A DNA stretch of 64,000 nucleotides from Oscillospiraceae bacterium (GTDB taxonomy: Bacteria; Bacillota; Clostridia; Oscillospirales; Ruminococcaceae): contig JAGAZJ010000032.1 of the NCBI GenBank assembly GCA_018110925.1, positions 39,234-103,233 of the forward strand, written 5' to 3'. Below are positions 1 to 64,000 of this stretch, piece after piece (within the stretch, counting starts at the first letter, position 1; every line of letters begins with the position of its first letter). The translations under genes and the position numbers were made by a program. The notes below the pieces were generated by a model, which was not told the origin of the DNA, searched no databases, and worked only from the letters and a program-made list of their open reading frames with translations.

Positions 1-229
1 CTCCAAGCACCGCAGATATAGCTATGAGAATGACCTCGATCGTCAGGATAACGATCTCTGCCCTTGCAAAATTGCGGAGATTTTTGTTTCTGGCGCCTAA
101 CGAATAACCGATGACAAGCAAGAGACCTACCACGGGTATGCAGAAAAGCAGCTGATAGCCTATATAACCCCAGGCAGTGATAGGCTTGTTCTCTTCCTCA
201 AAAGTCCTGTTGCTCATTACGATCTCCAT
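1..229 (-). CDS. Partial membrane protein, N-terminal end only
   Basis: Only the first 76 residues are present; the gene runs off the left edge. The start is the ATG preceded 7 bases away by an AGGAGG site; a second in-frame ATG lies four codons in. After a polar, Glu-rich N-terminus of about 18 residues there is one clear membrane segment (about residues 21-44, rich in Leu, Val, Ile, Gly) and the beginning of a second (about 58-76), joined by a short basic loop with the sequence GARNKNLRNFAR. This topology suggests a small multi-pass membrane protein. I do not recognise the family and no function can be given. Confidence 0.7.
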   Translation of the reverse strand, partial: MEIVMSNRTFEEENKPITAWGYIGYQLLFCIPVVGLLLVIGYSLGARNKNLRNFARAEIVILTIEVILIAISAVLG

Positions 230-507
230 AACGTATTCCTCCTGTTTTCCCTTTTGCTTATTTAACCGAAGGACTTATAATAAAGGACAATCAAAGAAAT
301 ATTTTTACCGGCGTTTTACCTATCCCGCAAGACCATATGGATACAGCCATCAGTTTTCATACCGTTTTCCTGACGAACAGACAGGAAACGTCTGCGAAAG
401 CTCGAATATATGCGGTTTTGCAACCTGAGATCATCTGTGTTCCGAAGAGGAGAGCGTATCATTCGTTTACTGCATTCCCATCTTTATCAAACTTTACATA
501 TGATAAG
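230..507. other. Intergenic stretch with no gene seen
   Basis: This spacer separates two divergently oriented genes. I see no convincing ORF: an 83-codon plus-strand frame overlaps the start of the left-edge gene, lacks a Shine-Dalgarno site, and has a protein composition unlike its neighbours. No strong hairpin was seen. It probably holds the promoter of the left-edge gene, but no good hexamer pair could be named. Confidence 0.5.
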
Positions 508-516
508 TGATATAAT
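508..516 (+). promoter_or_regulatory. Extended -10 promoter for the lipoprotein gene
   Basis: The sequence TGATATAAT matches an extended -10 element, 27 bases before the start codon and ahead of a GAAAGGAC ribosome site. No good -35 is found at 16-18 bases; TTTACA lies too near, at 12 bases. Seen directly; promoter function is inferred. Confidence 0.5.
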
Positions 517-543
517 GACTTTATATAACAGAAAGGACATATC

Positions 544-1797
544 ATGAAAAAAATAACTGCATTTGCTCTTTCTGCAGTGCTGCTCACAGCTTGTACAGCA
601 CCTACGCCCGCACCTCAGACTTCACAGTCCGCAGAACAGACCACAGCAGAGACCACATCACAGACAGAAGAAACGACAGTATCCGAAGCTCAGACAACAG
701 CCGACACCGCAGAATCACAGCCCGAAGAGACTGAGAGCATAACTGCCGATACCGCAGCCGTCGCAGCTCCCGGATATTCCTTGAAAACACTTGATAGCAA
801 AAAGATCACCGCAGAAGATAACAGCGATATAATCCTTATGACATCCGAATTGAAGCTTATCGAGATAACCGACAGCGATCATCCGAAGCTTACTGAGGGG
901 CTTTCTGCCTATAACACCATACGACATGATTCGTATGACTATGAATGCGATGATCTCAGCAGTATCGTAAAGGCACACTATGAGGACTATCCAGAATCAT
1001 TCACCGGTGAATATCCTATTATGTATTCCTGCTTTGTCTCTAATTCCGTAACACGCTGCGACAGCAGTATATTCAGCTTCATCAACTATGAAGACGGTTT
1101 TTCGGGCGGAGTTCACGGATGGTATGTGACTGAGGGCGTGAATTTTGATACCGAGACAGGCGCAGAGCTGACGGTATCCGATATATGCACTGATATACCT
1201 GCACTTATTGACATACTTGCCGACAAGCTTGAACAGGAATACAGCGAAGTACTGTACAACACCGATTCGGAGGAATCCCGCACTCATGATAATTACATAA
1301 AGGTCCTAACAGAGGCATACGGCGAGGACCTGATGGGCTATGACAAGACATGGGACGACGGCTCTGTATTCCATATGAATGCAATGAATTTTGCATTTGT
1401 ACCCGATGGTGTGGAGTTCTTTACGAACCAGTATGATATCGCTCCCTATGCAGCCGGTACACAGTCGATGACTATACTCTTCACTGAAGCAGAAGGACTT
1501 TTCAACGAAAAATACATATCCACAGGCGAGGATTTTATCGCCGACAATATTACTTCGATAGATATCAACGGTGACGGTAAGGGCGAGCTCATTACTTATG
1601 AAAGTATATATGACGATGACTCCGATAAATGGAACATCATCGGATACCGTATCGCTGCAAACGGCAAAGAATACACCGCTGATTCCTCCAACGGTGACTA
1701 TATTGCAAGAACATCCCTTGAACGCAGAGACGGCAAGCTGACGATCAGTCTTTATAACAAAGACGGCGATCTGCTCGCAGGATTTGACCTTGAATAA
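544..1797 (+). CDS. RsiV/DUF3298-like lipoprotein
   Basis: A 417-residue secreted lipoprotein. Residues 1-16 form a signal peptide ending in a lipobox, LTAC, with Cys17 as the lipidation site. Residues 18-75 are a low-complexity Thr/Ser/Glu/Gln linker that probably spans the cell wall. The folded part follows, with a segment around 188-206 (GGVHG, then NFDTETG) typical of the DUF3298 domain found in the anti-sigma factor RsiV and related surface proteins. Residues 340-349 (DINGDGKGEL) look like a calcium-binding EF-hand-type loop. Unlike RsiV there is no cytoplasmic anti-sigma domain or adjacent sigma factor, so an anti-sigma role is unlikely. Single gene with its own promoter and terminator. 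Substrate unknown. Confidence 0.8.
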   Translation: MKKITAFALSAVLLTACTAPTPAPQTSQSAEQTTAETTSQTEETTVSEAQTTADTAESQPEETESITADTAAVAAPGYSLKTLDSKKITAEDNSDIILMTSELKLIEITDSDHPKLTEGLSAYNTIRHDSYDYECDDLSSIVKAHYEDYPESFTGEYPIMYSCFVSNSVTRCDSSIFSFINYEDGFSGGVHGWYVTEGVNFDTETGAELTVSDICTDIPALIDILADKLEQEYSEVLYNTDSEESRTHDNYIKVLTEAYGEDLMGYDKTWDDGSVFHMNAMNFAFVPDGVEFFTNQYDIAPYAAGTQSMTILFTEAEGLFNEKYISTGEDFIADNITSIDINGDGKGELITYESIYDDDSDKWNIIGYRIAANGKEYTADSSNGDYIARTSLERRDGKLTISLYNKDGDLLAGFDLE

Positions 1798-1816
1798 TAC
1801 CAACTATACACAAAAT

Positions 1817-1840
1817 CGGCTCCCACTTCCGTGGGAGCCG
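1817..1840. terminator. Bidirectional terminator between converging genes
   Basis: A perfect 10-bp stem (CGGCTCCCAC / GTGGGAGCCG) with a TTCC loop lies between the stop codon of the lipoprotein gene and that of rplQ. On the minus strand it is followed by ATTTTG, on the plus strand by AAATCATTTT. It closes both the lipoprotein transcript and the ribosomal superoperon. Confidence 0.8.
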
Positions 1841-1854
1841 AAATCATTTTACGA

Positions 1855-2196
1855 TCAAACCAGCTCGATGATAGCCATCTCTGCTGCGTCGCCTCTGCGG
1901 GGACCGGTCTTGATTATTCTGGTATAACCACCGTTGGTCTCATTGTACTTGGGAGCGATCTCATCAAAGAGCTTCTTTACGACAGCTTCCTTGGTAACAT
2001 AGCTCAGTACCTGACGCTTTGAGTGAAGATCACCGCTCTTGGCGATGGTGATCATCTTCTCTGCCGCAGAACGAACTTCCTTAGCTCTTGTAACTGTGGT
2101 CTCTATCTTGCCGTTTTCAAGAAGATATGTAACCATAGCACGGAGCATTGCTTTTCTATGATCACTGGTACGGCCCAGCTTTCTTGATCCTGCCAT
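1855..2196 (-). CDS. rplQ: 50S ribosomal protein L17
   Basis: A 113-residue L17, normal length for Gram-positive bacteria. The N-terminus [17 protein letters not shown] is the family signature, and the segment [20 protein letters not shown] is strongly conserved. L17 binds 23S rRNA near the exit tunnel of the large subunit. It is the last gene of the S10-spc-alpha superoperon, 20 bases after rpoA, the usual place in Firmicutes, and is followed by the bidirectional hairpin terminator. Confidence 0.97.
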
Positions 2197-2216
2197 TGTG
2201 TTTCACTCCTTATAGA

Positions 2217-3176
2217 TCAGGATTCCTCTTCGCTGCTGAGGTTGAAGCCCAGAGACTGGAGCTTCTCCTTAACCTCATCAAACGACTTTTTACCGAGGTT
2301 TCTGACCTTCATCATTTCTTCTTCGGATTTACTGATCAAATCCTCAACTGTATTTATACCCGCGCGCTTGAGGCAGTTGAAGGAACGAACCGATAAGTCA
2401 AGTTCCTCAATGGTCATCTCAAGGACCTTCTTGCTGTCCTTATCATCCTTCTCGACCATCATCTCAGTGATAGCAGATTCGTCAGACAGATTGCTGAACG
2501 ATTTCAGATGCTCAATGAGGAGATTGGCTGCCTGTGATACAGCTTCCTGAGGAGTAACAGTACCGTCTGTCCATACCTCAAGTATCAGCTTATCATAATC
2601 GGTAACATTGCCGAGTCTTGTGTCCTCGACAGAGAAGTTTACCTTCAATACGGGAGTATATATCGAGTCAACTGCAATGACATCGATGCCGAAATTGAAG
2701 AGCTGCTTGTTCTTCTCGGCAGGAACGTATCCCCTGCCTCTGTCTATGGTGATCTCCATATACAGCTTGGCATCCTTGTCAAGAGTTGCTATATGCATCT
2801 CGGGAACGAGTATCTCGACCTCAGAATCGGTCTTTATATCACCTGCGGTGATCTCACCCTCGTCCTCAGCCTCAATATATATTGTCTTCGGACCTTCGCC
2901 GTAAAGCTTTGCGGTAAGTCCCTTGAGGTTCAGGATGATCTCAGTGACATCTTCCTTTACTCCGGGGATAGTTGACAGTTCATGGTGTACGCCGTCGATC
3001 TTTACAGATATTACAGCCACACCGGGAAGCGAGGAGAGCAGTACACGCCTGAGACTGTTGCCCAGTGTTGTACCATAGCCGCGCTCGAGAGGAGCAAGAA
3101 TGAATTTGCCGTATGTACCGTCAGAATCGGACACATCGACAGTCTCTATTTCCGGCTTTTCGATTTTTTCAAGCAT
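2217..3176 (-). CDS. rpoA: DNA-directed RNA polymerase subunit alpha
   Basis: The 319-residue alpha subunit of RNA polymerase. The N-terminal domain (about 1-230) carries the dimerisation and beta-binding region, including the conserved block [16 protein letters not shown] near residues 37-52. After an acidic linker, the C-terminal domain (about 250-319) has two helix-hairpin-helix motifs, visible as [16 protein letters not shown] and [16 protein letters not shown], which bind UP elements and activators. It lies between rpsD and rplQ as in other alpha operons. The 123-base gap before it is unusually long for this operon and holds two small hairpins. Confidence 0.98.
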
Positions 3177-3238
3177 TAAATAAACCCTCCTATTATCGCA
3201 AATTCACATACTGCAAAAGGCAGGCGGGGTTCATGCCG

Positions 3239-3270
3239 CATACAGTGTATGACGCTGATGCAGCCTGCAT
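3239..3270 (-). promoter_or_regulatory. Paired hairpins in the rpsD-rpoA spacer
   Basis: Two adjacent short inverted repeats lie in the 123-base gap upstream of rpoA: CATACAGTGTATG and ATGCAGCCTGCAT. Either could form a small RNA hairpin in the transcript between rpsD and rpoA. They could mark an S4-type translational control site or an RNA processing site, but this is inference and the stems are short (5-6 bp). Confidence 0.3.
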
Positions 3271-3299
3271 TGTCCCGTCGCTGCAATTTTGCCTTCCGA

Positions 3300-3896
3300 T
3301 TACTTGGAGTAGAGCTCGACGATAAGGTGTGTCTGTGTCTCGTAGTCGAGATCCTGTGTTTCAGGAAGACGTACAACCTTAGCGGAGAAATTGTCCTTGT
3401 CAGACTCGAGCCAGAGAGGAACGATCCTGCCGCTGGTCTGCTCGAGAACATCCTTGAACTTAGCGCTGCTTCTGCTCTTTTCATGAAGAGCGATAACGTC
3501 GCCTACCTTGATGCGGTAGGAAGGAATATTAACGCGCTTGCCGTTAACGGTGAAATGTCTGTGGGAAACGAGCTGTCTTGCTTCTCTTCTTGTGAGAGCA
3601 TAGCCCATTCTGTATACTACGTTGTCAAGACGGGTCTCGCAGATAGTGATAAGGTTATCACCGGCCTTGCCCTCCATCTTTTCAGCGAGCTCAAAATAAT
3701 GACGGAAAGGCTTTTCAAGCACACCGTAGATGAACTTGAGCTTCTGCTTTTCCTTGAGCTGTGTACCGTATTCGGAAACCTTTCTTCTTGCGTTAGCATT
3801 GGGGTTCTTCTTGGATTCCTTGGAAACGCCCATAACCATAGGGCTGATACCGAGGTATCTGCATCTCTTGAGAATAGGTTCTCTGCTTATAGCCAT
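3300..3896 (-). CDS. rpsD: 30S ribosomal protein S4, zinc-free form
   Basis: A 198-residue S4, an early 16S rRNA-binding assembly protein. The central part holds the S4 RNA-binding domain (RLDNVVYRMGYALTRREARQ, then VSHRHFTVNGKRVNIPSYRI). The N-terminus starts MAISREPILKRCRYLG and has only one cysteine where zinc-binding S4 proteins carry four, so this is the C-minus version. It sits between rpsK and rpoA, in the alpha-operon arrangement, rather than alone as in Bacillus subtilis. By analogy S4 could control the operon, but no classic S4 leader was identified. Confidence 0.96.
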   Translation of the reverse strand: MAISREPILKRCRYLGISPMVMGVSKESKKNPNANARRKVSEYGTQLKEKQKLKFIYGVLEKPFRHYFELAEKMEGKAGDNLITICETRLDNVVYRMGYALTRREARQLVSHRHFTVNGKRVNIPSYRIKVGDVIALHEKSRSSAKFKDVLEQTSGRIVPLWLESDKDNFSAKVVRLPETQDLDYETQTHLIVELYSK

Positions 3897-3919
3897 TTTA
3901 AATCACACCTCCATCTTGA

Positions 3920-4321
3920 TCAGACACGTCTTCTCTTGGGAGGACGGCATCCGTTGTGGGGAATGGGAGTTACATCCTTGATGAGCTTAACTTCAAGGCC
4001 TACACCCTGGAGAGCTCTGATAGCTGCTTCACGGCCTGCGCCGGGGCCCTTTACATAGACCTCAACGTTCTTGAGACCGAACTCCATAGCAGCCTTTGCA
4101 GCTGTCTCAGCGGCAGTCTGTGCAGCAAAGGGAGTGGACTTCTTGGAACCTCTGAAGCCGAGTCCGCCTGCTGATGCCCATGAGAGAGCATTGCCCTGAG
4201 TATCAGTGATTGTTACGATAGTATTGTTGAAAGTGGACTGGATATGCACAGCACCATTCTCAACGACCTTACGGTCACGGCGGCGTCTGACAGCCGTCTT
4301 CTTGCCTTTAACCTGAGCCAT
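3920..4321 (-). CDS. rpsK: 30S ribosomal protein S11
   Basis: A 133-residue S11, full length. It shows the conserved block [20 protein letters not shown] and the C-terminal signature [18 protein letters not shown]11 lies on the 30S platform next to S7 and contacts mRNA in the E site region. It is 12 bases after rpsM and 23 before rpsD, with a Shine-Dalgarno GGAGGGGAC upstream, in the standard rpsM-rpsK-rpsD order. Confidence 0.98.
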
Positions 4322-4333
4322 ACCGTCCCCTCC

Positions 4334-4702
4334 TTACTTCTTCTTATTAGCAATAGTCTTCTTGGGACCCTTGCGTGTTCTTGCGTTGGTCTTTGTTCTC
4401 TGACCTCTTACAGGCAGACCCTTGCGGTGACGAACACCTCTGTAGCAGCCTATTTCAACGAGTCTCTTGATGTTGAGCGCAACATTTCTTCTCAGATCGC
4501 CCTCAACCACGAGATTGTGGTCGATGTATTCTCTGAGCTTTGAAACATCGTCTTCAGTAAGGTCTTTTACTCTGATATCAGGGTTTACACCTGTGCTTGC
4601 GAGTATGGTACCCGCAGTTTTGCGGCCTATCCCGTAGATGTAAGTGAGTCCGATCTCGACTCTCTTGTTTCTGGGAAGGTCTACACCGGCAATACGTGCC
4701 AT
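4334..4702 (-). CDS. rpsM: 30S ribosomal protein S13
   Basis: A 122-residue S13, which sits in the 30S head and contacts tRNA and the large subunit (bridges B1a/B1b). The start at [18 protein letters not shown] was chosen because GGAGG lies just upstream and homologues begin here; an upstream in-frame ATG fifteen codons earlier has no ribosome site. The C-terminal tail [20 protein letters not shown] is the basic family signature. Confidence 0.97.
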
Positions 4703-4795
4703 TACTACACCTCCGTAGAATTGTGGGAAGTCTTTACAAGACTTCATTTATGTGATCCCTATTTCATGCAAGCCCCGCAGGACCTGCAACAGCAA

Positions 4796-4909
4796 TCAGC
4801 CCTGACGCTGCTTATGCTTGGGATTTTCGCAGATAACCATTATCCTGCCTTTTCTCTTGATAACCTTGCACTTGTCGCACATAGGCTTGACAGAAGGTCT
4901 TACTTTCAT
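4796..4909 (-). CDS. rpmJ: 50S ribosomal protein L36, zinc-binding form
   Basis: A 37-residue L36 that starts [19 protein letters not shown] and ends PKHKQRQG. Cys11, Cys14, Cys27 and His32 form the zinc site, so it is the C-plus paralogue that normally lives in this operon between infA and rpsM. A TAAGGAGG ribosome site precedes the ATG. L36 helps organise 23S rRNA near the GTPase-associated region. Confidence 0.96.
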
Positions 4910-4933
4910 TTTATAATCCTCCTTACGATCGCC

Positions 4934-5152
4934 TTACTTCGATCTCCACGTGATCCTGCCCTTGGAAAGGTCATACGGTGACATCTCAACGGTAACCTTG
5001 TCGCCGGGAACTATCCTGATATAATTCATTCTGAGTTTACCGGAAACATGAGCAAGTATCTTATGCCCGTTAGCAAGCTCGACCTGAAAATTTGCATTGG
5101 GGAGAGCCTCTACAACAGTGCCCTCGATCTCTATAACGTCTTCCTTAGACAA
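4934..5152 (-). CDS. infA: Translation initiation factor IF-1
   Basis: A 72-residue IF-1, a single OB-fold protein that occupies the A site of the 30S subunit during initiation and stimulates IF-2 and IF-3. The sequence [20 protein letters not shown] and the core [20 protein letters not shown] are characteristic. Its place between the KOW protein and rpmJ is the normal Firmicutes order. Confidence 0.98.
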
Positions 5153-5193
5153 GCTTTACAGCCTCCTTGACAAATCTGTGCTCATTGACACGG

Positions 5194-5469
5194 TCAATGA
5201 GTATTGCTGTTTTCGTTACCGAAGCCTGACAAAAGCCTTCTCAGACTCTTATCGGTAAGAGCCGCCGTGTCTGTGACAGTACCAGTAACTGCAATATGCT
5301 TGACATTCTTGCGCTTGGGCCGTGAGACAGGTCTCTCATCCCCGTCTGCAAGAAGGACAGTTCCATCCTCACAGGCAAGCACAACAAGAAATTTCCCCTT
5401 GTCCCTGCCCGCAAGACTTCTGACGATAGTTCCAGTCGTGACCGTTCCTGTCATATGGCAGCCTCTCAT
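5194..5469 (-). CDS. KOW-domain RNA-binding protein (L14E-like)
   Basis: A 91-residue basic protein. Its first half, around GTIVRSLAGRDKGKFLVVLA, is a KOW motif of the type found in ribosomal proteins L14e, L24 and L26; the rest is a Lys/Arg-rich stretch and a short tail. Proteins of this kind sit between map and infA in many Clostridia and are annotated as KOW or L14E-like RNA-binding proteins; their role is not established, but ribosome or RNA binding is likely. The start given overlaps the map stop codon by four bases (ATGA), implying translational coupling. An alternative ATG five codons later has a GAGG site 7 bases upstream and could be the true start. Confidence 0.8.
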   Translation of the reverse strand: MRGCHMTGTVTTGTIVRSLAGRDKGKFLVVLACEDGTVLLADGDERPVSRPKRKNVKHIAVTGTVTDTAALTDKSLRRLLSGFGNENSNTH

Positions 5470-6224
5470 ATTATAGTGGGTTTGGTAAGTATCACGGGTC
5501 CATCGGTCGTGATAGCAACAGTATGCTCGAAATGTGCCGAAAGCGATCCCGAGCGGGTGAGCACACCCCAGCCGTCAGGCTGAGTATAGGTATCGTCACC
5601 CTTGATGTTTATCATAGGCTCTATGGCGATGACCATTCCCGCCAGAAGTCTCGGTCCCCTGTGAGGAGCGCCGAAATTCGGCACTTCGGGAGCCTCATGC
5701 ATCTCCCTGCCGACTCCGTGACCGGTATAGCCCTTGACCACTCCGTATCCGAAGCCTCTGCAATAGGTCTCGACAGCGTTTGAGATATCTCCCACACGGT
5801 TGCCGACTACCGCCTGCTCGATGCCCTTGTAAAGGGACTCATTAGTTACCCTGAGAAGCTGTTCAGCCTCCTCGGATATCTTGCCGCAGGGGAATGTGTA
5901 CGCATTGTCACCATGAAATCCGTCAATGAATGCTCCTGTATCGATGCTCACGATGTCGCCCTCTTTGATGTATTCCTTCTTGGAGGGGATGCCGTGTATC
6001 ACCTTGTTGTTTATTGAGAGACACGCAGAGCCTTTAAAGCCGTAAAGTCCGAGAAACGAAGGTTTTGCACCGTTCTTTATGATGTAGTCGTGTATGAGCT
6101 TATCCAGCTCATAGGTGCTCATTCCGTCTTTTATGCACTGACCGCCGTAGTGGAGCGCATTGGCGGAGATCTCACCGGCACGCTTCATCTTCTCGAGATC
6201 TTCCTTGGATTTGATGTGAATCAT
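5466..6224 (-). CDS. map: Type I methionine aminopeptidase
   Basis: A 252-residue methionine aminopeptidase that removes the initiator Met from nascent proteins. The metal-binding residues of the pita-bread fold are visible in order: the Asp of VSIDTGAFIDGFHGDNA (two aspartates), the His of TGHGVGREMHEAP, the Glu of IAIEPMIN, and the Glu of FEHTVAI. No N-terminal zinc finger or SH3-binding extension is present, so it is the short type Ia form. It follows adk and precedes the KOW protein in the spc operon. Confidence 0.97.
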   Translation of the reverse strand: MIHIKSKEDLEKMKRAGEISANALHYGGQCIKDGMSTYELDKLIHDYIIKNGAKPSFLGLYGFKGSACLSINNKVIHGIPSKKEYIKEGDIVSIDTGAFIDGFHGDNAYTFPCGKISEEAEQLLRVTNESLYKGIEQAVVGNRVGDISNAVETYCRGFGYGVVKGYTGHGVGREMHEAPEVPNFGAPHRGPRLLAGMVIAIEPMINIKGDDTYTQPDGWGVLTRSGSLSAHFEHTVAITTDGPVILTKPTII

Positions 6225-6248
6225 TTTCAGCCTCTAATCTAAGACTTC

Positions 6249-6881
6249 TCAGGAATTAACAGCTTCGAGAACGAGCTTTGATGTATCAGCTACCTCTTCC
6301 TGTCCGACTACGGTGGAGAGCTTGCCTCTGCCCTTGTAGAAATCGATCAGGGGAGCAGTAGCCTCATGATATGTCCTGAGTCTGTCAATGACGGTCTCGG
6401 GTGCGTCATCCTTGCGGAGGACTACATTGCCGCCGCACTTGTCGCACTTGCCATCGGTCTTGGGAGGGTTGAACTCGATGTGATAGGAAGCACCGCAGGC
6501 CTCGCAAACTCTTCTGCCGCCAAGTCTTGACTTGATGACCTCATCGTCTACGGAGATCTCGATGACCTTGTCGATGTTCACGCCCATTGCCTCAAGAGCC
6601 TCAGCCTGAGGAACTGTGCGGGGGAAGCCGTCGAGGATATAACCATTTGCGCAGTCAGCCTCGGCGATCCTGTCCTTGAGTATGCCGATAACGACTTCGT
6701 CGGGGACAAGTGCGCCTGCGTCCATGTAGGACTTGGCCTTGAGACCGCATTCCGTGCCGTTCTTAACGGCAGCTCTCAGAATATTGCCTGTTGAGATCTG
6801 GGGGATATTCAGCTTTTCACTGATAATTTCAGCCTGTGTTCCTTTGCCGGCACCGGGAGCGCCGAGAAGTATAAGATTCAT
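6249..6881 (-). CDS. adk: Adenylate kinase, zinc-lid type
   Basis: A 210-residue adenylate kinase, which interconverts ATP, AMP and ADP. The P-loop GAPGAGKGT is at residues 7-15, the AMP site DGFPRT near 85, and the lid carries four cysteines (CEAC and CDKC), so the lid holds a structural zinc as in other Gram-positive enzymes. It sits between secY and map, the usual position in the spc operon, and has normal length for the long-lid form. Confidence 0.98.
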
Positions 6882-6904
6882 ACATCTGACCCCTTTCGGT
6901 TAGA

Positions 6905-8221
6905 TCACTCAAGGAAACCCTTGTGATGACGCATCATCATCTGGGATTCAAGAGTTCTGAGAGTTTCAAGCGCAACGCTTACTATGATGAGTATCGACGT
7001 ACCTGCCATAGAAACCTGCATATCGGGTCTGAACAGACCGAATATTATGGGGAATACCGCAATTATGCCAAGGCACACGGCACCGATGAGAGTTATCTTG
7101 GAGAGAACTCTCTGGATAAAGTCCGATGTGGGCTTGCCGGGTCTGATACCCGGAATGCCGCCGTTGGACTGACGGAGCTGGTTTGCGATCTCTACGGGAT
7201 TGTATATCATCGAAACATAGAAGTAGTTGAACGCGATTATGAGTATAAAGTATACAACTGCATACCAGCCGCTCCTGTAACTGAAGAAGTGGAGCAGTCC
7301 GCTGTAGACTTTCTGGATGAAATTCATATCAGCAGCAGCCATGGACTTCGCAGGGTCTGCAATGAACATCTCGATAGTCGCAGGTATGGACATGAAAGCC
7401 ATTGCAAAAATGATGGGCATAACGCCGCTCATAGCGATCTTGATAGGTATGTAGGAGTTCTGTCCGCCGTACTGCTTTCTTCCCACCACACGTCTTGCGT
7501 ATGATATCGGGATCCTTCTCTCTGCCTCGTTCATGAGTACGATAAAGCCTATCATGAACACATAGATTATGAGCAGGAACAGAACAGCGAAGATATTGTT
7601 GGGATCCGTCTTGACTGTCTGGAACATAACGATCAGATCAGTGGGCACTCTTGCGATGATACCCGCAAAGAGTATGATAGAGATACCGTTGCCGATACCG
7701 TTCTCATTCACGAGATTGCCGAGCCATACGATAAGGTTTGAACCCGCAACGAACGTAGAGATTATAACGATCGCAGCGAACACGCCCTCAAAGCCCGTTG
7801 TGAACTGAACTGCACCCCTGGATCTCATTGTGAGGTAATAAGCGTAAGCCATTACTATCGAGATACCGAGCGCAACAAAGCCCGTGATCTTCTGCAGCTT
7901 CTTTCTGCCCTCTTCGCCTTCCTTCTGGAGGCTTTCAAGGGGAGGAAGCGCATATGTCAGCAGCTGTACGATGATCTGTGCATTGATATAGGGCTGTATC
8001 GAAAGTGAGAATACAGTACCCTTTGAAAGTGCGCCGCCCGACAGAGTGTCGAGATATCCGAAGATATTTCCGTCGCTCACCATACCGGCGAGAGCCATAG
8101 GGTCAAGGAACGGAACAGTCAGCGCACAACCGAAGCGGAAAATTACGATTATCAGTAATGTGTACAGGATCTTCTTGCGAAGCTCCGGTGTTTTCCAAGC
8201 GTTCAGCATGGTCTTTAACAC
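6905..8221 (-). CDS. secY: Protein translocase subunit SecY
   Basis: A 438-residue SecY, the pore-forming subunit of the SecYEG channel in the plasma membrane. Ten membrane segments are visible, the first (KKILYTLLIIVIFRFGCALT) at about 15-35. The cytoplasmic loops that contact SecA and the ribosome carry the conserved SYARRVVGRKQYGGQ and QLRQSNGGIPGIRPGKPT. Its stop codon lies just one base before the next hairpin-free spacer to adk, and it follows rplO by one base, so the two are likely coupled. Confidence 0.98.
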   Translation of the reverse strand: MLKTMLNAWKTPELRKKILYTLLIIVIFRFGCALTVPFLDPMALAGMVSDGNIFGYLDTLSGGALSKGTVFSLSIQPYINAQIIVQLLTYALPPLESLQKEGEEGRKKLQKITGFVALGISIVMAYAYYLTMRSRGAVQFTTGFEGVFAAIVIISTFVAGSNLIVWLGNLVNENGIGNGISIILFAGIIARVPTDLIVMFQTVKTDPNNIFAVLFLLIIYVFMIGFIVLMNEAERRIPISYARRVVGRKQYGGQNSYIPIKIAMSGVMPIIFAMAFMSIPATIEMFIADPAKSMAAADMNFIQKVYSGLLHFFSYRSGWYAVVYFILIIAFNYFYVSMIYNPVEIANQLRQSNGGIPGIRPGKPTSDFIQRVLSKITLIGAVCLGIIAVFPIIFGLFRPDMQVSMAGTSILIIVSVALETLRTLESQMMMRHHKGFLE

Positions 8222-8222
8222 A

Positions 8223-8666
8223 TTACATCACCTCAGCCTTCCCGCCTGCCTTTTCAATTTTTTCCTTTGCGGATGCAGAAAATGCAGAAGCCTTAACTGT
8301 AAGAGGCTTGCTGAGTTCTCCGTTTCCGAGGATCTTAACGCCGTTGTCAGTCTTCTTGATAAGGCCGGATGCTCTGAGAAGATCAGCGTCTACCTCCGTG
8401 CCCTCCTTGAATATCTCAAGATCGGAAACATTCACGCAAGCACACTTAGGTGCAGCGAAAATATTGTTGAAGCCTCTCTTGGGTATTCTTCTGGTCATGG
8501 GCATCTGACCGCCTTCAAATCCCGGTCTTACGCCGCCGCCCGAACGGGCGTTCTGACCCTTGTGGCCCTTGCCGGCAGTCTTGCCGTTTCCGGAGCCGTG
8601 ACCTCTGCCTATTCTCTTGACATCTCTGTTAGAGCCGGCAGCAGGAGAAAGTTCATGTAACTTCAT
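8223..8666 (-). CDS. rplO: 50S ribosomal protein L15
   Basis: A 147-residue L15, a late assembly protein of the large subunit with a long glycine-rich N-terminal extension ([20 protein letters not shown]) that threads through 23S rRNA. The start [18 protein letters not shown] matches homologues and has GGAGGTG upstream; an ATG eight codons earlier lacks such a site. Placed between rpmD and secY as usual. Confidence 0.97.
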
Positions 8667-8686
8667 AGTATCGCACCTCCCTGATT

Positions 8687-8866
8687 TCAAGCGTTTGTAA
8701 CACTAACGAGGTGAGAGATCTTGCTGATCTTGCCCTGAACAGCAGCATTGTCCTGCTGTGTGGTAGTGTCGCCTATCTTTTTAAGACCGAGAGAGAGAGC
8801 AGTGGCTATCTGATCCTTCTTGCGGCCGTTAAGGCTCTTTACAAGCGTAATCGTAACGTTTGCCAT
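8687..8866 (-). CDS. rpmD: 50S ribosomal protein L30
   Basis: A 59-residue L30, the typical short bacterial form, beginning [20 protein letters not shown] and ending [18 protein letters not shown] precedes the start. L30 has a ferredoxin-like fold and binds 23S rRNA near 5S rRNA. It lies between rpsE and rplO, the standard order. Confidence 0.95.
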
Positions 8867-8879
8867 CCTTATCTCCTCC

Positions 8880-9380
8880 TTAGCCGAGTATTTCCTTTAC
8901 GGACTTGCCTCTTACAGCCGCAACAGCCTTTGCGTCACGGAGAGAGGAAAGACCCTGAAGTGTTGCTCTTACTACGTTGCAGGCATTGTTGGAACGAAGG
9001 GACTTCGTTCTGATATCCTTGATACCTGTAACCTCTATGACAGCACGGACAGGACCGCCTGCGATAACACCGGTACCGGGTGCAGCGGGTCTCATGAGAA
9101 CTCTGCCTGCGCCATATGCGCCTACGATCTCGTGAGGGATCGTTGTGCCCTTGAGCGATACCTTTATAAGATTCTTCTTAGCGTCCTCGATACCCTTGCG
9201 GATAGCGTCGGGAACTTCGCCTGACTTACCGATACCGAAGCCTACAGTGCCGTTGCCGTCGCCGACAACCACAAGAGCTGCAAACTTATAGATACGGCCG
9301 CCCTTAACAGTCTTTGATACTCTGTTAATGGCAACTACTCTTTCGATAAGCTCAAGATTCTCAGCATCTATCTTTGCCAA
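8880..9380 (-). CDS. rpsE: 30S ribosomal protein S5
   Basis: A 166-residue S5, part of the mRNA entry channel and important for decoding accuracy. The N-terminal double-stranded RNA-binding domain includes [17 protein letters not shown] and the loop with [20 protein letters not shown]; the C-terminal domain carries [20 protein letters not shown]. Residues near the VSKTVKGGR loop are where spectinomycin resistance arises in other bacteria; here they look wild type. Confidence 0.98.
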
Positions 9381-9409
9381 AAGTAAAACCTCCTTTTATG
9401 ATCGGTCAA

Positions 9410-9769
9410 TCAGAAATTAAGTCCGCCGTTCCTTGCGCCGTCAGCAAGTGAAGCAACTCTGCCGTGATAAAGATAACCGGCTCTGTCGAATACTACGTCA
9501 ACTATGCCCTTATCCTTAGCTCTTGCGGCAAGTGCCTCGCCTACCTTGTAAGCGCCGTCCTTGTTGCCGCCGTCAGCATCGAAACCCTTTTCAAGGCTGG
9601 ATGCGCTTGCAAGTGTAACGCCTGCAACGTCGTCGATGAGCTGAGCATAGATGTGCTTAGCGGAACGGAAAACATTCAGTCTGGGGCAGGAAGCGGTACC
9701 GCTGATCTTAGCGCGTACTCTCTTCTGTCTCTTGGCTCTTGAAGCCTTTCTGTCTATGTTCTTTACCAT
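9410..9769 (-). CDS. rplR: 50S ribosomal protein L18
   Basis: A 119-residue L18, one of the 5S rRNA-binding proteins of the central protuberance. It starts [20 protein letters not shown] and ends [20 protein letters not shown] followed by NGGLNF. The start was chosen for its AGGAG site 8 bases upstream; the longer frame runs back into rplF and is not used. An 82-base gap separates it from rplF. Confidence 0.97.
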
Positions 9770-9851
9770 ATTTAACACTCCTATCATACTGGAGAATAGT
9801 AGTCCTAAAAGAGACTGTCCCATTCTCTTTCGTGCGATAAAGTAATCTATA

Positions 9852-10397
9852 TTACTTCTTGCCCTTACCGGCCTTACCTTCCTTGCGGATGATGCGTTCG
9901 CCGGTGTAACGTATGCCCTTGCCCTTGTAAGGCTCAGGAGGTCTCTTTTCACGGATCTGAGCAGCGAACTGACCTACCATCTGCTTGTCGATACCGTTGA
10001 CGATGATCTTGTTTGCAGAGGGAACATCAATTGTGATGCCGTCGATCTCAGGTACGATGACCTGATGTGAATAACCGAGATTCATAACAAGGTTCTTACC
10101 CTGCTTCTGAGCTCTGTAACCGATACCCTCGATGTCGAGCGACTTGGAGAAGCCGTTTGTAACGCCTTCCACCATATTGTTCACGAGAGTTCTGGTAAGA
10201 CCGTGGAGGGATCTGTGCATCTTGTCGTCGGAAGGTCTCTCGACGATTATCTCTGCGCCCTCCTGCTTGATAGTGAGCTCCTTGCTGAACGTTCTGGAAA
10301 GTGTACCCTTGGGACCCTTTACAGTAACAGTAGAGCCGTCTATCTTAACTTCAACACCTGCAGGAACAACTACAGGCTTCTTGCCTATTCTTGACAT
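9852..10397 (-). CDS. rplF: 50S ribosomal protein L6
   Basis: A 181-residue L6 made of two tandem RNA-binding repeats, located near the sarcin-ricin loop. It starts [20 protein letters not shown] with AGGAGG upstream, and ends in the family signature [20 protein letters not shown] followed by a Lys/Gly-rich tail. Between rpsH and rplR as usual. Confidence 0.98.
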
Positions 10398-10410
10398 TGT
10401 GCCGTCCTCC

Positions 10411-10809
10411 TTACCAAACGAATGCAAGGACTTCGCCGCCGACATTGAGCTCTCTTGCCTTCTTGTCGGTCATAACGCCCTTGGGAGTGGACACGATTGC
10501 GATTCCGAGGCCTCTCATGACCTTGGGCATATCCTCACAGCTGGAGTAGATGCGAAGGCCGGGCTTGGAAACTCTGCGAAGGCCGGTGATAACCTGCGAC
10601 TTGTTCTCGCCGTACTTGAGGGTGATCCTGATGATACCCTGCTTGCCGTCTTCAATGATCTGATAGTTCTTTATATATCCCTCGTCAACAAGGATCTGCA
10701 CAATAGCCTTCTTTATGTTGGAAGCCGGAACATCAACTGTAGGATGCTTGGCAGTATTGGCGTTGCGGATTCTTGTGAGGAGATCAGCGATCGAATCGGT
10801 AATTTGCAT
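10411..10809 (-). CDS. rpsH: 30S ribosomal protein S8
   Basis: A 132-residue S8, which binds helix 21 of 16S rRNA early in assembly and in Escherichia coli represses the spc operon by binding its mRNA. It starts [20 protein letters not shown] and carries the conserved C-terminal [20 protein letters not shown] and GGEVLAFVW. Whether it controls this operon cannot be told from the sequence. Confidence 0.98.
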
Positions 10810-10892
10810 ACCTATTAACCTCCTTGTATGATTTCGGAAATCTGCATGACGCATTACGCGTACCGCAGGGGATTGCCCTGCCGCAAGACTGA

Positions 10893-11078
10893 TTACCAGC
10901 TTGCCTTCTTAACGCCGGGGATCTGACCCTTGTGAGCAAGCTCTCTGAAGCAGATTCTGCATATTCCGAACTTTCTCATGTAAGCGTGAGGTCTGCCGCA
11001 GATCTTGCAGCGGTTATAAGCTCTGGTAGAGAACTTGGGAGCTCTCTGCTGTTTGATCTTCATAGAAGTCTTTGCCAT
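10893..11078 (-). CDS. rpsZ: 30S ribosomal protein S14, type Z
   Basis: A 61-residue short S14 with a zinc site formed by the two CxxC pairs, CKIC and CRIC. It ends [17 protein letters not shown], the type Z signature. This is the usual zinc form in Firmicutes; no zinc-free S14 paralogue is present in the window. It lies between rplE and rpsH. Confidence 0.97.
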
Positions 11079-11094
11079 TTCTCAACCCTCCCGA

Positions 11095-11634
11095 TTACTT
11101 AGCGAACGGTGCGCCCATAAGGGTAAGAAGCTCTTTAGCCTCTTCATCCGTATTAGCGGTGGTGATGATGTTTATATCCATGCCGCGGACCTTGTCGATC
11201 TTGTCGTACTCGATCTCGGGGAATATAAGCTGCTCCTTGATACCTGTGGAGTAGTTGCCTCTGCCGTCGAAGGAATCGCCGTTGATACCTCTGAAGTCAC
11301 GAACTCTGGGGAATGCAACGTTGAAGAGTCTGTCGAGGAACTCATACATTCTCTCGCCTCTGAGTGTTACCTTAACGCCGATGGGCATACCCTCACGGAT
11401 CTTGAAGTTAGCGACTGACTTCTTTGCACGGCAAACAACAGGCTTCTGACCTGTGATGAGGCCGAGGTCGTTCATTATAGCATCGATGACCTTGGAATTA
11501 TCCTTAGCCTCACCTGCGCCGACATTGATAACGACCTTGTCGATCTTGGGGATCTGCATTACGCTCTTGTACCCGAACTTCTTCATAAGAGAAGGAGCCA
11601 CGGTGCTGACATATAAGTCTTTAAGATTTGCCAT
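11095..11634 (-). CDS. rplE: 50S ribosomal protein L5
   Basis: A 179-residue L5, which binds 5S rRNA and touches the P-site tRNA and S13. Conserved blocks are [20 protein letters not shown] near the N-terminus, [20 protein letters not shown] in the middle, and the closing [17 protein letters not shown]. Between rplX and rpsZ. Confidence 0.98.
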
Positions 11635-11652
11635 CTTGTGAAACTCCTTTCA

Positions 11653-11979
11653 TTAGTATGCCTTGCCGCAATCCTTGTGATTGCAGACTCTGATCTTCTT
11701 GCCGTTAGCGTCGAAGCTGTGAGCAAGTCTGGTAGGCTTACCGCAGTGAGGGCAAACAGCCTGTACCTTGCAGGCATAGAGAGGAGCGGGAACCTTTACG
11801 ATCTGACCCTGCTGACCCATCTGTGTAGGCTTAACGTGCTTTGTAGCGATGTTGCAGCCCTCAACTATGACCTTCTGCTCCTTTATGGATACTTCAAGCA
11901 CCTTGCCCTTTTTGCCCTTGTCCTTGCCGGACAGGATAACTACGGTGTCGCCTGTTTTAACATGAAGCTTCTTGTTCAT
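11653..11979 (-). CDS. rplX: 50S ribosomal protein L24
   Basis: A 108-residue L24, an assembly initiator that binds domain I of 23S rRNA near the tunnel exit. A KOW motif is seen at DTVVILSGKDKGKKGKVLEV. The C-terminal half holds a CPHCG and an RVCNHKDCGKAY segment, four cysteines that may bind zinc, as in other Clostridia forms. It lies between rplN and rplE. Confidence 0.97.
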   Translation of the reverse strand: MNKKLHVKTGDTVVILSGKDKGKKGKVLEVSIKEQKVIVEGCNIATKHVKPTQMGQQGQIVKVPAPLYACKVQAVCPHCGKPTRLAHSFDANGKKIRVCNHKDCGKAY

Positions 11980-11994
11980 TATGCGGCACCTCCA

Positions 11995-12363
11995 TTAAAG
12001 AACTTCCGGAGCGAGAGAGAGGATCTTCATGTAGTCCTTGTCTCTGAGTTCTCTTGCTACCGGCCCAAAGATACGGGTTCCTCTGGGATTCTTGTCTTCT
12101 CTGATGATAACAGCAGCATTCTCGTCAAAACGGATATAAGTGCCGTCCTCTCTGCGGAGGCCCTTAGCCGAACGAACGATGACTGCCTTTACAACGTCGC
12201 CCTTCTTAACAACGCCGCCTGGTGTTGCTTTTTTGACGGAAGCAACAACAACATCGCCGATATTGGCATATCTCTTGCGGGTACCGCCGAGAACTCTGAT
12301 GCACATAAGTTCCTTGGCACCTGTGTTATCAGCAACCTTCAAATAAGTCTGCATCTGTATCAC
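11995..12363 (-). CDS. rplN: 50S ribosomal protein L14
   Basis: A 122-residue L14, located at the subunit interface and contacting 16S rRNA helix 14. It starts [20 protein letters not shown] and ends [20 protein letters not shown] plus PEVL. It is the first gene after a 233-base gap that holds its own promoter, so it opens a second transcription unit equivalent to the spc operon of Escherichia coli. Confidence 0.98.
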
Positions 12364-12401
12364 AGCGCATTAACTCCTTTCCTAAAACAGCAAATACCGA
12401 T

Positions 12402-12512
12402 GCAGACTCTCTCGTCTGAGAATGCCTGCACCGTTATTGCATATAGATCATTTTATCATGGTGCAACGCCGCCGTGCGTATCACGAAACGGGCACACCAC
12501 AGCAACATATTG
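12402..12512 (-). promoter_or_regulatory. Untranslated leader of rplN
   Basis: About 140 bases of minus-strand leader lie between the promoter and rplN. They contain short alternative pairings: CAGAC (12403-12407) with GTCTG (12414-12418), or TGCAG (12401-12405) with CTGCA (12426-12430); the two cannot form together. A role as a ribosomal protein binding leader is possible but unproven. Confidence 0.35.
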
Positions 12513-12541
12513 ATTTTACCACACAAATCGCCCTTTGTCAA
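12513..12541 (-). promoter_or_regulatory. Promoter in front of rplN
   Basis: On the minus strand, TTGACA, a 17-base spacer, and TAAAAT. This near-consensus vegetative promoter lies in the only large gap inside the ribosomal superoperon and would transcribe rplN to rplQ. Seen in sequence; strength is inferred. Confidence 0.78.
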
Positions 12542-12596
12542 GCATTACCATGACCCCGGGAAAAATTTGTAGGTATGAACAACAGTCTGCCGAGGC

Positions 12597-12854
12597 TTAC
12601 TTAGCCTTTTCGATAATTCTTACAAGACGCCATCTCTTATCCTTGGAGAGAGGACGGGTCTCCATGAGCTCAACTCTGTCGCCGATGCGGCACTCGTTGT
12701 TCTCATCATGAGCCTTGAGCTTGATAGTTCTCTTGATGATCTTCTTGTAAAGGGGATGCTTTACGTTATCCTGGATCGCTACAACGATAGTCTTGTCCAT
12801 CTTATCGGACACTACCATGCCGACCCTTGTCTTTCTGAGGTTTCTTTCAGCCAT
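12597..12854 (-). CDS. rpsQ: 30S ribosomal protein S17
   Basis: An 85-residue S17, an OB-fold primary 16S rRNA-binding protein. It starts [20 protein letters not shown] and carries the signature [20 protein letters not shown]. Last gene of the S10-type block, before the gap with the internal promoter. Confidence 0.98.
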
Positions 12855-12872
12855 TTTAAAGTCCTCCCTTCA

Positions 12873-13070
12873 TCACTGCGCTGACTTGGTCTTTTCAAGA
12901 AGAATGGTCTTTACTCTTGCTATATCCTTCTTGACATCCTTAAGACGAGCGGGATTGTCGAGCTGATTTACAGTATGCTGAAATCTGAGAGCAAAAAGCT
13001 CTTTCTTGAGGTCAACGAGCTTGTTTTCAAGCTCCTGAACAGTGAGATCTCTTACCTCTGAAGCCTTCAT
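12873..13070 (-). CDS. rpmC: 50S ribosomal protein L29
   Basis: A 65-residue two-helix L29 near the tunnel exit, where trigger factor and signal recognition particle dock. It starts [20 protein letters not shown] and contains the signature VKKDIARVKTILLEK. Its ATG overlaps the rplP stop codon by one base (TGATG), pointing to coupled translation. Confidence 0.97.
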   Translation of the reverse strand: MKASEVRDLTVQELENKLVDLKKELFALRFQHTVNQLDNPARLKDVKKDIARVKTILLEKTKSAQ

Positions 13071-13492
13071 CAGTTGCTCGCCTCCTCTTCCTTAGTTACG
13101 AATTTGCACTTGATGGGGAGCTTGTGCATTGCAAGACGCATAGCCTCTCTTGCAGTCTCCTCGGGAACGCCTGCGATCTCGAAAAGAACTCTGCCGGGCT
13201 TTACAACAGCTACCCAGTACTCGGGTGAACCCTTACCGGAACCCATTCGGGTCTCAGCAGGCTTCTCTGTAACGGGCTTGTCGGGGAATATCTTTATCCA
13301 GACCTGACCGCCACGCTTGATGTATCTGGTCATAGCGATACGGGCTGCCTCGATCTGGTTGGAAGTGATCCAAGCAGGCTCGAGCGCCTGAAGACCGTAC
13401 TGACCGTTGGTCACCTTATTGCCTCTGAGGGCTTTGCCCTTCATGCGGCCTCTCTGTACTCTTCTGTACTTTACTCTCTTCGGAAGCAGCAT
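13070..13492 (-). CDS. rplP: 50S ribosomal protein L16
   Basis: A 140-residue L16, near the A site and needed for tRNA accommodation. It starts [20 protein letters not shown] and shows [20 protein letters not shown] and the hydroxylation-loop region. Its start overlaps the rpsC stop by one base and its end overlaps rpmC by one base. Confidence 0.98.
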
Positions 13493-14253
13493 TATGCGTT
13501 ACCTCCCTCTGATCTGTTCTGACGGGGTCTGCGGTTACCGCCCTCACGTCTTCTGTTATCGTTGTTTCTGCGCTTTCTCTCGGGTCTGTCGGAGGGTCTG
13601 TTGATCCTTGCGGCAGATGCTTCGCCCTTGAGTATCTCGCCCTTGTATATCCATACCTTGATACCGAGACGGCCGTATGTGGTGTGAGCCTCAGCAAAGC
13701 CGTAGTCTATATCGGCACGGATGGTCTGAAGAGGGATAGTACCCTCATGATATGTCTCGCTTCTTGCGATCTCGGCACCGGCAAGTCTGCCGCCTGCCTT
13801 TACCTTTATGCCCTTGGCGCCGAGCTTCATGGCTCTGCCGATAGCCTGCTTGAGAGCACGTCTGTAACTCACTCTGTTCTCGAGCTGCTGAGCAATGTTC
13901 TCTGCAACGAGCTGAGCATCCATATCGGGAGACTTGACCTCAACGATGTTGAGGAATACCTTCTTGCCGATCATCTTCTCAACTTCTGCACGAACCTTGT
14001 CTATCTTCTCGCCGCCCTTGCCGATAACGAAACCGGGCTTAGCGCAGTGGATATTTATCCTTACCTTGTCCTCAAATCTCTCGATCTCGATCTTGGGGAC
14101 ACCGGCGGACTTGAGAGACTCCTTGATATATTTTCTTACCTTGTAGTCCTCTGCGAGGGTATCGCCGAAAGTAGCCTTATTGGCAAACCAACGGGAATCC
14201 CAGTCCTTGATCACGCCTACACGCAGACCGTGGGGATTAACTTTCTGTCCCAT
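13492..14253 (-). CDS. rpsC: 30S ribosomal protein S3
   Basis: A 253-residue S3, which lines the mRNA entry tunnel. The KH domain carries [20 protein letters not shown], and the C-terminal domain has [20 protein letters not shown] and [20 protein letters not shown]-type sequence. The last 38 residues form a very basic, Arg/Asn/Gly-rich tail ([17 protein letters not shown] and following) that is longer than in Bacillus and probably disordered RNA-binding sequence. Confidence 0.98.
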
Positions 14254-14272
14254 AATTTACCTCCCTTTCGAC

Positions 14273-14608
14273 TCACATTTTATCCGAAACAACGAGAGTA
14301 ACGGATGATGTTCTCTTGTTGATGCGGAACGCTCTGCCCTGTGCTCTGGGCATTATTCTCTTGAGAATAGGGCCGGGGCACACGAAGCACTCGGAAACTA
14401 TGAGGTCTTCCTTGCTCATGCCGTAGTTGTTCTCGGCATTGGCAACCGCAGACTTTAAGAGCTTCTCGAGATACTCGCAAGCAGACTTGGGTGTGTATCT
14501 CAGTATAGCCATTGCTGTCTCTACATCCTTGCCTCTGATAAGGTCGAGGACGATCTTGACTTTTCTGGGCGCTATACGAGCATTTTTAAGTGTTGCTCTT
14601 GCTTCCAT
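14273..14608 (-). CDS. rplV: 50S ribosomal protein L22
   Basis: A 111-residue L22 whose beta-hairpin lines the peptide exit tunnel. It starts [20 protein letters not shown] and ends [20 protein letters not shown] plus TLVVSDKM. The hairpin tip has the usual composition, with no macrolide-resistance-like insertion. Between rpsS and rpsC. Confidence 0.98.
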
Positions 14609-14623
14609 TGTTATCTCCTCTCC

Positions 14624-14905
14624 TTACTTACCGTTGTTGGATGTCTTGGAGCCTGCGTGACCCTTGTAAGTTCTGGTCGGTGCAAACTCGCCGAGCTTAT
14701 GGCCTACCATATCCTCGGTAACATATACGGGAACGTGCTTTCTGCCGTCATGCACTGCAAATGTATGACCTACGAAATCAGGGAATATTGTGGAAGATCT
14801 GCTCCATGTCTTGAGCACTTTCTTCTCGCCGGCCTCGTTCATTGCAACAACTCTCTTGTAAAGAGCTTCCTGCACGTAAGGGCCTTTCTTTATACTTCTG
14901 CTCAT
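14624..14905 (-). CDS. rpsS: 30S ribosomal protein S19
   Basis: A 93-residue S19 of the 30S head, partner of S13. It starts [20 protein letters not shown] and holds [27 protein letters not shown] precedes the chosen ATG; an upstream in-frame start twelve codons earlier has no ribosome site. Confidence 0.98.
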
Positions 14906-14980
14906 TGGTTTTCCTCCTCTCGAATCTGAGGCTATGCGCACAGCAGCGCTATGCGCATACCTTTATGAATCCTATGAGTA

Positions 14981-15814
14981 TTACTTGCCGTTCCTTCTTC
15001 TGACAATGAACTTGTCGGAACGGTTGTGATTCTTTCTTGTCTTGAAGCCGAGTGCGGGCTTGCCCCAGGGGGTAACAGGTCCGGGACGGCCGACAGGTGA
15101 CTTACCTTCACCACCGCCGTGAGGATGGTCGTTGGGGTTCATGACAGAACCTCTTACGGTAGGTCTGATGCCCTTGTGACGGGTGCGTCCTGCCTTACCG
15201 AGGTTAACATTCTCATGATCGATGTTGCCTACCTGACCGATGGAAGCCATGCAGTCAAGGGGGATCCTTCTCATCTCGCCCGAGGGAAGTCTTACGAGAG
15301 CGTAACCGTTCTCCTTGCCCATGAGCTGAGCCATATTGCCGGCCGCTCTTACGAGCTGAGCGCCCTTGCCGTGATAAAGCTCAATGTTGTGGATGAATGT
15401 ACCAACGGGGATATCAGCGAGTGCAAGTGCGTTGCCGGGCTTGATATCCGCATCGGAACCGGCTCTTACTACGTCGCCTACCTTGAGGCCGTAGGGAGCG
15501 ATGATGTATCTCTTCTCGCCGTCCTCGTATTCAACGAGTGCGATGAATGCGCTTCTGTTAGGATCATACTCGAGAGTCTTGACAACAGCATTAACGCCCT
15601 GCTTGTCTCTCTTGAAGTCGATGATCCTGTACTTCCTTCTGTTTCCGCCGCCTCTGTGACGAACAGTTATGTGACCGTTATTGTTTCTGCCGGCCTTCTT
15701 GGACAGAGGAGCGAGGAGGCTCTTTTCGGGAGCTACCTTGGAAAGCTCGCTGTAATCCGTAACTGTCATCTGACGTCTGGACGGAGAAGTAGGCTTATAT
15801 GACTTAATAGCCAT
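14981..15814 (-). CDS. rplB: 50S ribosomal protein L2
   Basis: A 277-residue L2, the most conserved large-subunit protein, needed for subunit joining and peptidyl transfer. It starts [20 protein letters not shown]; the C-terminal region has [20 protein letters not shown], containing the conserved His near the peptidyl transferase centre. Between rplW and rpsS. Confidence 0.98.
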
Positions 15815-15908
15815 TCTAATTCAACTCCTTAGCTTGTTTTGCGGGTATATACCCATACATTCGGATGAAACCCTCCGCAGAGCGGATACCGTTCATCCCT
15901 TCCTCTCA

Positions 15909-16199
15909 TCAGATGAGGCCGTCAAAGAACTCGATGGTCTTTGAGCCGTCCTTGAGGGTAACGATAGCCTTTTTCCAGTCGGGGGTCTTACCTGTGTACA
16001 TACCCACTCTCTTGGAACGGCCTCTTACATTCATGGTGTTAACGCTTGCCACCTGAACGCCGAAAAGCTCTTCAACAGCCTTGGCGATCTCTATCTTGTT
16101 GGCGGACTTAGCTACCTTGAAAGTGTACTTGTTCTGCTGTAAGCCATCCATGCTCTTTTCAGTGATGATAGGCTTTATAACGATGTCCTGTGCTGCCAT
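15909..16199 (-). CDS. rplW: 50S ribosomal protein L23
   Basis: A 96-residue L23 at the tunnel exit, the docking site for trigger factor and signal recognition particle. It starts [20 protein letters not shown]. Its start codon overlaps the rplD stop by one base. A 94-base spacer containing a GGGTATATACCC palindrome separates it from rplB. Confidence 0.97.
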
Positions 16200-16822
16200 T
16201 ATGCGTACACCTCCTCGATCTTTGCAACGGCATCCTTGGATACTATGAACTTGTCATAGTTGAGGATATCGTATACGTTGATCGTATTTACGAGAGCTGT
16301 CTTCACGCCGGGGATATTGTTAGCACTCTTGATGACCTTGTCATTTACCTCGGGCATAACGATAAGAGCCTTCTTGTCTGCACCTACTGCAGCGAGCATC
16401 TTTACCATGTCCTTGGTCTTGTAATCGTCGAGAGCTATGGAATCAATAACGATGAGGTTATTGTCGATCACCTTTGTGGAGAGAGCAGACTTGAGAGCAA
16501 GTCTCTTGAGCTTCTTATTGACAGTGAAGCGATAGCTTCTGGGCTTGGGGCCGAGAGCGATACCGCCGTGTGTCCACTGGGGAGCACGGGTGGAACCCTG
16601 TCTTGCGTGGCCTGTGCCCTTCTGTCTCCAGGGCTTTCTGCCGCCGCCTCTTACCTCTGTACGGGTGAGAGTGGACTGTGTGCCCTGTCTCTGGTTTGCG
16701 AGGTAGTTTACTACCATTGTGTGCATAGCTGCTGTGTTGGGTTCGATGCCGAACACTGCATCGGAAAGCTCGATGTCGGAGACTTCACTGCCCGCCATGT
16801 TGAGTACCTTGATACTTGGCAT
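16199..16822 (-). CDS. rplD: 50S ribosomal protein L4
   Basis: A 207-residue L4 with a tunnel-lining loop ([20 protein letters not shown]) and a globular surface domain. In Escherichia coli L4 represses the S10 operon by attenuation in the leader; here a leader with a terminator-like hairpin also exists before rpsJ, though L4 control in Clostridia is not established. Between rplC and rplW. Confidence 0.98.
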
Positions 16823-16840
16823 TATAGCTTCCTCCTTCCA

Positions 16841-17476
16841 TTAAGCCTTCTTAACGCAGTCAACGATAGTAACGATACCGTTCTTAGGACCGGGGATCGC
16901 ACCCTTTACTGCGATAAGATTGTGTTCTGCGTCAACCTTTACGATCTCAAGGTTCTGAACAGTTACCTTTTCAGCGCCCATGTGACCGGGGAGAGCCTTG
17001 CCCTTGAATATTCTCGAAGGCGAGGAGCAAGCACCCATAGAACCTGCTGTTCTTGCAACAGGACCTGTGCCGTGGGTCTCCTTGAGTCTGTGGTTGTTGT
17101 TTCTCTTGATAGTGCCCTGATAGCCCTTACCCTTTGAAGTACCGCTTACATCAACGATGTCGCCTACCTCGAAGGTATCAGCCTTCAGAACGTCGCCTAC
17201 ATTGTAGGACTCTGCATTGTCAAGCCTGAACTCCTTGAGAGTTCTCTTGAGAGCCACATCCGCCTTAGCGAAATGGCCCTTCTGAGGCTTGTTCACGAGC
17301 TTCTCCCTGATATCGCCGAAGCCGCACTGCACTGCGCTGTAACCGTCGTTCTCAACAGTCTTCTTCTGAACGACTACGCAAGGGCCTGCTTCTACGACAG
17401 TAACGGGGATCACTTTGCCCGTTTCATCGAAGATCTGTGTCATACCGATCTTCTTGCCGATGATTGCCTTTGTCAT
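16841..17476 (-). CDS. rplC: 50S ribosomal protein L3
   Basis: A 211-residue L3, an assembly initiator that reaches the peptidyl transferase centre. It starts [20 protein letters not shown] and contains the methylation-loop region [25 protein letters not shown] lies upstream. Second gene of the superoperon. Confidence 0.98.
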
Positions 17477-17551
17477 GGTTTTTCCTCCCTATGGTTATTG
17501 GTCAGCATTGCTGACATTGACCCACAGTTTGTCATCTTTGGGAGATCCGTC

Positions 17552-17866
17552 TTACTTGATCTCCATTACGATGTCAACGCCTGCGGGAAGCTCAAGGCCC
17601 TGAAGAGCCTCGGTCGTCTTGGCTGTAGGTCTCAGAACGTCGATAAGTCTCTTGTGAGTTCTGAGCTCGAACTGCTCACGGCTGTCCTTATACTTGTGTA
17701 CAGCGCGGAGGATAGTAACTATCTCCTTGTCTGTGGGAAGGGGTATGGGACCCGATACCTTTGCGCCGCTTCTCTTAGCAGCGTCAACGATCTTTGCCGC
17801 AGCAGCATCTACGACTGCATGGTCGTAGCCCTTGATCCTGATCCTGATCTTGTTGGTCTCTGCCAT
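17552..17866 (-). CDS. rpsJ: 30S ribosomal protein S10
   Basis: A 104-residue S10, part of the 30S head and the antitermination factor NusE. It starts [20 protein letters not shown]; the start was chosen for the GGAGG 8 bases upstream, and five codons before it there is another in-frame ATG without a ribosome site. It ends DIVMEIK. First gene of the superoperon, about 283 bases downstream of the promoter. Because S10 is NusE, a link to the terminator-like leader is conceivable. Confidence 0.98.
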
Positions 17867-17952
17867 TTTGATTTCCTCCATTATTCGAGGAAGTGCAATA
17901 TATCCTGTCCGAAGGTCTCAACGCATCCGTGTGTGTCGCAGTCCTTACAGAT

Positions 17953-17984
17953 AAAAAACCGCCCAAAACGATGTTTCGAGCAGG
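17953..17984 (-). terminator. Attenuator-like terminator in the S10 leader
   Basis: On the minus strand a stem of 11 pairs with one bulged base (arms CCTGCTCGAAAC and GTTTTGGGCGG, ATC loop) is followed directly by six Ts. It lies inside the untranslated leader, about 87 bases before rpsJ, so it would end transcription before the ribosomal genes unless disrupted. Confidence 0.75.
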
Positions 17985-18149
17985 CACAGACTTACCTTTC
18001 GCACTGTGTGCGACGGTTTAAGCACTGACTGTGCTATATTGCCTTTCGCCCGGTTTAAAATCGGACATACTCTGCGAAAATTCCCCTGCGCACCGCAGGC
18101 AACCTTCCGCTTCATCGCATATCTGCATGACTTCTTATATTGTCACGCA
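17985..18149 (-). ncRNA. Structured leader RNA of the ribosomal superoperon
   Basis: About 165 bases of transcript between the predicted start and the attenuator. It contains three compact hairpins: CCTGCG/CGCAGG (18085-18099), AGCAC/GTGCT (18021-18035) and CGCAC/GTGCG (18000-18012). The segment AAACCGTC on the minus strand (18012-18019) can pair with eight bases of the terminator (17956-17963), including part of its T tract, which would act as an antiterminator. No known riboswitch class was recognised. Structure is drawn by eye; regulation is inferred. Confidence 0.55.
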
Positions 18150-18155
18150 AATGCT

Positions 18156-18184
18156 ATTATAACATATGCGGAGCATATTTTCAA
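18156..18184 (-). promoter_or_regulatory. Promoter of the S10 superoperon
   Basis: On the minus strand TTGAAA, a 17-base spacer and TATAAT. A 9-base inverted repeat flanks the -35: TGCGGAGCA in the spacer (18167-18175) and TGCTCCGCA upstream (18204-18212), which may be a protein-binding site. Confidence 0.85.
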
Positions 18185-18229
18185 GCCATAAAGCGTAGAA
18201 ATTTGCTCCGCACAGATACATTATATAAG

Positions 18230-18745
18230 TCATTTTGCACAAGAACCAAATCTTTTTCTGCCCACGAGGACCTCAAGCGCCAGAACAGCCGCAACAAGGG
18301 GTATGATACCCGTCCTGTTTCCGGTATTCGGATTGCCCGCAGCCTCCTCGGGTCTGGGTATGCTGCCGTCATTGGGTATGACCTTTACGGTGCATACCGT
18401 CTTCACGGGTTCACTCAGCTCGTCTGCTTCAGCCGTTATGTTTATGATGCCGCCCGCATCTATATCCTCATCCCACGCCATCAGGCCTATCTGCTTTTCG
18501 GCAGTCTCTCCGGGAGCAAGCACATCCTGCTCGAATACCGGCTGATCCTCGAAATAGATCTTGAATCCCGAAAGGTCCGTGTCTCCCGTATTCTCCGCAG
18601 TGATACCGACGACCACCTTGTCGCCCACCATCACTTCTGCGTGCGCAGCCTCTGCATCAAGCTTCAGGTCCGCCTCTGCACATACGCTGCATGAGAGCGC
18701 TGCAGTGATAAGAGCAGCCGTTATGAATGATATCCGTTTTTTCAT
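18230..18745 (-). CDS. Sortase-anchored surface protein (NPNTG motif)
   Basis: A 171-residue secreted protein. Residues 1-23 form a signal peptide. The middle (about 30-130) looks like one immunoglobulin-like beta-sandwich of the CARDB/DUF11 kind, with the pattern VGDKVVVGITAENTGDTDLS. The C-terminus carries a cell-wall sorting signal: NPNTG near residue 139, a hydrophobic stretch (IIPLVAAVLALEVLV), and basic RKR. Sortases in Ruminococcus-type bacteria often use NPxTG. It is last in the operon with proS and the DUF4303-like gene, with AAAGGAG ahead of the start. Ligand unknown. Confidence 0.7.
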   Translation of the reverse strand: MKKRISFITAALITAALSCSVCAEADLKLDAEAAHAEVMVGDKVVVGITAENTGDTDLSGFKIYFEDQPVFEQDVLAPGETAEKQIGLMAWDEDIDAGGIINITAEADELSEPVKTVCTVKVIPNDGSIPRPEEAAGNPNTGNRTGIIPLVAAVLALEVLVGRKRFGSCAK

Positions 18746-18756
18746 ATTATGCTCCT

Positions 18757-19215
18757 TTACGCAAAGACTTCCTCGGGAACTTCGTTTGCAAGCAGAGTGT
18801 ATCTCCTGGTCAGCTCTCCGCCGGCACCGTCGGCAAATATGACAACAGGTATGTTCTTGTCGAACCTCTCCCTGATTATGCCGTCTGCGATGAGCTCTCT
18901 AACTGCGGCGGCAGCACATTCAAAATATCCTGTGCGCATATCTTCTCCGGAAAGCCCCTTGAATGAGCTCCATATCTCAACGGAGCCGTCAACTGCCGCA
19001 TCCGAGTTCACCCTTGCGAATTCGGGATGCTTCCAGCCCGATATATCCCACATACTGCCGTTCTTGTCGGCATAATCCTTTGTGTTGTAGCCGACAGCGC
19101 CGTCACTGTCAAAGGTGAGACCCACCGCATACACCTTGTTGTCGTATATCTCGTTTATCTCATCGGATATCCACTTTTTCAGAGCGAATACCAGAGCCTT
19201 GTCGTATTCGTCCAT
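18757..19215 (-). CDS. DUF4303-like protein
   Basis: A 152-residue soluble protein with no signal peptide. It starts MDEYDKALVFALKKWISDEI with a GAGAGG site upstream; the longer frame runs into proS. The order of elements (N-terminal helix, strand with VYAVGLTFDSDGAVGYNT, then a Trp-containing segment W-x-x-x-x-W-K-H-P-E-F, then a C-terminal domain with VPVVIFADGAG) resembles DUF4303, a family often linked to toxin-immunity contexts. No toxin gene is next to it here. The family call is tentative and the function unknown. Confidence 0.5.
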   Translation of the reverse strand: MDEYDKALVFALKKWISDEINEIYDNKVYAVGLTFDSDGAVGYNTKDYADKNGSMWDISGWKHPEFARVNSDAAVDGSVEIWSSFKGLSGEDMRTGYFECAAAAVRELIADGIIRERFDKNIPVVIFADGAGGELTRRYTLLANEVPEEVFA

Positions 19216-19247
19216 ATTGACCTCTCTCCGATCCGGTACACCGGGCA

Positions 19248-20684
19248 TCAATATGCCTTGCCCCAGATGACCATATGCTTTGCGGGCTTGCCGCAGCATA
19301 CGCATACATCCGACAGCTTCTCCTGCTCAAAGGGTATGCATCTTGAACCCACGCCCGTTACTTCCTTGACCTTGTCCTCGCAGGCTTCCTCGCCGCACCA
19401 CATGGCCTTTACAAAGCCGTCGCCGGCTTCGAGCGCCTTGGTTATGCCGTCCATATCCGTGCAGGAGTACGTGCGTCTTTCACGGTTTGCAAGAGCGGCT
19501 TCAAACAGTCCCTTGCGAACCTCTTCCAGCTTTTCCTTCACCGTGTCGGCAATGCCGTCCAGAGATACAAAATCCTTCTGTCTGTTGTGGCGCATAACGG
19601 TCACGCACTGGTTCTTCTCTATATCCTTGGGGCCTATCTCGATGCGGACGGGCACGCCCTTCATCTCATACTCGGCAAACTTCCATCCGGGGCTGTTGTC
19701 GCTGTCGTCTATCTTCACTCTTATGCCTGCCGCACGGAGCGTCTCAGCCACTTCGTTTGCCTTGTCGAGAACGCCCTCCTTGAACTGCTGCACAGGTATG
19801 ATGACCGCCTGTATGGGCGCTACCGCAGGAGGAAGCACAAGGCCGTTGTCGTCGCCGTGGGTCATTATGACCGCACCGATAAGACGCGTTGTAACGCCCC
19901 ATGATGTCTGGTGAGGATATACCTTCTTGTTCTCCTTGTCGGTATACATTATGTCGAATGCCTTTGCGAAGCCGTCGCCGAAGTAGTGTGACGTACCCGC
20001 CTGCAATGCCTTGCCGTCGTGCATGAGAGCCTCTATCGCATATGTTGATACCGCACCTGCAAACTTGTCGCTCTCGGTCTTTCTGCCCTTGACAACAGGC
20101 ATAGCAAGATATTTCTCGCAGAAGTCGGCATAGACATTGAGCATACGCTCTGTCTCTTCGACAGCTTCCTCAGCGGTGGCGTGGATGGTATGGCCCTCCT
20201 GCCAGAGGAATTCTCTCGAACGCAGGAAAGGTCTTGTGGTCTTCTCCCAGCGAACGACAGACACCCACTGATTGTACAGCTTGGGCAGGTCTCTGTATGA
20301 GTGTACTATATTGGCATAATGCTCGCAGAACAGTGTCTCCGATGTGGGGCGCACGCAAAGCCTTTCCTCCAGCTTCTCACTGCCGCCGTGTGTCACCCAT
20401 GCCACCTCGGGCGCAAAGCCCTCAACGTGATCCTTTTCCTTCTCGAGCAGGGATTCGGGGATGAACATGGGCATACATACGTTCTCATGCCCTGTTTCCT
20501 TGAAGATACCGTCAAGTATCCTCTGCATATTCTCCCAGATAGCATAGCCGTAGGGACGGATGACCATACATCCCTTTACGCTCGTGTATTCAACAAGCTC
20601 CGCCTTCTTGCATATATCCGTATACCACTTCGCAAAATCTTCATCCATAGATGTTATGGACTCGACCATTTTTTCCTTAGCCAT
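19248..20684 (-). CDS. proS: Prolyl-tRNA synthetase, eukaryote/archaea type
   Basis: A 478-residue class II synthetase that charges tRNA-Pro. It is the short form without the bacterial editing insertion between motifs 2 and 3. Motif 2 is seen at [17 protein letters not shown], and motif 3 lies further on. The last 80 residues have a small Cys-rich domain (CGEEAC, then [10 protein letters not shown]) that probably binds zinc, and the chain ends in Tyr, both typical of the eukaryote/archaea-type enzymes found in many Clostridia and Bacteroidetes. A separate Ala-tRNA-Pro editing protein may be needed in trans; none is seen here. Confidence 0.96.
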
Positions 20685-20689
20685 TGTGA

Positions 20690-20893
20690 TTACTCCTTTT
20701 TATCTTCATCGTTATCGTTTTTATCGTCCTTGTCATCATTATGCAGGCTGTATATATCGTACAGGCCGTCGTTATGCTCCGTTGTCTTTACCTTGGCAAA
20801 TGCCTTGTCCACAGCGCCTGCTATGCGCGGCAGAAAAACTATGACGGCATATATCAGCGCCATAGCGATGATACCCATGATAACCGCTTTCAT
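20690..20893 (-). CDS. Small membrane protein upstream of proS
   Basis: A 67-residue protein: one membrane helix ([14 protein letters not shown] region, residues 5-24), then a very acidic, Asp/Lys/Asn-rich cytoplasmic tail ([15 protein letters not shown]). The start has an AGGGGG site 7 bases upstream. Its stop codon overlaps the proS ribosome-binding region, and a consensus promoter precedes it, so it heads the proS operon. I do not know the family. Confidence 0.6.
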
Positions 20894-20920
20894 AAACAGC
20901 CCCCTGTCTTTTACTGCAAT

Positions 20921-20949
20921 AGTATAGCACAGAAACCGTGAAATGTCAA
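20921..20949 (-). promoter_or_regulatory. Promoter of the proS operon
   Basis: TTGACA, 17-base spacer, TATACT on the minus strand. The -35 overlaps the last codons and stop of the upstream gene, which suggests the proS operon is separately transcribed as well as possibly read through. Confidence 0.85.
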
Positions 20950-21860
20950 TTCTTTCTCAGAAGCTCTTTGAGAGCTTTCAGCCTTACCCTGTCACGGTAT
21001 TCGGGGCGCACAAGGTAGTACATATAGCTCTCGAGTATATCGACAGCGTGTATCATGCGTCCCTCTATCTTGAAGTTTGAATAGCCCATATCGCTGTATC
21101 TGCCGTACACATCCTCGGCGGATATATGTGTGCTGTACTTCGCCGCATCATAGAAGTCCATCGTCATGTTGGGACAGACAAATTCCCTGTGCATAACGTC
21201 ACGCACTTCCTTGCTGTCATCGCCGAACACCTGTCTGCTGTGGGCTATCTGCCGCTCGCCCAGAAATCTGTAATGATCCTTCCTGCGCTTGCAGGCCGGC
21301 GAGCAGTACGGGTTTATCAGAAGCTCTATCTTGTCCTTGTGGGGCAGTCTTTCAAGAAGCTCGGTATTGTTGTGGTTGTAGTCCAGCACTACCAGTTTGT
21401 AGTCCTTTTCAAGCTCTGCGAGCAGCTCGTCCTCATTCTCTATCTGCTTTACGGTGGAGGATATGAGAGGATACGCCGGATAGTTCTTTCTTATATATTC
21501 CTCCAGCACGGGGCGATTGACTATTATCTCGTTGAAGCCGTTCTCAGCCGCCTTTGCTATCATATTGCAGAACGGGTCTGCAAGGTCTTTTCTTGTTACC
21601 AGCGGATTTGTGAAAGTATACCTTATGGGTATGCCCCTGCGGTTATACTCCTTTATGAGATAGGCTATCATTTCTTTTCTCACAGCGCCTATCGCCGTTC
21701 TTCCGCCGTTCCACAGGGCGGGAGGAAAGCACCCGTAGCTTGATGCGATCCTCACTCCCTCATAGAAATACTCGGGATGATTTTTCAGCATATCCGCTAT
21801 ATACAGATTCATGCGGTAATTTCCGCAGAAATCGGGCAGATGAAAATTTATTTCTTTCAT
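20946..21860 (-). CDS. U32-peptidase-like protein
   Basis: A 304-residue soluble protein. Its C-terminal half has YSNFKIEGRMIHAVDILESY, which resembles the NFKIEGR segment of U32 (collagenase-like, UbiU/UbiV, RlhA) proteins, and an INPYCSPACKRRKDHYRF segment with two cysteines where those proteins may bind an iron-sulfur cluster. The N-terminal half, with an alpha/beta-barrel-like pattern (NEIIVNRPVLEEYI, LVVLDYNHNNTELL), supports a TIM-barrel. The match is partial, so it may be a divergent relative with unknown substrate. Last gene of the rimO operon, after comM. Confidence 0.55.
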   Translation of the reverse strand: MKEINFHLPDFCGNYRMNLYIADMLKNHPEYFYEGVRIASSYGCFPPALWNGGRTAIGAVRKEMIAYLIKEYNRRGIPIRYTFTNPLVTRKDLADPFCNMIAKAAENGFNEIIVNRPVLEEYIRKNYPAYPLISSTVKQIENEDELLAELEKDYKLVVLDYNHNNTELLERLPHKDKIELLINPYCSPACKRRKDHYRFLGERQIAHSRQVFGDDSKEVRDVMHREFVCPNMTMDFYDAAKYSTHISAEDVYGRYSDMGYSNFKIEGRMIHAVDILESYMYYLVRPEYRDRVRLKALKELLRKN

Positions 21861-21875
21861 AACAGATCCTCTTTA

Positions 21876-23402
21876 TCAGCTCGTCCAGTATTTGCGGTCA
21901 AGTGTCCTGAACTGCACCGCCCTTGCGATATGGGACTTGTCTATCATCTCACTGCCATCCATATCGGCAACGGTCCTTGCGACCTTGACTATCCTGTCAT
22001 ACGCCCTTGCGGAGAGCCCCATGCGGTCAAAGACCTGTTCGAGCATGGCGTTGCCCTCCTTCGTGACGGGGCAGACGTCGTGGAATATCTCGGATGTTAT
22101 CCGTGCGTTGCAGGTGATATCAGTACCCTTAAAGCGCTCTTTCTGTATCTCTCTTGCCGCCTGGACACGCTCTCTTATGGCGGCGGAGCTCTCCTCCTTC
22201 TTTGTTGAGGAGAGAGACCTGAAATCCACGGGCGCTACCTCAACGTGTATGTCAAACCTGTCCAGGAGCGGTCCGGATATGCGGTTGAGATACGCCCTTG
22301 CCTGATTGGGCGAGCATATGCATTTCTTGGTGGGATGACCCATATATCCGCAGGGGCACGGGTTCATCGCCGCCACCAGCATAAAACTGCACGGATATGT
22401 CACCGTCCCCGATGCCCTTGATATGGTCACCTGTCTGTCCTCCAGCGGCTGACGGAGCATTTCGAGGGTGGGTCTTGCAAATTCGGGCAGCTCGTCAAGG
22501 AACAGCACGCCGTTGTGCGACAGGCTTATCTGACCGGGCTTCGGCACGCTCCCTCCGCCGCAGAGACCAGCTCCCGATACCGTATGATGCGGCGAGAAAA
22601 ACGGTCTTTTGACCACAAGGGGATTTTCCTTATTGACAAAGCCGCTGACGGAGTGTATGTTGGTGGTCTCTATCGACTCCTCAAATGTCATGGCGGGCAG
22701 TATGGTGGGCAGTCTTTTGGCGAGCATACTTTTGCCGCTTCCGGGCGTGCCTATCATCAGCAGGTTGTGTCCGCCTGCCGCCGCATATTCAAGTGCTTTC
22801 TTGGCAAGGGTCTGCCCCTTGACGTCAGCATAGTCTATGCTCTCAAAATACTCCGCCGCCCTGGGCACGTATTCCTTCTGCGGTTCTATCGGCTTATCGC
22901 CCCTGAGATGGTCTATCACGTCTCTCACATTTGCCGCACCGTACACCTCGACGCCTGCGACAACGCTTGCTTCATAGGCGTTTTCAAGAGGCACGAACAC
23001 ACGTCTGAACCCCTCCTTCACGGCGCACAGCACCATAGGCAGAACACCTGCGATGCTTCTTATATCGCCGTTCAGAGACACCTCTCCGATGAATGCGCAG
23101 TCGGACATATCTTCATTTATGAGCCCCTGACACTTCATGACCGCCATGAATATGGCAAGGTCGAACATACTGCCCGCCTTTTTCGTGTCGGCAGGGGCAA
23201 GGTTCACTATCACCCTGGCAACGGGGAACTTCTCACCCGACGCACGGAAAGCCGCCTGTATCCTCTCACGGCTCTCCTTTACGGCAGTGTCCGCAAGACC
23301 CACTATATCAAAGCAGGGCGCCCCCCTGCTTATCTCTGTCTCTACATCAACAGGGAAAGCATTGAGCCCGAAAAGTCCGAGCGTGTTTATTTTTGAGAAC
23401 AT
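21876..23402 (-). CDS. comM: YifB/ComM-family Mg-chelatase-like AAA+ ATPase
   Basis: A 508-residue protein of the YifB/ComM family, a hexameric helicase that extends heteroduplexes during natural transformation in Gram-negative bacteria; in Clostridia its role is not proven. The N-terminal 180 residues form the Lon-protease-like ChlI domain. The Walker A motif is GTPGSGKSMLAKR near 218, Walker B is LFLDELPEF near 305, and a Mg-chelatase C-terminal domain ends the chain. A CPCGYMGHPTKKC zinc-binding insertion is typical. Full length. Confidence 0.93.
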   Translation of the reverse strand: MFSKINTLGLFGLNAFPVDVETEISRGAPCFDIVGLADTAVKESRERIQAAFRASGEKFPVARVIVNLAPADTKKAGSMFDLAIFMAVMKCQGLINEDMSDCAFIGEVSLNGDIRSIAGVLPMVLCAVKEGFRRVFVPLENAYEASVVAGVEVYGAANVRDVIDHLRGDKPIEPQKEYVPRAAEYFESIDYADVKGQTLAKKALEYAAAGGHNLLMIGTPGSGKSMLAKRLPTILPAMTFEESIETTNIHSVSGFVNKENPLVVKRPFFSPHHTVSGAGLCGGGSVPKPGQISLSHNGVLFLDELPEFARPTLEMLRQPLEDRQVTISRASGTVTYPCSFMLVAAMNPCPCGYMGHPTKKCICSPNQARAYLNRISGPLLDRFDIHVEVAPVDFRSLSSTKKEESSAAIRERVQAAREIQKERFKGTDITCNARITSEIFHDVCPVTKEGNAMLEQVFDRMGLSARAYDRIVKVARTVADMDGSEMIDKSHIARAVQFRTLDRKYWTS

Positions 23403-23447
23403 ATTCCTTCGTCCTTCTTTATTCAGGATAGTGTTCGGGGGACAGCT

Positions 23448-24362
23448 TCACAGCCACTTTTTCTTCTTGAAGAAAATAAGGCTCACCGCCACAATAAGTA
23501 TGCTCAGTATGATCACAGCAGGGTATCCGTATTTCGATGACAGCTCCGGCATATAGATAAAGTTCATGCCGTACCACCCCGCTATCACCGTGAGGGGCGT
23601 AAACACCGTCGTCACCACGGTAAGTACGGTCATTATGCGGTTTTGTCTGACATCGAGCCTTGACTGATACAGGTCTCTTACCTGTATGGAATAGTCACGC
23701 AGAGATGCCGCCATATCATGCAGTGATGCGATGCGCTGTATAACAAGGTGAAAATAGCGCAGATTGTTTGCCTTGAAAAAGTTGTTCTCGTTTTCTTCAA
23801 GCTCCTGCGCAAGGTCGGTCAGCTGTTCATAGTGTACACGAAGGTCTCTTACATCACTGCGTATGTCGTTTATGCGTATAGGATACTCGTCGGATGCCGC
23901 CGACATTATATCATCCTCTATGCGGTCAAGCTCCTGCTCATAGCGTTCAAGCAAAGTCTGGTCGCCGTGGATGATAAGCTCTATGAAGTCATAGATGAAG
24001 CGTTCAAGGCTGGGCTTTTTCCACCGTCTGACACGCTGTATCTGTGTGCATATCCTTGCCGCCTCTCCCGTGCTGTCGATAAACACTATACCCTTTTCAT
24101 CAAGAGCAAAGGCAAATTTTATATCGGGTGCGGCTATATCGTCACGGTGCGGTATTGAGAAAGTACCTGTCAGTGAATCAAAATTCACATCCGCTCTCGT
24201 GCCGTGTATGTCCGACAGGTCTATATCAAGCTCTATGCCCATATCGAAGCCGCCGGACTTCTCGCTCCATTCTTCCGGGGTCAGTATGGCGACGTACTGC
24301 GTTTTCTTGTCGTTCGGCAATACCTTTTCTTCTGTCAGAGTGTCCTTTATCCAGTATATCAT
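23448..24362 (-). CDS. corA: CorA-family magnesium transporter
   Basis: A 304-residue CorA-like divalent cation channel. The start MIYWIKDTLTEEKVLP was chosen because GAGG lies upstream and the preceding gene ends two bases away. The N-terminal 240 residues are the cytosolic funnel; two membrane helices follow. The signature Gly-Met-Asn is at 265-267, and the last helix ends in a basic KKKKWL tail. Substrate could be Mg, Co or Ni; the GMN motif favours Mg. Part of the rimO-pgsA operon. Confidence 0.92.
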   Translation of the reverse strand: MIYWIKDTLTEEKVLPNDKKTQYVAILTPEEWSEKSGGFDMGIELDIDLSDIHGTRADVNFDSLTGTFSIPHRDDIAAPDIKFAFALDEKGIVFIDSTGEAARICTQIQRVRRWKKPSLERFIYDFIELIIHGDQTLLERYEQELDRIEDDIMSAASDEYPIRINDIRSDVRDLRVHYEQLTDLAQELEENENNFFKANNLRYFHLVIQRIASLHDMAASLRDYSIQVRDLYQSRLDVRQNRIMTVLTVVTTVFTPLTVIAGWYGMNFIYMPELSSKYGYPAVIILSILIVAVSLIFFKKKKWL

Positions 24363-24363
24363 G

Positions 24364-25344
24364 TCATTTCCTCTTGGGCGGCTCTTCATCTTCCGAGGGG
24401 GCAAGCATAGCGCAGGGGTCGGCAGGCACGGTCTTCTCCGCCGCTTCAAAGCCTGCGGGGTCCTGTCCGTAGAGATTTGATATCTCCTCGCTAAATCCGC
24501 ACACCACGCCGGGGCGCAGTTTCTGCATATCCTCTATGATAAGGGGTATAGCCGCTTCATCCACTACCGTGTTGAAAAATCCTCCGTCCGACTGGCAGAA
24601 GGTTATGCTGAATTTATTGCTCCTGCCCGTGTATATGCCGTTGGTATAGTTGTATACCCACTGGAGCCTGGGGAATATCCACACCACTTTGTTCGTGGGT
24701 ATCAGATTATTCACGGATTTCAGCATGAGGAACCTGTCGCCGAGAGCTATCATATCTCCGCCGATCGCACGGTAAAGATACATATCCTTGTATATATCCT
24801 CCGCCTGCTTTTCATCACAGCCGTATCTTGCAAATGCGGCAAGTGCGACCTTGTATTCCTTGCCCGTAAGGGCATAGACGAAAAACGCTATGGAGCAGAG
24901 AAGTAATACGACCATCAGTATGGAGTATGACCCATCCAGTAAAAGCAGTGCAAGATTTATTGTCAGCAATATGGCAAGGACAACGCCCGCTATCGTCATA
25001 TATCTGAGATTGGTCTCGTCGTGGAGCGACTTGTGGTTCCTGGACTTGCGGTATATGCTCTCACGCTGCCTTTCAAGGCTTTTCTGCTTGCTCGCAAAGC
25101 CTGTGGAATTGGGATCGTCGTTTTTCTTCCTGACATAGCGCTCTATCTTCTTGTACAAGATGGCAAAAACACCGGCAATGAGCGTTATCACAAATATGAC
25201 TATGCCCGACACAAGGCTCGTGTCCCTGCCGACAAAATACGCCATGAGCACACCGAAAACGATTATGACGATACCCACTATAAGTCCGCTTCTGGCGCTG
25301 TCACGCTCGTAATCACCGATACTTTTCTGTTTTTGCTGTTTCAT
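24364..25344 (-). CDS. Four-helix membrane protein
   Basis: A 326-residue membrane protein of unknown family. Two membrane helices (about 20-40 and 44-64) are followed by a basic cytoplasmic loop, two more helices (about 116-138 and 140-160), and a soluble C-terminal region of about 160 residues. That region has a block reading LYRAIGGDMIALGDRFLMLK and NKVVWIFPRLQWVYNYTNGI, which might be a small PH-like or DUF domain. The tail is acidic. The gene sits between pgsA and corA with short gaps, so it is probably co-transcribed. Confidence 0.6.
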   Translation of the reverse strand: MKQQKQKSIGDYERDSARSGLIVGIVIIVFGVLMAYFVGRDTSLVSGIVIFVITLIAGVFAILYKKIERYVRKKNDDPNSTGFASKQKSLERQRESIYRKSRNHKSLHDETNLRYMTIAGVVLAILLTINLALLLLDGSYSILMVVLLLCSIAFFVYALTGKEYKVALAAFARYGCDEKQAEDIYKDMYLYRAIGGDMIALGDRFLMLKSVNNLIPTNKVVWIFPRLQWVYNYTNGIYTGRSNKFSITFCQSDGGFFNTVVDEAAIPLIIEDMQKLRPGVVCGFSEEISNLYGQDPAGFEAAEKTVPADPCAMLAPSEDEEPPKRK

Positions 25345-25363
25345 AATGACCCCTCCGATTTGA

Positions 25364-25912
25364 TTATTTATCGCTTATATATCCCTTGTATGCATCAAGA
25401 TATGTCCAGCCCGATATTACCGTGAGGATCGTCGCTATCCATATCAGCACCTGCTCCGAGATACCTACCCATGATCCCGTGATGCCGAATGCCTGAATGA
25501 AAAGTATAGCCACTATCGCCACCATAGTGAATGCGGTCTTCAGCTTGCCCCATATGTTCGCAGGCACCACAACGCCCTTGTCCGCCGTCACAAGACGCAG
25601 ACCCGAGACCATGAACTCCCTTGCGATTATAATAAGAACAGGCACCGCACCGCACACACCGAGCTGTATGAAGCACACAAGTGCTGATATAACAAGTATC
25701 TTGTCCGCAAGCGGGTCGAGGAACTTGCCGAAGTTGGTGACAAGTCCCCTGCTCCTTGCGATATGACCGTCAAGGGCATCCGTTATCGAAGCCGCCGCAA
25801 ATACTATAAGTGCGATGAGCTTTGACACGGGCACTATGTCGGTCAGAAGAAAGAACAGAAAGAACGGCACAAGTATCATTCTCAGTACCGTGAGTTTGTT
25901 CGGCAGATTCAT
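25364..25912 (-). CDS. pgsA: CDP-diacylglycerol-glycerol-3-phosphate phosphatidyltransferase
   Basis: A 182-residue integral membrane enzyme that makes phosphatidylglycerol phosphate. The CDP-alcohol phosphotransferase motif D-x2-DG-x2-AR-x8-G-x3-D-x3-D is complete, at DALDGHIARSRG and NFGKFLDPLADK near residues 42-65. Four to five membrane helices follow. Its start overlaps the rimO stop codon by four bases (ATGA), indicating coupled translation. Confidence 0.96.
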   Translation of the reverse strand: MNLPNKLTVLRMILVPFFLFFLLTDIVPVSKLIALIVFAAASITDALDGHIARSRGLVTNFGKFLDPLADKILVISALVCFIQLGVCGAVPVLIIIAREFMVSGLRLVTADKGVVVPANIWGKLKTAFTMVAIVAILFIQAFGITGSWVGISEQVLIWIATILTVISGWTYLDAYKGYISDK

Positions 25913-27237
25913 ATGACATCTCCTATCAGATCGTAGTCCATAACATCGGATATGCGCACATTGACATACATACCCATTTCCAGCTTTTTGTCGGGCGATG
26001 TGAAGAATATCTTGCCGTCAATCTCGGGAGCATCCATGGCGCTCCTGCCGAAATAGCACTCGCCGTAGCGGTCAAATCCCTCAACTATCACCTCAAAGGT
26101 GCGTCCTGTCAGCTTCTCATTGTTCTCAGCCATTATGACAGCCTGCTGTTCCATGATTAGCTCCGCACGGCGTTCCTTGACATCATCCTCCACCTGACAG
26201 GCCATTTTCGCCGCAGGCGTGCCCTCCTCGGGGGAGTACGCAAAGCAGCCCAGACGGTCAAATCTCGTCTCCTGCACAAATTCCGAAAGCTGTGTGAAAT
26301 CCTCCTCGGTCTCCCCGGGGAAGCCCACAAGGAGCGTGGTGCGAAGTATCACACCAGGTATGCGCTCACGGATACGCTTTATCACCGCTCTGATATCATC
26401 GCCCGTGGTGGTGCGGCGCATACCTTTGAGCACCGTGTCGCTGATATGCTGTATGGGCATCTCGATATACTTGACCATTTTCTCTTCCTCTGCGATAACA
26501 TCGAGAATCTCATCCGTTATGCGCTCGGGATAGCAGTACAGCACCCTTATCCACTTGAGGCCGTCTATCCTGCACAGCTTTCTCAGAAGCTCGGGTAGCT
26601 TCTGCTCTCCGTATATATCCGTTCCGTACTGTGTGGAGTCCTGCGCGATGACGCAAAGCTCTGTCACGCCGTTTGCGGCAAGCTGCTCCGCTTCACATAG
26701 AAGCTCCTCCATAGGCACACTGCGGAACTTGCCCCTTATCATCGGTATAGCGCAGAATGCACAGCAGTTTGAACATCCCTCGGCTACTTTAAGATATGAA
26801 TAATATGGCAGTGTGGTCTGGACTCTGCCGCCCGTCAGGGGCAGGTCGAGCTTTGAGCCATAGGCTGTGACCTGTATGCCGTCCATGACCTCTTTTATTA
26901 TCTCACATATCCTGTCGTTGCTGCCAAGACCCACTACCGCATCTGCCTCGGGTATCTCGGTCATCATCTCGTCCTTATATCTCTGCGCAAGACATCCCGT
27001 AACGATCAGGCGCTTTATCCTGCCCTCTTTTTTGAGCTCGGCAAACTCCAGTATGGTTTCTATTGCTTCTTCCTTTGCGGACTGTATAAATCCGCAGGTG
27101 TTTATTATCACCACATCCGAAAGAGCGGCATCGCTCACCAGCTGATAACCGTCCTTCTGTATCTTGTACAGCATCCTCTCAGCATCCACCTGATTTTTGG
27201 CGCATCCGAGAGAGACCATTCCCACTCTGACAGGCAT
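25909..27237 (-). CDS. rimO: Ribosomal protein S12 methylthiotransferase
   Basis: A 442-residue radical SAM enzyme that adds a methylthio group to an Asp of ribosomal protein S12. The N-terminal UPF0004 domain holds three cluster-binding cysteines (GCAKNQVDAERM, TCGF, GCLAQ). The radical SAM motif CxxxCxxC is in GCSNCCAFCAIPMIRG near residue 155. The C-terminal TRAM domain follows. The start MPVRVGMVSLGCAKNQ has GGAGG upstream; the longer frame has none. First gene of a six-gene operon. Confidence 0.97.
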   Translation of the reverse strand: MPVRVGMVSLGCAKNQVDAERMLYKIQKDGYQLVSDAALSDVVIINTCGFIQSAKEEAIETILEFAELKKEGRIKRLIVTGCLAQRYKDEMMTEIPEADAVVGLGSNDRICEIIKEVMDGIQVTAYGSKLDLPLTGGRVQTTLPYYSYLKVAEGCSNCCAFCAIPMIRGKFRSVPMEELLCEAEQLAANGVTELCVIAQDSTQYGTDIYGEQKLPELLRKLCRIDGLKWIRVLYCYPERITDEILDVIAEEEKMVKYIEMPIQHISDTVLKGMRRTTTGDDIRAVIKRIRERIPGVILRTTLLVGFPGETEEDFTQLSEFVQETRFDRLGCFAYSPEEGTPAAKMACQVEDDVKERRAELIMEQQAVIMAENNEKLTGRTFEVIVEGFDRYGECYFGRSAMDAPEIDGKIFFTSPDKKLEMGMYVNVRISDVMDYDLIGDVI

Positions 27238-27300
27238 AGTATACCTCCATAAGGCTATTTTTTCCGCAAAACAACTGCCGCTGTCTGCGCATACATATTT

Positions 27301-27329
27301 ATTGTAGCACAAAAAGCGGCAGGTTGCAA
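27301..27329 (-). promoter_or_regulatory. Promoter of the rimO operon
   Basis: On the minus strand TTGCAA, 17-base spacer, TACAAT, about 57 bases before the rimO start. A partial inverted repeat of CCGCTT/GCGGC-type sequence lies on both sides of the -10. Confidence 0.78.
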
Positions 27330-27383
27330 TATATTTTTATAAATTCGGATATATACTAATTGTATATTATTTAATATATTATA

Positions 27384-28172
27384 CTATTTAAAGAATTCGT
27401 ACACCCTTTTGTTGAAATCATCATTCAGATATGCGGCATGACCCTCATCGGGGAATATATAACATTCACAGCCCAGCTTGTCGGCGATCTCCCGTGAGGC
27501 ATCGGGCGTGGTCATACTGTCTTTTTCTCCACCGAGCACCAGCACGGGGCATTTTATACGGTCAAGGCGGTCGTATATGTCAAGCGACAATATGGCTCTT
27601 GCATGGTCCGCAAACCTCTCGGGGCTCATGAACCTCACAAATCTCATCATGACCGGTATGATGCGGCGGTATTTCTTTATCTGTTCGTCCGTATACATCC
27701 GCTCATAGGTCCTGGTGAGTACAGCCTCTATATCACCTTTCTCTGCCCATGAGATCCATTCTCTGACACCCTCTGTCATCACCGGGTTTGTCTTTGCGGC
27801 GGTCACGCCCAGCACCAGTTTTTTCACAAGCTCGGGATGATACACCGCAAGATACTGGGCTATCATACCTCCCTGAGACACACCCAGCACATACACATCC
27901 GACAGTCCCAGCACCGTCATTGCCGCCGAAACATCATCAGCCATTGACCTGATATCCGCTCCCTCATCACGTCCTGCACGGCGGTCAAAGACATACACTG
28001 TGAAGTCCTTTGCAAAGCGCCTGTAAAAGAACGCCAGATTTGAGGCTGTGCTCCTCATATCCACGATGTTGAGTCCCGGTATCATCACCAGTACCTTGTC
28101 CCCTTTGCCGAACCGGGCATAATACATCTCTGCCCCCGACGGCAGTTTTACCGTGCAGTCATTTCCGGGCAT
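27384..28172 (-). CDS. Alpha/beta-hydrolase
   Basis: A 262-residue alpha/beta-hydrolase. The nucleophile elbow GVSQGG is near residue 100, the Asp of the triad in GGEKDSMTTPDAS near 215 and the His in DEGHAAYLND near 243. The oxyanion region is MIPGLNI. Substrate cannot be told; relatives include carboxylesterases and haloperoxidase-like enzymes. The start MPGNDCTVKLPSGAEMYY overlaps the stop of the TetR gene by one base, so both are co-transcribed and probably co-regulated. Confidence 0.85.
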   Translation of the reverse strand: MPGNDCTVKLPSGAEMYYARFGKGDKVLVMIPGLNIVDMRSTASNLAFFYRRFAKDFTVYVFDRRAGRDEGADIRSMADDVSAAMTVLGLSDVYVLGVSQGGMIAQYLAVYHPELVKKLVLGVTAAKTNPVMTEGVREWISWAEKGDIEAVLTRTYERMYTDEQIKKYRRIIPVMMRFVRFMSPERFADHARAILSLDIYDRLDRIKCPVLVLGGEKDSMTTPDASREIADKLGCECYIFPDEGHAAYLNDDFNKRVYEFFK

Positions 28173-28795
28173 CACTGTTTCCTCCTTTTGTACACACTTT
28201 TCCAGAACTCCGCCATTTTTATGAAGTCTCTCTCCATCTTGTCTATATCGGTCTTCCCTGCGCAGAAGCATTCCCACAGATACCCCTGTGATGCAAGATA
28301 TATGTCCCTGTACATCATTTCAAGATCAAGCCCCTCTATAAAGTCACGGGGTTCGAGTTTAAGAGCATCCGCCTGTCTTTCATATCCCGAATACTCGGCT
28401 ATGACTGCATCTATCCCCCGTCTCAGCTCGGGTTCCTTTTCATAGTATGCTCTCATCTGAAACATCGAAAGCTCGGGATATTTCCTCATAAGCTCCGCCT
28501 TGACCCTGAGCCCGCTGAGAAACACTTCAAAGAAATCACCCTTGTCATAACATCCCTGCTTCTTGAGCTCGTTGTGGGTGACCTTTGCACCGTATCCGAG
28601 CAGAAACAGATACAGCTCCTTTTTGTTCTTGAAATAATAAAAGAGCAGTGCCTTGCTGATCCCCGCTTCCAGAGCGATCTCGCTTACAGGGCTCTTTTTA
28701 TAGCTGTTCTGTGAGAACACCCTGAACCCTGCATTTATTATGGCATTCCTCTTTTCCTGCGGCAATGAAAAAAAGCTGTCGTTCATACCTATCAC
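28172..28795 (-). CDS. TetR-family transcriptional regulator
   Basis: A 207-residue TetR/AcrR regulator. The N-terminal helix-turn-helix is VSEIALEAGISKALLFYYFK near residues 37-56. The ligand-binding C-terminal domain is not recognisable beyond being helical. It precedes the hydrolase gene in one transcript. A perfect inverted repeat next to the -10 and a half-copy in the promoter spacer suggest that it represses its own operon; the inducer is unknown. Confidence 0.9.
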   Translation of the reverse strand: MIGMNDSFFSLPQEKRNAIINAGFRVFSQNSYKKSPVSEIALEAGISKALLFYYFKNKKELYLFLLGYGAKVTHNELKKQGCYDKGDFFEVFLSGLRVKAELMRKYPELSMFQMRAYYEKEPELRRGIDAVIAEYSGYERQADALKLEPRDFIEGLDLEMMYRDIYLASQGYLWECFCAGKTDIDKMERDFIKMAEFWKSVYKRRKQ

Positions 28796-28827
28796 CCCCG
28801 TGCCTGACTGCGGATATATCCTGTCTG

Positions 28828-28877
28828 CTGACCAAATCGGTCAGTTTTATTATACCACCGCTGACCGTTTTTGAGAA
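28828..28877 (-). promoter_or_regulatory. TetR-operon promoter with palindromic operator
   Basis: On the minus strand TTCTCA (28872-28877), 17 bases, TATAAT (28849-28854). Immediately downstream of the -10 lies a perfect inverted repeat CTGACC-AAATC-GGTCAG (28828-28844), and another GCTGACC half-site lies in the spacer (28860-28866). Arrangement fits autorepression by the adjacent regulator. Confidence 0.65.
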
Positions 28878-28887
28878 GACCCTTTTA

Positions 28888-28917
28888 CAAAAAAAGAGGG
28901 ACAGCACCGTGTCCCTC
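28888..28917 (-). terminator. Terminator of the tig-clpP-clpX-RNHCP unit
   Basis: On the minus strand GAGGGACA, a 6-base loop, TGTCCCTC, then seven Ts. It directly follows the RNHCP gene. Confidence 0.85.
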
Positions 28918-28924
28918 CTCTGTA

Positions 28925-29353
28925 TTACCATTTCAGCTCGCCGTCGCCGCCCATGAGCTTTGTCATCTCCTCTATCCGTTCAAGCGGGAACGGTGGGGAT
29001 GAAACGGGTCTCATAGCGATGGACATAAGCTTCATCGGGTTATCATCTGCGGCAACCCTGTTCGAGCTTATCGCTCCGCACACTCTGCATCGGTGTATCA
29101 GCGCCCACTCTCCGTTCTTTCTGACCCATACGGATATTGGCTCCATAACGCCGCCGCAGTCTGCTTCCCTGTCGCCGGGTTCTATATCAAGATGCTTGCT
29201 CGACAGGCAGTACGGACAGTGATTTCTGTGGTCGCTGCCTGCTCCCTCGGGAACTACCGTCCTGCCGCATACCCTGCACACGAATGTATCATTGCACGGA
29301 TTGTTCTTATAATAACCCTTTTCAAATGTTTTTCTCTTATTTTCCCTGTTCAT
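28925..29353 (-). CDS. RNHCP-domain zinc-binding protein
   Basis: A 142-residue basic protein with an RNHCP domain: two or three CxxC pairs (CRVCG at about 26, CPYC at about 47, CRVCG at about 89) around the signature sequence DHRNHCPYCLSSKH, likely zinc-binding. Relatives are widespread in Firmicutes and Actinobacteria; no function is established, although nucleic acid binding is plausible. A good GGAGG precedes the start. The 138 bases upstream hold a possible 13-codon ORF and two hairpins. Confidence 0.8.
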   Translation of the reverse strand: MNRENKRKTFEKGYYKNNPCNDTFVCRVCGRTVVPEGAGSDHRNHCPYCLSSKHLDIEPGDREADCGGVMEPISVWVRKNGEWALIHRCRVCGAISSNRVAADDNPMKLMSIAMRPVSSPPFPLERIEEMTKLMGGDGELKW

Positions 29354-29371
29354 TCGGGATACCTCCTGTGA

Positions 29372-29416
29372 AAGATCTGTAAACCGATCTTCCGGGAGGT
29401 CTGCGCAACCTCCCGG
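29372..29416 (-). promoter_or_regulatory. Two tandem hairpins in the RNHCP leader
   Basis: On the minus strand, first CCGGGAGGT/ACCTCCCGG (9 bp, 7-base loop, 29392-29416), then AAGATC/GATCTT (6 bp, 29372-29391). The first stem begins at the stop codon of the tiny ORF and each of its arms contains a GGAGGT or its complement. No T tract follows, so it acts, if at all, on translation or RNA stability. Confidence 0.45.
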
Positions 29417-29458
29417 TTACGCTACAATCCCCATATTGGAGATAAATGTATTAAACAT
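29417..29458 (-). CDS. Possible 13-residue leader peptide
   Basis: A short ORF with the peptide MFNTFISNMGIVA, starting 9 bases after a strong GAAAGGAG site and ending at the foot of the 9-bp hairpin. It lies between the clpX stop and the RNHCP gene. It could be a regulatory leader peptide or a small peptide product. Evidence is only the ribosome site and position, so confidence is low. Confidence 0.35.
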   Translation of the reverse strand: MFNTFISNMGIVA

Positions 29459-29491
29459 AAATCATTTCTCCTTTCGGATAAAGCCTGTGTA

Positions 29492-30760
29492 TTACTTTTT
29501 CTTCTTTGTCCCCTCGACGATAAGGGGCTTTGCACCCTCTGTCACGCAGGCAGCGGTGACAGTGACCTTCTCTATGTTCTCTGAGGGTGCGCTGTACATG
29601 GTGTCAAGGAGTATACCCTCGACTATGGCACGCAGACCTCTTGCGCCCGTCTTCTGCTTGATAGCCTCTCCGGCTATTGCCGTAAGGGCATCATCATCAA
29701 ACACAAGCTCTATGCCATCAAGCTCAAAGAGCTTCTTGTACTGCTTTACAAGGGCGTTCTTGGGCTCGGTGAGTATCCTTACCAACGCTTCCTCATCAAG
29801 CTCCTCAAGAACAGATATAACAGGCAGTCTGCCCACAAGCTCGGGCACAAGGCCGAACTTCACCAAGTCCTCGGGTGTGGCTTCCTTGAATATATTCTTG
29901 TCAAGCTCTGTCTTTGACTTTATCTGCGCACCGAAGCCCAGAGTTGTGGACTCACGGCGCTTCTTGATTATGTTCTGCAAGCCGTCGAACGCACCGCCGC
30001 AGATAAAGAGGATGTTCTTGGTGTTTATCTGGAGCGTTTCCTGATAGGGGTTCTTTCTGCCGCCGTTGGGAGGTACGTTTGAGACCGTGCCCTCGATTAT
30101 TTTCAGAAGTGCCTGCTGAACGCCCTCACCGCTGACATCACGGGTTATGGACACATTCTCGGACTTTCTGGCGATCTTGTCTATCTCATCTATGTATATG
30201 ATACCTCTTTCTGCAAGGGGTATGTCATAATTTGCCGCCTGAATGAGCCTTACAAGGCAGTTCTCAACATCGTCGCCGACATAGCCCGCCTCAGTAAGCG
30301 TGGTGGCATCGGCAATGGCGAAAGGCACCTGCAATACCTTTGCAAGTGTCGATGCAAGCAAAGTCTTACCCACACCTGTCGAGCCGAGAAGGATCACATT
30401 CGACTTCTGGAGCTCAACATCGTTATCGTCGTCATCGAGCGAATTTATACGCTTGTAGTGGTTGTAAACCGCAACAGCAAGAGCTGTCTTTGTGCTGTCC
30501 TGACCGATGACATAATCATCGAGGACCTTCTTTATCTCGGAAGGTCTGAGAAGCTCCAGCTTCTGACCTGCGGGCTTTCTGTCTGCACGGCCCGATCTGG
30601 ACGATGGCGAAAGTCCCGGGATATCCTCCTGGGTGAGCAGCTCATAACAGTATACCACGCACTCGTCACAGATGTTTGAACCTGTGCCGCCCGTGAACAT
30701 CCTGAGAGCCTGCTTTTCGCTCTTGCCGCAGAAGTTGCATCTTTTCAGCGTAGGAGGCAT
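29492..30760 (-). CDS. clpX: ClpX, ATP-dependent Clp protease unfoldase subunit
   Basis: A 422-residue AAA+ unfoldase that feeds ssrA-tagged and other substrates to ClpP. The N-terminal zinc domain has CNFCGKSE and CDEC. Walker A is GSTGVGKT near 124, Walker [12 protein letters not shown] near 188, and the pore and IGF-type loop regions follow. Normal length. It lies 61 bases after clpP, with an 11-bp hairpin in the gap. Confidence 0.98.
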
Positions 30761-30788
30761 AATATCTTCCTTTCTAGTCTATACACAA

Positions 30789-30815
30789 ATCACAGGAGGC
30801 TCTGCCCCCTGTGAT
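30789..30815 (-). promoter_or_regulatory. Hairpin between clpP and clpX
   Basis: A stem of 11 base pairs with one mismatch and a 3-base loop (arms ATCACAGGGGGC and GCCTCCTGTGAT on the minus strand). Weak T content follows (ATTTGTG), so it could be a partial terminator or an RNA processing/stability element setting the ratio of clpP to clpX. Confidence 0.45.
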
Positions 30816-30821
30816 GGGATA

Positions 30822-31418
30822 TCATCTATGCTCGATAACCTTGTCTATAAGACCGTATTCGAGAGCTTCCTCGGCAGTCATATAGTTATCTCTCTCGGTG
30901 TCACGCTCTATAACGTCGATAGGCTTGCCTGTATTGGCGGCAAGTATCTTGTTGAGCTTCTCCCTTGTCCTTACCATATGATCCGAATGGATCTTTATAT
31001 CGGTACACTGACCGGAGATGCCGCCGCCCGAGATAAGGGGCTGGTGTATCAGTATCTCTGAATTGGGAAGAGCAAAGCGCTTGCCCTTTGTGCCTGCGGA
31101 GAGCAGGAACGCACCCATTGAAGCCGCCATACCCATGCAGATAGTGGAAACATCGCACTTGATATACTGCATAGTGTCATAGATAGCCATACCGTCGGTT
31201 ATAACGCCGCCGGGGCTGTTTATATAGAACGAGATGTCCTTATCGGGATCCTGTCCTTCAAGAAACAGCATCTGAGCAATGATAAGGCTTGCGGTGACAT
31301 GGTTCACATCCTCCGAGAGAATGATTATCCTGTCGTTGAGCAGTCTGGAATAAATATCCATGCTGCGCTCGCCGCGGCTGGTCTGTTCTACAACGTAAGG
31401 GACCAAACTCATCTGCAT
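30822..31418 (-). CDS. clpP: ClpP, ATP-dependent Clp protease proteolytic subunit
   Basis: A 198-residue ClpP that forms the 14-mer serine protease barrel. The catalytic triad is visible: Ser in [15 protein letters not shown], His in [12 protein letters not shown] and Asp in [17 protein letters not shown]. It starts [19 protein letters not shown], chosen for the AAAGGA site upstream; a longer frame adds six residues. Between tig and clpX. Confidence 0.98.
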
Positions 31419-31456
31419 AAATTTCCTTTCTTTCAAATGTCCTCAAGCTCAGGCGA

Positions 31457-32737
31457 TCACTTTATAACAGCGTTGTCCTTAACGATCTTGCCTGCGTTCT
31501 TTACGAGTATATCTGCTGCGAGGTCGGCAGGGTTAACGATAGAGCGTACTCTGTCAACGCCTATGTTGTAACGCTTGGCGATAGCCTCAGCCTCTGCGGT
31601 CATCTCCTCGGGAGTTACCTGGAGCTTTTCAAGAGCAGCTATCTTTTCAAGAGCAAGACGTACCTTTACGGACTTCTCAGCCTGCTCTCTGAATGTCTCT
31701 CTGAACTTGTTCTCATCCATTCCGCTGAATGCGAGATACATATTCATATCGAGGTTCTGCTGTCTGAGACGGATGTCAAAGTCCTGAACGAGTCTGTCGA
31801 TCTCTTTCTCAAACATTACCTCGGGGATCTCGCCCTGTATCTTCTCAACAAGTGCGTCATATATCCTGTTCTCTGTAACAGCGTCAGCGTTTGCGGCAGC
31901 TCTTTCCTCGAGCTTCTTCTTTATATCAGCCTTGTACTCATCAAGAGTATCGAACTCGGAAACGTCCTTTGCGAACTCGTCGTCAAGCTCGGGGAGCTCG
32001 GTGGTCTGGATCTCGTTTATCTTTATCGCAAACTCGGCAGGTTTGCCTGCAAGCTCGGTCATCTGATAGCCCTCGGGGAAGGTAACGTTTATCGTGAACT
32101 CCTCGCCCTTGTTGTGGCCTGCGATCTGATCCTCAAAGCCGGGGATGAAGTTGCCGGAGCCGAGTTTGAGGTCAAAGCCCTTTTCACTGCCGCCGTCAAA
32201 TGCCTTGCCGTCCATGAAGCCCTCAAAGTCGATATTTACGGTATCGCCCATCTCAGCCGCTCTGTCCTCAACGGTGATGAGTCTGCCGTTCTTTTCCTGC
32301 TGACGCTTGAGCTCGTTCTCAACGTCTTCATCGGTAACTTCTCTTACAGCCTTCTCGACTTCTATGCCCTTATAGCCCTCAACAGTGATGTCAGGCTTTA
32401 CGGTGCATACTACCTTGAACACAACGCCGTCTTCCTTGGAAATGGAAGTAACGTCGATCTGGGGAGTGTCAACGAGGTCGAGCTTCTCTTCCTCGATAAC
32501 GGGAACAACGACCTCGGGAACGAGATCATTTATAGCATCATCATAGAAGCAGGTCTCACCGTAGAGCTTCTCTATCATCTTTCTTGTTGCCTTGCCCTTG
32601 CGGAAGCCGGGAACAGCTATTCTTCCCTTTGCCTTGCGGTATGCTTTCTCGATGGCATTCTCAAACTGCTCACCGCTGCCGGATATCTCCAGCTCGTAGG
32701 TATTTGCACCTGTCTGATTCTTGGATATAAGGCTCAT
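31457..32737 (-). CDS. tig: Trigger factor
   Basis: A 426-residue ribosome-associated chaperone. The ribosome-binding signature GFRKGKATRK is near 44-53. The FKBP-type PPIase domain (about 150-245) includes GDTVNIDFEGFMDGKAFDGG. The C-terminal part (about 250-426) forms the arms. First gene of tig-clpP-clpX, the standard order in Firmicutes. Confidence 0.98.
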   Translation of the reverse strand: MSLISKNQTGANTYELEISGSGEQFENAIEKAYRKAKGRIAVPGFRKGKATRKMIEKLYGETCFYDDAINDLVPEVVVPVIEEEKLDLVDTPQIDVTSISKEDGVVFKVVCTVKPDITVEGYKGIEVEKAVREVTDEDVENELKRQQEKNGRLITVEDRAAEMGDTVNIDFEGFMDGKAFDGGSEKGFDLKLGSGNFIPGFEDQIAGHNKGEEFTINVTFPEGYQMTELAGKPAEFAIKINEIQTTELPELDDEFAKDVSEFDTLDEYKADIKKKLEERAAANADAVTENRIYDALVEKIQGEIPEVMFEKEIDRLVQDFDIRLRQQNLDMNMYLAFSGMDENKFRETFREQAEKSVKVRLALEKIAALEKLQVTPEEMTAEAEAIAKRYNIGVDRVRSIVNPADLAADILVKNAGKIVKDNAVIK

Positions 32738-32793
32738 TTATAACATCCTCCATTGTATTTAAATACCATTATTCATAATAGCAATACTGTGTA

Positions 32794-32802
32794 ATTATAG
32801 CA
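32794..32802 (-). promoter_or_regulatory. Extended -10 promoter for tig
   Basis: TGC followed by TATAAT on the minus strand, about 57 bases before tig. No good -35 is seen at 17 bases, so the extended -10 would be the main element. Confidence 0.5.
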
Positions 32803-32913
32803 CATCTTCGGCTCAAATTCCACTGGTTTTATAGATTTTGTTTGTTTGCACAAATTCTCACGGCATCACAGCGCCGTTTTGGGCTATATCGCAAATATCT
32901 TTCATCGGTACCC

Positions 32914-33606
32914 TCATATCTCTGCTCTTTCACACAGTTCATACAGGTCACGCACCGTGATATCCTGCCCGAAATCGCCGCCCGTACCGTTTCTGTCTAT
33001 GAGCACGGAGGTACAGCCGAACCGCCCGGCGGCGGTGATATCCTTTTCCTCGTCGCCGATAAATATCATATCCTCAGCCCCTGCGCCGAAAAACGCCGCT
33101 GTATCCTCAAGCCCCTTGGGGTGGGGCTTTCTCATGCCGCAGGTGACAGAAGATGTATAAAGATCGAAATACGGCAGCAGCTCCTTTACATATTCCCTGT
33201 GCATATCATCGGGCATTGCCGCCGCCACATCGGTGAATGCCGCCGTCTTTACACCCTTGTTCCGCAGTATTTTCAGCACGGGTATGCTGTCGGGATATAT
33301 CTCGCTCACAAGACCCATCGCCTCAAAAAACACCCGTGCGATCCTTTCGTGATCGGCTTTCTGATGCCAGTGTTCGGTAACTGCCGAAAAGATGTATCCG
33401 GCATCATATTCCTTTTCACGATAGTTTATCCTCGGATTGAAGCCGTTCAGAAGCTCCAGCGAGAGTGCTGTCTCGCTCTCTGTCAGCCCGGGGCACAGCT
33501 TCCGCCGCACCGCTCCGAAACCGTCGGGATATCGGTCCGCCCAGCAATGGGGCATACCGATGTAGTGCATGAGCGTGCCGCCCAGATCAAACACCATGAC
33601 CTTCAT
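32914..33606 (-). CDS. HAD-superfamily protein with altered motif I
   Basis: A 230-residue protein with the haloacid dehalogenase fold. Motif I reads MVFDLGGTLM, so the second Asp of the DxDGT motif is Gly. Motif II is around AAFTDVAA, motif III Lys is in MRKPHPKG near 155, and motif IV is FIGDEEKDI near 180. The missing general acid/base Asp means ordinary phosphatase activity is doubtful; it might be a mutase-like or non-catalytic member, or carry a changed activity. GAGGGGG precedes the start. It follows the PFOR gene at 24 bases and is last in that transcript. Confidence 0.8.
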   Translation of the reverse strand: MKVMVFDLGGTLMHYIGMPHCWADRYPDGFGAVRRKLCPGLTESETALSLELLNGFNPRINYREKEYDAGYIFSAVTEHWHQKADHERIARVFFEAMGLVSEIYPDSIPVLKILRNKGVKTAAFTDVAAAMPDDMHREYVKELLPYFDLYTSSVTCGMRKPHPKGLEDTAAFFGAGAEDMIFIGDEEKDITAAGRFGCTSVLIDRNGTGGDFGQDITVRDLYELCERAEI

Positions 33607-33630
33607 GGCCGTCCCCCTCACAACGTCAGA

Positions 33631-36600
33631 TCAGCGGTTCTTCAGCTCCTCAAAGTGTTCCTTTGCGAGCCTTGCGCCCTCTGCAAAGAGCGATGCCGCA
33701 TTGTCGGGGAATGTGCGTCTGAGGGATGAGAAGCGCACTTCACCGTCAAGAAACTCTTCATACGGCATGGTTGGTTCCTTGGAATCGAGCATGAAGGGTT
33801 CTTTGCCCTCCGCCCTGTTTCTCGGGTCATAGCGGTAAAGGCTCCAGTATCCCGACTCGACCGCACGCTTCATCTCATCCTGAACCTTTGCCATGCCACA
33901 GCGCAGACCGTGGGACTGACAGGGGGCATATGCTATTATTATGCTTGGGCCGTCAAAGCTCTCGGCTTCCCTTATCGCCTTTATAAGCTGTGCGTTGTCC
34001 GCTCCCATAGCAACAGAGGCAACATACACATTGCCATAGGTCATGAGCATAGCGCCCAGATCCTTTTTCGGGCGCTTCTTGCCCGATGCGGCAAACTGAG
34101 CCACTGCGCCGAGCTGGGTCGCCTTTGACGACTGTCCGCCCGTATTGGAGTATATCTCGGTATCGACCACGAGCACGTTCACATTCTCGCCGCTGGCGAC
34201 CACATGATCCAGACCGCCAAAGCCTATGTCATATGCCCAGCCGTCTCCGCCGAACATCCAGAATGTCTTCTTGGCGAGCTGATCCTTATACCTGAGTATG
34301 GTCTCGGCTTCCTTGCCGCCCATCGCCGACAGCGCGCGGACAAGCGCCTGTGAAGCGGGCTTTGAGCGCTCAAAATCATCATATGTCTCGAGCCATTTAT
34401 CTATCGCAGTGTTCACGCCCTCATCAGTGCATATCTCACGAAGAGCGGTCACACGCATCTTTTGTGCCTCTCTCTGCTGTCTTACAGACAGCACCATGCC
34501 CAGAGAGAATTCCGCATTGTTCTCAAACAGGGAATTGGTCCACGCAACACCGTGACCGCATTTGTTCACCGTGTAGGGTATGCCCGGCATAGCAGAGCCC
34601 CATGCCTGTGAACAGCCCGTGGCATTCGCCCAGTATACCCTGTCGCCGTAAAGCTGTGTCAACAGCTTTGCATACGGTGTCTCTCCGCACCCTGCGCAGG
34701 CGGCGGAGAACTCCAGCAGGGGCTGGCGGAACTGACTGCCCTTGACCGTATATGCGTCGAACAAATCGTCCTTGTCCGAGAGCGAGAGGGCATAGTTCCA
34801 CGCACCGATATTATCCGGTGTATCATCATAGGGCTTCATGGTGATTGCCTTTTCCTTGGCTGGGCAAACGTTCACGCATGAGCCGCATCCCGTGCAGTCT
34901 TCCCTTGAGACCATGAGTGAGTAGTACATACCCTCTGCCTGCTTTCCCTTTGCGGGAACGACAGCCATATCCGCGGGAGCGGCGGCTTTTTCGCCCTCAT
35001 TAAGAAGATAGGGGCGTATCACCGCATGGGGACAAACATAGGAGCACTTGTTGCACTGCAGGCACTTGGTCGGATCCCACACAGGCACGGCTGTGGCGAT
35101 ACCTCTCTTTTCATAGGCAGTAAGACCCATATCCATAACGCCGTCTTCATAGCCCTTGAACATACTTACAGGCAGATCGTCGCCCTTCTGGGCGTTTATG
35201 GGGTCGAGTATATCCGTGACCACACGGGGAACATCACGCTTCGGTGCGGGTGCATCCTGCGCATCAGACCACGAAGCGGGCACATCTATCCTGACAAGCC
35301 CCTCCGAGCCTGCGTCTATCGCCGCAAGGTTCTTGTTGACCACTTCTTCGCCCTTGGCAAAGAAACGCTTGGTGCAGGCGGCTTTCATATAGCCCACCGC
35401 TTCCTCGACGGGTATTACGGGCATGAGGTGGAAAAATGCCGACTGCAAAACCATGTTGGTGTGTCTGCCGAGACCCAGACCCTCGGCTATCTTTATCGCA
35501 TCAATGACATAGAGCTTTATGCCGTTTCTTGCGATATATCGCTTCTCTCTTGCCGGGAGGTTCTTCTCCAGCCCCTCCATATCCCACGGGCAGTTTATGA
35601 GGAGCGTACCCCCGGGCTTTACTTCCTCGGCTATTTCATATGCCTTTATGTATGTCGGATTGTGACAGGCAAGAAAATCCGCCTGCTTTACAAAATATGA
35701 CGAACGTATGGGAAGGTCACCGAATCTCAGGTGAGATTTGGTCACACCGAAGCTCTTCTTTGCGTCATATTCAAAATACGCCTGTGCAAATTTCGTGGTG
35801 TGGGAATTTATTATATCCACCGTATCGTGGTTGGCACCGACCGTTCCGTCGCCGCCGAGACCCCAGAACTTACAGCTGACCACTCCGCCCTCGTTGAAGT
35901 AGAGCGGCGCGCCCTCGGGTAGAGACAGATGGGTAACATCGTCATTTATGCCGATAGTAAAGCTGTTTTTGGGCTCTGCCGCCTTCAGGTTCTCATACAC
36001 CGCCGCTATCTGTGCGGGGGTGGTATCCTTTGAGGACAGACCGTATCTGCCGCCGACAACCGTAATATCCCTGCCGAAGAGAGCCGTGCGCACATCCTGA
36101 TAGAGCGGCTCGCCCGCACTGCCCATTTCCTTTGTGCGGTCAAGCACCGCAACAGACTTGCAGGTATCGGGTATAGCACCTATGAAGCGCTTTATATCGA
36201 AGGGTCTGAAAAGATGCACCTGCACAAAGCCCACCTTTTCGCCCTTTGCGTTGAGATAGTCAACGACTTCTTCTATACAGGTGGAAACAGAGCCCATCGC
36301 AACTATCACACGCTCTGCATCGGCCGCGCCGTAATAGTTGAATACATGGTATTCTCTGCCCGTGACGGCGGATATCTTCTGCATATACTCTTCCACTATA
36401 TCGGGAAGCACTGCATAGTCGGTATTGTTTGCCTCACGCACCTGGAAGTATATATCGGAGTTCTGCACCGTTGCACGGACCATCGGGTGCTCGGGGTTGA
36501 GGGCATGAGCCCTGAACCTGTCAAGCGCCTCATAGTCCACCATAGAAGCCAGGTCATCATATGACATCTGCTCGACCTTGGTTATCTCATGCGATGTGCG

Positions 36601-37125
36601 GAAGCCGTCAAAGAAATGCATAAAGGGCACTCTGCCCTTTATAGCGGCAAGATGTGCCACACCCGCAAGGTCCATGACCTCCTGCACACTTGATGTGGAT
36701 ATCATTCCCCAGCCTGTCTGACGGCAGGCATATATATCGGAATGGTCGCCGAATATCGACAGTGCATGAGTGCCCACCGTTCTTGCGGCAACGTGCAGCA
36801 CCACAGGGTGACGTTCGCCCGATATGCGGTACATAGTCGGTATCATCAGCATAAGTCCCTGTGAGGAGGTGTAGCTCGTTGAGAGCGCACCTGTCTCGAC
36901 CGCTCCGTGAACAGCGGCGATCGCACCCGATTCCGCCTGCATCTCAACAAGCTGTACAGGCTGACCGAATATATTCTTCTTTCCGTTTGCCGACCAGACA
37001 TCCGTCTTTCCCGCCATAGGCGATGACGGTGTTATGGGATATATAGCCGCCACCTCTGTAAAGGCATAGGCAACATAAGCCGCGGCCTCGTTGCCGTCCA
37101 TGGTAACATATTTTTTATCGGACAT
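33631..37125 (-). CDS. nifJ: Pyruvate:ferredoxin (flavodoxin) oxidoreductase
   Basis: A 1164-residue single-chain PFOR that converts pyruvate and CoA to acetyl-CoA and CO2 and reduces ferredoxin, the central step of anaerobic fermentation. The pyruvate-binding domain I starts MSDKKYVTMDGNEAAAYVAY and has AIYPITPSSPMAG. Two 4Fe-4S clusters are coordinated by CLQCNKCSYVCP and CTGCGSCVNVCP, the proximal cluster by CAGCGETPYAKLL, and the thiamine diphosphate site has MFGGDGWAYDIGFGGLDH. Full length. Upstream lie a zinc-ribbon membrane protein and an amidohydrolase in the same direction. With AckA it gives acetate and ATP. Confidence 0.97.
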   Translation of the reverse strand: MSDKKYVTMDGNEAAAYVAYAFTEVAAIYPITPSSPMAGKTDVWSANGKKNIFGQPVQLVEMQAESGAIAAVHGAVETGALSTSYTSSQGLMLMIPTMYRISGERHPVVLHVAARTVGTHALSIFGDHSDIYACRQTGWGMISTSSVQEVMDLAGVAHLAAIKGRVPFMHFFDGFRTSHEITKVEQMSYDDLASMVDYEALDRFRAHALNPEHPMVRATVQNSDIYFQVREANNTDYAVLPDIVEEYMQKISAVTGREYHVFNYYGAADAERVIVAMGSVSTCIEEVVDYLNAKGEKVGFVQVHLFRPFDIKRFIGAIPDTCKSVAVLDRTKEMGSAGEPLYQDVRTALFGRDITVVGGRYGLSSKDTTPAQIAAVYENLKAAEPKNSFTIGINDDVTHLSLPEGAPLYFNEGGVVSCKFWGLGGDGTVGANHDTVDIINSHTTKFAQAYFEYDAKKSFGVTKSHLRFGDLPIRSSYFVKQADFLACHNPTYIKAYEIAEEVKPGGTLLINCPWDMEGLEKNLPAREKRYIARNGIKLYVIDAIKIAEGLGLGRHTNMVLQSAFFHLMPVIPVEEAVGYMKAACTKRFFAKGEEVVNKNLAAIDAGSEGLVRIDVPASWSDAQDAPAPKRDVPRVVTDILDPINAQKGDDLPVSMFKGYEDGVMDMGLTAYEKRGIATAVPVWDPTKCLQCNKCSYVCPHAVIRPYLLNEGEKAAAPADMAVVPAKGKQAEGMYYSLMVSREDCTGCGSCVNVCPAKEKAITMKPYDDTPDNIGAWNYALSLSDKDDLFDAYTVKGSQFRQPLLEFSAACAGCGETPYAKLLTQLYGDRVYWANATGCSQAWGSAMPGIPYTVNKCGHGVAWTNSLFENNAEFSLGMVLSVRQQREAQKMRVTALREICTDEGVNTAIDKWLETYDDFERSKPASQALVRALSAMGGKEAETILRYKDQLAKKTFWMFGGDGWAYDIGFGGLDHVVASGENVNVLVVDTEIYSNTGGQSSKATQLGAVAQFAASGKKRPKKDLGAMLMTYGNVYVASVAMGADNAQLIKAIREAESFDGPSIIIAYAPCQSHGLRCGMAKVQDEMKRAVESGYWSLYRYDPRNRAEGKEPFMLDSKEPTMPYEEFLDGEVRFSSLRRTFPDNAASLFAEGARLAKEHFEELKNR

Positions 37126-37159
37126 ATTGATCATCCTTTTTGATTTCATTCTTTTGGTC

Positions 37160-37816
37160 TCAGGTTTTGTTCAGGTTCTTTCTGTTTGTGTAATCAATGA
37201 ATTCCGGAGCATCAAACCCGAAGCCTGTATCTATTTCATCAAGTGCTTCTATCTTTTTTCTGTTTGAATGAGTTCGTATCTTTGCGGATATTTTAATGTA
37301 TATCATCAGCAGGACAGGAAAAAACAATACGATGTCATACAACGCTCCTCCGCTTATCCCCCGCTTGTCCATAAGCAGGCAGAGGGGTTCGGAAACGATC
37401 AGAAACAAAGCAAGCATCAGCAGTAAGCACACTGACAGCGGCGGATCAAAAGGCTCATCGGGTATATCGCCCCATGGCTGTACAGCACCGCAGTCGGGAC
37501 ATTTTATCTTATAACAGTGATCTGCCAGACGGCTGTACTTATGATTTTCGTTTATATCGGTCCTCAGCTTGTAAAGATCGTCCAAAACGGTATCCAAAGC
37601 CCTGAACGGCTTTCCGCTGCCGCCGTCACCGAATACCGCCGAGCCGCGGAGTTCTTCAACGCTCCTGACCGTACACTGTACGGCACCGTGATACTGCTCC
37701 TGTCTGAAGCAGTGCGAGCATCTATATAGGATAGTGAACTCCTCTTTTTCAACATATGTCTTTTCCCCGAAAGAATAAGACAACAGCCGTTTTATCAGCT
37801 CAGCAACTATGAACAT
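37160..37816 (-). CDS. Zinc-ribbon membrane protein
   Basis: A 218-residue protein. Two CxxC pairs (CSHC at about 33 and CPDC at about 105) suggest a zinc ribbon in the first half; the second half has two membrane helices (about 124-146 and 156-176) and ends in a basic then acidic tail (GFGFDAPEFIDYTNRKN). The start MFIVAELIKRLLSYSFGEKT has GGGGAG upstream. It lies 34 bases before PFOR with no terminator seen between them, so co-transcription is plausible. Family not recognised. Confidence 0.6.
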   Translation of the reverse strand: MFIVAELIKRLLSYSFGEKTYVEKEEFTILYRCSHCFRQEQYHGAVQCTVRSVEELRGSAVFGDGGSGKPFRALDTVLDDLYKLRTDINENHKYSRLADHCYKIKCPDCGAVQPWGDIPDEPFDPPLSVCLLLMLALFLIVSEPLCLLMDKRGISGGALYDIVLFFPVLLMIYIKISAKIRTHSNRKKIEALDEIDTGFGFDAPEFIDYTNRKNLNKT

Positions 37817-37832
37817 TCGTCGTCTCCCCGAA

Positions 37833-38639
37833 TTACAGGCTGATATCAAACAGCTTTGCACAGGTGCGCCAGCCTATATCCTCATATTCTTTCTCGGTGA
37901 GATCAAGTGATGCAAGGAAATCAAGTTCATCCCTCTGCGGCCACATGGGATAGTCCGTGCCGTACATCACTCTCTCCGAGCCGTATGCCCTGATGATCTC
38001 CCTTGCGAAATCCTTTTTCATCAGATAAAAGCTCGATGATGTATCCACCATGATATTCGGAAAATCGGGAAGAAGTCTCAGCGCATCCTCCCATACGCTC
38101 CAGCCGCCGAAGTGAGGGCCTATGAATTTGAGCTTCGGGAATGCCTTCAGCACATTCACGGTGCGGTTGGGATTTGAGCGGTCATAACGGTAGTCGCCCG
38201 TGTGTACATATATGGGCAGTCCCTTGTCCTCACACATCTCATAGAGCTTCATGGCACGGGGCTCGTCTATCACAAAGTCCTGTACATCGGGGTGCATCTT
38301 GACGCCCCTGAGCCCCAGCTCCATAAGATGGGCAAGGTCTGCCTCCATATCCTCCGAGTCAAGGTGCATAGCGCCGAGGGGCGTGAACCTGCCCGATGAT
38401 CTTGCAGCACAATCCGCAAGATACTCGTTTATGCTCTTTACCTGAGTCGGCTTTGTCGCCACGGAAAAAATAATGAAATGGTCTATCCCGGCTCTGCCCC
38501 CGGAATGTAGCAGTGTTGACATCGTGCCGTCATAGTGCTCGCCCGGCAGTCCGTCGTAGAAAGTATCTATGCCGCTGACCGCCCTGCTGGCGATGGCATC
38601 GGGATAGATGTGGCAATGTGCGTCTACTATGTGTTTCAT
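37833..38639 (-). CDS. Amidohydrolase-family protein
   Basis: A 268-residue TIM-barrel protein of the amidohydrolase-2 group (relatives of aminocarboxymuconate-semialdehyde decarboxylase). It starts MKHIVDAHCHIYPDAIASRA, with the metal-binding HxH; other metal ligands are in PIYVHTGDYRYDRS (His), GPHFGGW (His) and YGTDYPMWPQRDEL (Asp). Probable substrate is a small organic acid, but it is not known. CAGGAG precedes the start. First gene before the zinc-ribbon protein and PFOR. Confidence 0.75.
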   Translation of the reverse strand: MKHIVDAHCHIYPDAIASRAVSGIDTFYDGLPGEHYDGTMSTLLHSGGRAGIDHFIIFSVATKPTQVKSINEYLADCAARSSGRFTPLGAMHLDSEDMEADLAHLMELGLRGVKMHPDVQDFVIDEPRAMKLYEMCEDKGLPIYVHTGDYRYDRSNPNRTVNVLKAFPKLKFIGPHFGGWSVWEDALRLLPDFPNIMVDTSSSFYLMKKDFAREIIRAYGSERVMYGTDYPMWPQRDELDFLASLDLTEKEYEDIGWRTCAKLFDISL

Positions 38640-38706
38640 TACAGTCACTCCTGTGATAAGGTGCAAATGATTACCGTCTGCCTGTATATAGGTCAGATCC
38701 TATATC

Positions 38707-38735
38707 ATCATACATCAATTATGTGAACAATTCAA
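38707..38735 (-). promoter_or_regulatory. Promoter of the amidohydrolase-PFOR unit
   Basis: On the minus strand TTGAAT, 17 bases, TATGAT, about 68 bases before the amidohydrolase start. Confidence 0.7.
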
Positions 38736-38800
38736 CCTGCGCCGCAAGCCAAATTTATACAACAGTCCGTATAAATATCATAAAATATACTATAAGCATA

Positions 38801-39769
38801 TTATCTGCGCTTTTTCTCTGTCATGATCCATATGACCACCGGAGCGCCTATGACAGCCGTCACAGTGTTAAGGCTCAGCTCCGTGGGTGCAAATGCAAGC
38901 CTTGCGATTATGTCGCAGAAAAGGCAGAATATCCCTCCGCCGAGGAACACCGCAGGCATCACCACGGCAGGCTTTGACGTGCCGAGAGCCCGCTTTGCGA
39001 TGTGGGGCACTGCGATGCCGACAAAGGATACAGGTCCCGCAAACGCCGTGACACAGGCTGACAGAAAGCCCGACAAAAGCAGGAGTATCACCCGGAACCG
39101 CTTTATATCAAGCCCCACGCTCCTTGCGTGATCCTCTCCGAGCTCATATGCGCCAAGCGGCTTTGACAGCAGGAATGTGCCTGCCGATGCGATAAGCACC
39201 GCAGGTGCGGCGGTCCTGACCGAGAACATATTTATCCCCGCAAAACTGCCCTGTGACCATGAGTGCAGATTGACTATGCCGCTCTCATCGGCAAAGGTTA
39301 TCATCAGCTCCGTGAGCGCCGAGCAGACATAGCCTGCCATGACACCGCATATTATAAGGGAACTGCGGTTCTCTGTGCGGCGTGACATCAGGAGCACGAA
39401 CAGAAGCACCGCCACCGAACCGACAAACGCCGCCGTCACCGACACAGCCGCTCCCAAAAGCCCTCTGGCATTGATGATGAATATGGTGACAGCCGCCACG
39501 GCCAGCTTTGCCCCCGAGGATATGCCCAGCACAAACGGCCCTGCTATCGGGTTTGCAAAAAAGCTTTGCATTAGCATACCCGACAGTGAAAGCGCACCGC
39601 CGAGCATTATCGCCGCAAGCACACGGGGCAGACGTATCATGTTGATGATATGTCTTTCGGGCACACCCGAATATATCACTCCGGCAGGGCGCAGAAACAG
39701 TCCTGCGTACACACAGGCGGCAAACAGTATCAGCAAAGCCGAATATACGGCAGCATATCTTTTTTTCAT
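38801..39769 (-). CDS. FecCD-family iron/cobalamin ABC transporter permease
   Basis: A 322-residue permease with about ten membrane helices, the BtuC/FecCD fold for siderophore, haem or cobalamin import. The conserved SGMLMQSFFANPIAGPFVLG and ISSGAKLAV lie near 65-90, and the ATPase-contact loop with GEDHARSVGLDIKRFR is near 215. GGGTGG precedes the ATG. No ATP-binding protein is encoded next to it. Last gene of the uptake cluster, after the RpiB-like gene. Confidence 0.9.
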   Translation of the reverse strand: MKKRYAAVYSALLILFAACVYAGLFLRPAGVIYSGVPERHIINMIRLPRVLAAIMLGGALSLSGMLMQSFFANPIAGPFVLGISSGAKLAVAAVTIFIINARGLLGAAVSVTAAFVGSVAVLLFVLLMSRRTENRSSLIICGVMAGYVCSALTELMITFADESGIVNLHSWSQGSFAGINMFSVRTAAPAVLIASAGTFLLSKPLGAYELGEDHARSVGLDIKRFRVILLLLSGFLSACVTAFAGPVSFVGIAVPHIAKRALGTSKPAVVMPAVFLGGGIFCLFCDIIARLAFAPTELSLNTVTAVIGAPVVIWIMTEKKRR

Positions 39770-39784
39770 ACGCACCACCCCGGA

Positions 39785-40423
39785 TCAGTTTACAGCGTCG
39801 TATATCCCGATGACATCCCTGTTCTTTGCGTTCTCAAATATGTCTTTGCGTACCGACTCCCATCGCAAGGCGCTTTTCAGAAGGTCAATATCATATCTTG
39901 CGAAGGCTTCGCACACGGGGAGCTTCCCGTCGGCGTTCAGCCTTTTGAGATGCTCTGTATCCCGCCGCTTTCTGTCAGCATCTTCGGGCGGATAGCCGCA
40001 GCCGAACTCACCCTCGAACAGCTTGTCAAGGGTGCATAGCAGATTTATCTCACCAAGCCACCCGAAGTTCAGACCGAGGGGAACAGACACGGCGTTGCCG
40101 TCATTTATCCTGCCGAAGAGGAACGCATCCTGCGGTGTCGGCACATATCCGCATATGACTGATGGAAGGCTGTTGCAGGCAAGCATCATACCCTGCCCCG
40201 ATGAACAGCCCGTAACTATCATATCTGCCGTTCCGGAGGACAGGAGCAGGCTTATATTCAGCGCCGCATCTATATAGGAATACACCTCACCGCTGTCGGC
40301 GTATATCCCGTAGTTTATTACCGTGTCATCCCTGCCGTTCTTTCTGACAGCATCACAGGTACAGCGGTAGAGAAGTTCATTCTTATCCCTCTGCGATGAT
40401 GCCTGTATCACGCCTATCCTCAC
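39785..40423 (-). CDS. RpiB/LacA/LacB-family isomerase-like protein
   Basis: A 212-residue protein of the ribose-5-phosphate isomerase B/galactose-6-phosphate isomerase family. The N-terminus has an Asp/Gln-containing start (MRIGVIQASSQRDKNELLYR), the key segment VTGCSSGQGMMLACNSLPSV holds the Cys that acts as base in RpiB. The C-terminal 60 residues are longer than usual and not typical. It overlaps the upstream binding-protein gene by four bases, so it is in the uptake operon, where the ATPase would be expected. Its role there is unclear. Confidence 0.8.
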   Translation of the reverse strand: MRIGVIQASSQRDKNELLYRCTCDAVRKNGRDDTVINYGIYADSGEVYSYIDAALNISLLLSSGTADMIVTGCSSGQGMMLACNSLPSVICGYVPTPQDAFLFGRINDGNAVSVPLGLNFGWLGEINLLCTLDKLFEGEFGCGYPPEDADRKRRDTEHLKRLNADGKLPVCEAFARYDIDLLKSALRWESVRKDIFENAKNRDVIGIYDAVN

Positions 40424-41511
40424 GACTTGTCACCTATCCTGTGAAAAAATTCCATTTCGTCCTCTGCCTCACCCGACATTATCAGGTGAAACTCGTTTAT
40501 TATTTCTGCGGCGGATGCCGTGCGCTGGAACATATCCGCCTCGGTACACCACACATCGCCCGACCGCACAGCCTTCATATCAGCCATCACCGGGGAGGCA
40601 TCGAGCAGAGCGGCGATATCCGTCTGACCTGCAATAGTGCTGTTGTATATCAGCACATCAGCATCTGCGGCGGCGGTATAGAAGCTCTCCATACCTATGG
40701 TCATGGTAGAAAGGCTGTTCTCGTCAACATTCAGCATATCTGGAGTGAATATATACCTGCCGCCTGCCAGCTCAATCATTCTTGAAACATAGTCACCCGG
40801 CTTGCGTATGTTCACCCTGCCGTTGGTCAGATAGAAAAATGCGGCGCTTTTCCCCGTTTCGTCAAGTCCAGCCACGCTCTCAAAGAGCTGTCGCTTTTCC
40901 TCAAAAAAGGCATCGGCTTCCGCCTCGTGACCTGTCAGCACACCGTACAGCCGCACCCATTCCAGCCTTCCCAGCGGGTGGGATTCATAACTTGAATGTT
41001 CGGTCATCACGGGTATGCCTATTTCCTCCAGCATCTGCTCTGTCTTTGGGCTGTGATATATCATGGTAGACTCCACGGCAAGGTCACAGTTCTCCGACAG
41101 CAGATACTCAAAGTCCGGAGCGTTGTATTTGCCCACATAGGCTATGTCCTCGCTCTCCACAAGGGTCTTTATCTCGGGGATGGTCCATTTGTCCGCCTCG
41201 GTGGAGGTCATTGACACCGTATCCAGCGCCTCTGCCCCCCTGAACAGATCCATAGCCGATGAAGCGGCAACGTATATGCAGTGGGGTCTGCCTATCACCG
41301 TGCCGTCCGTCTGCGTCACCGCAGAGGGGTCATCCGCCAGGTAATATCTCTCGCCGTCTATGTCGATAACATCATAGTTGTCATAGCGCAGTACACTGAA
41401 ATGCTCCGCATACTCGAGCGCCATCTCCTCATATCCGCCCACCTCTATCTCGGGGGCGGCGGTGCAGGCGGTGAGCGCAAGCGCAAGCAGACAGAGCTTT
41501 ATCCTTTTCAT
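40420..41511 (-). CDS. Iron/cobalamin-type ABC transporter substrate-binding lipoprotein
   Basis: A 363-residue lipoprotein of the FepB/BtuF (helical-backbone metal receptor) fold. Lipobox LTAC at 13-16, Cys16 lipidated. Blocks typical for the family include the helical backbone region, and a YVGKYNAPDFEYLLSENCDL stretch. It would capture a siderophore, haem, corrin or metal complex and pass it to the permease. Its end overlaps the RpiB-like start by four bases. Confidence 0.85.
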   Translation of the reverse strand: MKRIKLCLLALALTACTAAPEIEVGGYEEMALEYAEHFSVLRYDNYDVIDIDGERYYLADDPSAVTQTDGTVIGRPHCIYVAASSAMDLFRGAEALDTVSMTSTEADKWTIPEIKTLVESEDIAYVGKYNAPDFEYLLSENCDLAVESTMIYHSPKTEQMLEEIGIPVMTEHSSYESHPLGRLEWVRLYGVLTGHEAEADAFFEEKRQLFESVAGLDETGKSAAFFYLTNGRVNIRKPGDYVSRMIELAGGRYIFTPDMLNVDENSLSTMTIGMESFYTAAADADVLIYNSTIAGQTDIAALLDASPVMADMKAVRSGDVWCTEADMFQRTASAAEIINEFHLIMSGEAEDEMEFFHRIGDKS

Positions 41512-42470
41512 GCCTCTGTCACCGTTGATGAGTCAAAGAACAGGGTGTACTCTATCTCATACGGCACGCTCATGGCAGTGGTATCCGCACGAACGGGGAG
41601 CGATACGTCAAAGCTGTCCACGGGTATGTCAAAGGCGGAGTTCTCCTCGCCCTCAACAGGCAGATACTTCTCCTCGCCGACTATCATGTAGTCATAGTTC
41701 TTACTGCTCCATACGATATGTGCGGTCACCTTTCCGTCCGAAACAGTGATGCGTGCAGGGGACTCCACGCTCGCCTTGCCCGAGCCGCCCGTGAGCGTCA
41801 CCTCTGCGTTGTACTCACCGTCGGAAAGTCCCATATCCTCGGCGGTCACGGTCTTTATCTCCACTGCGCCGGAGGGCATAGATGACGATATGAACGCTAT
41901 CTGCCTGTCGTACCACTTTTCCTTTTTGTTTGAGAACGCCGCCACGGATATGCCCTTGTCCAGAGCCTCAACGGGTATATCGAAATAGTATCCGCCGTCC
42001 GTCTCTGTGCATACCAATGCGTTTTCTTCATCCGATGCGGCTTCTTCGGCAGTACCCATATACAGCTTGCCGTATGCGGAGCCGTCAAAGAACAGCCTTG
42101 CGGTCATAGTATCTCCGACTTCAAGGGTGCAGTCCGCTATCTTGAACATTGAGGAGCTTGACCTTACCTCGATATGCTCATAGGTGCCCTTGGCTATCTT
42201 GTCGGGATAGACAGGTTCGGCATCCTCCGCAACGACGGTCTCTGCGGCAACAGTCTCCTCTCCCGATGCCACCTTTGCAGGGGCTTCGGTCTCTTCAGCT
42301 GTGGTCGTCTCTTCGGCTGATGTATCGGTCTCCGATGTTTCCGCTGTCTCGGACGCCGTATCGGAGGATACCGCCGACACTTCGGTCGTCACAGCGGTAT
42401 CCGGGATCTGAGCCTGTGCGCAGGCACAGAGCAGTATGGGCAGTATGTATATTATAGTTTTTGTCTTCAT
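41508..42470 (-). CDS. Secreted lipoprotein with tandem beta-sandwich domains
   Basis: A 320-residue lipoprotein: signal peptide and lipobox LCAC (14-17), a Thr/Glu/Ala-rich linker to residue 85, and then two similar beta-sandwich domains (about 100-200 and 215-320). The second has SPARITVSDGKVTAHIVWSS, NYDYMIVGEEKYLP and EIEYTLFFDSS, a pattern common in gut Firmicutes proteins next to iron/haem-type ABC genes and similar to NEAT or haem-transport-associated domains. It is first in the uptake operon and overlaps the binding-protein start by four bases. Haem or siderophore binding is inferred only. Confidence 0.65.
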   Translation of the reverse strand: MKTKTIIYILPILLCACAQAQIPDTAVTTEVSAVSSDTASETAETSETDTSAEETTTAEETEAPAKVASGEETVAAETVVAEDAEPVYPDKIAKGTYEHIEVRSSSSMFKIADCTLEVGDTMTARLFFDGSAYGKLYMGTAEEAASDEENALVCTETDGGYYFDIPVEALDKGISVAAFSNKKEKWYDRQIAFISSSMPSGAVEIKTVTAEDMGLSDGEYNAEVTLTGGSGKASVESPARITVSDGKVTAHIVWSSKNYDYMIVGEEKYLPVEGEENSAFDIPVDSFDVSLPVRADTTAMSVPYEIEYTLFFDSSTVTEA

Positions 42471-42505
42471 TGTTATCGTGTCTCTTTCCTTGTAATAAAT
42501 AAGAT

Positions 42506-42540
42506 AAAAACGCCGTTTCCGCATCGGAAACGGCGTTTTT
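42506..42540. terminator. Very stable bidirectional terminator
   Basis: A 15-bp perfect stem AAAAACGCCGTTTCC / GGAAACGGCGTTTTT with a 5-base loop. It lies between the stop of the small DUF4870-like gene and the uptake operon start, only 36 bases before that start codon, leaving little room for a separate promoter. Confidence 0.9.
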
Positions 42541-42541
42541 A

Positions 42542-42877
42542 TCACTTGAGAAGTTCCTTTTCACCTACAAAGGGGATAGGCTTTCTTACACCGTTGTTCG
42601 CATTGACCGCATTCATTATCGAGAAAACGGTCGTTGCAATGATGATGACGATGCTCGCTATCTGTCCGAGAAGAGGGATAACGTTCACTGCACCGCCAAT
42701 GGCCCAGCAGATAAGCAGCCATAAGCCCTGGTTAGCATAGAAACGGCAGTATTCCGATTCCTTGTTGGAAACATAGGGGATAAAGAACAAGATCGGGAGA
42801 AATATCTGGAGAATAGCTCCGAGCATTACTGTTGACTTGTTCTGCTGCACATCAGCGGAATCAAACTGTTCGATCAT
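42542..42877 (-). CDS. Small DUF4870-like membrane protein
   Basis: A 111-residue membrane protein with three helices (about 20-38, 53-65 and 72-92). The segment CRFYANQGLWLLICWAIGGA, with the phrase FYANQGL, is typical of the DUF4870/TspO-like small proteins found in many bacteria. N-terminal 18 residues are polar. Function unknown. Separated from serA by a short hairpin (42930-42945). Confidence 0.7.
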   Translation of the reverse strand: MIEQFDSADVQQNKSTVMLGAILQIFLPILFFIPYVSNKESEYCRFYANQGLWLLICWAIGGAVNVIPLLGQIASIVIIIATTVFSIMNAVNANNGVRKPIPFVGEKELLK

Positions 42878-42929
42878 TGGGGATTACCTCCTGTTTATTA
42901 TTCGGAACACACCGTAATGCGCCCCGCCA

Positions 42930-42945
42930 AAGCCCCGCAGGGCTT
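42930..42945 (-). terminator. Weak hairpin after serA
   Basis: AAGCCC, 4-base loop, GGGCTT, directly past the serA stop, without a T tract. Possibly the end of the serine operon or a stability element. Confidence 0.4.
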
Positions 42946-42946
42946 G

Positions 42947-44107
42947 TCAGCCTATAACTCTTACTCTTATGACATTCTCAACAGCGCCGAGCTTGTCTGC
43001 AATGTCAGAGTGTATGTCGCCGCAGGCGTCAATGAGAGTGCACGCATATTCCTTCTTGGAAGCGTTCACCATATTCTCAATGTTGATGCCTGCCGAGCCG
43101 AGAACGTCCGTCACCTTGGATATAACAGAGGGAACGTTCTTGTGGAGAACTACTATCTTGGTGCCCGATGCCTGCATGGAAGCATTGGGGAAGTTCACGG
43201 AGTTTCTGATATTGCCGTTCTCAATGTAGTCGATAAGCTCCTTTGCCGCCATAACAGCGCAGTTGTCCTCCGCTTCGGGAGTGGATGCGCCCAGGTGGGG
43301 GAGAGCTATGACGTTCTTCACGCCGAGTATCTCCTCGGAGGGGAAGTCGCATACATATGCGGCGATCTTTCCACTCTCGAGTGCGGGAAGAAGTGCGGCT
43401 GTATCAACGAGCTCGCCTCTTGCGAGGTTTATGAGCCTTGCACCGTCCTTCATTATGCTTATTACATCAGCATTCACAGTGCCCTTGGTCTGGGGATTGT
43501 AGGGAACGTGGATAGTTACATAGTCCGATACGGAATATACATCCTTGGGGTCGGAAACGGTCTTTACCCTGGGATCGAGGTGAAGTGCGGCATTGACCGA
43601 GAGGAACTGGTCAAATCCCACAACGTTCATTCCGAGTGCAACTGCGGCATTTGCCACAAGACCGCCGATAGCGCCGAGACCGATGATGCCGAGGGTCTTG
43701 CCTGCTATCTCGGGACCTACGAACTGGGACTTGCCCTTTTCCACCATAGCGCCGACCTCATCGCCGTTGCCCTTGAGGGACTGTGCCCAAACCATAGCAT
43801 CGGGAACACGTCTGGAGGATATGAGCAGTGCAGTGAGCACCAGTTCCTTAACGGCGTTTGCATTTGCACCGGGGGTGTTGAATACAACTATGCCCTGCTC
43901 TGCGCACTTGTCAACGGGTATGTTGTTGACGCCTGCGCCGGCTCTGCCGATGGCAAGGAGCTTCTTGCCGAACTCCATATCGTGCATCTTTGCGCTTCTT
44001 ACAAGTATGGCATCGGGGTCTGCCGCACTGTCGGATACATTGTACTTTGAGTCAAAGTTATCCGTGCCGCAGGCGGCTATCTTATTGAGTGTAAGTATAT
44101 CGTACAT
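42947..44107 (-). CDS. serA: D-3-phosphoglycerate dehydrogenase
   Basis: A 386-residue enzyme for the first step of serine synthesis, oxidising 3-phosphoglycerate with NAD. The Rossmann motif is GIIGLGAIGGLVANA near 145, with substrate-binding GRAGAGVNNIPVDKC, and the conserved His in IALPHLGASTPEAEDN. The C-terminal 80 residues form an ACT domain, which mediates feedback by serine in some forms. It starts MYDILTLNKIAACG. Part of serC-DUF6440-serA. Confidence 0.96.
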   Translation of the reverse strand: MYDILTLNKIAACGTDNFDSKYNVSDSAADPDAILVRSAKMHDMEFGKKLLAIGRAGAGVNNIPVDKCAEQGIVVFNTPGANANAVKELVLTALLISSRRVPDAMVWAQSLKGNGDEVGAMVEKGKSQFVGPEIAGKTLGIIGLGAIGGLVANAAVALGMNVVGFDQFLSVNAALHLDPRVKTVSDPKDVYSVSDYVTIHVPYNPQTKGTVNADVISIMKDGARLINLARGELVDTAALLPALESGKIAAYVCDFPSEEILGVKNVIALPHLGASTPEAEDNCAVMAAKELIDYIENGNIRNSVNFPNASMQASGTKIVVLHKNVPSVISKVTDVLGSAGINIENMVNASKKEYACTLIDACGDIHSDIADKLGAVENVIRVRVIG

Positions 44108-44152
44108 TGTGATCATTCCAATCTGTGTTTTAATATGATCCGCTCAATGCGG

Positions 44153-44362
44153 TCATTTCTGTTCGCCGAACCATTCGCTGTTCTCTGCATACCCCTCGGT
44201 TATGGGCTTGCCGCTGCCGTCAAGCAGAGGGGTCACGCATATGTTATCCGCACTCTGTATGAACAGATAATTCACACCTGTCATCGTGTCCACCAGAACA
44301 TTGCTCCTGGTGAATGATGCGGTATTTTCCGAATGTGTGACGATAAACCGCTTGTGCATCAT
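44153..44362 (-). CDS. DUF6440-family small protein
   Basis: A 69-residue protein with the DUF6440 pattern: KRFIVTHSENTASFTRSNVL and VDTMTGVNYLFIQS, then GYAENSEWFGEQK. Its start overlaps the serC stop by four bases (ATGA), and it is followed by serA, so it is translated with the serine operon. Function is unknown. Confidence 0.75.
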   Translation of the reverse strand: MMHKRFIVTHSENTASFTRSNVLVDTMTGVNYLFIQSADNICVTPLLDGSGKPITEGYAENSEWFGEQK

Positions 44363-45444
44363 GCGTTTTCCGCCTCAAACTTCTTCATGAACTCAACGAG
44401 CTTCGCAACGCCCTCGATAGGCATTGCGTTGTAGATGGAAGCTCTCATGCCGCCGACGGATCTGTGACCTTTGAGGTTCTCAAAGCCTGCTTCCTTTGCT
44501 TCCTTTACAAACTTTGCGTCGAGATCTGCATCGCCCGTAACGAAGGGAACGTTCATGAGGGATCTGTCCTTGGGCTCAACCGTGCCCTTGAAGAGCTTGG
44601 AGGAATCGAGGAAGTCATAGAGTATCTTTGCCTTCTTCTCGTTGTGAGCCTTCATAGCGGAGAGACCGCCCATCTTCTTTATCCACTTGAACACCTTGCC
44701 GCAAACATATATGCCGTAGCAGGGAGGAGTATTGTAGAGAGAATCGTTGTCAGCCTGTATCTTCCAGTCCATCATGGTGGGAGTGCACTTGAGAGCGGGG
44801 CCGTCAGCGATAAGATCCTCACGGACAATGATTATCTGAACGCCGGAGGGGCCTACGTTCTTCTGAACGCCGCCGTAGATAACGCCGTACTTGGTAACAT
44901 CAACAGGCTCGGAGAGGAAGCAGGAGCTTACGTCTGCCACCAGCTCATGACCCTTTGTGTTTGGGAGCTGCCAGAACTTTGTGCCGTATATGGTGTTGTT
45001 CTCACAGATATATACATAGTCAACATCATCGGGAATGTCAAGATCGGAGCAGTCGGGGATGTAGGAGAAGGTCTTGTCTGCGGAGGAAGCCACCCTGACT
45101 ACCTCACCGTACTTCTCAGCTTCCTGAGCGGCCTTCTTAGCCCACTGACCGGTGATGATATAAGCAGCCTTGCCCTTTTTCATAAGGTTCATGGGAACGC
45201 CCGCAAACACGAGAGAAGCGCCGCCCTGTGCGAATATCACCTTGTAATTGTCGGGTATGTTCATGAGATCGCGGAGATCCTGTTCAGCCTCTTTGATTAT
45301 ATTGTCATAGACCTTTGAGCGGTGGGACATCTCCATAACGGACATACCGCAGCCCTTATAGTCGAGCATTTCCTCTGCGCACTCCCTGAGAACTTCCTCG
45401 GGCAGTACGGCAGGACCTGCGGAAAAGTTGTAAACTCTTGACAT
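44359..45444 (-). CDS. serC: Phosphoserine aminotransferase
   Basis: A 361-residue PLP enzyme, the second step of serine synthesis. It starts MSRVYNFSAGPAVLPEEVLR; the PLP lysine is in IYGGVQKNVGPSGVQIIIV near 197. Conserved FAQGGASLVFAGVPMNL and RASIYNAMP are present. A perfect consensus promoter lies upstream. First gene of the serine operon; no serB is seen. Confidence 0.97.
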   Translation of the reverse strand: MSRVYNFSAGPAVLPEEVLRECAEEMLDYKGCGMSVMEMSHRSKVYDNIIKEAEQDLRDLMNIPDNYKVIFAQGGASLVFAGVPMNLMKKGKAAYIITGQWAKKAAQEAEKYGEVVRVASSADKTFSYIPDCSDLDIPDDVDYVYICENNTIYGTKFWQLPNTKGHELVADVSSCFLSEPVDVTKYGVIYGGVQKNVGPSGVQIIIVREDLIADGPALKCTPTMMDWKIQADNDSLYNTPPCYGIYVCGKVFKWIKKMGGLSAMKAHNEKKAKILYDFLDSSKLFKGTVEPKDRSLMNVPFVTGDADLDAKFVKEAKEAGFENLKGHRSVGGMRASIYNAMPIEGVAKLVEFMKKFEAENA

Positions 45445-45501
45445 GATGATCTTTCCTTTCATTTGTCAGTAGGGACACGTTCTGACGGATCCCTGTATGC
45501 A

Positions 45502-45515
45502 AGCACATATGTGCT
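45502..45515 (-). promoter_or_regulatory. Palindrome in the serC leader
   Basis: AGCACATATGTGCT, a perfect 14-base palindrome about 20 bases downstream of the -10. It may be a repressor operator or an RNA hairpin; no regulator is known. Confidence 0.4.
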
Positions 45516-45533
45516 GAATAATACGCATTCTCA

Positions 45534-45562
45534 ATTATATCATGTTAAAGCAGTATTGTCAA
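45534..45562 (-). promoter_or_regulatory. Promoter of the serine operon
   Basis: Perfect consensus TTGACA, 17-base spacer, TATAAT on the minus strand, 90 bases before serC. Confidence 0.92.
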
Positions 45563-45624
45563 GAACAATATAAACAAAATTATGCGTGTTCATCACGGGT
45601 CTGCGGTGATCCGCCCTACGATAA

Positions 45625-45667
45625 TTACCGTTCTGTTAAGACTGTTTTAAGACATATGTGTTATGCT
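45625..45667 (+). promoter_or_regulatory. Possible PhoP/OmpR-type direct repeats and -10
   Basis: TTACCG (45625-45630), TTAAGA (45636-45641) and TTAAGA (45647-45652) repeat at exactly 11 bases, one helical turn, upstream of TATGCT (45662-45667). Such repeats are typical binding sites of PhoP-like response regulators. No strong -35 is present, fitting an activated promoter. Regulation is inferred. Confidence 0.45.
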
Positions 45668-45699
45668 CATATCAAATAAAAGATCAGGGAGGCAATCTT

Positions 45700-47556
45700 A
45701 TGAAAGTAATGAAGAAAAGAACTATCGCCGCAGTTGCGGCAATGACAGCGATGTGCATGACATTTGCGGCAATGCCCGTGACCCACGCACAGAGGGCAGA
45801 CAAAACATCCGTGACCGCACAGGCAAGGTCGGGCATGGTCATCACAGAAGCAGGGGAATACACCCTGAAGGGCCGTCTGAACGGCACTGTCCGCATAGAT
45901 GCAGAGGACGGCAAGGTGACGCTGATACTTGACAACGCCTTTATAAACGGCGGTATGGATGCCGCTGTCGTGCAGGAGAGCGGAGATCTGGAGATAAAGA
46001 CTGTCAATGGCACTGTCAATTCTCTCATGAGCTTCGGCGGAACGGCTGTAAAGTCGGGCGGCAGCATCACCGTGAACGGCAGTTTCTCGGTATCGTCGGG
46101 GAGTGCGGCATTTGACTCCGAAAAGCTCATACTCAAGAGCGGTACTGTCACCGCAGCCGCTCAGAAAGCCGCCGCAGCCGACACCGAGATAGTAGAGAAC
46201 GGCGGAAAGATAGTTCTGACCTCAGCCCTCGGAAAAGGCAATGCACCGACAGAAAACAATAACGCATCTGCGGACAGAGCACCTGTGTTTGCACAGGGAG
46301 GGGCTCAGCAGCCCCGTATGACACAGGGCTTTGCTGACAAAAAGGGCGTGACCGCTCCCGGTGCGGATATTCCCTCAGACGGCCGCCGTATGCAGGGCAC
46401 CGCACCCGACAGCGCCAATAATACGGCTCCCTTCGGTGCGCAGAACATACAGTCCACGACAGACTCCCCCACCGAGGTCGTAACGGGAACAGTATCAAAC
46501 TCCGCCGTGTCTCTTCAGCCGGACTATGACAACGCCGTCACCTACACACTCACCGACAAGGACGGCGAAGTTACCATATCAAGCTCGGGAACATATGTAG
46601 TAACGGGTTCTTCCTCCAACGGCGGCATAACCGTGAAAAAAGGCACAGAGGGCGTGGTTCTCATTCTTGAAGACCTTGACCTCACATCCTCGACAGGTGC
46701 GGCTCTCTCCGTCAACAAAAACGCAGAGGTGCAGATCGTAGTGAAGGGAACGGTCAACCTGACCGATGCCGAGGACCCGACTGACGAGACATCCTCCGAC
46801 ACAGCCGTTGCGGATGCATTTGACGGTGCGGCGATAAAGGTCAAGGCAAACTCTGTCGTATTCATCACGGGTAACGGTAAGCTGAACATAAACGGCAATG
46901 CAAAGAACGGCATAAAGGGCGGCGATGAGTCGAGCATCATCATCGGCGGAGATGTAAGTCTGGATATCACTGCCGCAAACGACGGCATAAACGGCAATTA
47001 TGATGTCTCCATACTCAGCGGCACTGTGAATATCAGCGCAGGCGACGATGCCGTACACGCAGACCGTGTGCTCACCATAGGCAATAACGGAAAAGGTCCC
47101 GACCTCACCGTAACAAAGAGCGAAGAGGGTCTGGAGGGCACTGTGGTGAATATAAACGGCGGCAGCATCAAGGTGACATCGTCGGATGACGGCATAAACG
47201 CCGCAAATTCCGATGACGCATATCCCGACATCGCCTACTCCGTGAATATCACGGGCGGCAATGTGTCTGTCACATCGGGCGGCGACGGCATAGACTCCAA
47301 CGGCAACATAAACCTCACAGGCGGCAGTACATCCATAAGCTCAGCCAGCAGAGGCGGCGAAGCAGGTATAGACTATGACGGCTCGCTCTATATCTCCGAC
47401 AGCTTCAAGCTGAACAACAGCAGCGGCGTTGCAGGCCCCGACAATATGGGCGGTATGCGAGGCGGCATGAACGGAGGTCCTATGGGGAACGGCACGGACG
47501 GCGGCTTCAGAGTCGGCTCTATGGGTAACCCCATGGGTAGTATGATGCGTATATAA
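45700..47556 (+). CDS. Secreted Cthe_2159-like beta-helix carbohydrate-binding protein
   Basis: A 618-residue secreted protein. It starts MKVMKKRTIAAVAAMTAM, with GGAGG 8 bases upstream; residues 1-30 are a signal peptide. The N-terminal 150 residues and the region from about 290 to 590 contain repeated short motifs of the right-handed beta-helix Cthe_2159 family, e.g. NDGINGNYDVSILSGTVN, DDGINAANSDDA, GGDGIDSNGNINLTGG, where Asp/Asn residues would bind calcium. A Pro/Ala/Gln-rich linker lies at about 195-270. The tail is Gly/Met-rich (GGMRGGMNGGPMGNG). The family binds polysaccharides such as cellulose and acidic sugars. Single plus-strand gene next to PhoP-type repeats. Confidence 0.82.
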   Translation: MKVMKKRTIAAVAAMTAMCMTFAAMPVTHAQRADKTSVTAQARSGMVITEAGEYTLKGRLNGTVRIDAEDGKVTLILDNAFINGGMDAAVVQESGDLEIKTVNGTVNSLMSFGGTAVKSGGSITVNGSFSVSSGSAAFDSEKLILKSGTVTAAAQKAAAADTEIVENGGKIVLTSALGKGNAPTENNNASADRAPVFAQGGAQQPRMTQGFADKKGVTAPGADIPSDGRRMQGTAPDSANNTAPFGAQNIQSTTDSPTEVVTGTVSNSAVSLQPDYDNAVTYTLTDKDGEVTISSSGTYVVTGSSSNGGITVKKGTEGVVLILEDLDLTSSTGAALSVNKNAEVQIVVKGTVNLTDAEDPTDETSSDTAVADAFDGAAIKVKANSVVFITGNGKLNINGNAKNGIKGGDESSIIIGGDVSLDITAANDGINGNYDVSILSGTVNISAGDDAVHADRVLTIGNNGKGPDLTVTKSEEGLEGTVVNINGGSIKVTSSDDGINAANSDDAYPDIAYSVNITGGNVSVTSGGDGIDSNGNINLTGGSTSISSASRGGEAGIDYDGSLYISDSFKLNNSSGVAGPDNMGGMRGGMNGGPMGNGTDGGFRVGSMGNPMGSMMRI

Positions 47557-47603
47557 CGGGATTATACTTATTCCTCGATGAATAGAGAAACCAGCATTAT
47601 AAT

Positions 47604-47639
47604 GCAAAAAAACGGCAGGGCTGTGACAGCCTTGCCGTT
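47604..47639 (-). terminator. Terminator of ackA
   Basis: A 14-bp stem with one G-U pair (AACGGCAGGGCTGT / ACAGCCTTGCCGTT) that on the minus strand is followed by a run of Ts. It may also stop the converging beta-helix gene. Confidence 0.85.
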
Positions 47640-47659
47640 AGTGTTTATTACCGCAGATA

Positions 47660-48853
47660 TCACTTGGTAACGAGAGCCAGAGTATCTCTTGCGATGAGAA
47701 GCTCCTCATTCGTGGGAACTACCCATACCTCGACCTTGCTGTCGGGGGCGGAGATCTTCATGAGCTTGCCCCTGATAGTCTTGTTGAGCTCGGTGTCGAG
47801 CTTGATGCCGAGGTTCTCCATATCCTCGCAGGCACCCTCTCTTGTGGGAGCATCATTCTCGCCGATACCGCCTGTGAATACTATCGCATCAGCACCATTC
47901 ATGGCCGCCATGAAAGCACCGATGTACTTCTTTACCTGATATTTGAGCATCTCGTTTGCGAGAGCCGCACGCTTGTTGCCCTCAGCAGCCGCCTTGCTCA
48001 CGTCTCTGTTGTCGGAGGACACGCCCGAAATGCCGAGCAGACCCGACTTCTTGTTCATATACTCAGCCATCTGCGAGGGGGTGAGACCTCTCTTCTCCAT
48101 AACATAGGTTATAGCGGAGGGATCCACAGCGCCGCAGCGTGTGCCCATGAGCAGACCGTCAAGCGGAGTGAAGCCCATGGTAGTATCTATTACCTGACCG
48201 TTCTTAACGGCGGAAATGGACGAACCGTTGCCGAGATGACAGGTAACTATCTTCAGATCCTTGACATCTCTGCCCATAGCGTCTGCCACAGCCGCACTGA
48301 CAAATCTGTGCGATGTGCCGTGGAAGCCGTACTTTCTTACATGGTACTGCTCATAGTCCTCATAGGGGAGACCGAACATATATGCCTTCTCCGGTATGGT
48401 CTGATGGAACGCCGTATCGAACACAACGGTCATGGGGACATCGGGCATAACGCTCTTGCAGGCTCTGAGTGCAAGAGCCGCACCGTGATTATGCACGGGG
48501 GCTATCTCTGCAAGTGCATCTATCTTGTCTATTACCTCGTCGGTAACGATAACAGTCTCACGGAACACATCGCCGCCCTGCACGATACGGTTGCCGATAG
48601 CCTTTATCTGTGAAAGGTCGTCGATCACCTTTGCATCGCCGGTTGTGAGCACCTCAACGAGCTTTGCGAACGCCTCTGTATGTGTGGGGAAGGATACGTC
48701 CTCCTCAACGGAAAGACCCTTTGCCTTGTGTGAGATATGACCGTCTATACCGATCCTGTCACAGTTGCCCTTTGCAAGAACGCTCTCGTCGGTCATGTCG
48801 AGAAGCTGATATTTGAGCGAAGAACTGCCTGCATTAACTACCAGAACTAACAT
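47660..48853 (-). CDS. ackA: Acetate kinase
   Basis: A 397-residue enzyme that makes acetate and ATP from acetyl phosphate. It starts MLVLVVNAGSSSLKYQLLDM, signature 1 (NAGSSSLK); signature 2 is KYGFHGTSHRFVS near 172. Normal length. CAAGGAGAG precedes the start. A phosphotransacetylase gene (pta) is not in the window. It completes the acetate branch from PFOR. Confidence 0.98.
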   Translation of the reverse strand: MLVLVVNAGSSSLKYQLLDMTDESVLAKGNCDRIGIDGHISHKAKGLSVEEDVSFPTHTEAFAKLVEVLTTGDAKVIDDLSQIKAIGNRIVQGGDVFRETVIVTDEVIDKIDALAEIAPVHNHGAALALRACKSVMPDVPMTVVFDTAFHQTIPEKAYMFGLPYEDYEQYHVRKYGFHGTSHRFVSAAVADAMGRDVKDLKIVTCHLGNGSSISAVKNGQVIDTTMGFTPLDGLLMGTRCGAVDPSAITYVMEKRGLTPSQMAEYMNKKSGLLGISGVSSDNRDVSKAAAEGNKRAALANEMLKYQVKKYIGAFMAAMNGADAIVFTGGIGENDAPTREGACEDMENLGIKLDTELNKTIRGKLMKISAPDSKVEVWVVPTNEELLIARDTLALVTK

Positions 48854-48907
48854 ACTATACTCTCCTTGATGTATTTTTGTGCCGATCTTTGCGCACACGA
48901 TAGAACC

Positions 48908-48936
48908 ATTGTATCACAGCCGAACGGAAAAATCAA
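48908..48936 (-). promoter_or_regulatory. Promoter of ackA
   Basis: On the minus strand TTGATT, 17-base spacer, TACAAT, about 48 bases before the start codon. Confidence 0.8.
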
Positions 48937-48973
48937 TAGAAAATCGAAAAAAACCGCTGATACCGATTACCTG

Positions 48974-50560
48974 TCATCCGCCCGTATCTGCCGAAGGAAC
49001 AGCGGTCACGGCTGTCTGCGCAGCTGCATCCGCTGCCGTCTCCGCGGGGCCTGTGCTCTCCGTAACAGCTGTCCCGGCGGCTGTGGTGACCATATTGCCC
49101 TGTTCATCAAAGCTCACCACACCGCCGCCCTGACTGCCGAGGGCGTTGTCATACAGTGCGGCGATGTCATTTATCAGCTTGTCGGTGTTTGCCGCAAAGA
49201 TATTATCTATGAACAGCACGTCCGTTATGCCGTTGTCTCTGATGTACTGCACTGCGTTTGCGCCGAAGTAGCGTATGTCTATAACATATACCTCGTCGAA
49301 GTTATCCACAAGGAACGGTATGAACGCATTGCCGTAGGACTCCTTGAACACGCATATCTTCCTGCCCGTGTCAAGTCCCGTCTCTATCTTTGTGTGTATG
49401 GAGTCGGTGCCCATGAACACGCCGTAGCAGTTACCGCCCTCGGCATACTCATGGAACAGTACGCTCTCTCCCACGGGCGAAAGGTTCTCATACTTGTAGT
49501 AGTATGTGTGATATTCCCGTGTGGGCTTGTAGTATGTGAATATCTCGGGGCTGTTTTTCAGCGTGATGTCATTCGTATAGCCGTAGAGCGAGCCGACAAA
49601 GTTCTGCTTCGTACACACCTCATAGTCCTTGTCGATATCGGGGCAGTCAAGCCCCAGCTTCTCACAGAACGCCTTGTATGCGTAGTATGCGCCCCTCTGC
49701 GACCAGTGATGGTCGGTGCGCAGATAGATGTATTCATCGGTGTGCTTGGCTATCTCGGAGTATGCATCTATCGGTATGACATCGGCAGAGTAGCTTTGGT
49801 AGATATGGTCTATCGCCTCTTTCTGCGATGTGCTGTAAGGACTGAACTTGCGGGGCAGATAGAATTCAACCGATGTGGGCACCACCATGTTGTATACGTT
49901 TATGTCGTCGCCCAGCGTGCGCTTGTATCGGCTTATGGTGTCGGCATAGCGTGAGCCAGCGGCGTTGTTGCCGCCGAACAGCATTACGCCCGCATTGTCG
50001 CCGTACATTTTTACGCCGTCTACCACTATGCCGTTGTTTGAAAATTCCGCAATATTCTCAACAGGTTCCTCTTCCTCCGTTACTTCCGTGACCTCGGTGA
50101 CCTCTGTCACCGCCGCCTGTTCATCCGTGACAGTGGTCTGTACACTGTCGGGAACAGCCTCCGTTCCGCTGACAGCCGCCTGTGTTTCAACGGGAGCTGG
50201 CGGCTCGGGGATATCCGTAGCGGTGTTCACCTCCTGCACGTTGCCGTAAAAGGTAGGTGCAGCGATACCCTTGTATTTGTTGAGCACCGAAACTATCCCG
50301 ACTATCTGCTCACGAAACGGCACCGTATCGGAAAAATACGCCGTGAACTCATGTGCATATTCTCCCGAAAAATAACCTGCCAGCGAGAACTGCGGCTTTT
50401 CGGCCAGCTTTCTTTTCTCGGTCTCCGATTCCGTGGGGCGTTTTAAGAATACAAGACACAGCCCCACAAAATATATCACCGCAAGAAATATTATTATTAT
50501 ACTGCATTCCAGCGCCGAGCGGCGCTTTCTGCCCTTTTCCTTCTTCTCCGATTCAGACAT
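48974..50560 (-). CDS. DHHW-family (AlgX/AlgJ-like) protein
   Basis: A 528-residue membrane-anchored protein. Helix 17-38 anchors it, and a Thr/Glu/Val repeat linker (about 120-168, with VTE repeats) leads to an SGNH-hydrolase-like domain. The DHHW motif is at residues 283-286 (RTDHHWSQRGAYYAY), with other conserved residues later. Such proteins transfer or remove acetyl groups on extracellular polysaccharides together with a membrane-bound AlgI-type acyltransferase, which is the adjacent upstream gene. The C-terminus is Ala/Thr-rich. Confidence 0.85.
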   Translation of the reverse strand: MSESEKKEKGRKRRSALECSIIIIFLAVIYFVGLCLVFLKRPTESETEKRKLAEKPQFSLAGYFSGEYAHEFTAYFSDTVPFREQIVGIVSVLNKYKGIAAPTFYGNVQEVNTATDIPEPPAPVETQAAVSGTEAVPDSVQTTVTDEQAAVTEVTEVTEVTEEEEPVENIAEFSNNGIVVDGVKMYGDNAGVMLFGGNNAAGSRYADTISRYKRTLGDDINVYNMVVPTSVEFYLPRKFSPYSTSQKEAIDHIYQSYSADVIPIDAYSEIAKHTDEYIYLRTDHHWSQRGAYYAYKAFCEKLGLDCPDIDKDYEVCTKQNFVGSLYGYTNDITLKNSPEIFTYYKPTREYHTYYYKYENLSPVGESVLFHEYAEGGNCYGVFMGTDSIHTKIETGLDTGRKICVFKESYGNAFIPFLVDNFDEVYVIDIRYFGANAVQYIRDNGITDVLFIDNIFAANTDKLINDIAALYDNALGSQGGGVVSFDEQGNMVTTAAGTAVTESTGPAETAADAAAQTAVTAVPSADTGG

Positions 50561-50572
50561 ATCCTCACCCTT

Positions 50573-51985
50573 TTAAAATCTGAAATACAGGAACGGATTG
50601 TATGTATCTCCCACCAGTGACACTGCCGATACCGCAAACACAGCCATGAGGAGTATCACCTTCGCCGCACCTATCATGCCGAACAGCACTCCGCTTTTCC
50701 TTGATGCGATAGTCTCTGCCTTTTCAGCCTGTGCATACACAGGCGCACAGAGTATCAGTGCGGCAAGTATCAGCCATATACTGCCCTTTAAGGACGATTC
50801 TGTCAGCAGATCCGTAACAGGCACTCCGCCTGCGCCGAACATCGTGCCAACACACGCACCAAGCTTTGACAGGTCGGTGAAATAAAACAGCGCCCAGCCG
50901 AACATAGCCACAAGTATGAGGTATATATGCCCGAACACACGGGGTATCTTTTTGAGAAGTCCCAGAAGGAACGCTTTCTCCAGCACGAGAAAGAAGGCAA
51001 AGTACAGCCCCCAGAGGATGAAGTTGAGGCTCGCCCCATGCCACAGACCCGTGCAGAACCATACTATCAGTATGTTGAGCATCTGATGCCTCCTGTTGCC
51101 GCCGAGAGGGATATACACATAATCCCTGAAAAATGTGCCGAGAGAGATGTGCCACCTGCGCCAGAACTCGGTCACAGACCTTGACACATAGGGGTGGTCG
51201 AAGTTCTCGGGAAAATGAAATCCGCACATGAGCCCGAGACCTATCGCCATATCCGAATATCCCGAAAAATCATAGTATATCTGAAGAGAGTACATCAGCA
51301 CGCCCGACCACGCCGCAAGCACCGACACAGGCACTTTGTCAAAGGTCAGGAACTGCGCCGCCAGCGCACCCACCGAATTTGCTATGATGACTTTTTTGCC
51401 CAGCCCGAATATAAGTCTCACAAGACCCCTGCTGAAATCGGATGTGGTCACCGACCTGTTCTCTATCTCACGGGCAACATCGCCGTAACGCACGATAGGC
51501 CCCGCCACGAGCTGAAAGAACATTGAGAGATACAGCAGGTAGTTTATGTAGTTGGTCTGAGCCTTCTTGCCCCTGTAAACATCCACCACATAGGTGATAG
51601 ACTGAAAGGTATAGAACGATATACCTATGGGCAGATGGAACTGCGGCACGGGCACCGAAAGACCCGTCAGCGCATTAAGGCTCTCAACAGCAAAGCCGCT
51701 GTACTTGAATGCCGCCAGTATCCCCAGATCGACCACACAGGACATCACAACGCCCAGCACGGCTTTTTTCTCACCCCTGTGCTTTGTGATGAAACGGCCG
51801 TTTAAGAAATCAAGTATGCTGCTGAGTATCAGCAGACACATCCATACAGGCTCTCCCCATGAATAGAAAAACAAAGAAAACAGCACCAGCACGATATTTT
51901 TGAGCTTAGTGCCGTGAGCTGCGAAATACAATATCAGAAACAGCGGTAAAAACCAGAACAGAAAAAATATGTCAGAAAAAACCAA
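50573..51985 (-). CDS. MBOAT-family O-acyltransferase (AlgI/DltB-like)
   Basis: A 470-residue multi-pass enzyme of the membrane-bound O-acyltransferase family. The conserved core includes GISFYTFQSITYVVDVYRGK, VTEFWRRWHISLGTFFRDYV, and the active His in LWHGASLNFILWG. It starts with TTG, preceded by AGGAG 8 bases away. Together with the DHHW protein it would acetylate a surface polysaccharide or teichoic-like polymer; the substrate is unknown. Confidence 0.92.
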   Translation of the reverse strand: MVFSDIFFLFWFLPLFLILYFAAHGTKLKNIVLVLFSLFFYSWGEPVWMCLLILSSILDFLNGRFITKHRGEKKAVLGVVMSCVVDLGILAAFKYSGFAVESLNALTGLSVPVPQFHLPIGISFYTFQSITYVVDVYRGKKAQTNYINYLLYLSMFFQLVAGPIVRYGDVAREIENRSVTTSDFSRGLVRLIFGLGKKVIIANSVGALAAQFLTFDKVPVSVLAAWSGVLMYSLQIYYDFSGYSDMAIGLGLMCGFHFPENFDHPYVSRSVTEFWRRWHISLGTFFRDYVYIPLGGNRRHQMLNILIVWFCTGLWHGASLNFILWGLYFAFFLVLEKAFLLGLLKKIPRVFGHIYLILVAMFGWALFYFTDLSKLGACVGTMFGAGGVPVTDLLTESSLKGSIWLILAALILCAPVYAQAEKAETIASRKSGVLFGMIGAAKVILLMAVFAVSAVSLVGDTYNPFLYFRF

Positions 51986-52027
51986 CGTGAACGCTCCTAT
52001 GTCACCAACGACTATAAATCATGTAAT

Positions 52028-52056
52028 ATTATATCATCTAAATTCGATCATATCAA
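52028..52056 (-). promoter_or_regulatory. Promoter of the acyltransferase-DHHW pair
   Basis: On the minus strand TTGATA, 17-base spacer, TATAAT, about 40 bases before the TTG start. Confidence 0.82.
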
Positions 52057-52102
52057 TCGGTAAAACATCAAAAATGCGGTCATTATCCCCTCAATATGAT
52101 GA

Positions 52103-52624
52103 CTAACTTTTACAAAACGATAACAAACATATCGTGACGAGCCCTGCCGCAAGCAGGTATACAGCCACGGCAAAGCCATTGCCGAAGCGCTTTGAGAGAT
52201 AGCATGACAGGGGGTGTATGCCCTTTACGAACAGCACACACAGCACCCCGAAGATAAGACTTGAAAAGAGCGAGATCCTGCCCTCAAAGTTAAAGCGCCA
52301 GTCGGCATAGCTCCAGAGCTGATATCCCCATATCCTTTCGGTGATGTATGAGCAGATGAGCTCAAACACCGTCGCCCCTGCCGCCCCCGCAAGGGTGATA
52401 AACAGCGGGTTCTGCTCACGCTTGAAAACAAAGGGCAGTACAAGCGCAAACAAGGCGTATATGGGCAGTATCGGTATGGGAAGCACTCCCCTGTCAACAA
52501 ACTCACCGAACACCACCGATGTCAGAACCGTCTCATATACCCACCCCGTGAAGCCGCATATTATAAAATCAGACACCATCACAGGCAGGTTTTTGATAAA
52601 CCCTTTCACGTCAGCACCGCCCAT
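52103..52624 (-). CDS. CmpB/PF06541-type membrane protein
   Basis: A 173-residue membrane protein with about five helices. The phrase CGFTGWVYETVLTSVVFGEF near 21-40 and ELICSYITERIWGYQLWSY match the putative ABC-transporter type IV family PF06541. There is no adjacent ATPase, so the name is only a family label. It starts MGGADVKGF or, with a better GGCGGTG site, at the GTG six codons later; it lies just downstream of queC. Confidence 0.6.
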   Translation of the reverse strand: MGGADVKGFIKNLPVMVSDFIICGFTGWVYETVLTSVVFGEFVDRGVLPIPILPIYALFALVLPFVFKREQNPLFITLAGAAGATVFELICSYITERIWGYQLWSYADWRFNFEGRISLFSSLIFGVLCVLFVKGIHPLSCYLSKRFGNGFAVAVYLLAAGLVTICLLSFCKS

Positions 52625-52635
52625 CGTATATAAGA

Positions 52636-53304
52636 TCAGTCTATCGTTATACCGTTTGCCCTGAATGCCTTTATCCTGTCGATACAGGTGGCACATCTGC
52701 CGCAGGGTTTGTCGCCGCCCTCATAACAGCTCCATGTGAGCTGATAGGGCACACCCAGAGCCTTGCCCCTGCGCACCACCTCGGTCTTGTTCACGCCCGC
52801 AAAGGGCGCTCTGACAGTGAGCTCACCGCCGCTTCCGAGATTTATCGCCCTGTCCATAGCCTCCACAAATTCCGTTGAGCAGTCGGGATAGGCATTGCCT
52901 GCCGCATCATCGCTGTGTGCGCCGTACATCAGCACACCGCACTCCTTTGAAAGGGCGATGCTCGCCGCCGCAGAGAGAAACAGCCCGTTCCTGAACGGCA
53001 CATATGTCGATACGGGAGAGCCGTCGGTCTTTTCAAGCTGTTCGGCATAGCTTTCGTGGGGTATATCCCCTCTGCCCTCCAGCAGAGTGCAGTCGGAATA
53101 GGCAAATATCACCGACAGATCCGAAACTATATGCTCAACGCCGTAATACTCCGCCACAGCCGCAGAGGCTTCAAGTTCCTTTTTATGCTTCTGGCCGTAG
53201 TACAGTGACAGTGCAGTCACATTTTCCCTGCCGTATTCCTCACAGGCCTCGGCAAGCAGTGTGGTGCTGTCAACACCGCCGCTCGACAGTACGAGTGCTT
53301 TCAT
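52636..53304 (-). CDS. queC: 7-cyano-7-deazaguanine synthase
   Basis: A 222-residue enzyme of the queuosine pathway that makes preQ0 from 7-carboxy-7-deazaguanine. The P-loop-like SGGVDSTTL is at 8-16; the C-terminal zinc site is CYEGGDKPCGRCATC. No queD, queE or queF is next to it, so the rest of the pathway is elsewhere, or preQ0 is used differently. Confidence 0.95.
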   Translation of the reverse strand: MKALVLSSGGVDSTTLLAEACEEYGRENVTALSLYYGQKHKKELEASAAVAEYYGVEHIVSDLSVIFAYSDCTLLEGRGDIPHESYAEQLEKTDGSPVSTYVPFRNGLFLSAAASIALSKECGVLMYGAHSDDAAGNAYPDCSTEFVEAMDRAINLGSGGELTVRAPFAGVNKTEVVRRGKALGVPYQLTWSCYEGGDKPCGRCATCIDRIKAFRANGITID

Positions 53305-53328
53305 ATCCCATTCTCCGTTTCTTGTCAG

Positions 53329-53363
53329 AAAGGGCGCTTTCGCTCATAGCCAAAGCGCCCTTT
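53329..53363 (-). terminator. Terminator after ilvC
   Basis: A 12-bp stem AAAGGGCGCTTT / AAAGCGCCCTTT with an 11-base loop, in the 79-base gap between ilvC and queC. Confidence 0.7.
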
Positions 53364-53382
53364 TGTTTATTCTGCGATAGGA

Positions 53383-54450
<1,068 letters not shown>

Positions 54451-54501
54451 TCAATGCTCACTGACACATAGTCACCGGGCATATGCCATAGTCAGTATGG
54501 T

Positions 54502-54993
54502 TCAGCGGATCGTTACCGATCCTTTCTGTATGGCGATAGTACCCGTGCGGACTATCTCCTTTATGCCGTACCCCTCAAGAAGGTCGTGCATACGCTGCAG
54601 CTGCACCGCAGAATCCGATATCTCCACCGTCATGGTGGTGGGGGTCATATCTATTACCTTAGCCCCCATTATCTCACATATGGTGAGTATCTCGCTCCGC
54701 TGTGCGGGTGCGGCATTTACCTTTATCATCTGCAGCTCTCTTGCGAGCAGTTCGTCTGCTCCGAGCACCTTGACCTTTATGGTGTCAACGAGCTTGTTGA
54801 GCTGTTTTTCTATCTGCTGTGCGGTGTGTTCGTCGCCGTCGGCAACTATGGTGATCCTCGATACCGCAGGGTCGCCCGTTACTCCGACTGCAAGGCTGTC
54901 TATGTTGAAGCCTCTTCTGGCAAAAAGACCCGATACCCTTGAAAGCACACCCGCATGGTTCTCTACAAGTACAGAAATAGTATGTTTCATCAT
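54502..54993 (-). CDS. ilvH: Acetolactate synthase small subunit
   Basis: A 163-residue regulatory subunit of acetohydroxyacid synthase. An N-terminal ACT domain (HTISVLVENHAGVLSRVSGL) binds valine for feedback, and a C-terminal domain follows. 15 bases after ilvB. It would confer valine inhibition. Confidence 0.95.
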   Translation of the reverse strand: MMKHTISVLVENHAGVLSRVSGLFARRGFNIDSLAVGVTGDPAVSRITIVADGDEHTAQQIEKQLNKLVDTIKVKVLGADELLARELQMIKVNAAPAQRSEILTICEIMGAKVIDMTPTTMTVEISDSAVQLQRMHDLLEGYGIKEIVRTGTIAIQKGSVTIR

Positions 54994-55008
54994 TCTATCC
55001 TTTCACCG

Positions 55009-56628
55009 TTACAGGGTGGTCTCACGTTCGTATACACTGCATTCGAGCAAGAATGCCTCATCCGACGACACAAGGCGCTCTATCTTCTCCTCGGCCTCGG
55101 ACATATCCGACACACGCTCCGCCTTAATGCCGTAGCTCTGTGCGAGCATCACAAGGTCGGGATATGTGCCTATATCGACCGCTATCTGTCTGTCGCCGTA
55201 GCCCTTTGACTGGAGCTCACGCACCATGCCGAGCTTGGTGTTTTTCATAACGATGATCTTGACGGGTATATTCTCCTGGACTATCGTCGCAAGCTCCATC
55301 ATCTGCATCTGGAAAGAGCCGTCGCCGCATACCGCAAGGACCTCTCTCGACGGATCCGCCATCTTGGCGCCCACCGCACAGGGAACGGAATAGCCCATCG
55401 TGCCCATGCCGCCTGTGGTGAGAAAGCGTGAACCGCTCCTGAAAGCGAAGTTGTTGCAGCACCATATCTGGTTCTGACCAACGTCCGCAACACATACCGT
55501 GTTGTCAGGAAGCCGGTCGGACACCATGCGTATGAATGCCTTGGGGTCGATAAATCCCTCTGCATCGTCACGCTTCGGGCGAATGCCCTTTGACTGCATG
55601 ACCTCATCAATCCACGCAGAATGTGCGTTTTCGGGATAATCGCCCTGCGCCAGTTCGGTGAGTATCGACCGGCAGTCACCCACAAGGGGGATGTCAACAG
55701 GGATATTTTTGCCTATCTCGGCAGGGTCTATGTCTATGTGTATTATCTGCTTGTTCTCGGCAAGGAATGAGGGGGAGAGTATCGCCCTGTCGCCCACCCT
55801 TGCGCCTATCATGATGAGCGTATCGCAGTCTCTTACCGCATGGTTGGCGCTCTTGACGCCGTGACTGCCAAGCATCCCCAGATAGAGCCTGTGGTCTGTG
55901 GGGAATATACTGAGCCCCATCATAGTCGAGACCACGGGGATATTCGCCTTTTCCACGAATGCCCTCAGCTCACTGCACGCATCCGAGAGAAAAACTCCTC
56001 CGCCTGCGCATATCAGCGGCTTCTCTGCGTTGATGCACGCCTCTCTTATCCTGGATATCTGGAGAGGGTTGCCCTTTACGGTGGGCTTGTAGGTGCGCAT
56101 ACGGATCTCATCGGGATATTCAAAGTCGATCATCGTGTTCTGCACGTCCACAGGCACATCTATCAGCACGGGACCTTTTCGTCCTGTCCCTGCAAGGTGG
56201 AACGCCTCCTTCATTATCCGAGGGAGGTCTGATGCTTCCTTGACAAGATAGCTGTACTTTACAAACGGCTCTGCCGCACCTGTTATATCCACTTCCTGGA
56301 AAACGTCACAGCCTATCTGGTCTGTCGATACCTGACCCGTTATGCATATCAGCGGAACGCTGTCAGCATATGCGGTAGCTATCGCAGTCAGCAGATTGGT
56401 AGCGCCCGGTCCCGATGTGGCTATGCACACAGCGGGAGAATTGGTCATTCTCGCATATCCGCTTGCGGCGTGGCCTGCATTCGCCTCGTGTCTCACCAGC
56501 ACATGATGGATGCCCGATGCGTATATCTCATCGTAAAAAGGGCAGATAGCCGCGCCCGGATAACCAAAGACGACCTTGACACCCTCTTTTTCCAGACATT
56601 TTACCATAGCCTGAGCGGCACGTATCAT
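55009..56628 (-). CDS. ilvB: Acetolactate synthase large subunit
   Basis: A 539-residue thiamine diphosphate enzyme, first step of Val/Leu/Ile synthesis. The N-terminal FGYPGAAICPFYDEIY, the FAD-domain region and the TPP motif CGDGSFQMQMMELATIVQENIP are all seen; Glu in RHEANAGHAASGYARM is the TPP-activating Glu. Normal length. First gene of the operon. Confidence 0.97.
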   Translation of the reverse strand: MIRAAQAMVKCLEKEGVKVVFGYPGAAICPFYDEIYASGIHHVLVRHEANAGHAASGYARMTNSPAVCIATSGPGATNLLTAIATAYADSVPLICITGQVSTDQIGCDVFQEVDITGAAEPFVKYSYLVKEASDLPRIMKEAFHLAGTGRKGPVLIDVPVDVQNTMIDFEYPDEIRMRTYKPTVKGNPLQISRIREACINAEKPLICAGGGVFLSDACSELRAFVEKANIPVVSTMMGLSIFPTDHRLYLGMLGSHGVKSANHAVRDCDTLIMIGARVGDRAILSPSFLAENKQIIHIDIDPAEIGKNIPVDIPLVGDCRSILTELAQGDYPENAHSAWIDEVMQSKGIRPKRDDAEGFIDPKAFIRMVSDRLPDNTVCVADVGQNQIWCCNNFAFRSGSRFLTTGGMGTMGYSVPCAVGAKMADPSREVLAVCGDGSFQMQMMELATIVQENIPVKIIVMKNTKLGMVRELQSKGYGDRQIAVDIGTYPDLVMLAQSYGIKAERVSDMSEAEEKIERLVSSDEAFLLECSVYERETTL

Positions 56629-56654
56629 TCCTTTTCACTCCTTATCAGCGTAGT

Positions 56655-56673
56655 TATCTGTCTTGCACAGATA
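56655..56673 (-). promoter_or_regulatory. Leader hairpin of ilvB
   Basis: A 7-bp inverted repeat TATCTGT/ACAGATA with a 5-base loop, at the predicted 5' end of the transcript. It is too short for a T-box. Confidence 0.45.
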
Positions 56674-56681
56674 CAACTATT

Positions 56682-56710
56682 ATTATATTACAAAGCATCT
56701 GTTTCGTCAA
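56682..56710 (-). promoter_or_regulatory. Promoter of the ilv operon
   Basis: On the minus strand TTGACG, 17-base spacer, TATAAT. The 5' leader is only about 50 bases. Confidence 0.82.
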
Positions 56711-56762
56711 GTGCTATAATGAATGAATTTGTTTTTATTTTGTTAAGTACATTTTGTATGCG

Positions 56763-57506
56763 TCATGCCTTGTACTCAAACTTGGGCATGAGCCTCAGCT
56801 TGTGCAGATTGTTCCTGTGCAGTCTGTCGATGCGCTCCTTGACCTCGGGATGGGCAGAGAGGTCGTCCTCGCCCCTGATGTACGCATCCAGCATGGCATA
56901 GGTAAAACCGAGATTATCCTCATCGGTAAGTCCGCTGAGACCGTCTATCGGCACCTTGTGGGTAAGCTCACGGGGCAGTCCCAGTTCATCGCCGATGGCT
57001 ATGACTTCATGCACGGTGAGGTCGGACAGCGGCGATACATCGCCTGCGCTGTCACCGAATTTGGTGGAGTAGCCCACCCAGTCCTCGGAAAGATTGCAGG
57101 TGTTTATCACCCTGCCGTTCTCGCAGGCGGCAATGGCGTAAAGTGTCGTCATGCGTATCCTTGCGGGAGTGTTGACCTTTGCCTGATGGCTCGGCTCGAC
57201 CTGTGCGGATATCTCTTTCATGAGGGTATCGACGGTCTCGCCGATATTCATCCTGTATGACTTTATTCCCAGAGTATTCACAAGCAGCTCCGAAAAGGCG
57301 ATATCGGACTGAACGCCCTGGGGCATGAGAACACCTATCACCCTGTCTTTGCCCAGTGCCTTTACGCACACAGCGGCGGCAACAGAGCTGTCCTTGCCGC
57401 CCGAAATACCTATCACAGCTTTCGTATCGGGGGATGCGTTCTCCTCGAAGTATTTTTTCACCCATTCAACGACTGCATCGGCAGTCTTTCTTGCATCAAA
57501 TGACAT
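56763..57506 (-). CDS. nadE: NH3-dependent NAD+ synthetase
   Basis: A 247-residue ammonia-dependent NAD synthetase with no N-terminal glutaminase domain. The P-loop VIGISGGKDSSVAAAVCVKA is near 26-45, NLSEDWVGYSTKFGDSAGDV near 145, and DEDNLGFTYAMLD is present. GGGAGG precedes the start. It makes NAD from deamido-NAD, ATP and ammonia. Confidence 0.96.
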   Translation of the reverse strand: MSFDARKTADAVVEWVKKYFEENASPDTKAVIGISGGKDSSVAAAVCVKALGKDRVIGVLMPQGVQSDIAFSELLVNTLGIKSYRMNIGETVDTLMKEISAQVEPSHQAKVNTPARIRMTTLYAIAACENGRVINTCNLSEDWVGYSTKFGDSAGDVSPLSDLTVHEVIAIGDELGLPRELTHKVPIDGLSGLTDEDNLGFTYAMLDAYIRGEDDLSAHPEVKERIDRLHRNNLHKLRLMPKFEYKA

Positions 57507-57556
57507 AAGACTTTCCTCCCATTAAATTACATTTATATTACAAAACGGTACAAGCC

Positions 57557-57585
57557 TTGAAACATAGCCGTTTTTGTGGTATTAT
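57557..57585 (+). promoter_or_regulatory. Promoter of the LCP-like gene
   Basis: TTGAAA, 17-base spacer, TATTAT on the plus strand, 25 bases before the ATG. Confidence 0.75.
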
Positions 57586-57610
57586 TCAAAGGTATGAAAG
57601 GAGCTTTGAT

Positions 57611-58513
57611 ATGGCTAAAAAAGGCGCTAAGATCGCAGCTACTTACTTTATAACGATAATCGCGGCTCTCGCCGTGGTCGGCGGCACGAGCTACTTCATG
57701 CTCGGCGGGTATCTCAGGGGCGATGCTACCGATGACACAGGCGCAGAACCGACGGCCTCGGAGACGTCATCTTCCGATAAATACGCACCCTCTGACCTTG
57801 ATTCACGGACGGTCATAGGGATATATGAAGCGTCCGACAAGCCCTCATCGACCTGCTTTGTGCTGTTCCGCTTCCTGCCCACGCAGGACAAGCTGGTGGT
57901 CGTGCCGATGCAGTCCGACATAGTGACAAACGGCGGCGGCACACTTTACGACACCTACAAAAGCGGCGGCGGCCAGGCTGTCAAAAGGAGCATAGAGGGT
58001 CTGACAGGCTTCCCCGTGGATAAATACATCGCCCTTGACGATACAAGTTTCGGCATATTCTCAAACCTGTGCGGCAATATATCCTTCAACATACCTTATA
58101 ACCTGATAAACGAGAGCGAAGACCCTCAGGAAAACACCGTTCTCAAAGCGGGCGAGCAGATGCTCGACAACAAGACGCTCCGCAAGGTGCTCACATTCCC
58201 CAAGTATACGGGCGGCGAGGAATACCGTGCGACCATCGTCGGCGAGATAATATGCAGCATGATAAACAACGGTTCAAAGGGCATATTCAAATCCGACCCC
58301 GAGAACGTGTTCACAGAGCTGGCAAACAGCGGAGCTGAAATGGACATAAGCATATATGACGTTCATGACAGCGAAGAAGCTATCAAATATGTGCTTGACC
58401 GCAACAGCACTCCATCTCAGCTCGTTATTCCTTCGGGAGTATACACCGAAGCGGGATATGTGCTTGACGACAGCTTTCTTGATGCCCTCCCCCGCTGGTT
58501 CGGCATGGAATGA
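57611..58513 (+). CDS. LytR-CpsA-Psr-like protein lacking catalytic arginines
   Basis: A 300-residue membrane-anchored extracellular protein. Helix about 9-31 anchors it, then a Thr/Ser/Glu linker. The pattern LYDTYKSGGGQAVKRSIEGL and FPVDKYIALDDTSFGIFSNL resembles the LytR-CpsA-Psr (LCP) domain that attaches glycopolymers to peptidoglycan. The Arg-Asp block normally after the first strand (PRD-type) reads VPMQSDIVTNGGG, so the usual catalytic arginine is missing and activity is uncertain. AAAGGAG precedes the start. Single gene with a strong terminator. Confidence 0.65.
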   Translation: MAKKGAKIAATYFITIIAALAVVGGTSYFMLGGYLRGDATDDTGAEPTASETSSSDKYAPSDLDSRTVIGIYEASDKPSSTCFVLFRFLPTQDKLVVVPMQSDIVTNGGGTLYDTYKSGGGQAVKRSIEGLTGFPVDKYIALDDTSFGIFSNLCGNISFNIPYNLINESEDPQENTVLKAGEQMLDNKTLRKVLTFPKYTGGEEYRATIVGEIICSMINNGSKGIFKSDPENVFTELANSGAEMDISIYDVHDSEEAIKYVLDRNSTPSQLVIPSGVYTEAGYVLDDSFLDALPRWFGME

Positions 58514-58529
58514 TATTACCACACATCGT

Positions 58530-58554
58530 GCGCAGGCAATGCCTGCGCTTTTTT
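58530..58554 (+). terminator. Terminator of the LCP-like gene
   Basis: GCGCAGGC / GCCTGCGC with AAT loop and six Ts on the plus strand. Confidence 0.92.
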
Positions 58555-58559
58555 ATCAA

Positions 58560-58598
58560 ATGACGGCTGCACTCTTAACTCAAAAGCACAGCCGTCAT
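58560..58598 (-). terminator. Terminator-like hairpin after yajC
   Basis: ATGACGGCTG / CAGCCGTCAT on the minus strand with an 18-19 base loop, between the yajC and LCP-like stops. No run of Ts directly after. Confidence 0.5.
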
Positions 58599-58606
58599 TG
58601 GCGTCA

Positions 58607-58975
58607 TTATTTTTTCTTGCCCAGCTCGTCCTCTTCATCATGAACGGTGAGATTTTCGGAGATCGCAGAGAGCTTCAGACGGATCTTGCTTCGGTTGCCG
58701 CCTGTCTCGATGACCACGCAGTCATGGTCATTGTCACGGCTTATGACGATACCGATGATACCCCCGATGGTCGTTACCTCGTCACCGACCCTTATGCTGT
58801 CACGCATAGCCTTCTGCTTTTTCTCCTGCTTCTTCTGGGGAAGTGAGAAGAGTGCGAGAGCGCCGACCATAAGGATGATGTAGAACACCATTATGCCCGC
58901 ACCGCCGCCGGGGATCGCAGACATGGGATCACCTGCGGGAGCCGCTGCCGCCTCTAAAAAATGAATATCAATCAT
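58607..58975 (-). CDS. yajC: Preprotein translocase accessory subunit YajC
   Basis: A 122-residue YajC: one membrane helix (about 28-47, IMVFYIILMVGALALFSLPQ), then the conserved KKQEKKQKAMRDSIRVGDEV and TTIGGIIGIV. It associates with SecDF. The start MIDIHFLEAAAAPAG has AAAGGA upstream. Confidence 0.94.
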   Translation of the reverse strand: MIDIHFLEAAAAPAGDPMSAIPGGGAGIMVFYIILMVGALALFSLPQKKQEKKQKAMRDSIRVGDEVTTIGGIIGIVISRDNDHDCVVIETGGNRSKIRLKLSAISENLTVHDEEDELGKKK

Positions 58976-59012
58976 TATGATTTATCCTTTCGTAAATATC
59001 TTTCCAGATGCT

Positions 59013-59042
59013 ATTATAACTTAATATACACGCTGTTGTCAA
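59013..59042 (-). promoter_or_regulatory. Promoter of yajC
   Basis: On the minus strand TTGACA, 18-base spacer, TATAAT, 38 bases before yajC. Confidence 0.78.
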
Positions 59043-59118
59043 GGCTTTTTGAGCCATATCATCAAATTTTAACAGAGAGTTGTATAATTCGCTTGTGATT
59101 ATACTGTTTGTATATTTA

Positions 59119-60282
59119 TCAGTAGTATTCTCTTACGCTGATGATACGTCCGCCCTCGATAATGACCCTCGGCACTCTCTTTGAAATGCCGCACACTATC
59201 TCATATCCGATAGTGCCGCAGAGCTCCGCAAGGTCATCGGCGGTTATGGACTCATCTCCGCTCTTTCCTATTAGAGTGACTTCGCTCCCCTCATGCACAT
59301 CGGGGATATCCGTCACGTCAGCCATCAGCTGATCCATGCACACCCTGCCTATCACAGGGGCTCTCATGCCGTTTATCAGCACATATGCCTTGTTTGACAG
59401 CTCTCTCGGATAACCGTCGGCATAGCCTATGGGCACAGTCGCCACCGTCATGTCACGCTCCGCACGGAATGTGCGCCCGTAGCTTATGAACCTGCCCGCA
59501 GGTACTTTTTTCACATAGCTCACAGCCGCTTTCAGATCCATTACCGGCAAAAGCTCCACGGGCATATCCAGCCCCCTGTCGGGAGTAAGGCCATAAAGCA
59601 TGATGCCGAAGCGCACCAGCGTGCTCCTGTCGTCATATCTGAACGTGCCGCCCGCACTGTTGAGACAGTGTATATGTCTGAGCCTTATGCCCTGTGCCGC
59701 CGCCTTGTCGGCCGCTTCAAAGAAGAGCCTTTTCTGCTCCTCGGTATAGGCGATGTCATCGCTGTCATAACTGTCCGCACAGGCAAAGTGGGTGAACATA
59801 CCGTCAAGTATCACGCCGTCAAGCGCCGATACCTCTTTCAGCGCCCCGGGAGCTTCCTCCGCCCTGACGCCTATCCTGCCCATGCCCGTATCCACGGCAA
59901 GATGTATATGCACCTTTACGCCTATACTGTCGGCATATTCGCTCATGCGCCTTGCATAGTCCACAGACACGGCGGTCTGTATTATGGCTTCCTCCGACAG
60001 CTCTGCGGCGTATTCGTAGGGCGTGTGGCCGAGTATCAGTATCTCGCCCTTTACGCCGCACTCACGCAGAGTGAGCGCCTCCTTGATATTTGACACCGCA
60101 AAGAAGGTTATGCCCTTCCCCTCAAGATACGGGGCTATACTGCGGTCATCATGACCGTATGCATTGGCCTTTACCACACAGCATATCTGTGTGCCCCCTG
60201 CAAGCGTTTCAAGCTGTCCCAGATTTCTGCCCAGACGGTCAAGGTCTATTTCAGCCCATGCCCGCCTCAGATATTCGTTCAT
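59119..60282 (-). CDS. alr: Alanine racemase
   Basis: A 387-residue PLP enzyme that makes D-alanine for peptidoglycan. The PLP lysine is in CCVVKANAYGHDD near 38, the catalytic Tyr in the RVCMDQLMADVTDIPD-containing region, and GRTFRAERDMTVATVPIGYA is conserved. It starts MNEYLRRAWAEIDLDRLGRN. Last of trkH-ypsA-like-alr. Confidence 0.96.
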   Translation of the reverse strand: MNEYLRRAWAEIDLDRLGRNLGQLETLAGGTQICCVVKANAYGHDDRSIAPYLEGKGITFFAVSNIKEALTLRECGVKGEILILGHTPYEYAAELSEEAIIQTAVSVDYARRMSEYADSIGVKVHIHLAVDTGMGRIGVRAEEAPGALKEVSALDGVILDGMFTHFACADSYDSDDIAYTEEQKRLFFEAADKAAAQGIRLRHIHCLNSAGGTFRYDDRSTLVRFGIMLYGLTPDRGLDMPVELLPVMDLKAAVSYVKKVPAGRFISYGRTFRAERDMTVATVPIGYADGYPRELSNKAYVLINGMRAPVIGRVCMDQLMADVTDIPDVHEGSEVTLIGKSGDESITADDLAELCGTIGYEIVCGISKRVPRVIIEGGRIISVREYY

Positions 60283-60296
60283 CAGTATTATCCCTT

Positions 60297-60827
60297 TCAG
60301 AATAAAGTAGTCTGTCCGTCAGTGAATGACGATATATCGACAGTGCGTATCGTTATGCCGCACTTTCTTGCATATCCCATAGTCTGTGATGTGCCGCTCC
60401 TGTCGGCGCCCCTCACCGCTATGAGCAATGAGGAATGATCCACCATGTACCTGTTTCTGCGGCTCATACAGCCTGCCTCGTACTCCTCGGATATATATGC
60501 TATATGCTCGGCGTTGTCGATTATCCTGCCAAAGAGCCATTTGTCCTTGCCCTTGAAATTCTGCCCGAAATCCCTGTAAGGCACAGCCGCCGCTATGTGC
60601 AGGTCATAGCTGTTCATCAGGTCGAGCACGCACTCCCCTGCCCACAGGTCTATACCTCTCTGCATACCTGTGATAAAGCTGTTGTATCCCTCTGCCGCCG
60701 CCCTTTCGATCTCGGCGTACAGACAGCTCTTTATCACTTTTATCACGGGGGAGTTGTCATCGCCGCCGTCGGGGAGCTTCTCGGGTCTGTGGCCTGTAAA
60801 ACAGGCAGTCTTTGATCTGTCGAGCAT
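60297..60827 (-). CDS. SLOG-family DUF1273/YpsA-like protein
   Basis: A 176-residue Rossmann-like protein with CFTGHRPEKLP near residue 9, YNSFITGMQRGIDLWAGECV, and the phrase MSRRNRYMVDHSSLLIAVRG near 120-140, all typical of DUF1273 (YpsA, SLOG family), which senses nucleotide-derived ligands. YpsA affects cell division in Bacillus and Staphylococcus; function here is not known. It follows trkH by 23 bases. Confidence 0.87.
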   Translation of the reverse strand: MLDRSKTACFTGHRPEKLPDGGDDNSPVIKVIKSCLYAEIERAAAEGYNSFITGMQRGIDLWAGECVLDLMNSYDLHIAAAVPYRDFGQNFKGKDKWLFGRIIDNAEHIAYISEEYEAGCMSRRNRYMVDHSSLLIAVRGADRSGTSQTMGYARKCGITIRTVDISSFTDGQTTLF

Positions 60828-60850
60828 ATCATCACCTCAGCCTTTGCGGA

Positions 60851-62287
60851 TCACTTCTTCCATGTGGACGGTGACAGGAGCAGGAGCATCGGATAAAGCT
60901 CCAGCCTGCCCGCTATCATGTCAAACATCAGCACCAGCTTGGCAGGAACGGAGAAAAACTCAAAATTATGCGCAGGTCCCACCGCATTGAGGCCGGGGCC
61001 TATATTGTTTATCGTGGCGGCAACGGCGGTGAAGTTCGTTTCAAAGTCGTAGCCGTCAAAGGATATTATCATCATGGATATGGCAAAGATAAGCACGAAG
61101 CAGACCATATAAACATTTACAGAGCGCACCACTTCATGTGATACGGGGCTGCCGTCCATGGTTATCTTTTTGAGCTGCTTCGGGTGTATCATCGTGGCAA
61201 GCTCCTTATGCATCCCCTTGAACAGTATGATAAGGCGTGACACCTTCACACCGCCGCCCGTACTGCCTGCACAGGCGCCGATGAACATAAGGAACACCAG
61301 TATTGTCTTTGACAGCTCGGGCCACTCGTCAAAATCCCTTGTGGAGAAGCCTGTCGTGGATATGACAGACGAGACCGTGAATGCCGCGTGCTCAACCGCT
61401 CCGCGGAGGTCGGGGAACATATCCCTGATGTTTGCAACAATCACAGCCGTTGATACCGCCACTATCAGCACAAACATCTTTATCTCGAGAGTGACGGCAT
61501 TCTTTATCTTTCCCTTTATGAGAAGATAATATGAGCTGAAGCTCAGGGAGAACAGGAGCATGAACACCGTCATGACCCATCTGTTGTATGAAGAAAAGCC
61601 TGCCATGCTGTCATTGCGGAAGCCGAAGCCGCCCGTGCCTGCCGTGGCAAAGGCTGTGTTTATCGCCTCAAACGGGGTCATGCCGCCGAAAAGATGAAGC
61701 ACGAACTGTATCAGGGTCATGACAAAGTATATGGTGTAGAGCACAAGAGCCGTTGTCTTTACTCCGGGCATCAGCTTGCTGACGGAGGGGCCTGTGCTCT
61801 CCGCCTTCATGATGTGCATATTGCTTCCGCCGCTCAGAGGTATGAACGCCATAACGAATACCAGCACACCCATGCCGCCGACCCAGTGGGTAAAGCTCCT
61901 CCACATGAGCATACTCTTTGGCATATCCTCCACGCTGTAAAGTATGGAGGCACCTGTTGTGGTAAAGCCCGACACCGTCTCAAACAGCGCATCTATATAT
62001 TCGGGTATAGCCCCAGACAAAAAGAAGGGCAGCGCACCGAACAGCGACAGCACGAGCCAGCTCATCGCCACTATGACATAGCCCTCACGGGCATAAATGG
62101 TCTTGTTCTTGGGCTTTATGAACAGCACCATAAGTCCGCCTGCGATAAGACAGACTGCTATCGCAGGCAGAAACCACAATGCGGCACGCTCACGGTATAT
62201 GAGCCCTGTCAGCGCAGGGATCAGCATAAACGCTCCGTCAAAGCACAAGAGCCAGCCTATTATATTGAACACCACAGGATAATTCAT
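60851..62287 (-). CDS. trkH: TrkH/KtrB-family potassium transporter subunit
   Basis: A 478-residue membrane protein with about ten helices and four P-loop repeats. Selectivity-filter-like segments are ETVSGFTTTGASILY near 110, AFATAGTGGFGFRND, VISTTGFSTRDFDEW and NNIGPGLNAVGPA. The partner TrkA/KtrA is not in the window. It starts MNYPVVFNIIGWLLCFDG, the longer frame has no ribosome site. The gene is preceded by its own promoter and a region with other promoters. Confidence 0.95.
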   Translation of the reverse strand: MNYPVVFNIIGWLLCFDGAFMLIPALTGLIYRERAALWFLPAIAVCLIAGGLMVLFIKPKNKTIYAREGYVIVAMSWLVLSLFGALPFFLSGAIPEYIDALFETVSGFTTTGASILYSVEDMPKSMLMWRSFTHWVGGMGVLVFVMAFIPLSGGSNMHIMKAESTGPSVSKLMPGVKTTALVLYTIYFVMTLIQFVLHLFGGMTPFEAINTAFATAGTGGFGFRNDSMAGFSSYNRWVMTVFMLLFSLSFSSYYLLIKGKIKNAVTLEIKMFVLIVAVSTAVIVANIRDMFPDLRGAVEHAAFTVSSVISTTGFSTRDFDEWPELSKTILVFLMFIGACAGSTGGGVKVSRLIILFKGMHKELATMIHPKQLKKITMDGSPVSHEVVRSVNVYMVCFVLIFAISMMIISFDGYDFETNFTAVAATINNIGPGLNAVGPAHNFEFFSVPAKLVLMFDMIAGRLELYPMLLLLSPSTWKK

Positions 62288-62327
62288 CTTAAAGAGCCTT
62301 TCAGTACCAAAGCTGTTTTGTACGATA

Positions 62328-62356
62328 ATAATAGCACATCGGAAATTGTTTGTCAA
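62328..62356 (-). promoter_or_regulatory. Promoter of trkH
   Basis: On the minus strand TTGACA, 17-base spacer, TATTAT, about 35 bases before the trkH start. Confidence 0.85.
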
Positions 62357-62370
62357 GGCGATACGGACGC

Positions 62371-62405
62371 AAAAAAAATCGGCAGCCCACGCAGTGAGCA
62401 TACCG
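62371..62405 (-). terminator. Strong terminator upstream of the trkH promoter
   Basis: On the minus strand, arms CGGTATGCTCAC and GTGGGCTGCCG (11 pairs including G-U, one bulge), a TGC loop, then A and eight Ts. No annotated gene ends here, so it must close an otherwise unseen transcript. Confidence 0.87.
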
Positions 62406-62494
62406 CAAAACTGAAATGATACAAAATTATGTGTAGAACAAAAGAAAGGAGACAACAAAACAGATGTTAACGTAAAATATAAGAACTTAACACC
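62371..62494 (-). ncRNA. Candidate small RNA (about 124 nt)
   Basis: A region bounded by a consensus promoter and a strong terminator on the minus strand, with no credible ORF. It contains the unpaired segment TCTCCTTTC (62444-62452), complementary to a Shine-Dalgarno site, as in many trans-acting sRNAs. It does not match any RNA family I can recognise. Transcription is inferred from signals only. Confidence 0.5.
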
Positions 62495-62500
62495 ATATAC

Positions 62501-62529
62501 ATTATACCGCATATGTCAGTATTAGTCAA
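62501..62529 (-). promoter_or_regulatory. Promoter of the candidate small RNA
   Basis: On the minus strand TTGACT, 17-base spacer, TATAAT. Confidence 0.8.
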
Positions 62530-62549
62530 TATCTGTAAGCCGATTTTTT

Positions 62550-62629
62550 TACAATTTGTAGAACTGCACAATTATCCTGCCGTTTACATATACAAATTGT
62601 ACTGCATTAAAACAACTATACAAATGGTA
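62550..62629. repeat. Three copies of a TACAAWTTGTA-like motif
   Basis: TACAATTTGTA (62550-62560), TACAAATTGTA (62591-62601) and TACAAATGGTA (62619-62629); the first two are exact reverse complements of each other and each is nearly palindromic. Spacing between centres is 41 and 28 bases. They lie just upstream of the small-RNA promoter and could be operator sites. Confidence 0.35.
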
Positions 62630-62677
62630 ACATCAACTGGGTTCTATGATAAGATCTGCTTGTCTGCAACAAGCTAT

Positions 62678-62706
62678 ATGATACCACATCCGGGGGCATT
62701 TGTCAA
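62678..62706 (-). promoter_or_regulatory. Third upstream minus-strand promoter
   Basis: TTGACA, 17-base spacer, TATCAT on the minus strand. It would transcribe through the repeated motifs towards the small RNA. Confidence 0.65.
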
Positions 62707-62743
62707 TTGTCAATCTTCTCAAAACGATGCGCTTCTTTTTGAC

Positions 62744-62771
62744 AAAAATTGACACGGGCAGATGCCCGTGC
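62744..62771 (-). terminator. Terminator of the rubrerythrin unit
   Basis: CACGGGCA/TGCCCGTG (8 bp plus flanking pairs) followed on the minus strand by CAATTTTTG, 34 bases past the stop of the FMN-binding protein. Confidence 0.82.
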
Positions 62772-62804
62772 CGATCGTCAGATATTCACACTATGATCCA
62801 AGTG

Positions 62805-63200
62805 TCAGATGAGAGATTCTCCCTCGCCCATAACACGGATCTGCACCGCAGTCGCATCCTCTATGTGGAAGCACATCATCTTGTTGCCCGTCTGCTCGTT
62901 GTAGATGTTTCTGAGATGCGGTGCGCCGTCAAGCATAGCCTCTGCGTATTTCTCATCGGTCTCAAACACGGCTTTGCCCGTATATCTCAGCCAGAGACCG
63001 TCAGGCTTGCAGGCAACTATCTCTGTATTGGGATTTTTGCAAAGCTGTTTGTATACATCCTTGAAATTTCCCACGCCGAAGATGACCTTGCCGTCCATCT
63101 CCATATGAGCGCCCAGCGGTCTCAGTCTCGGCTTGTCGCCGTCAACAGTCGCAAGAAAGAATACTCCCGCCTCATTGAGAAAATCATTTATTTTGCTCAT
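62805..63200 (-). CDS. Pyridoxamine 5'-phosphate oxidase-like FMN-binding protein
   Basis: A 131-residue split-barrel flavoprotein of the PNPOx-like family, with FFLATVDGDKPRLRPLGAHM near residues 14-33. The conserved WLRYTGKAVFETDEKYAEAM and HLRNIYNEQ segments follow. It probably binds FMN or F420-like cofactor; partner is unknown. It follows rubrerythrin by 20 bases, so a role in the oxidative stress response is plausible. Confidence 0.88.
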   Translation of the reverse strand: MSKINDFLNEAGVFFLATVDGDKPRLRPLGAHMEMDGKVIFGVGNFKDVYKQLCKNPNTEIVACKPDGLWLRYTGKAVFETDEKYAEAMLDGAPHLRNIYNEQTGNKMMCFHIEDATAVQIRVMGEGESLI

Positions 63201-63220
63201 AATGACCTCCTGCGTCCCGA

Positions 63221-63760
63221 TCAGTAGTTTTCTGCGGACACCTCAAAATAGCTCTTGGGGTGAGCGCACACGGGACAGACCTCGGGAGCCTTTGTGCCCA
63301 CAACTATGTGACCGCAGTTGCGGCATTCCCAGACCTTTACCTCGCTCTTTTCAAATACAGCGGCGGTCTCAACGTTTTTGAGAAGAGCCCTGTATCTTTC
63401 CTCATGACGCTTTTCGATAGCGCCCACCATGCGGAATTTCTTTGCAAGTGCGGTAAAGCCCTCTTCCTCGGCTACTTTTGCAAATTCCTCATACATATCG
63501 GTCCACTCGTAGTTCTCGCCGTCAGCGGCAGCGGAAAGGTTCTCGGCGGTATTGCCTATCCCTTGGAGCTCCTTGAACCACATTTTGGCGTGTTCCTTCT
63601 CGTTGTCAGCGGTCTTTAAGAATATATCGGCTATCTGCTCATAGCCCTCCTTCTTTGCAACAGAAGCAAAGTAGGTGTATTTGTTCCTTGCCTGTGATTC
63701 GCCCGCAAACGCGGCGAGCAGGTTCTGTTCGGTCTTGGTGCCTTCGTACTTATTTGCCAT
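63221..63760 (-). CDS. rbr: Rubrerythrin
   Basis: A 179-residue peroxide reductase of anaerobes. The N-terminal four-helix domain has the di-iron ligands ([40 protein letters not shown]), and the C-terminal rubredoxin-like domain has CRNCGH and CPVCAHP for the Fe(Cys)4 site. GGGAGG precedes the start. It likely detoxifies hydrogen peroxide with electrons from a reductase. Confidence 0.97.
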
Positions 63761-63789
63761 AATATGACCTCCCTAAAAATGATAGACTT

Positions 63790-63819
63790 ATTATACACCA
63801 TATGAGTATGGTTAGTCAA
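63790..63819 (-). promoter_or_regulatory. Rubrerythrin promoter with inverted repeat
   Basis: On the minus strand TTGACT, 18-base spacer, TATAAT. The spacer holds a perfect inverted repeat ACCATA-TGAG-TATGGT (63797-63812), a likely operator for a redox or other regulator; it is not a PerR box. Confidence 0.8.
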
Positions 63820-63859
63820 TAGCAACATCGCCGTGTAATATACTATTTTGACAAAGCAC

Positions 63860-63889
63860 TTGACAACACAGGTCTTGTTATAGTAAAAT
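63860..63889 (+). promoter_or_regulatory. Promoter of the FGGY kinase gene
   Basis: TTGACA, 18-base spacer, TAAAAT on the plus strand, followed by GGAG near the ATG. A second TTGACA lies about 11 bases upstream. Confidence 0.62.
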
Positions 63890-63939
63890 ATTACTAACAA
63901 GGGCAGATGCCCGCAAAACTACAAAACGGAGTGATAACA

Positions 63940-64000
63940 ATGAGATACGCAATAGGCATCGACCTCGGCACGAGCGGCACAAAGACGGTGCTGTTCGATG
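63940..64000 (+). CDS. xylB: FGGY-family carbohydrate kinase, xylulokinase-like, partial
   Basis: Only the first 20 residues are present, MRYAIGIDLGTSGTKTVLFD; the gene runs off the right edge. IGIDLGTSGTK is the phosphate-1 signature of FGGY kinases, and the wording is closest to xylulokinase, but other sugar kinases cannot be excluded. Confidence 0.7.
   Translation, partial: MRYAIGIDLGTSGTKTVLFD

Follow-up and report, generated by a model that had tools for sequence, protein, structure and literature searches.

The S10 operon leader located in the window, i.e., the 64,000-nucleotide stretch of Oscillospiraceae DNA that was analysed here, is best read as a known ribosomal-protein leader equipped with a transcription-attenuation platform, to which an unnamed element common to the S10 and spc operons is added. 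That the known S10 leader RF03136 works here with a transcription-type expression platform, and that the element behind the terminator probably serves as the target of a trans-acting factor, is a reading we consider reasonably probable. Both the RF03136 motif and the idea of ribosomal-protein attenuation are already known, and what appears to be new here, judged from the literature searched, is a short element 22-24 nt behind the terminator stem, of which the window's genus has a further copy in the spc leader. To our knowledge, the control of the largest ribosomal-protein operon has been little tested outside Escherichia coli, and the layout described in the following, in which a known motif is moved upstream and joined by a terminator and an element at near-constant distance, is directly testable in culturable relatives. 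That the element is present in the spc leader as well may moreover offer a way of studying how two ribosomal operons are coordinated.

All features of the window described here lie on its minus strand, with rpsJ (S10) being the first gene of the operon (open frame, 17552-17866, ATG at 17866). Upstream of it, a promoter-like sequence (18156-18184) was identified by consensus match only, which consists of TTGAAA (18184-18179), a 17-nt spacer and TATAAT (18161-18156) and agrees with the consensus at 11 of 12 positions. As promoter-like matches within 17000-19500 were no commoner than in shuffled sequences (2 as compared to 2.4 expected), the S10 promoter is claimed on the basis of its position rather than of the match. 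With an inferred start point, the leader extends from 18149 to 17867 and thus comprises 283 nt, the predicted fold of which has an energy of -100.7 kcal/mol (z -4.84), which none of 200 shuffles reached. Within this leader, an intrinsic terminator (17953-17983) was identified by folding, whose stem (17983-17959) possesses 11 pairs, five of them G-C, with an energy of -11.8 kcal/mol (z -5.4; none of 200 shuffles as low), and which is followed by TTTTTT reaching to 17953, 87 nt before the rpsJ ATG. Terminator-like matches within 17000-19500 number three, with 1.6 expected. Promoter, 283-nt leader and an 11-pair terminator with six Ts 87 nt before rpsJ had all been proposed in the initial annotation and are all present, and so are the hairpins which it had counted as three, but the fold predicts more, namely one at the 5' end, those belonging to RF03136, one that separates the motif from the terminator, the terminator itself and one that covers the ribosome-binding site.

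At 18039-18123, upstream of rpsJ, the leader matches RF03136 of Rfam 15, the family of the S10-Clostridia ribosomal-protein leader, and the score of 41.1 bits lies above the gathering cut-off of 35.1 (E 6.1e-5 over 64 kb). The initial annotation had guessed at a regulated leader, which was well placed, and its attenuator reading stands insofar as the leader before rpsJ is structured and its intrinsic terminator is conserved; its claim that no equivalent has been described in Clostridia is refuted, since RF03136 is a described S10 leader, and its particular antiterminator is not supported. In the 2020 r-leader paper (PMC7247131), the S10 r-leader of Firmicutes is given as established and as present in numerous Clostridia, and is not taken up any further. 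Of 197 genomes from the family to which the window belongs, 161 contain the motif above cut-off, as do 13 of 20 from its genus and 48 of 199 from the phylum, and it also matches in the Bacillus subtilis and Lactococcus lactis controls. What distinguishes the window from the family as described is what surrounds it: the RF03136 match stops at 18039, leaving the following hairpin (17984-18034), the terminator, the element and the ribosome-binding-site hairpin outside, and the motif is placed upstream of a terminator, whereas among 29 phylum loci it is located immediately before the ribosome-binding site in 24 when judged by eye (23 by a rough pattern). With two further systems comparison is possible by description. 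According to a review (PMC10931766), the Escherichia coli S10 leader is regulated by L4 and has a Rho-independent terminator within a 5' UTR that is long and structured; the likeness is one in outline (structured 5' UTR, terminator and control of S10), the Escherichia coli type being marked by L4 binding and NusA-dependent termination. The rpsJ motif RLC-47-1 (PMC11109978) is likewise from the 5' UTR of rpsJ in a Clostridia family, having been described from three genera of the Peptostreptococcaceae, a family other than that of the window. In the portions of the literature searched, supplements and the Rfam seed alignment being outside this scope, neither the terminator layout nor the element was found described.

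Conservation was assessed with the 146 best-scoring RF03136 loci among the matches listed, of which 144 carry rpsJ and two were dropped; the window itself is one of them (L001), and L036 and L146 share an identical leader. The end of the motif was located by pattern in 129 of these 144 leaders, the 15 missed ones being dropped from the terminator count. A hairpin of -6 kcal/mol or lower followed by a T run was found between motif and rpsJ in 118 of the 129, as compared to 34-45 in four dinucleotide shuffles, and with a limit of -10 kcal/mol in 103 as compared to 6-15. The terminator is conserved in the leaders of relatives. A terminator call is absent in six leaders (L044, L045, L065, L094, L123 and L141) and merely weak in five more. 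Two of these, L065 and L094, are short leaders from small genomes that keep RF03136 and the element with no terminator call in between. The hairpin chosen by the scan is not always the one adjoining the element; hairpins of -8 kcal/mol or lower positioned 18-25 nt before the element were found in 98 leaders.

The element itself, GACACACACGGATGCGTTG, was identified at 17919-17937 by pattern and by conservation in relatives, its consensus being GANACRCNCGGNNNNGUKK. Among the 122 leaders having both a terminator call and an element, the end of the stem and the element are separated by 22-24 nt in 96 and by 18-25 nt in 103. A loose version of the element pattern matches 142 of 144 leaders, with a mean of 7.9 and a largest value of 14 in 20 shuffles, and a strict version matches 105 with none in 20 shuffles. 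The two leaders outside the loose pattern show, by eye, ACACGCGGAAGCGTGT (L131) and a degenerate ACACCCGACTGCGTTG (L127), and for a further leader (L035) the element position was taken from a downstream match which by eye is not the real copy. A second set was drawn from 551 named relatives, the 80 that ranked best by L4 protein being used; their titles are mostly those of Oscillospiraceae, Ruminococcus and Clostridia, and 14 of their leaders are identical to leaders of the first set. It revealed the motif pattern in 76 of 80, the loose element pattern in 73, the strict one in 64 and, not more than 24 nt before the element, a T run in 70. Among the 29 phylum loci, the loose pattern is missing in the 24 in which the motif lies beside the ribosome-binding site and is kept in the other five (L247, L251, L261, L269 and L274). 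An element model built from 54 copies, one of the window's two among them, matched at E <= 0.01 in 62 of 147 genomes of the order, the window's own genome not being among these; of 30 order-level loci with a model match, 29 have the element before rpsJ and one is a locus without rpsJ. The element was also found before rpsJ in two genomes (G017 and G094) which both lack an RF03136 match in a stricter search.

The bare pattern is unspecific. Its strict version gave 124 matches in 100 genomes as compared to 69 for the reversed pattern, and 2 as compared to 3 in the window's own genome; of 20 strict-pattern regions inspected, four are rpsJ leaders, two are rpsQ-rplN gaps and 14 are neither, several of which look, by reading only, like coding frames of elongation factors. 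The window copies score low in the element model (20.6 bits, E 0.14 and 16.9 bits, E 1.3), and for both reasons the case for the element rests on position and conservation. In the genus, ten model matches outside S10 and spc leaders were inspected, two of them with E > 1, and each of the ten overlaps with an open frame 60 or more codons long; outside these ten are four with E 0.1-1, one of them in the window's own genome, and the rest have E > 1. At E <= 1, Rfam gave no match to the element in window positions 17800-18300 or in 20 relatives, where the sole match apart from RF03136 was NsiR1 (L049, 258-314), with 25.2 bits below its cut-off of 39. The element as a conserved hairpin was rejected, as a 5-pair stem through it shows no covariation (80.0% paired as compared to 80.4% in shuffles). 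The element may resemble Escherichia coli 23S rRNA; mimicry of rRNA at the sequence level was rejected, as neither of the two element patterns matched in four 23S loci of the family with their flanks, a comparison which excludes the window's own rRNA, a 23S search of 20 genus genomes having yielded no 23S match.

A second copy of the element, GATACGCACGGCGGCGTTG, was found by exact pattern match at 12464-12482, where it resides in the rpsQ-rplN gap, i.e., the spc leader, and follows a promoter-like TTGACA-17-TAAAAT (12513-12541; consensus match only) at a distance of 30 nt from the -10 hexamer. Both exact matches of the window's genome, 17919-17937 and 12464-12482, thus fall in this superoperon. 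To compare such gaps, 46 rpsQ-rplN loci were collected, the family part being the best 30 of 87 genomes with S17, and two loci without both genes were dropped. Of the remaining 44 gaps, 17 have a promoter by a set criterion, and among these the element is present in 14, present as a variant in one (L179) and absent from two (L174 and L202), the genome of the latter being devoid of any match to the strict pattern. The 27 gaps without promoter contain it in a single case (L192) and lack it in 26. Within the genus, 13 of 15 gaps possess the element; as 15 of the 17 promoter gaps come from this one genus, L174 included, they are not independent. With the element model, the 20 genus genomes gave 25 matches at E < 0.1, which distribute to 11 S10 leaders, 11 spc leaders and three sites inside open frames. 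As the element is found in the spc leader too, and as spc possesses a promoter of its own in the genus, the element most likely serves as target for a trans-acting factor, and being located behind the decision point as well as on spc RNA, it would probably answer to a factor common to both operons. A more specific proposal is plausible, though we make it tentatively: the element may be the binding site of one trans-acting factor, possibly a ribosomal protein, that coordinates S10 and spc, whereby one copy would suffice where the S10 promoter is shared and a second copy would be employed where spc has its own promoter.

For the terminator decision, a candidate antiterminator strand was identified by complementarity within the 3' hairpin of RF03136, namely AAACCG at 18051-18056, which may pair with CGGTTT at 17956-17961. 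When folded up to the U tract, the window RNA pairs AAACC (18056-18052) with GGUUU. In 55 of 98 leaders, CGG forms the end of the terminator's 3' arm, immediately followed by the T run, and at least 6 complementary nt between this arm and the third hairpin of RF03136 were found in 56 of 98, as compared to 6% with shuffled motif strands; the commonest shared words are AAACC, AAACCGG, AAACCG and GAACCG. The best upstream partner of the arm ends between -10 and +9 nt from the motif end (AAACCGGGCGA) in 35 of 88 leaders. One class suggests covariation, as GAACC occurs together with GGUUC in 16 of 20 leaders but in 1 of 68 of the AAACC class, which corresponds to about two changes on the tree and carries no statistical weight. 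The suggested mechanism assumes that the RNA starts near 18149 and that first RF03136, then a variable hairpin and then the terminator fold. When little ribosomal protein is present, AAACC(GG) in the third hairpin of RF03136 would be free to pair with the last GG of the terminator and the first Us, and RNA polymerase would read through. In excess, a ribosomal protein of the operon would bind RF03136 and keep the third hairpin closed, whereby the terminator could form and rpsJ and the downstream genes would be switched off. Transcripts that read through would contain the conserved element approximately 23 nt behind the terminator stem, which would most likely be recognised by a trans-acting factor, probably a ribosomal protein, that acts on both transcripts and, as the site lies behind the terminator, would do so at the level of translation, elongation or stability.

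The terminator may alternatively be a constitutive damper with a fixed degree of read-through, all regulation then taking place at translation via the ribosome-binding-site hairpin, the element or both. We consider this rather unlikely, yet it accounts for the outcome of a swap test, in which the motif and terminator of the same leader pair no better (-10.34 kcal/mol) than swapped ones (-10.27 kcal/mol), the own combination being better in only 48 of 88. The phylum loci point in the same direction, as RF03136 adjoining the ribosome-binding site, by eye, in 24 of 29 means that the motif can work at translation. In the window, the ribosome-binding site of rpsJ is covered by a hairpin TTCCTC/GAGGAA (17873-17892; -8.5 kcal/mol, z -3.1, reached by two of 200 shuffles), and in relatives an upstream C-rich stretch is complementary to this site with a mean of -9.8 kcal/mol as compared to -7.9 for shuffled sequences; in 31 of 136 leaders it equals or comes close to the best of 30 shuffles. 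Conservation of this hairpin is only suggestive, as a leader's own complement pairs no better than one taken from another leader (the own one being better in 72 of 136), and both the CGG kept beside the Us in 55 of 98 terminators and the near-constant distance between terminator and element speak against a damper. Similarly doubtful is that the element is a site of mRNA processing or stability instead of a regulator's target, for which it speaks that the element is positioned in two 5' UTRs and that, with no covarying stem, it is sequence rather than structure that is kept. A general nuclease site would, however, not explain why the stronger genus matches of the element model lie in S10 and spc leaders only.

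The switch proposed in the initial annotation, in which AAACCGTC (18019-18012) pairs with GGCGGTTT (17963-17956) and thereby breaks the terminator, is improbable. The complementarity as such exists, comprising 8 pairs with one G-U, and as an isolated duplex it is, with -11.4 kcal/mol, stronger than AAACCG/CGGUUU (-7.8 kcal/mol), which has only 6 pairs. Enforcing it, however, costs 10.0 kcal/mol relative to the best fold of the RNA ending at the U tract, as compared to 2.9 kcal/mol for the 6-pair RF03136 alternative, and GGCGGTTT was not found among the terminator ends listed for 11 relatives of the genus. Moreover, AAACCGTC is contained in a hairpin of its own, which the fold places between motif and terminator at 17984-18034 (GCACAG/CTGTGC, ACC/GGT and CGCAC/GTGCG). 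In 16 of the 23 leaders prepared for comparison, the inner stem of its counterpart has both strands altered in 2-7 of 16 rows, while 3-5 of 16 contain breaks or gaps in it, the window row being among the latter for three of the five pairs, hence its conservation is only partial. Considering the complementarity of the arm, the pairing of AAACC with GGUUU in the fold, the lower cost of enforcement and the hairpin engaging AAACCGTC, we infer that AAACC(GG) within RF03136 is the better antiterminator candidate. Leader-peptide attenuation via the 56-codon frame present in the window at 18115-17945 is highly improbable and was rejected, as in the 125 of 144 leaders with a located start the frame varies from 2 to 104 codons and a ribosome-binding-site-like sequence precedes it in only two, so that neither is conserved. 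A further open frame (18230-18745) sits just upstream of the S10 promoter, the product of which is presumably small and secreted-looking, as its C-terminal region contains a stretch similar to NPNTG and a hydrophobic tail.
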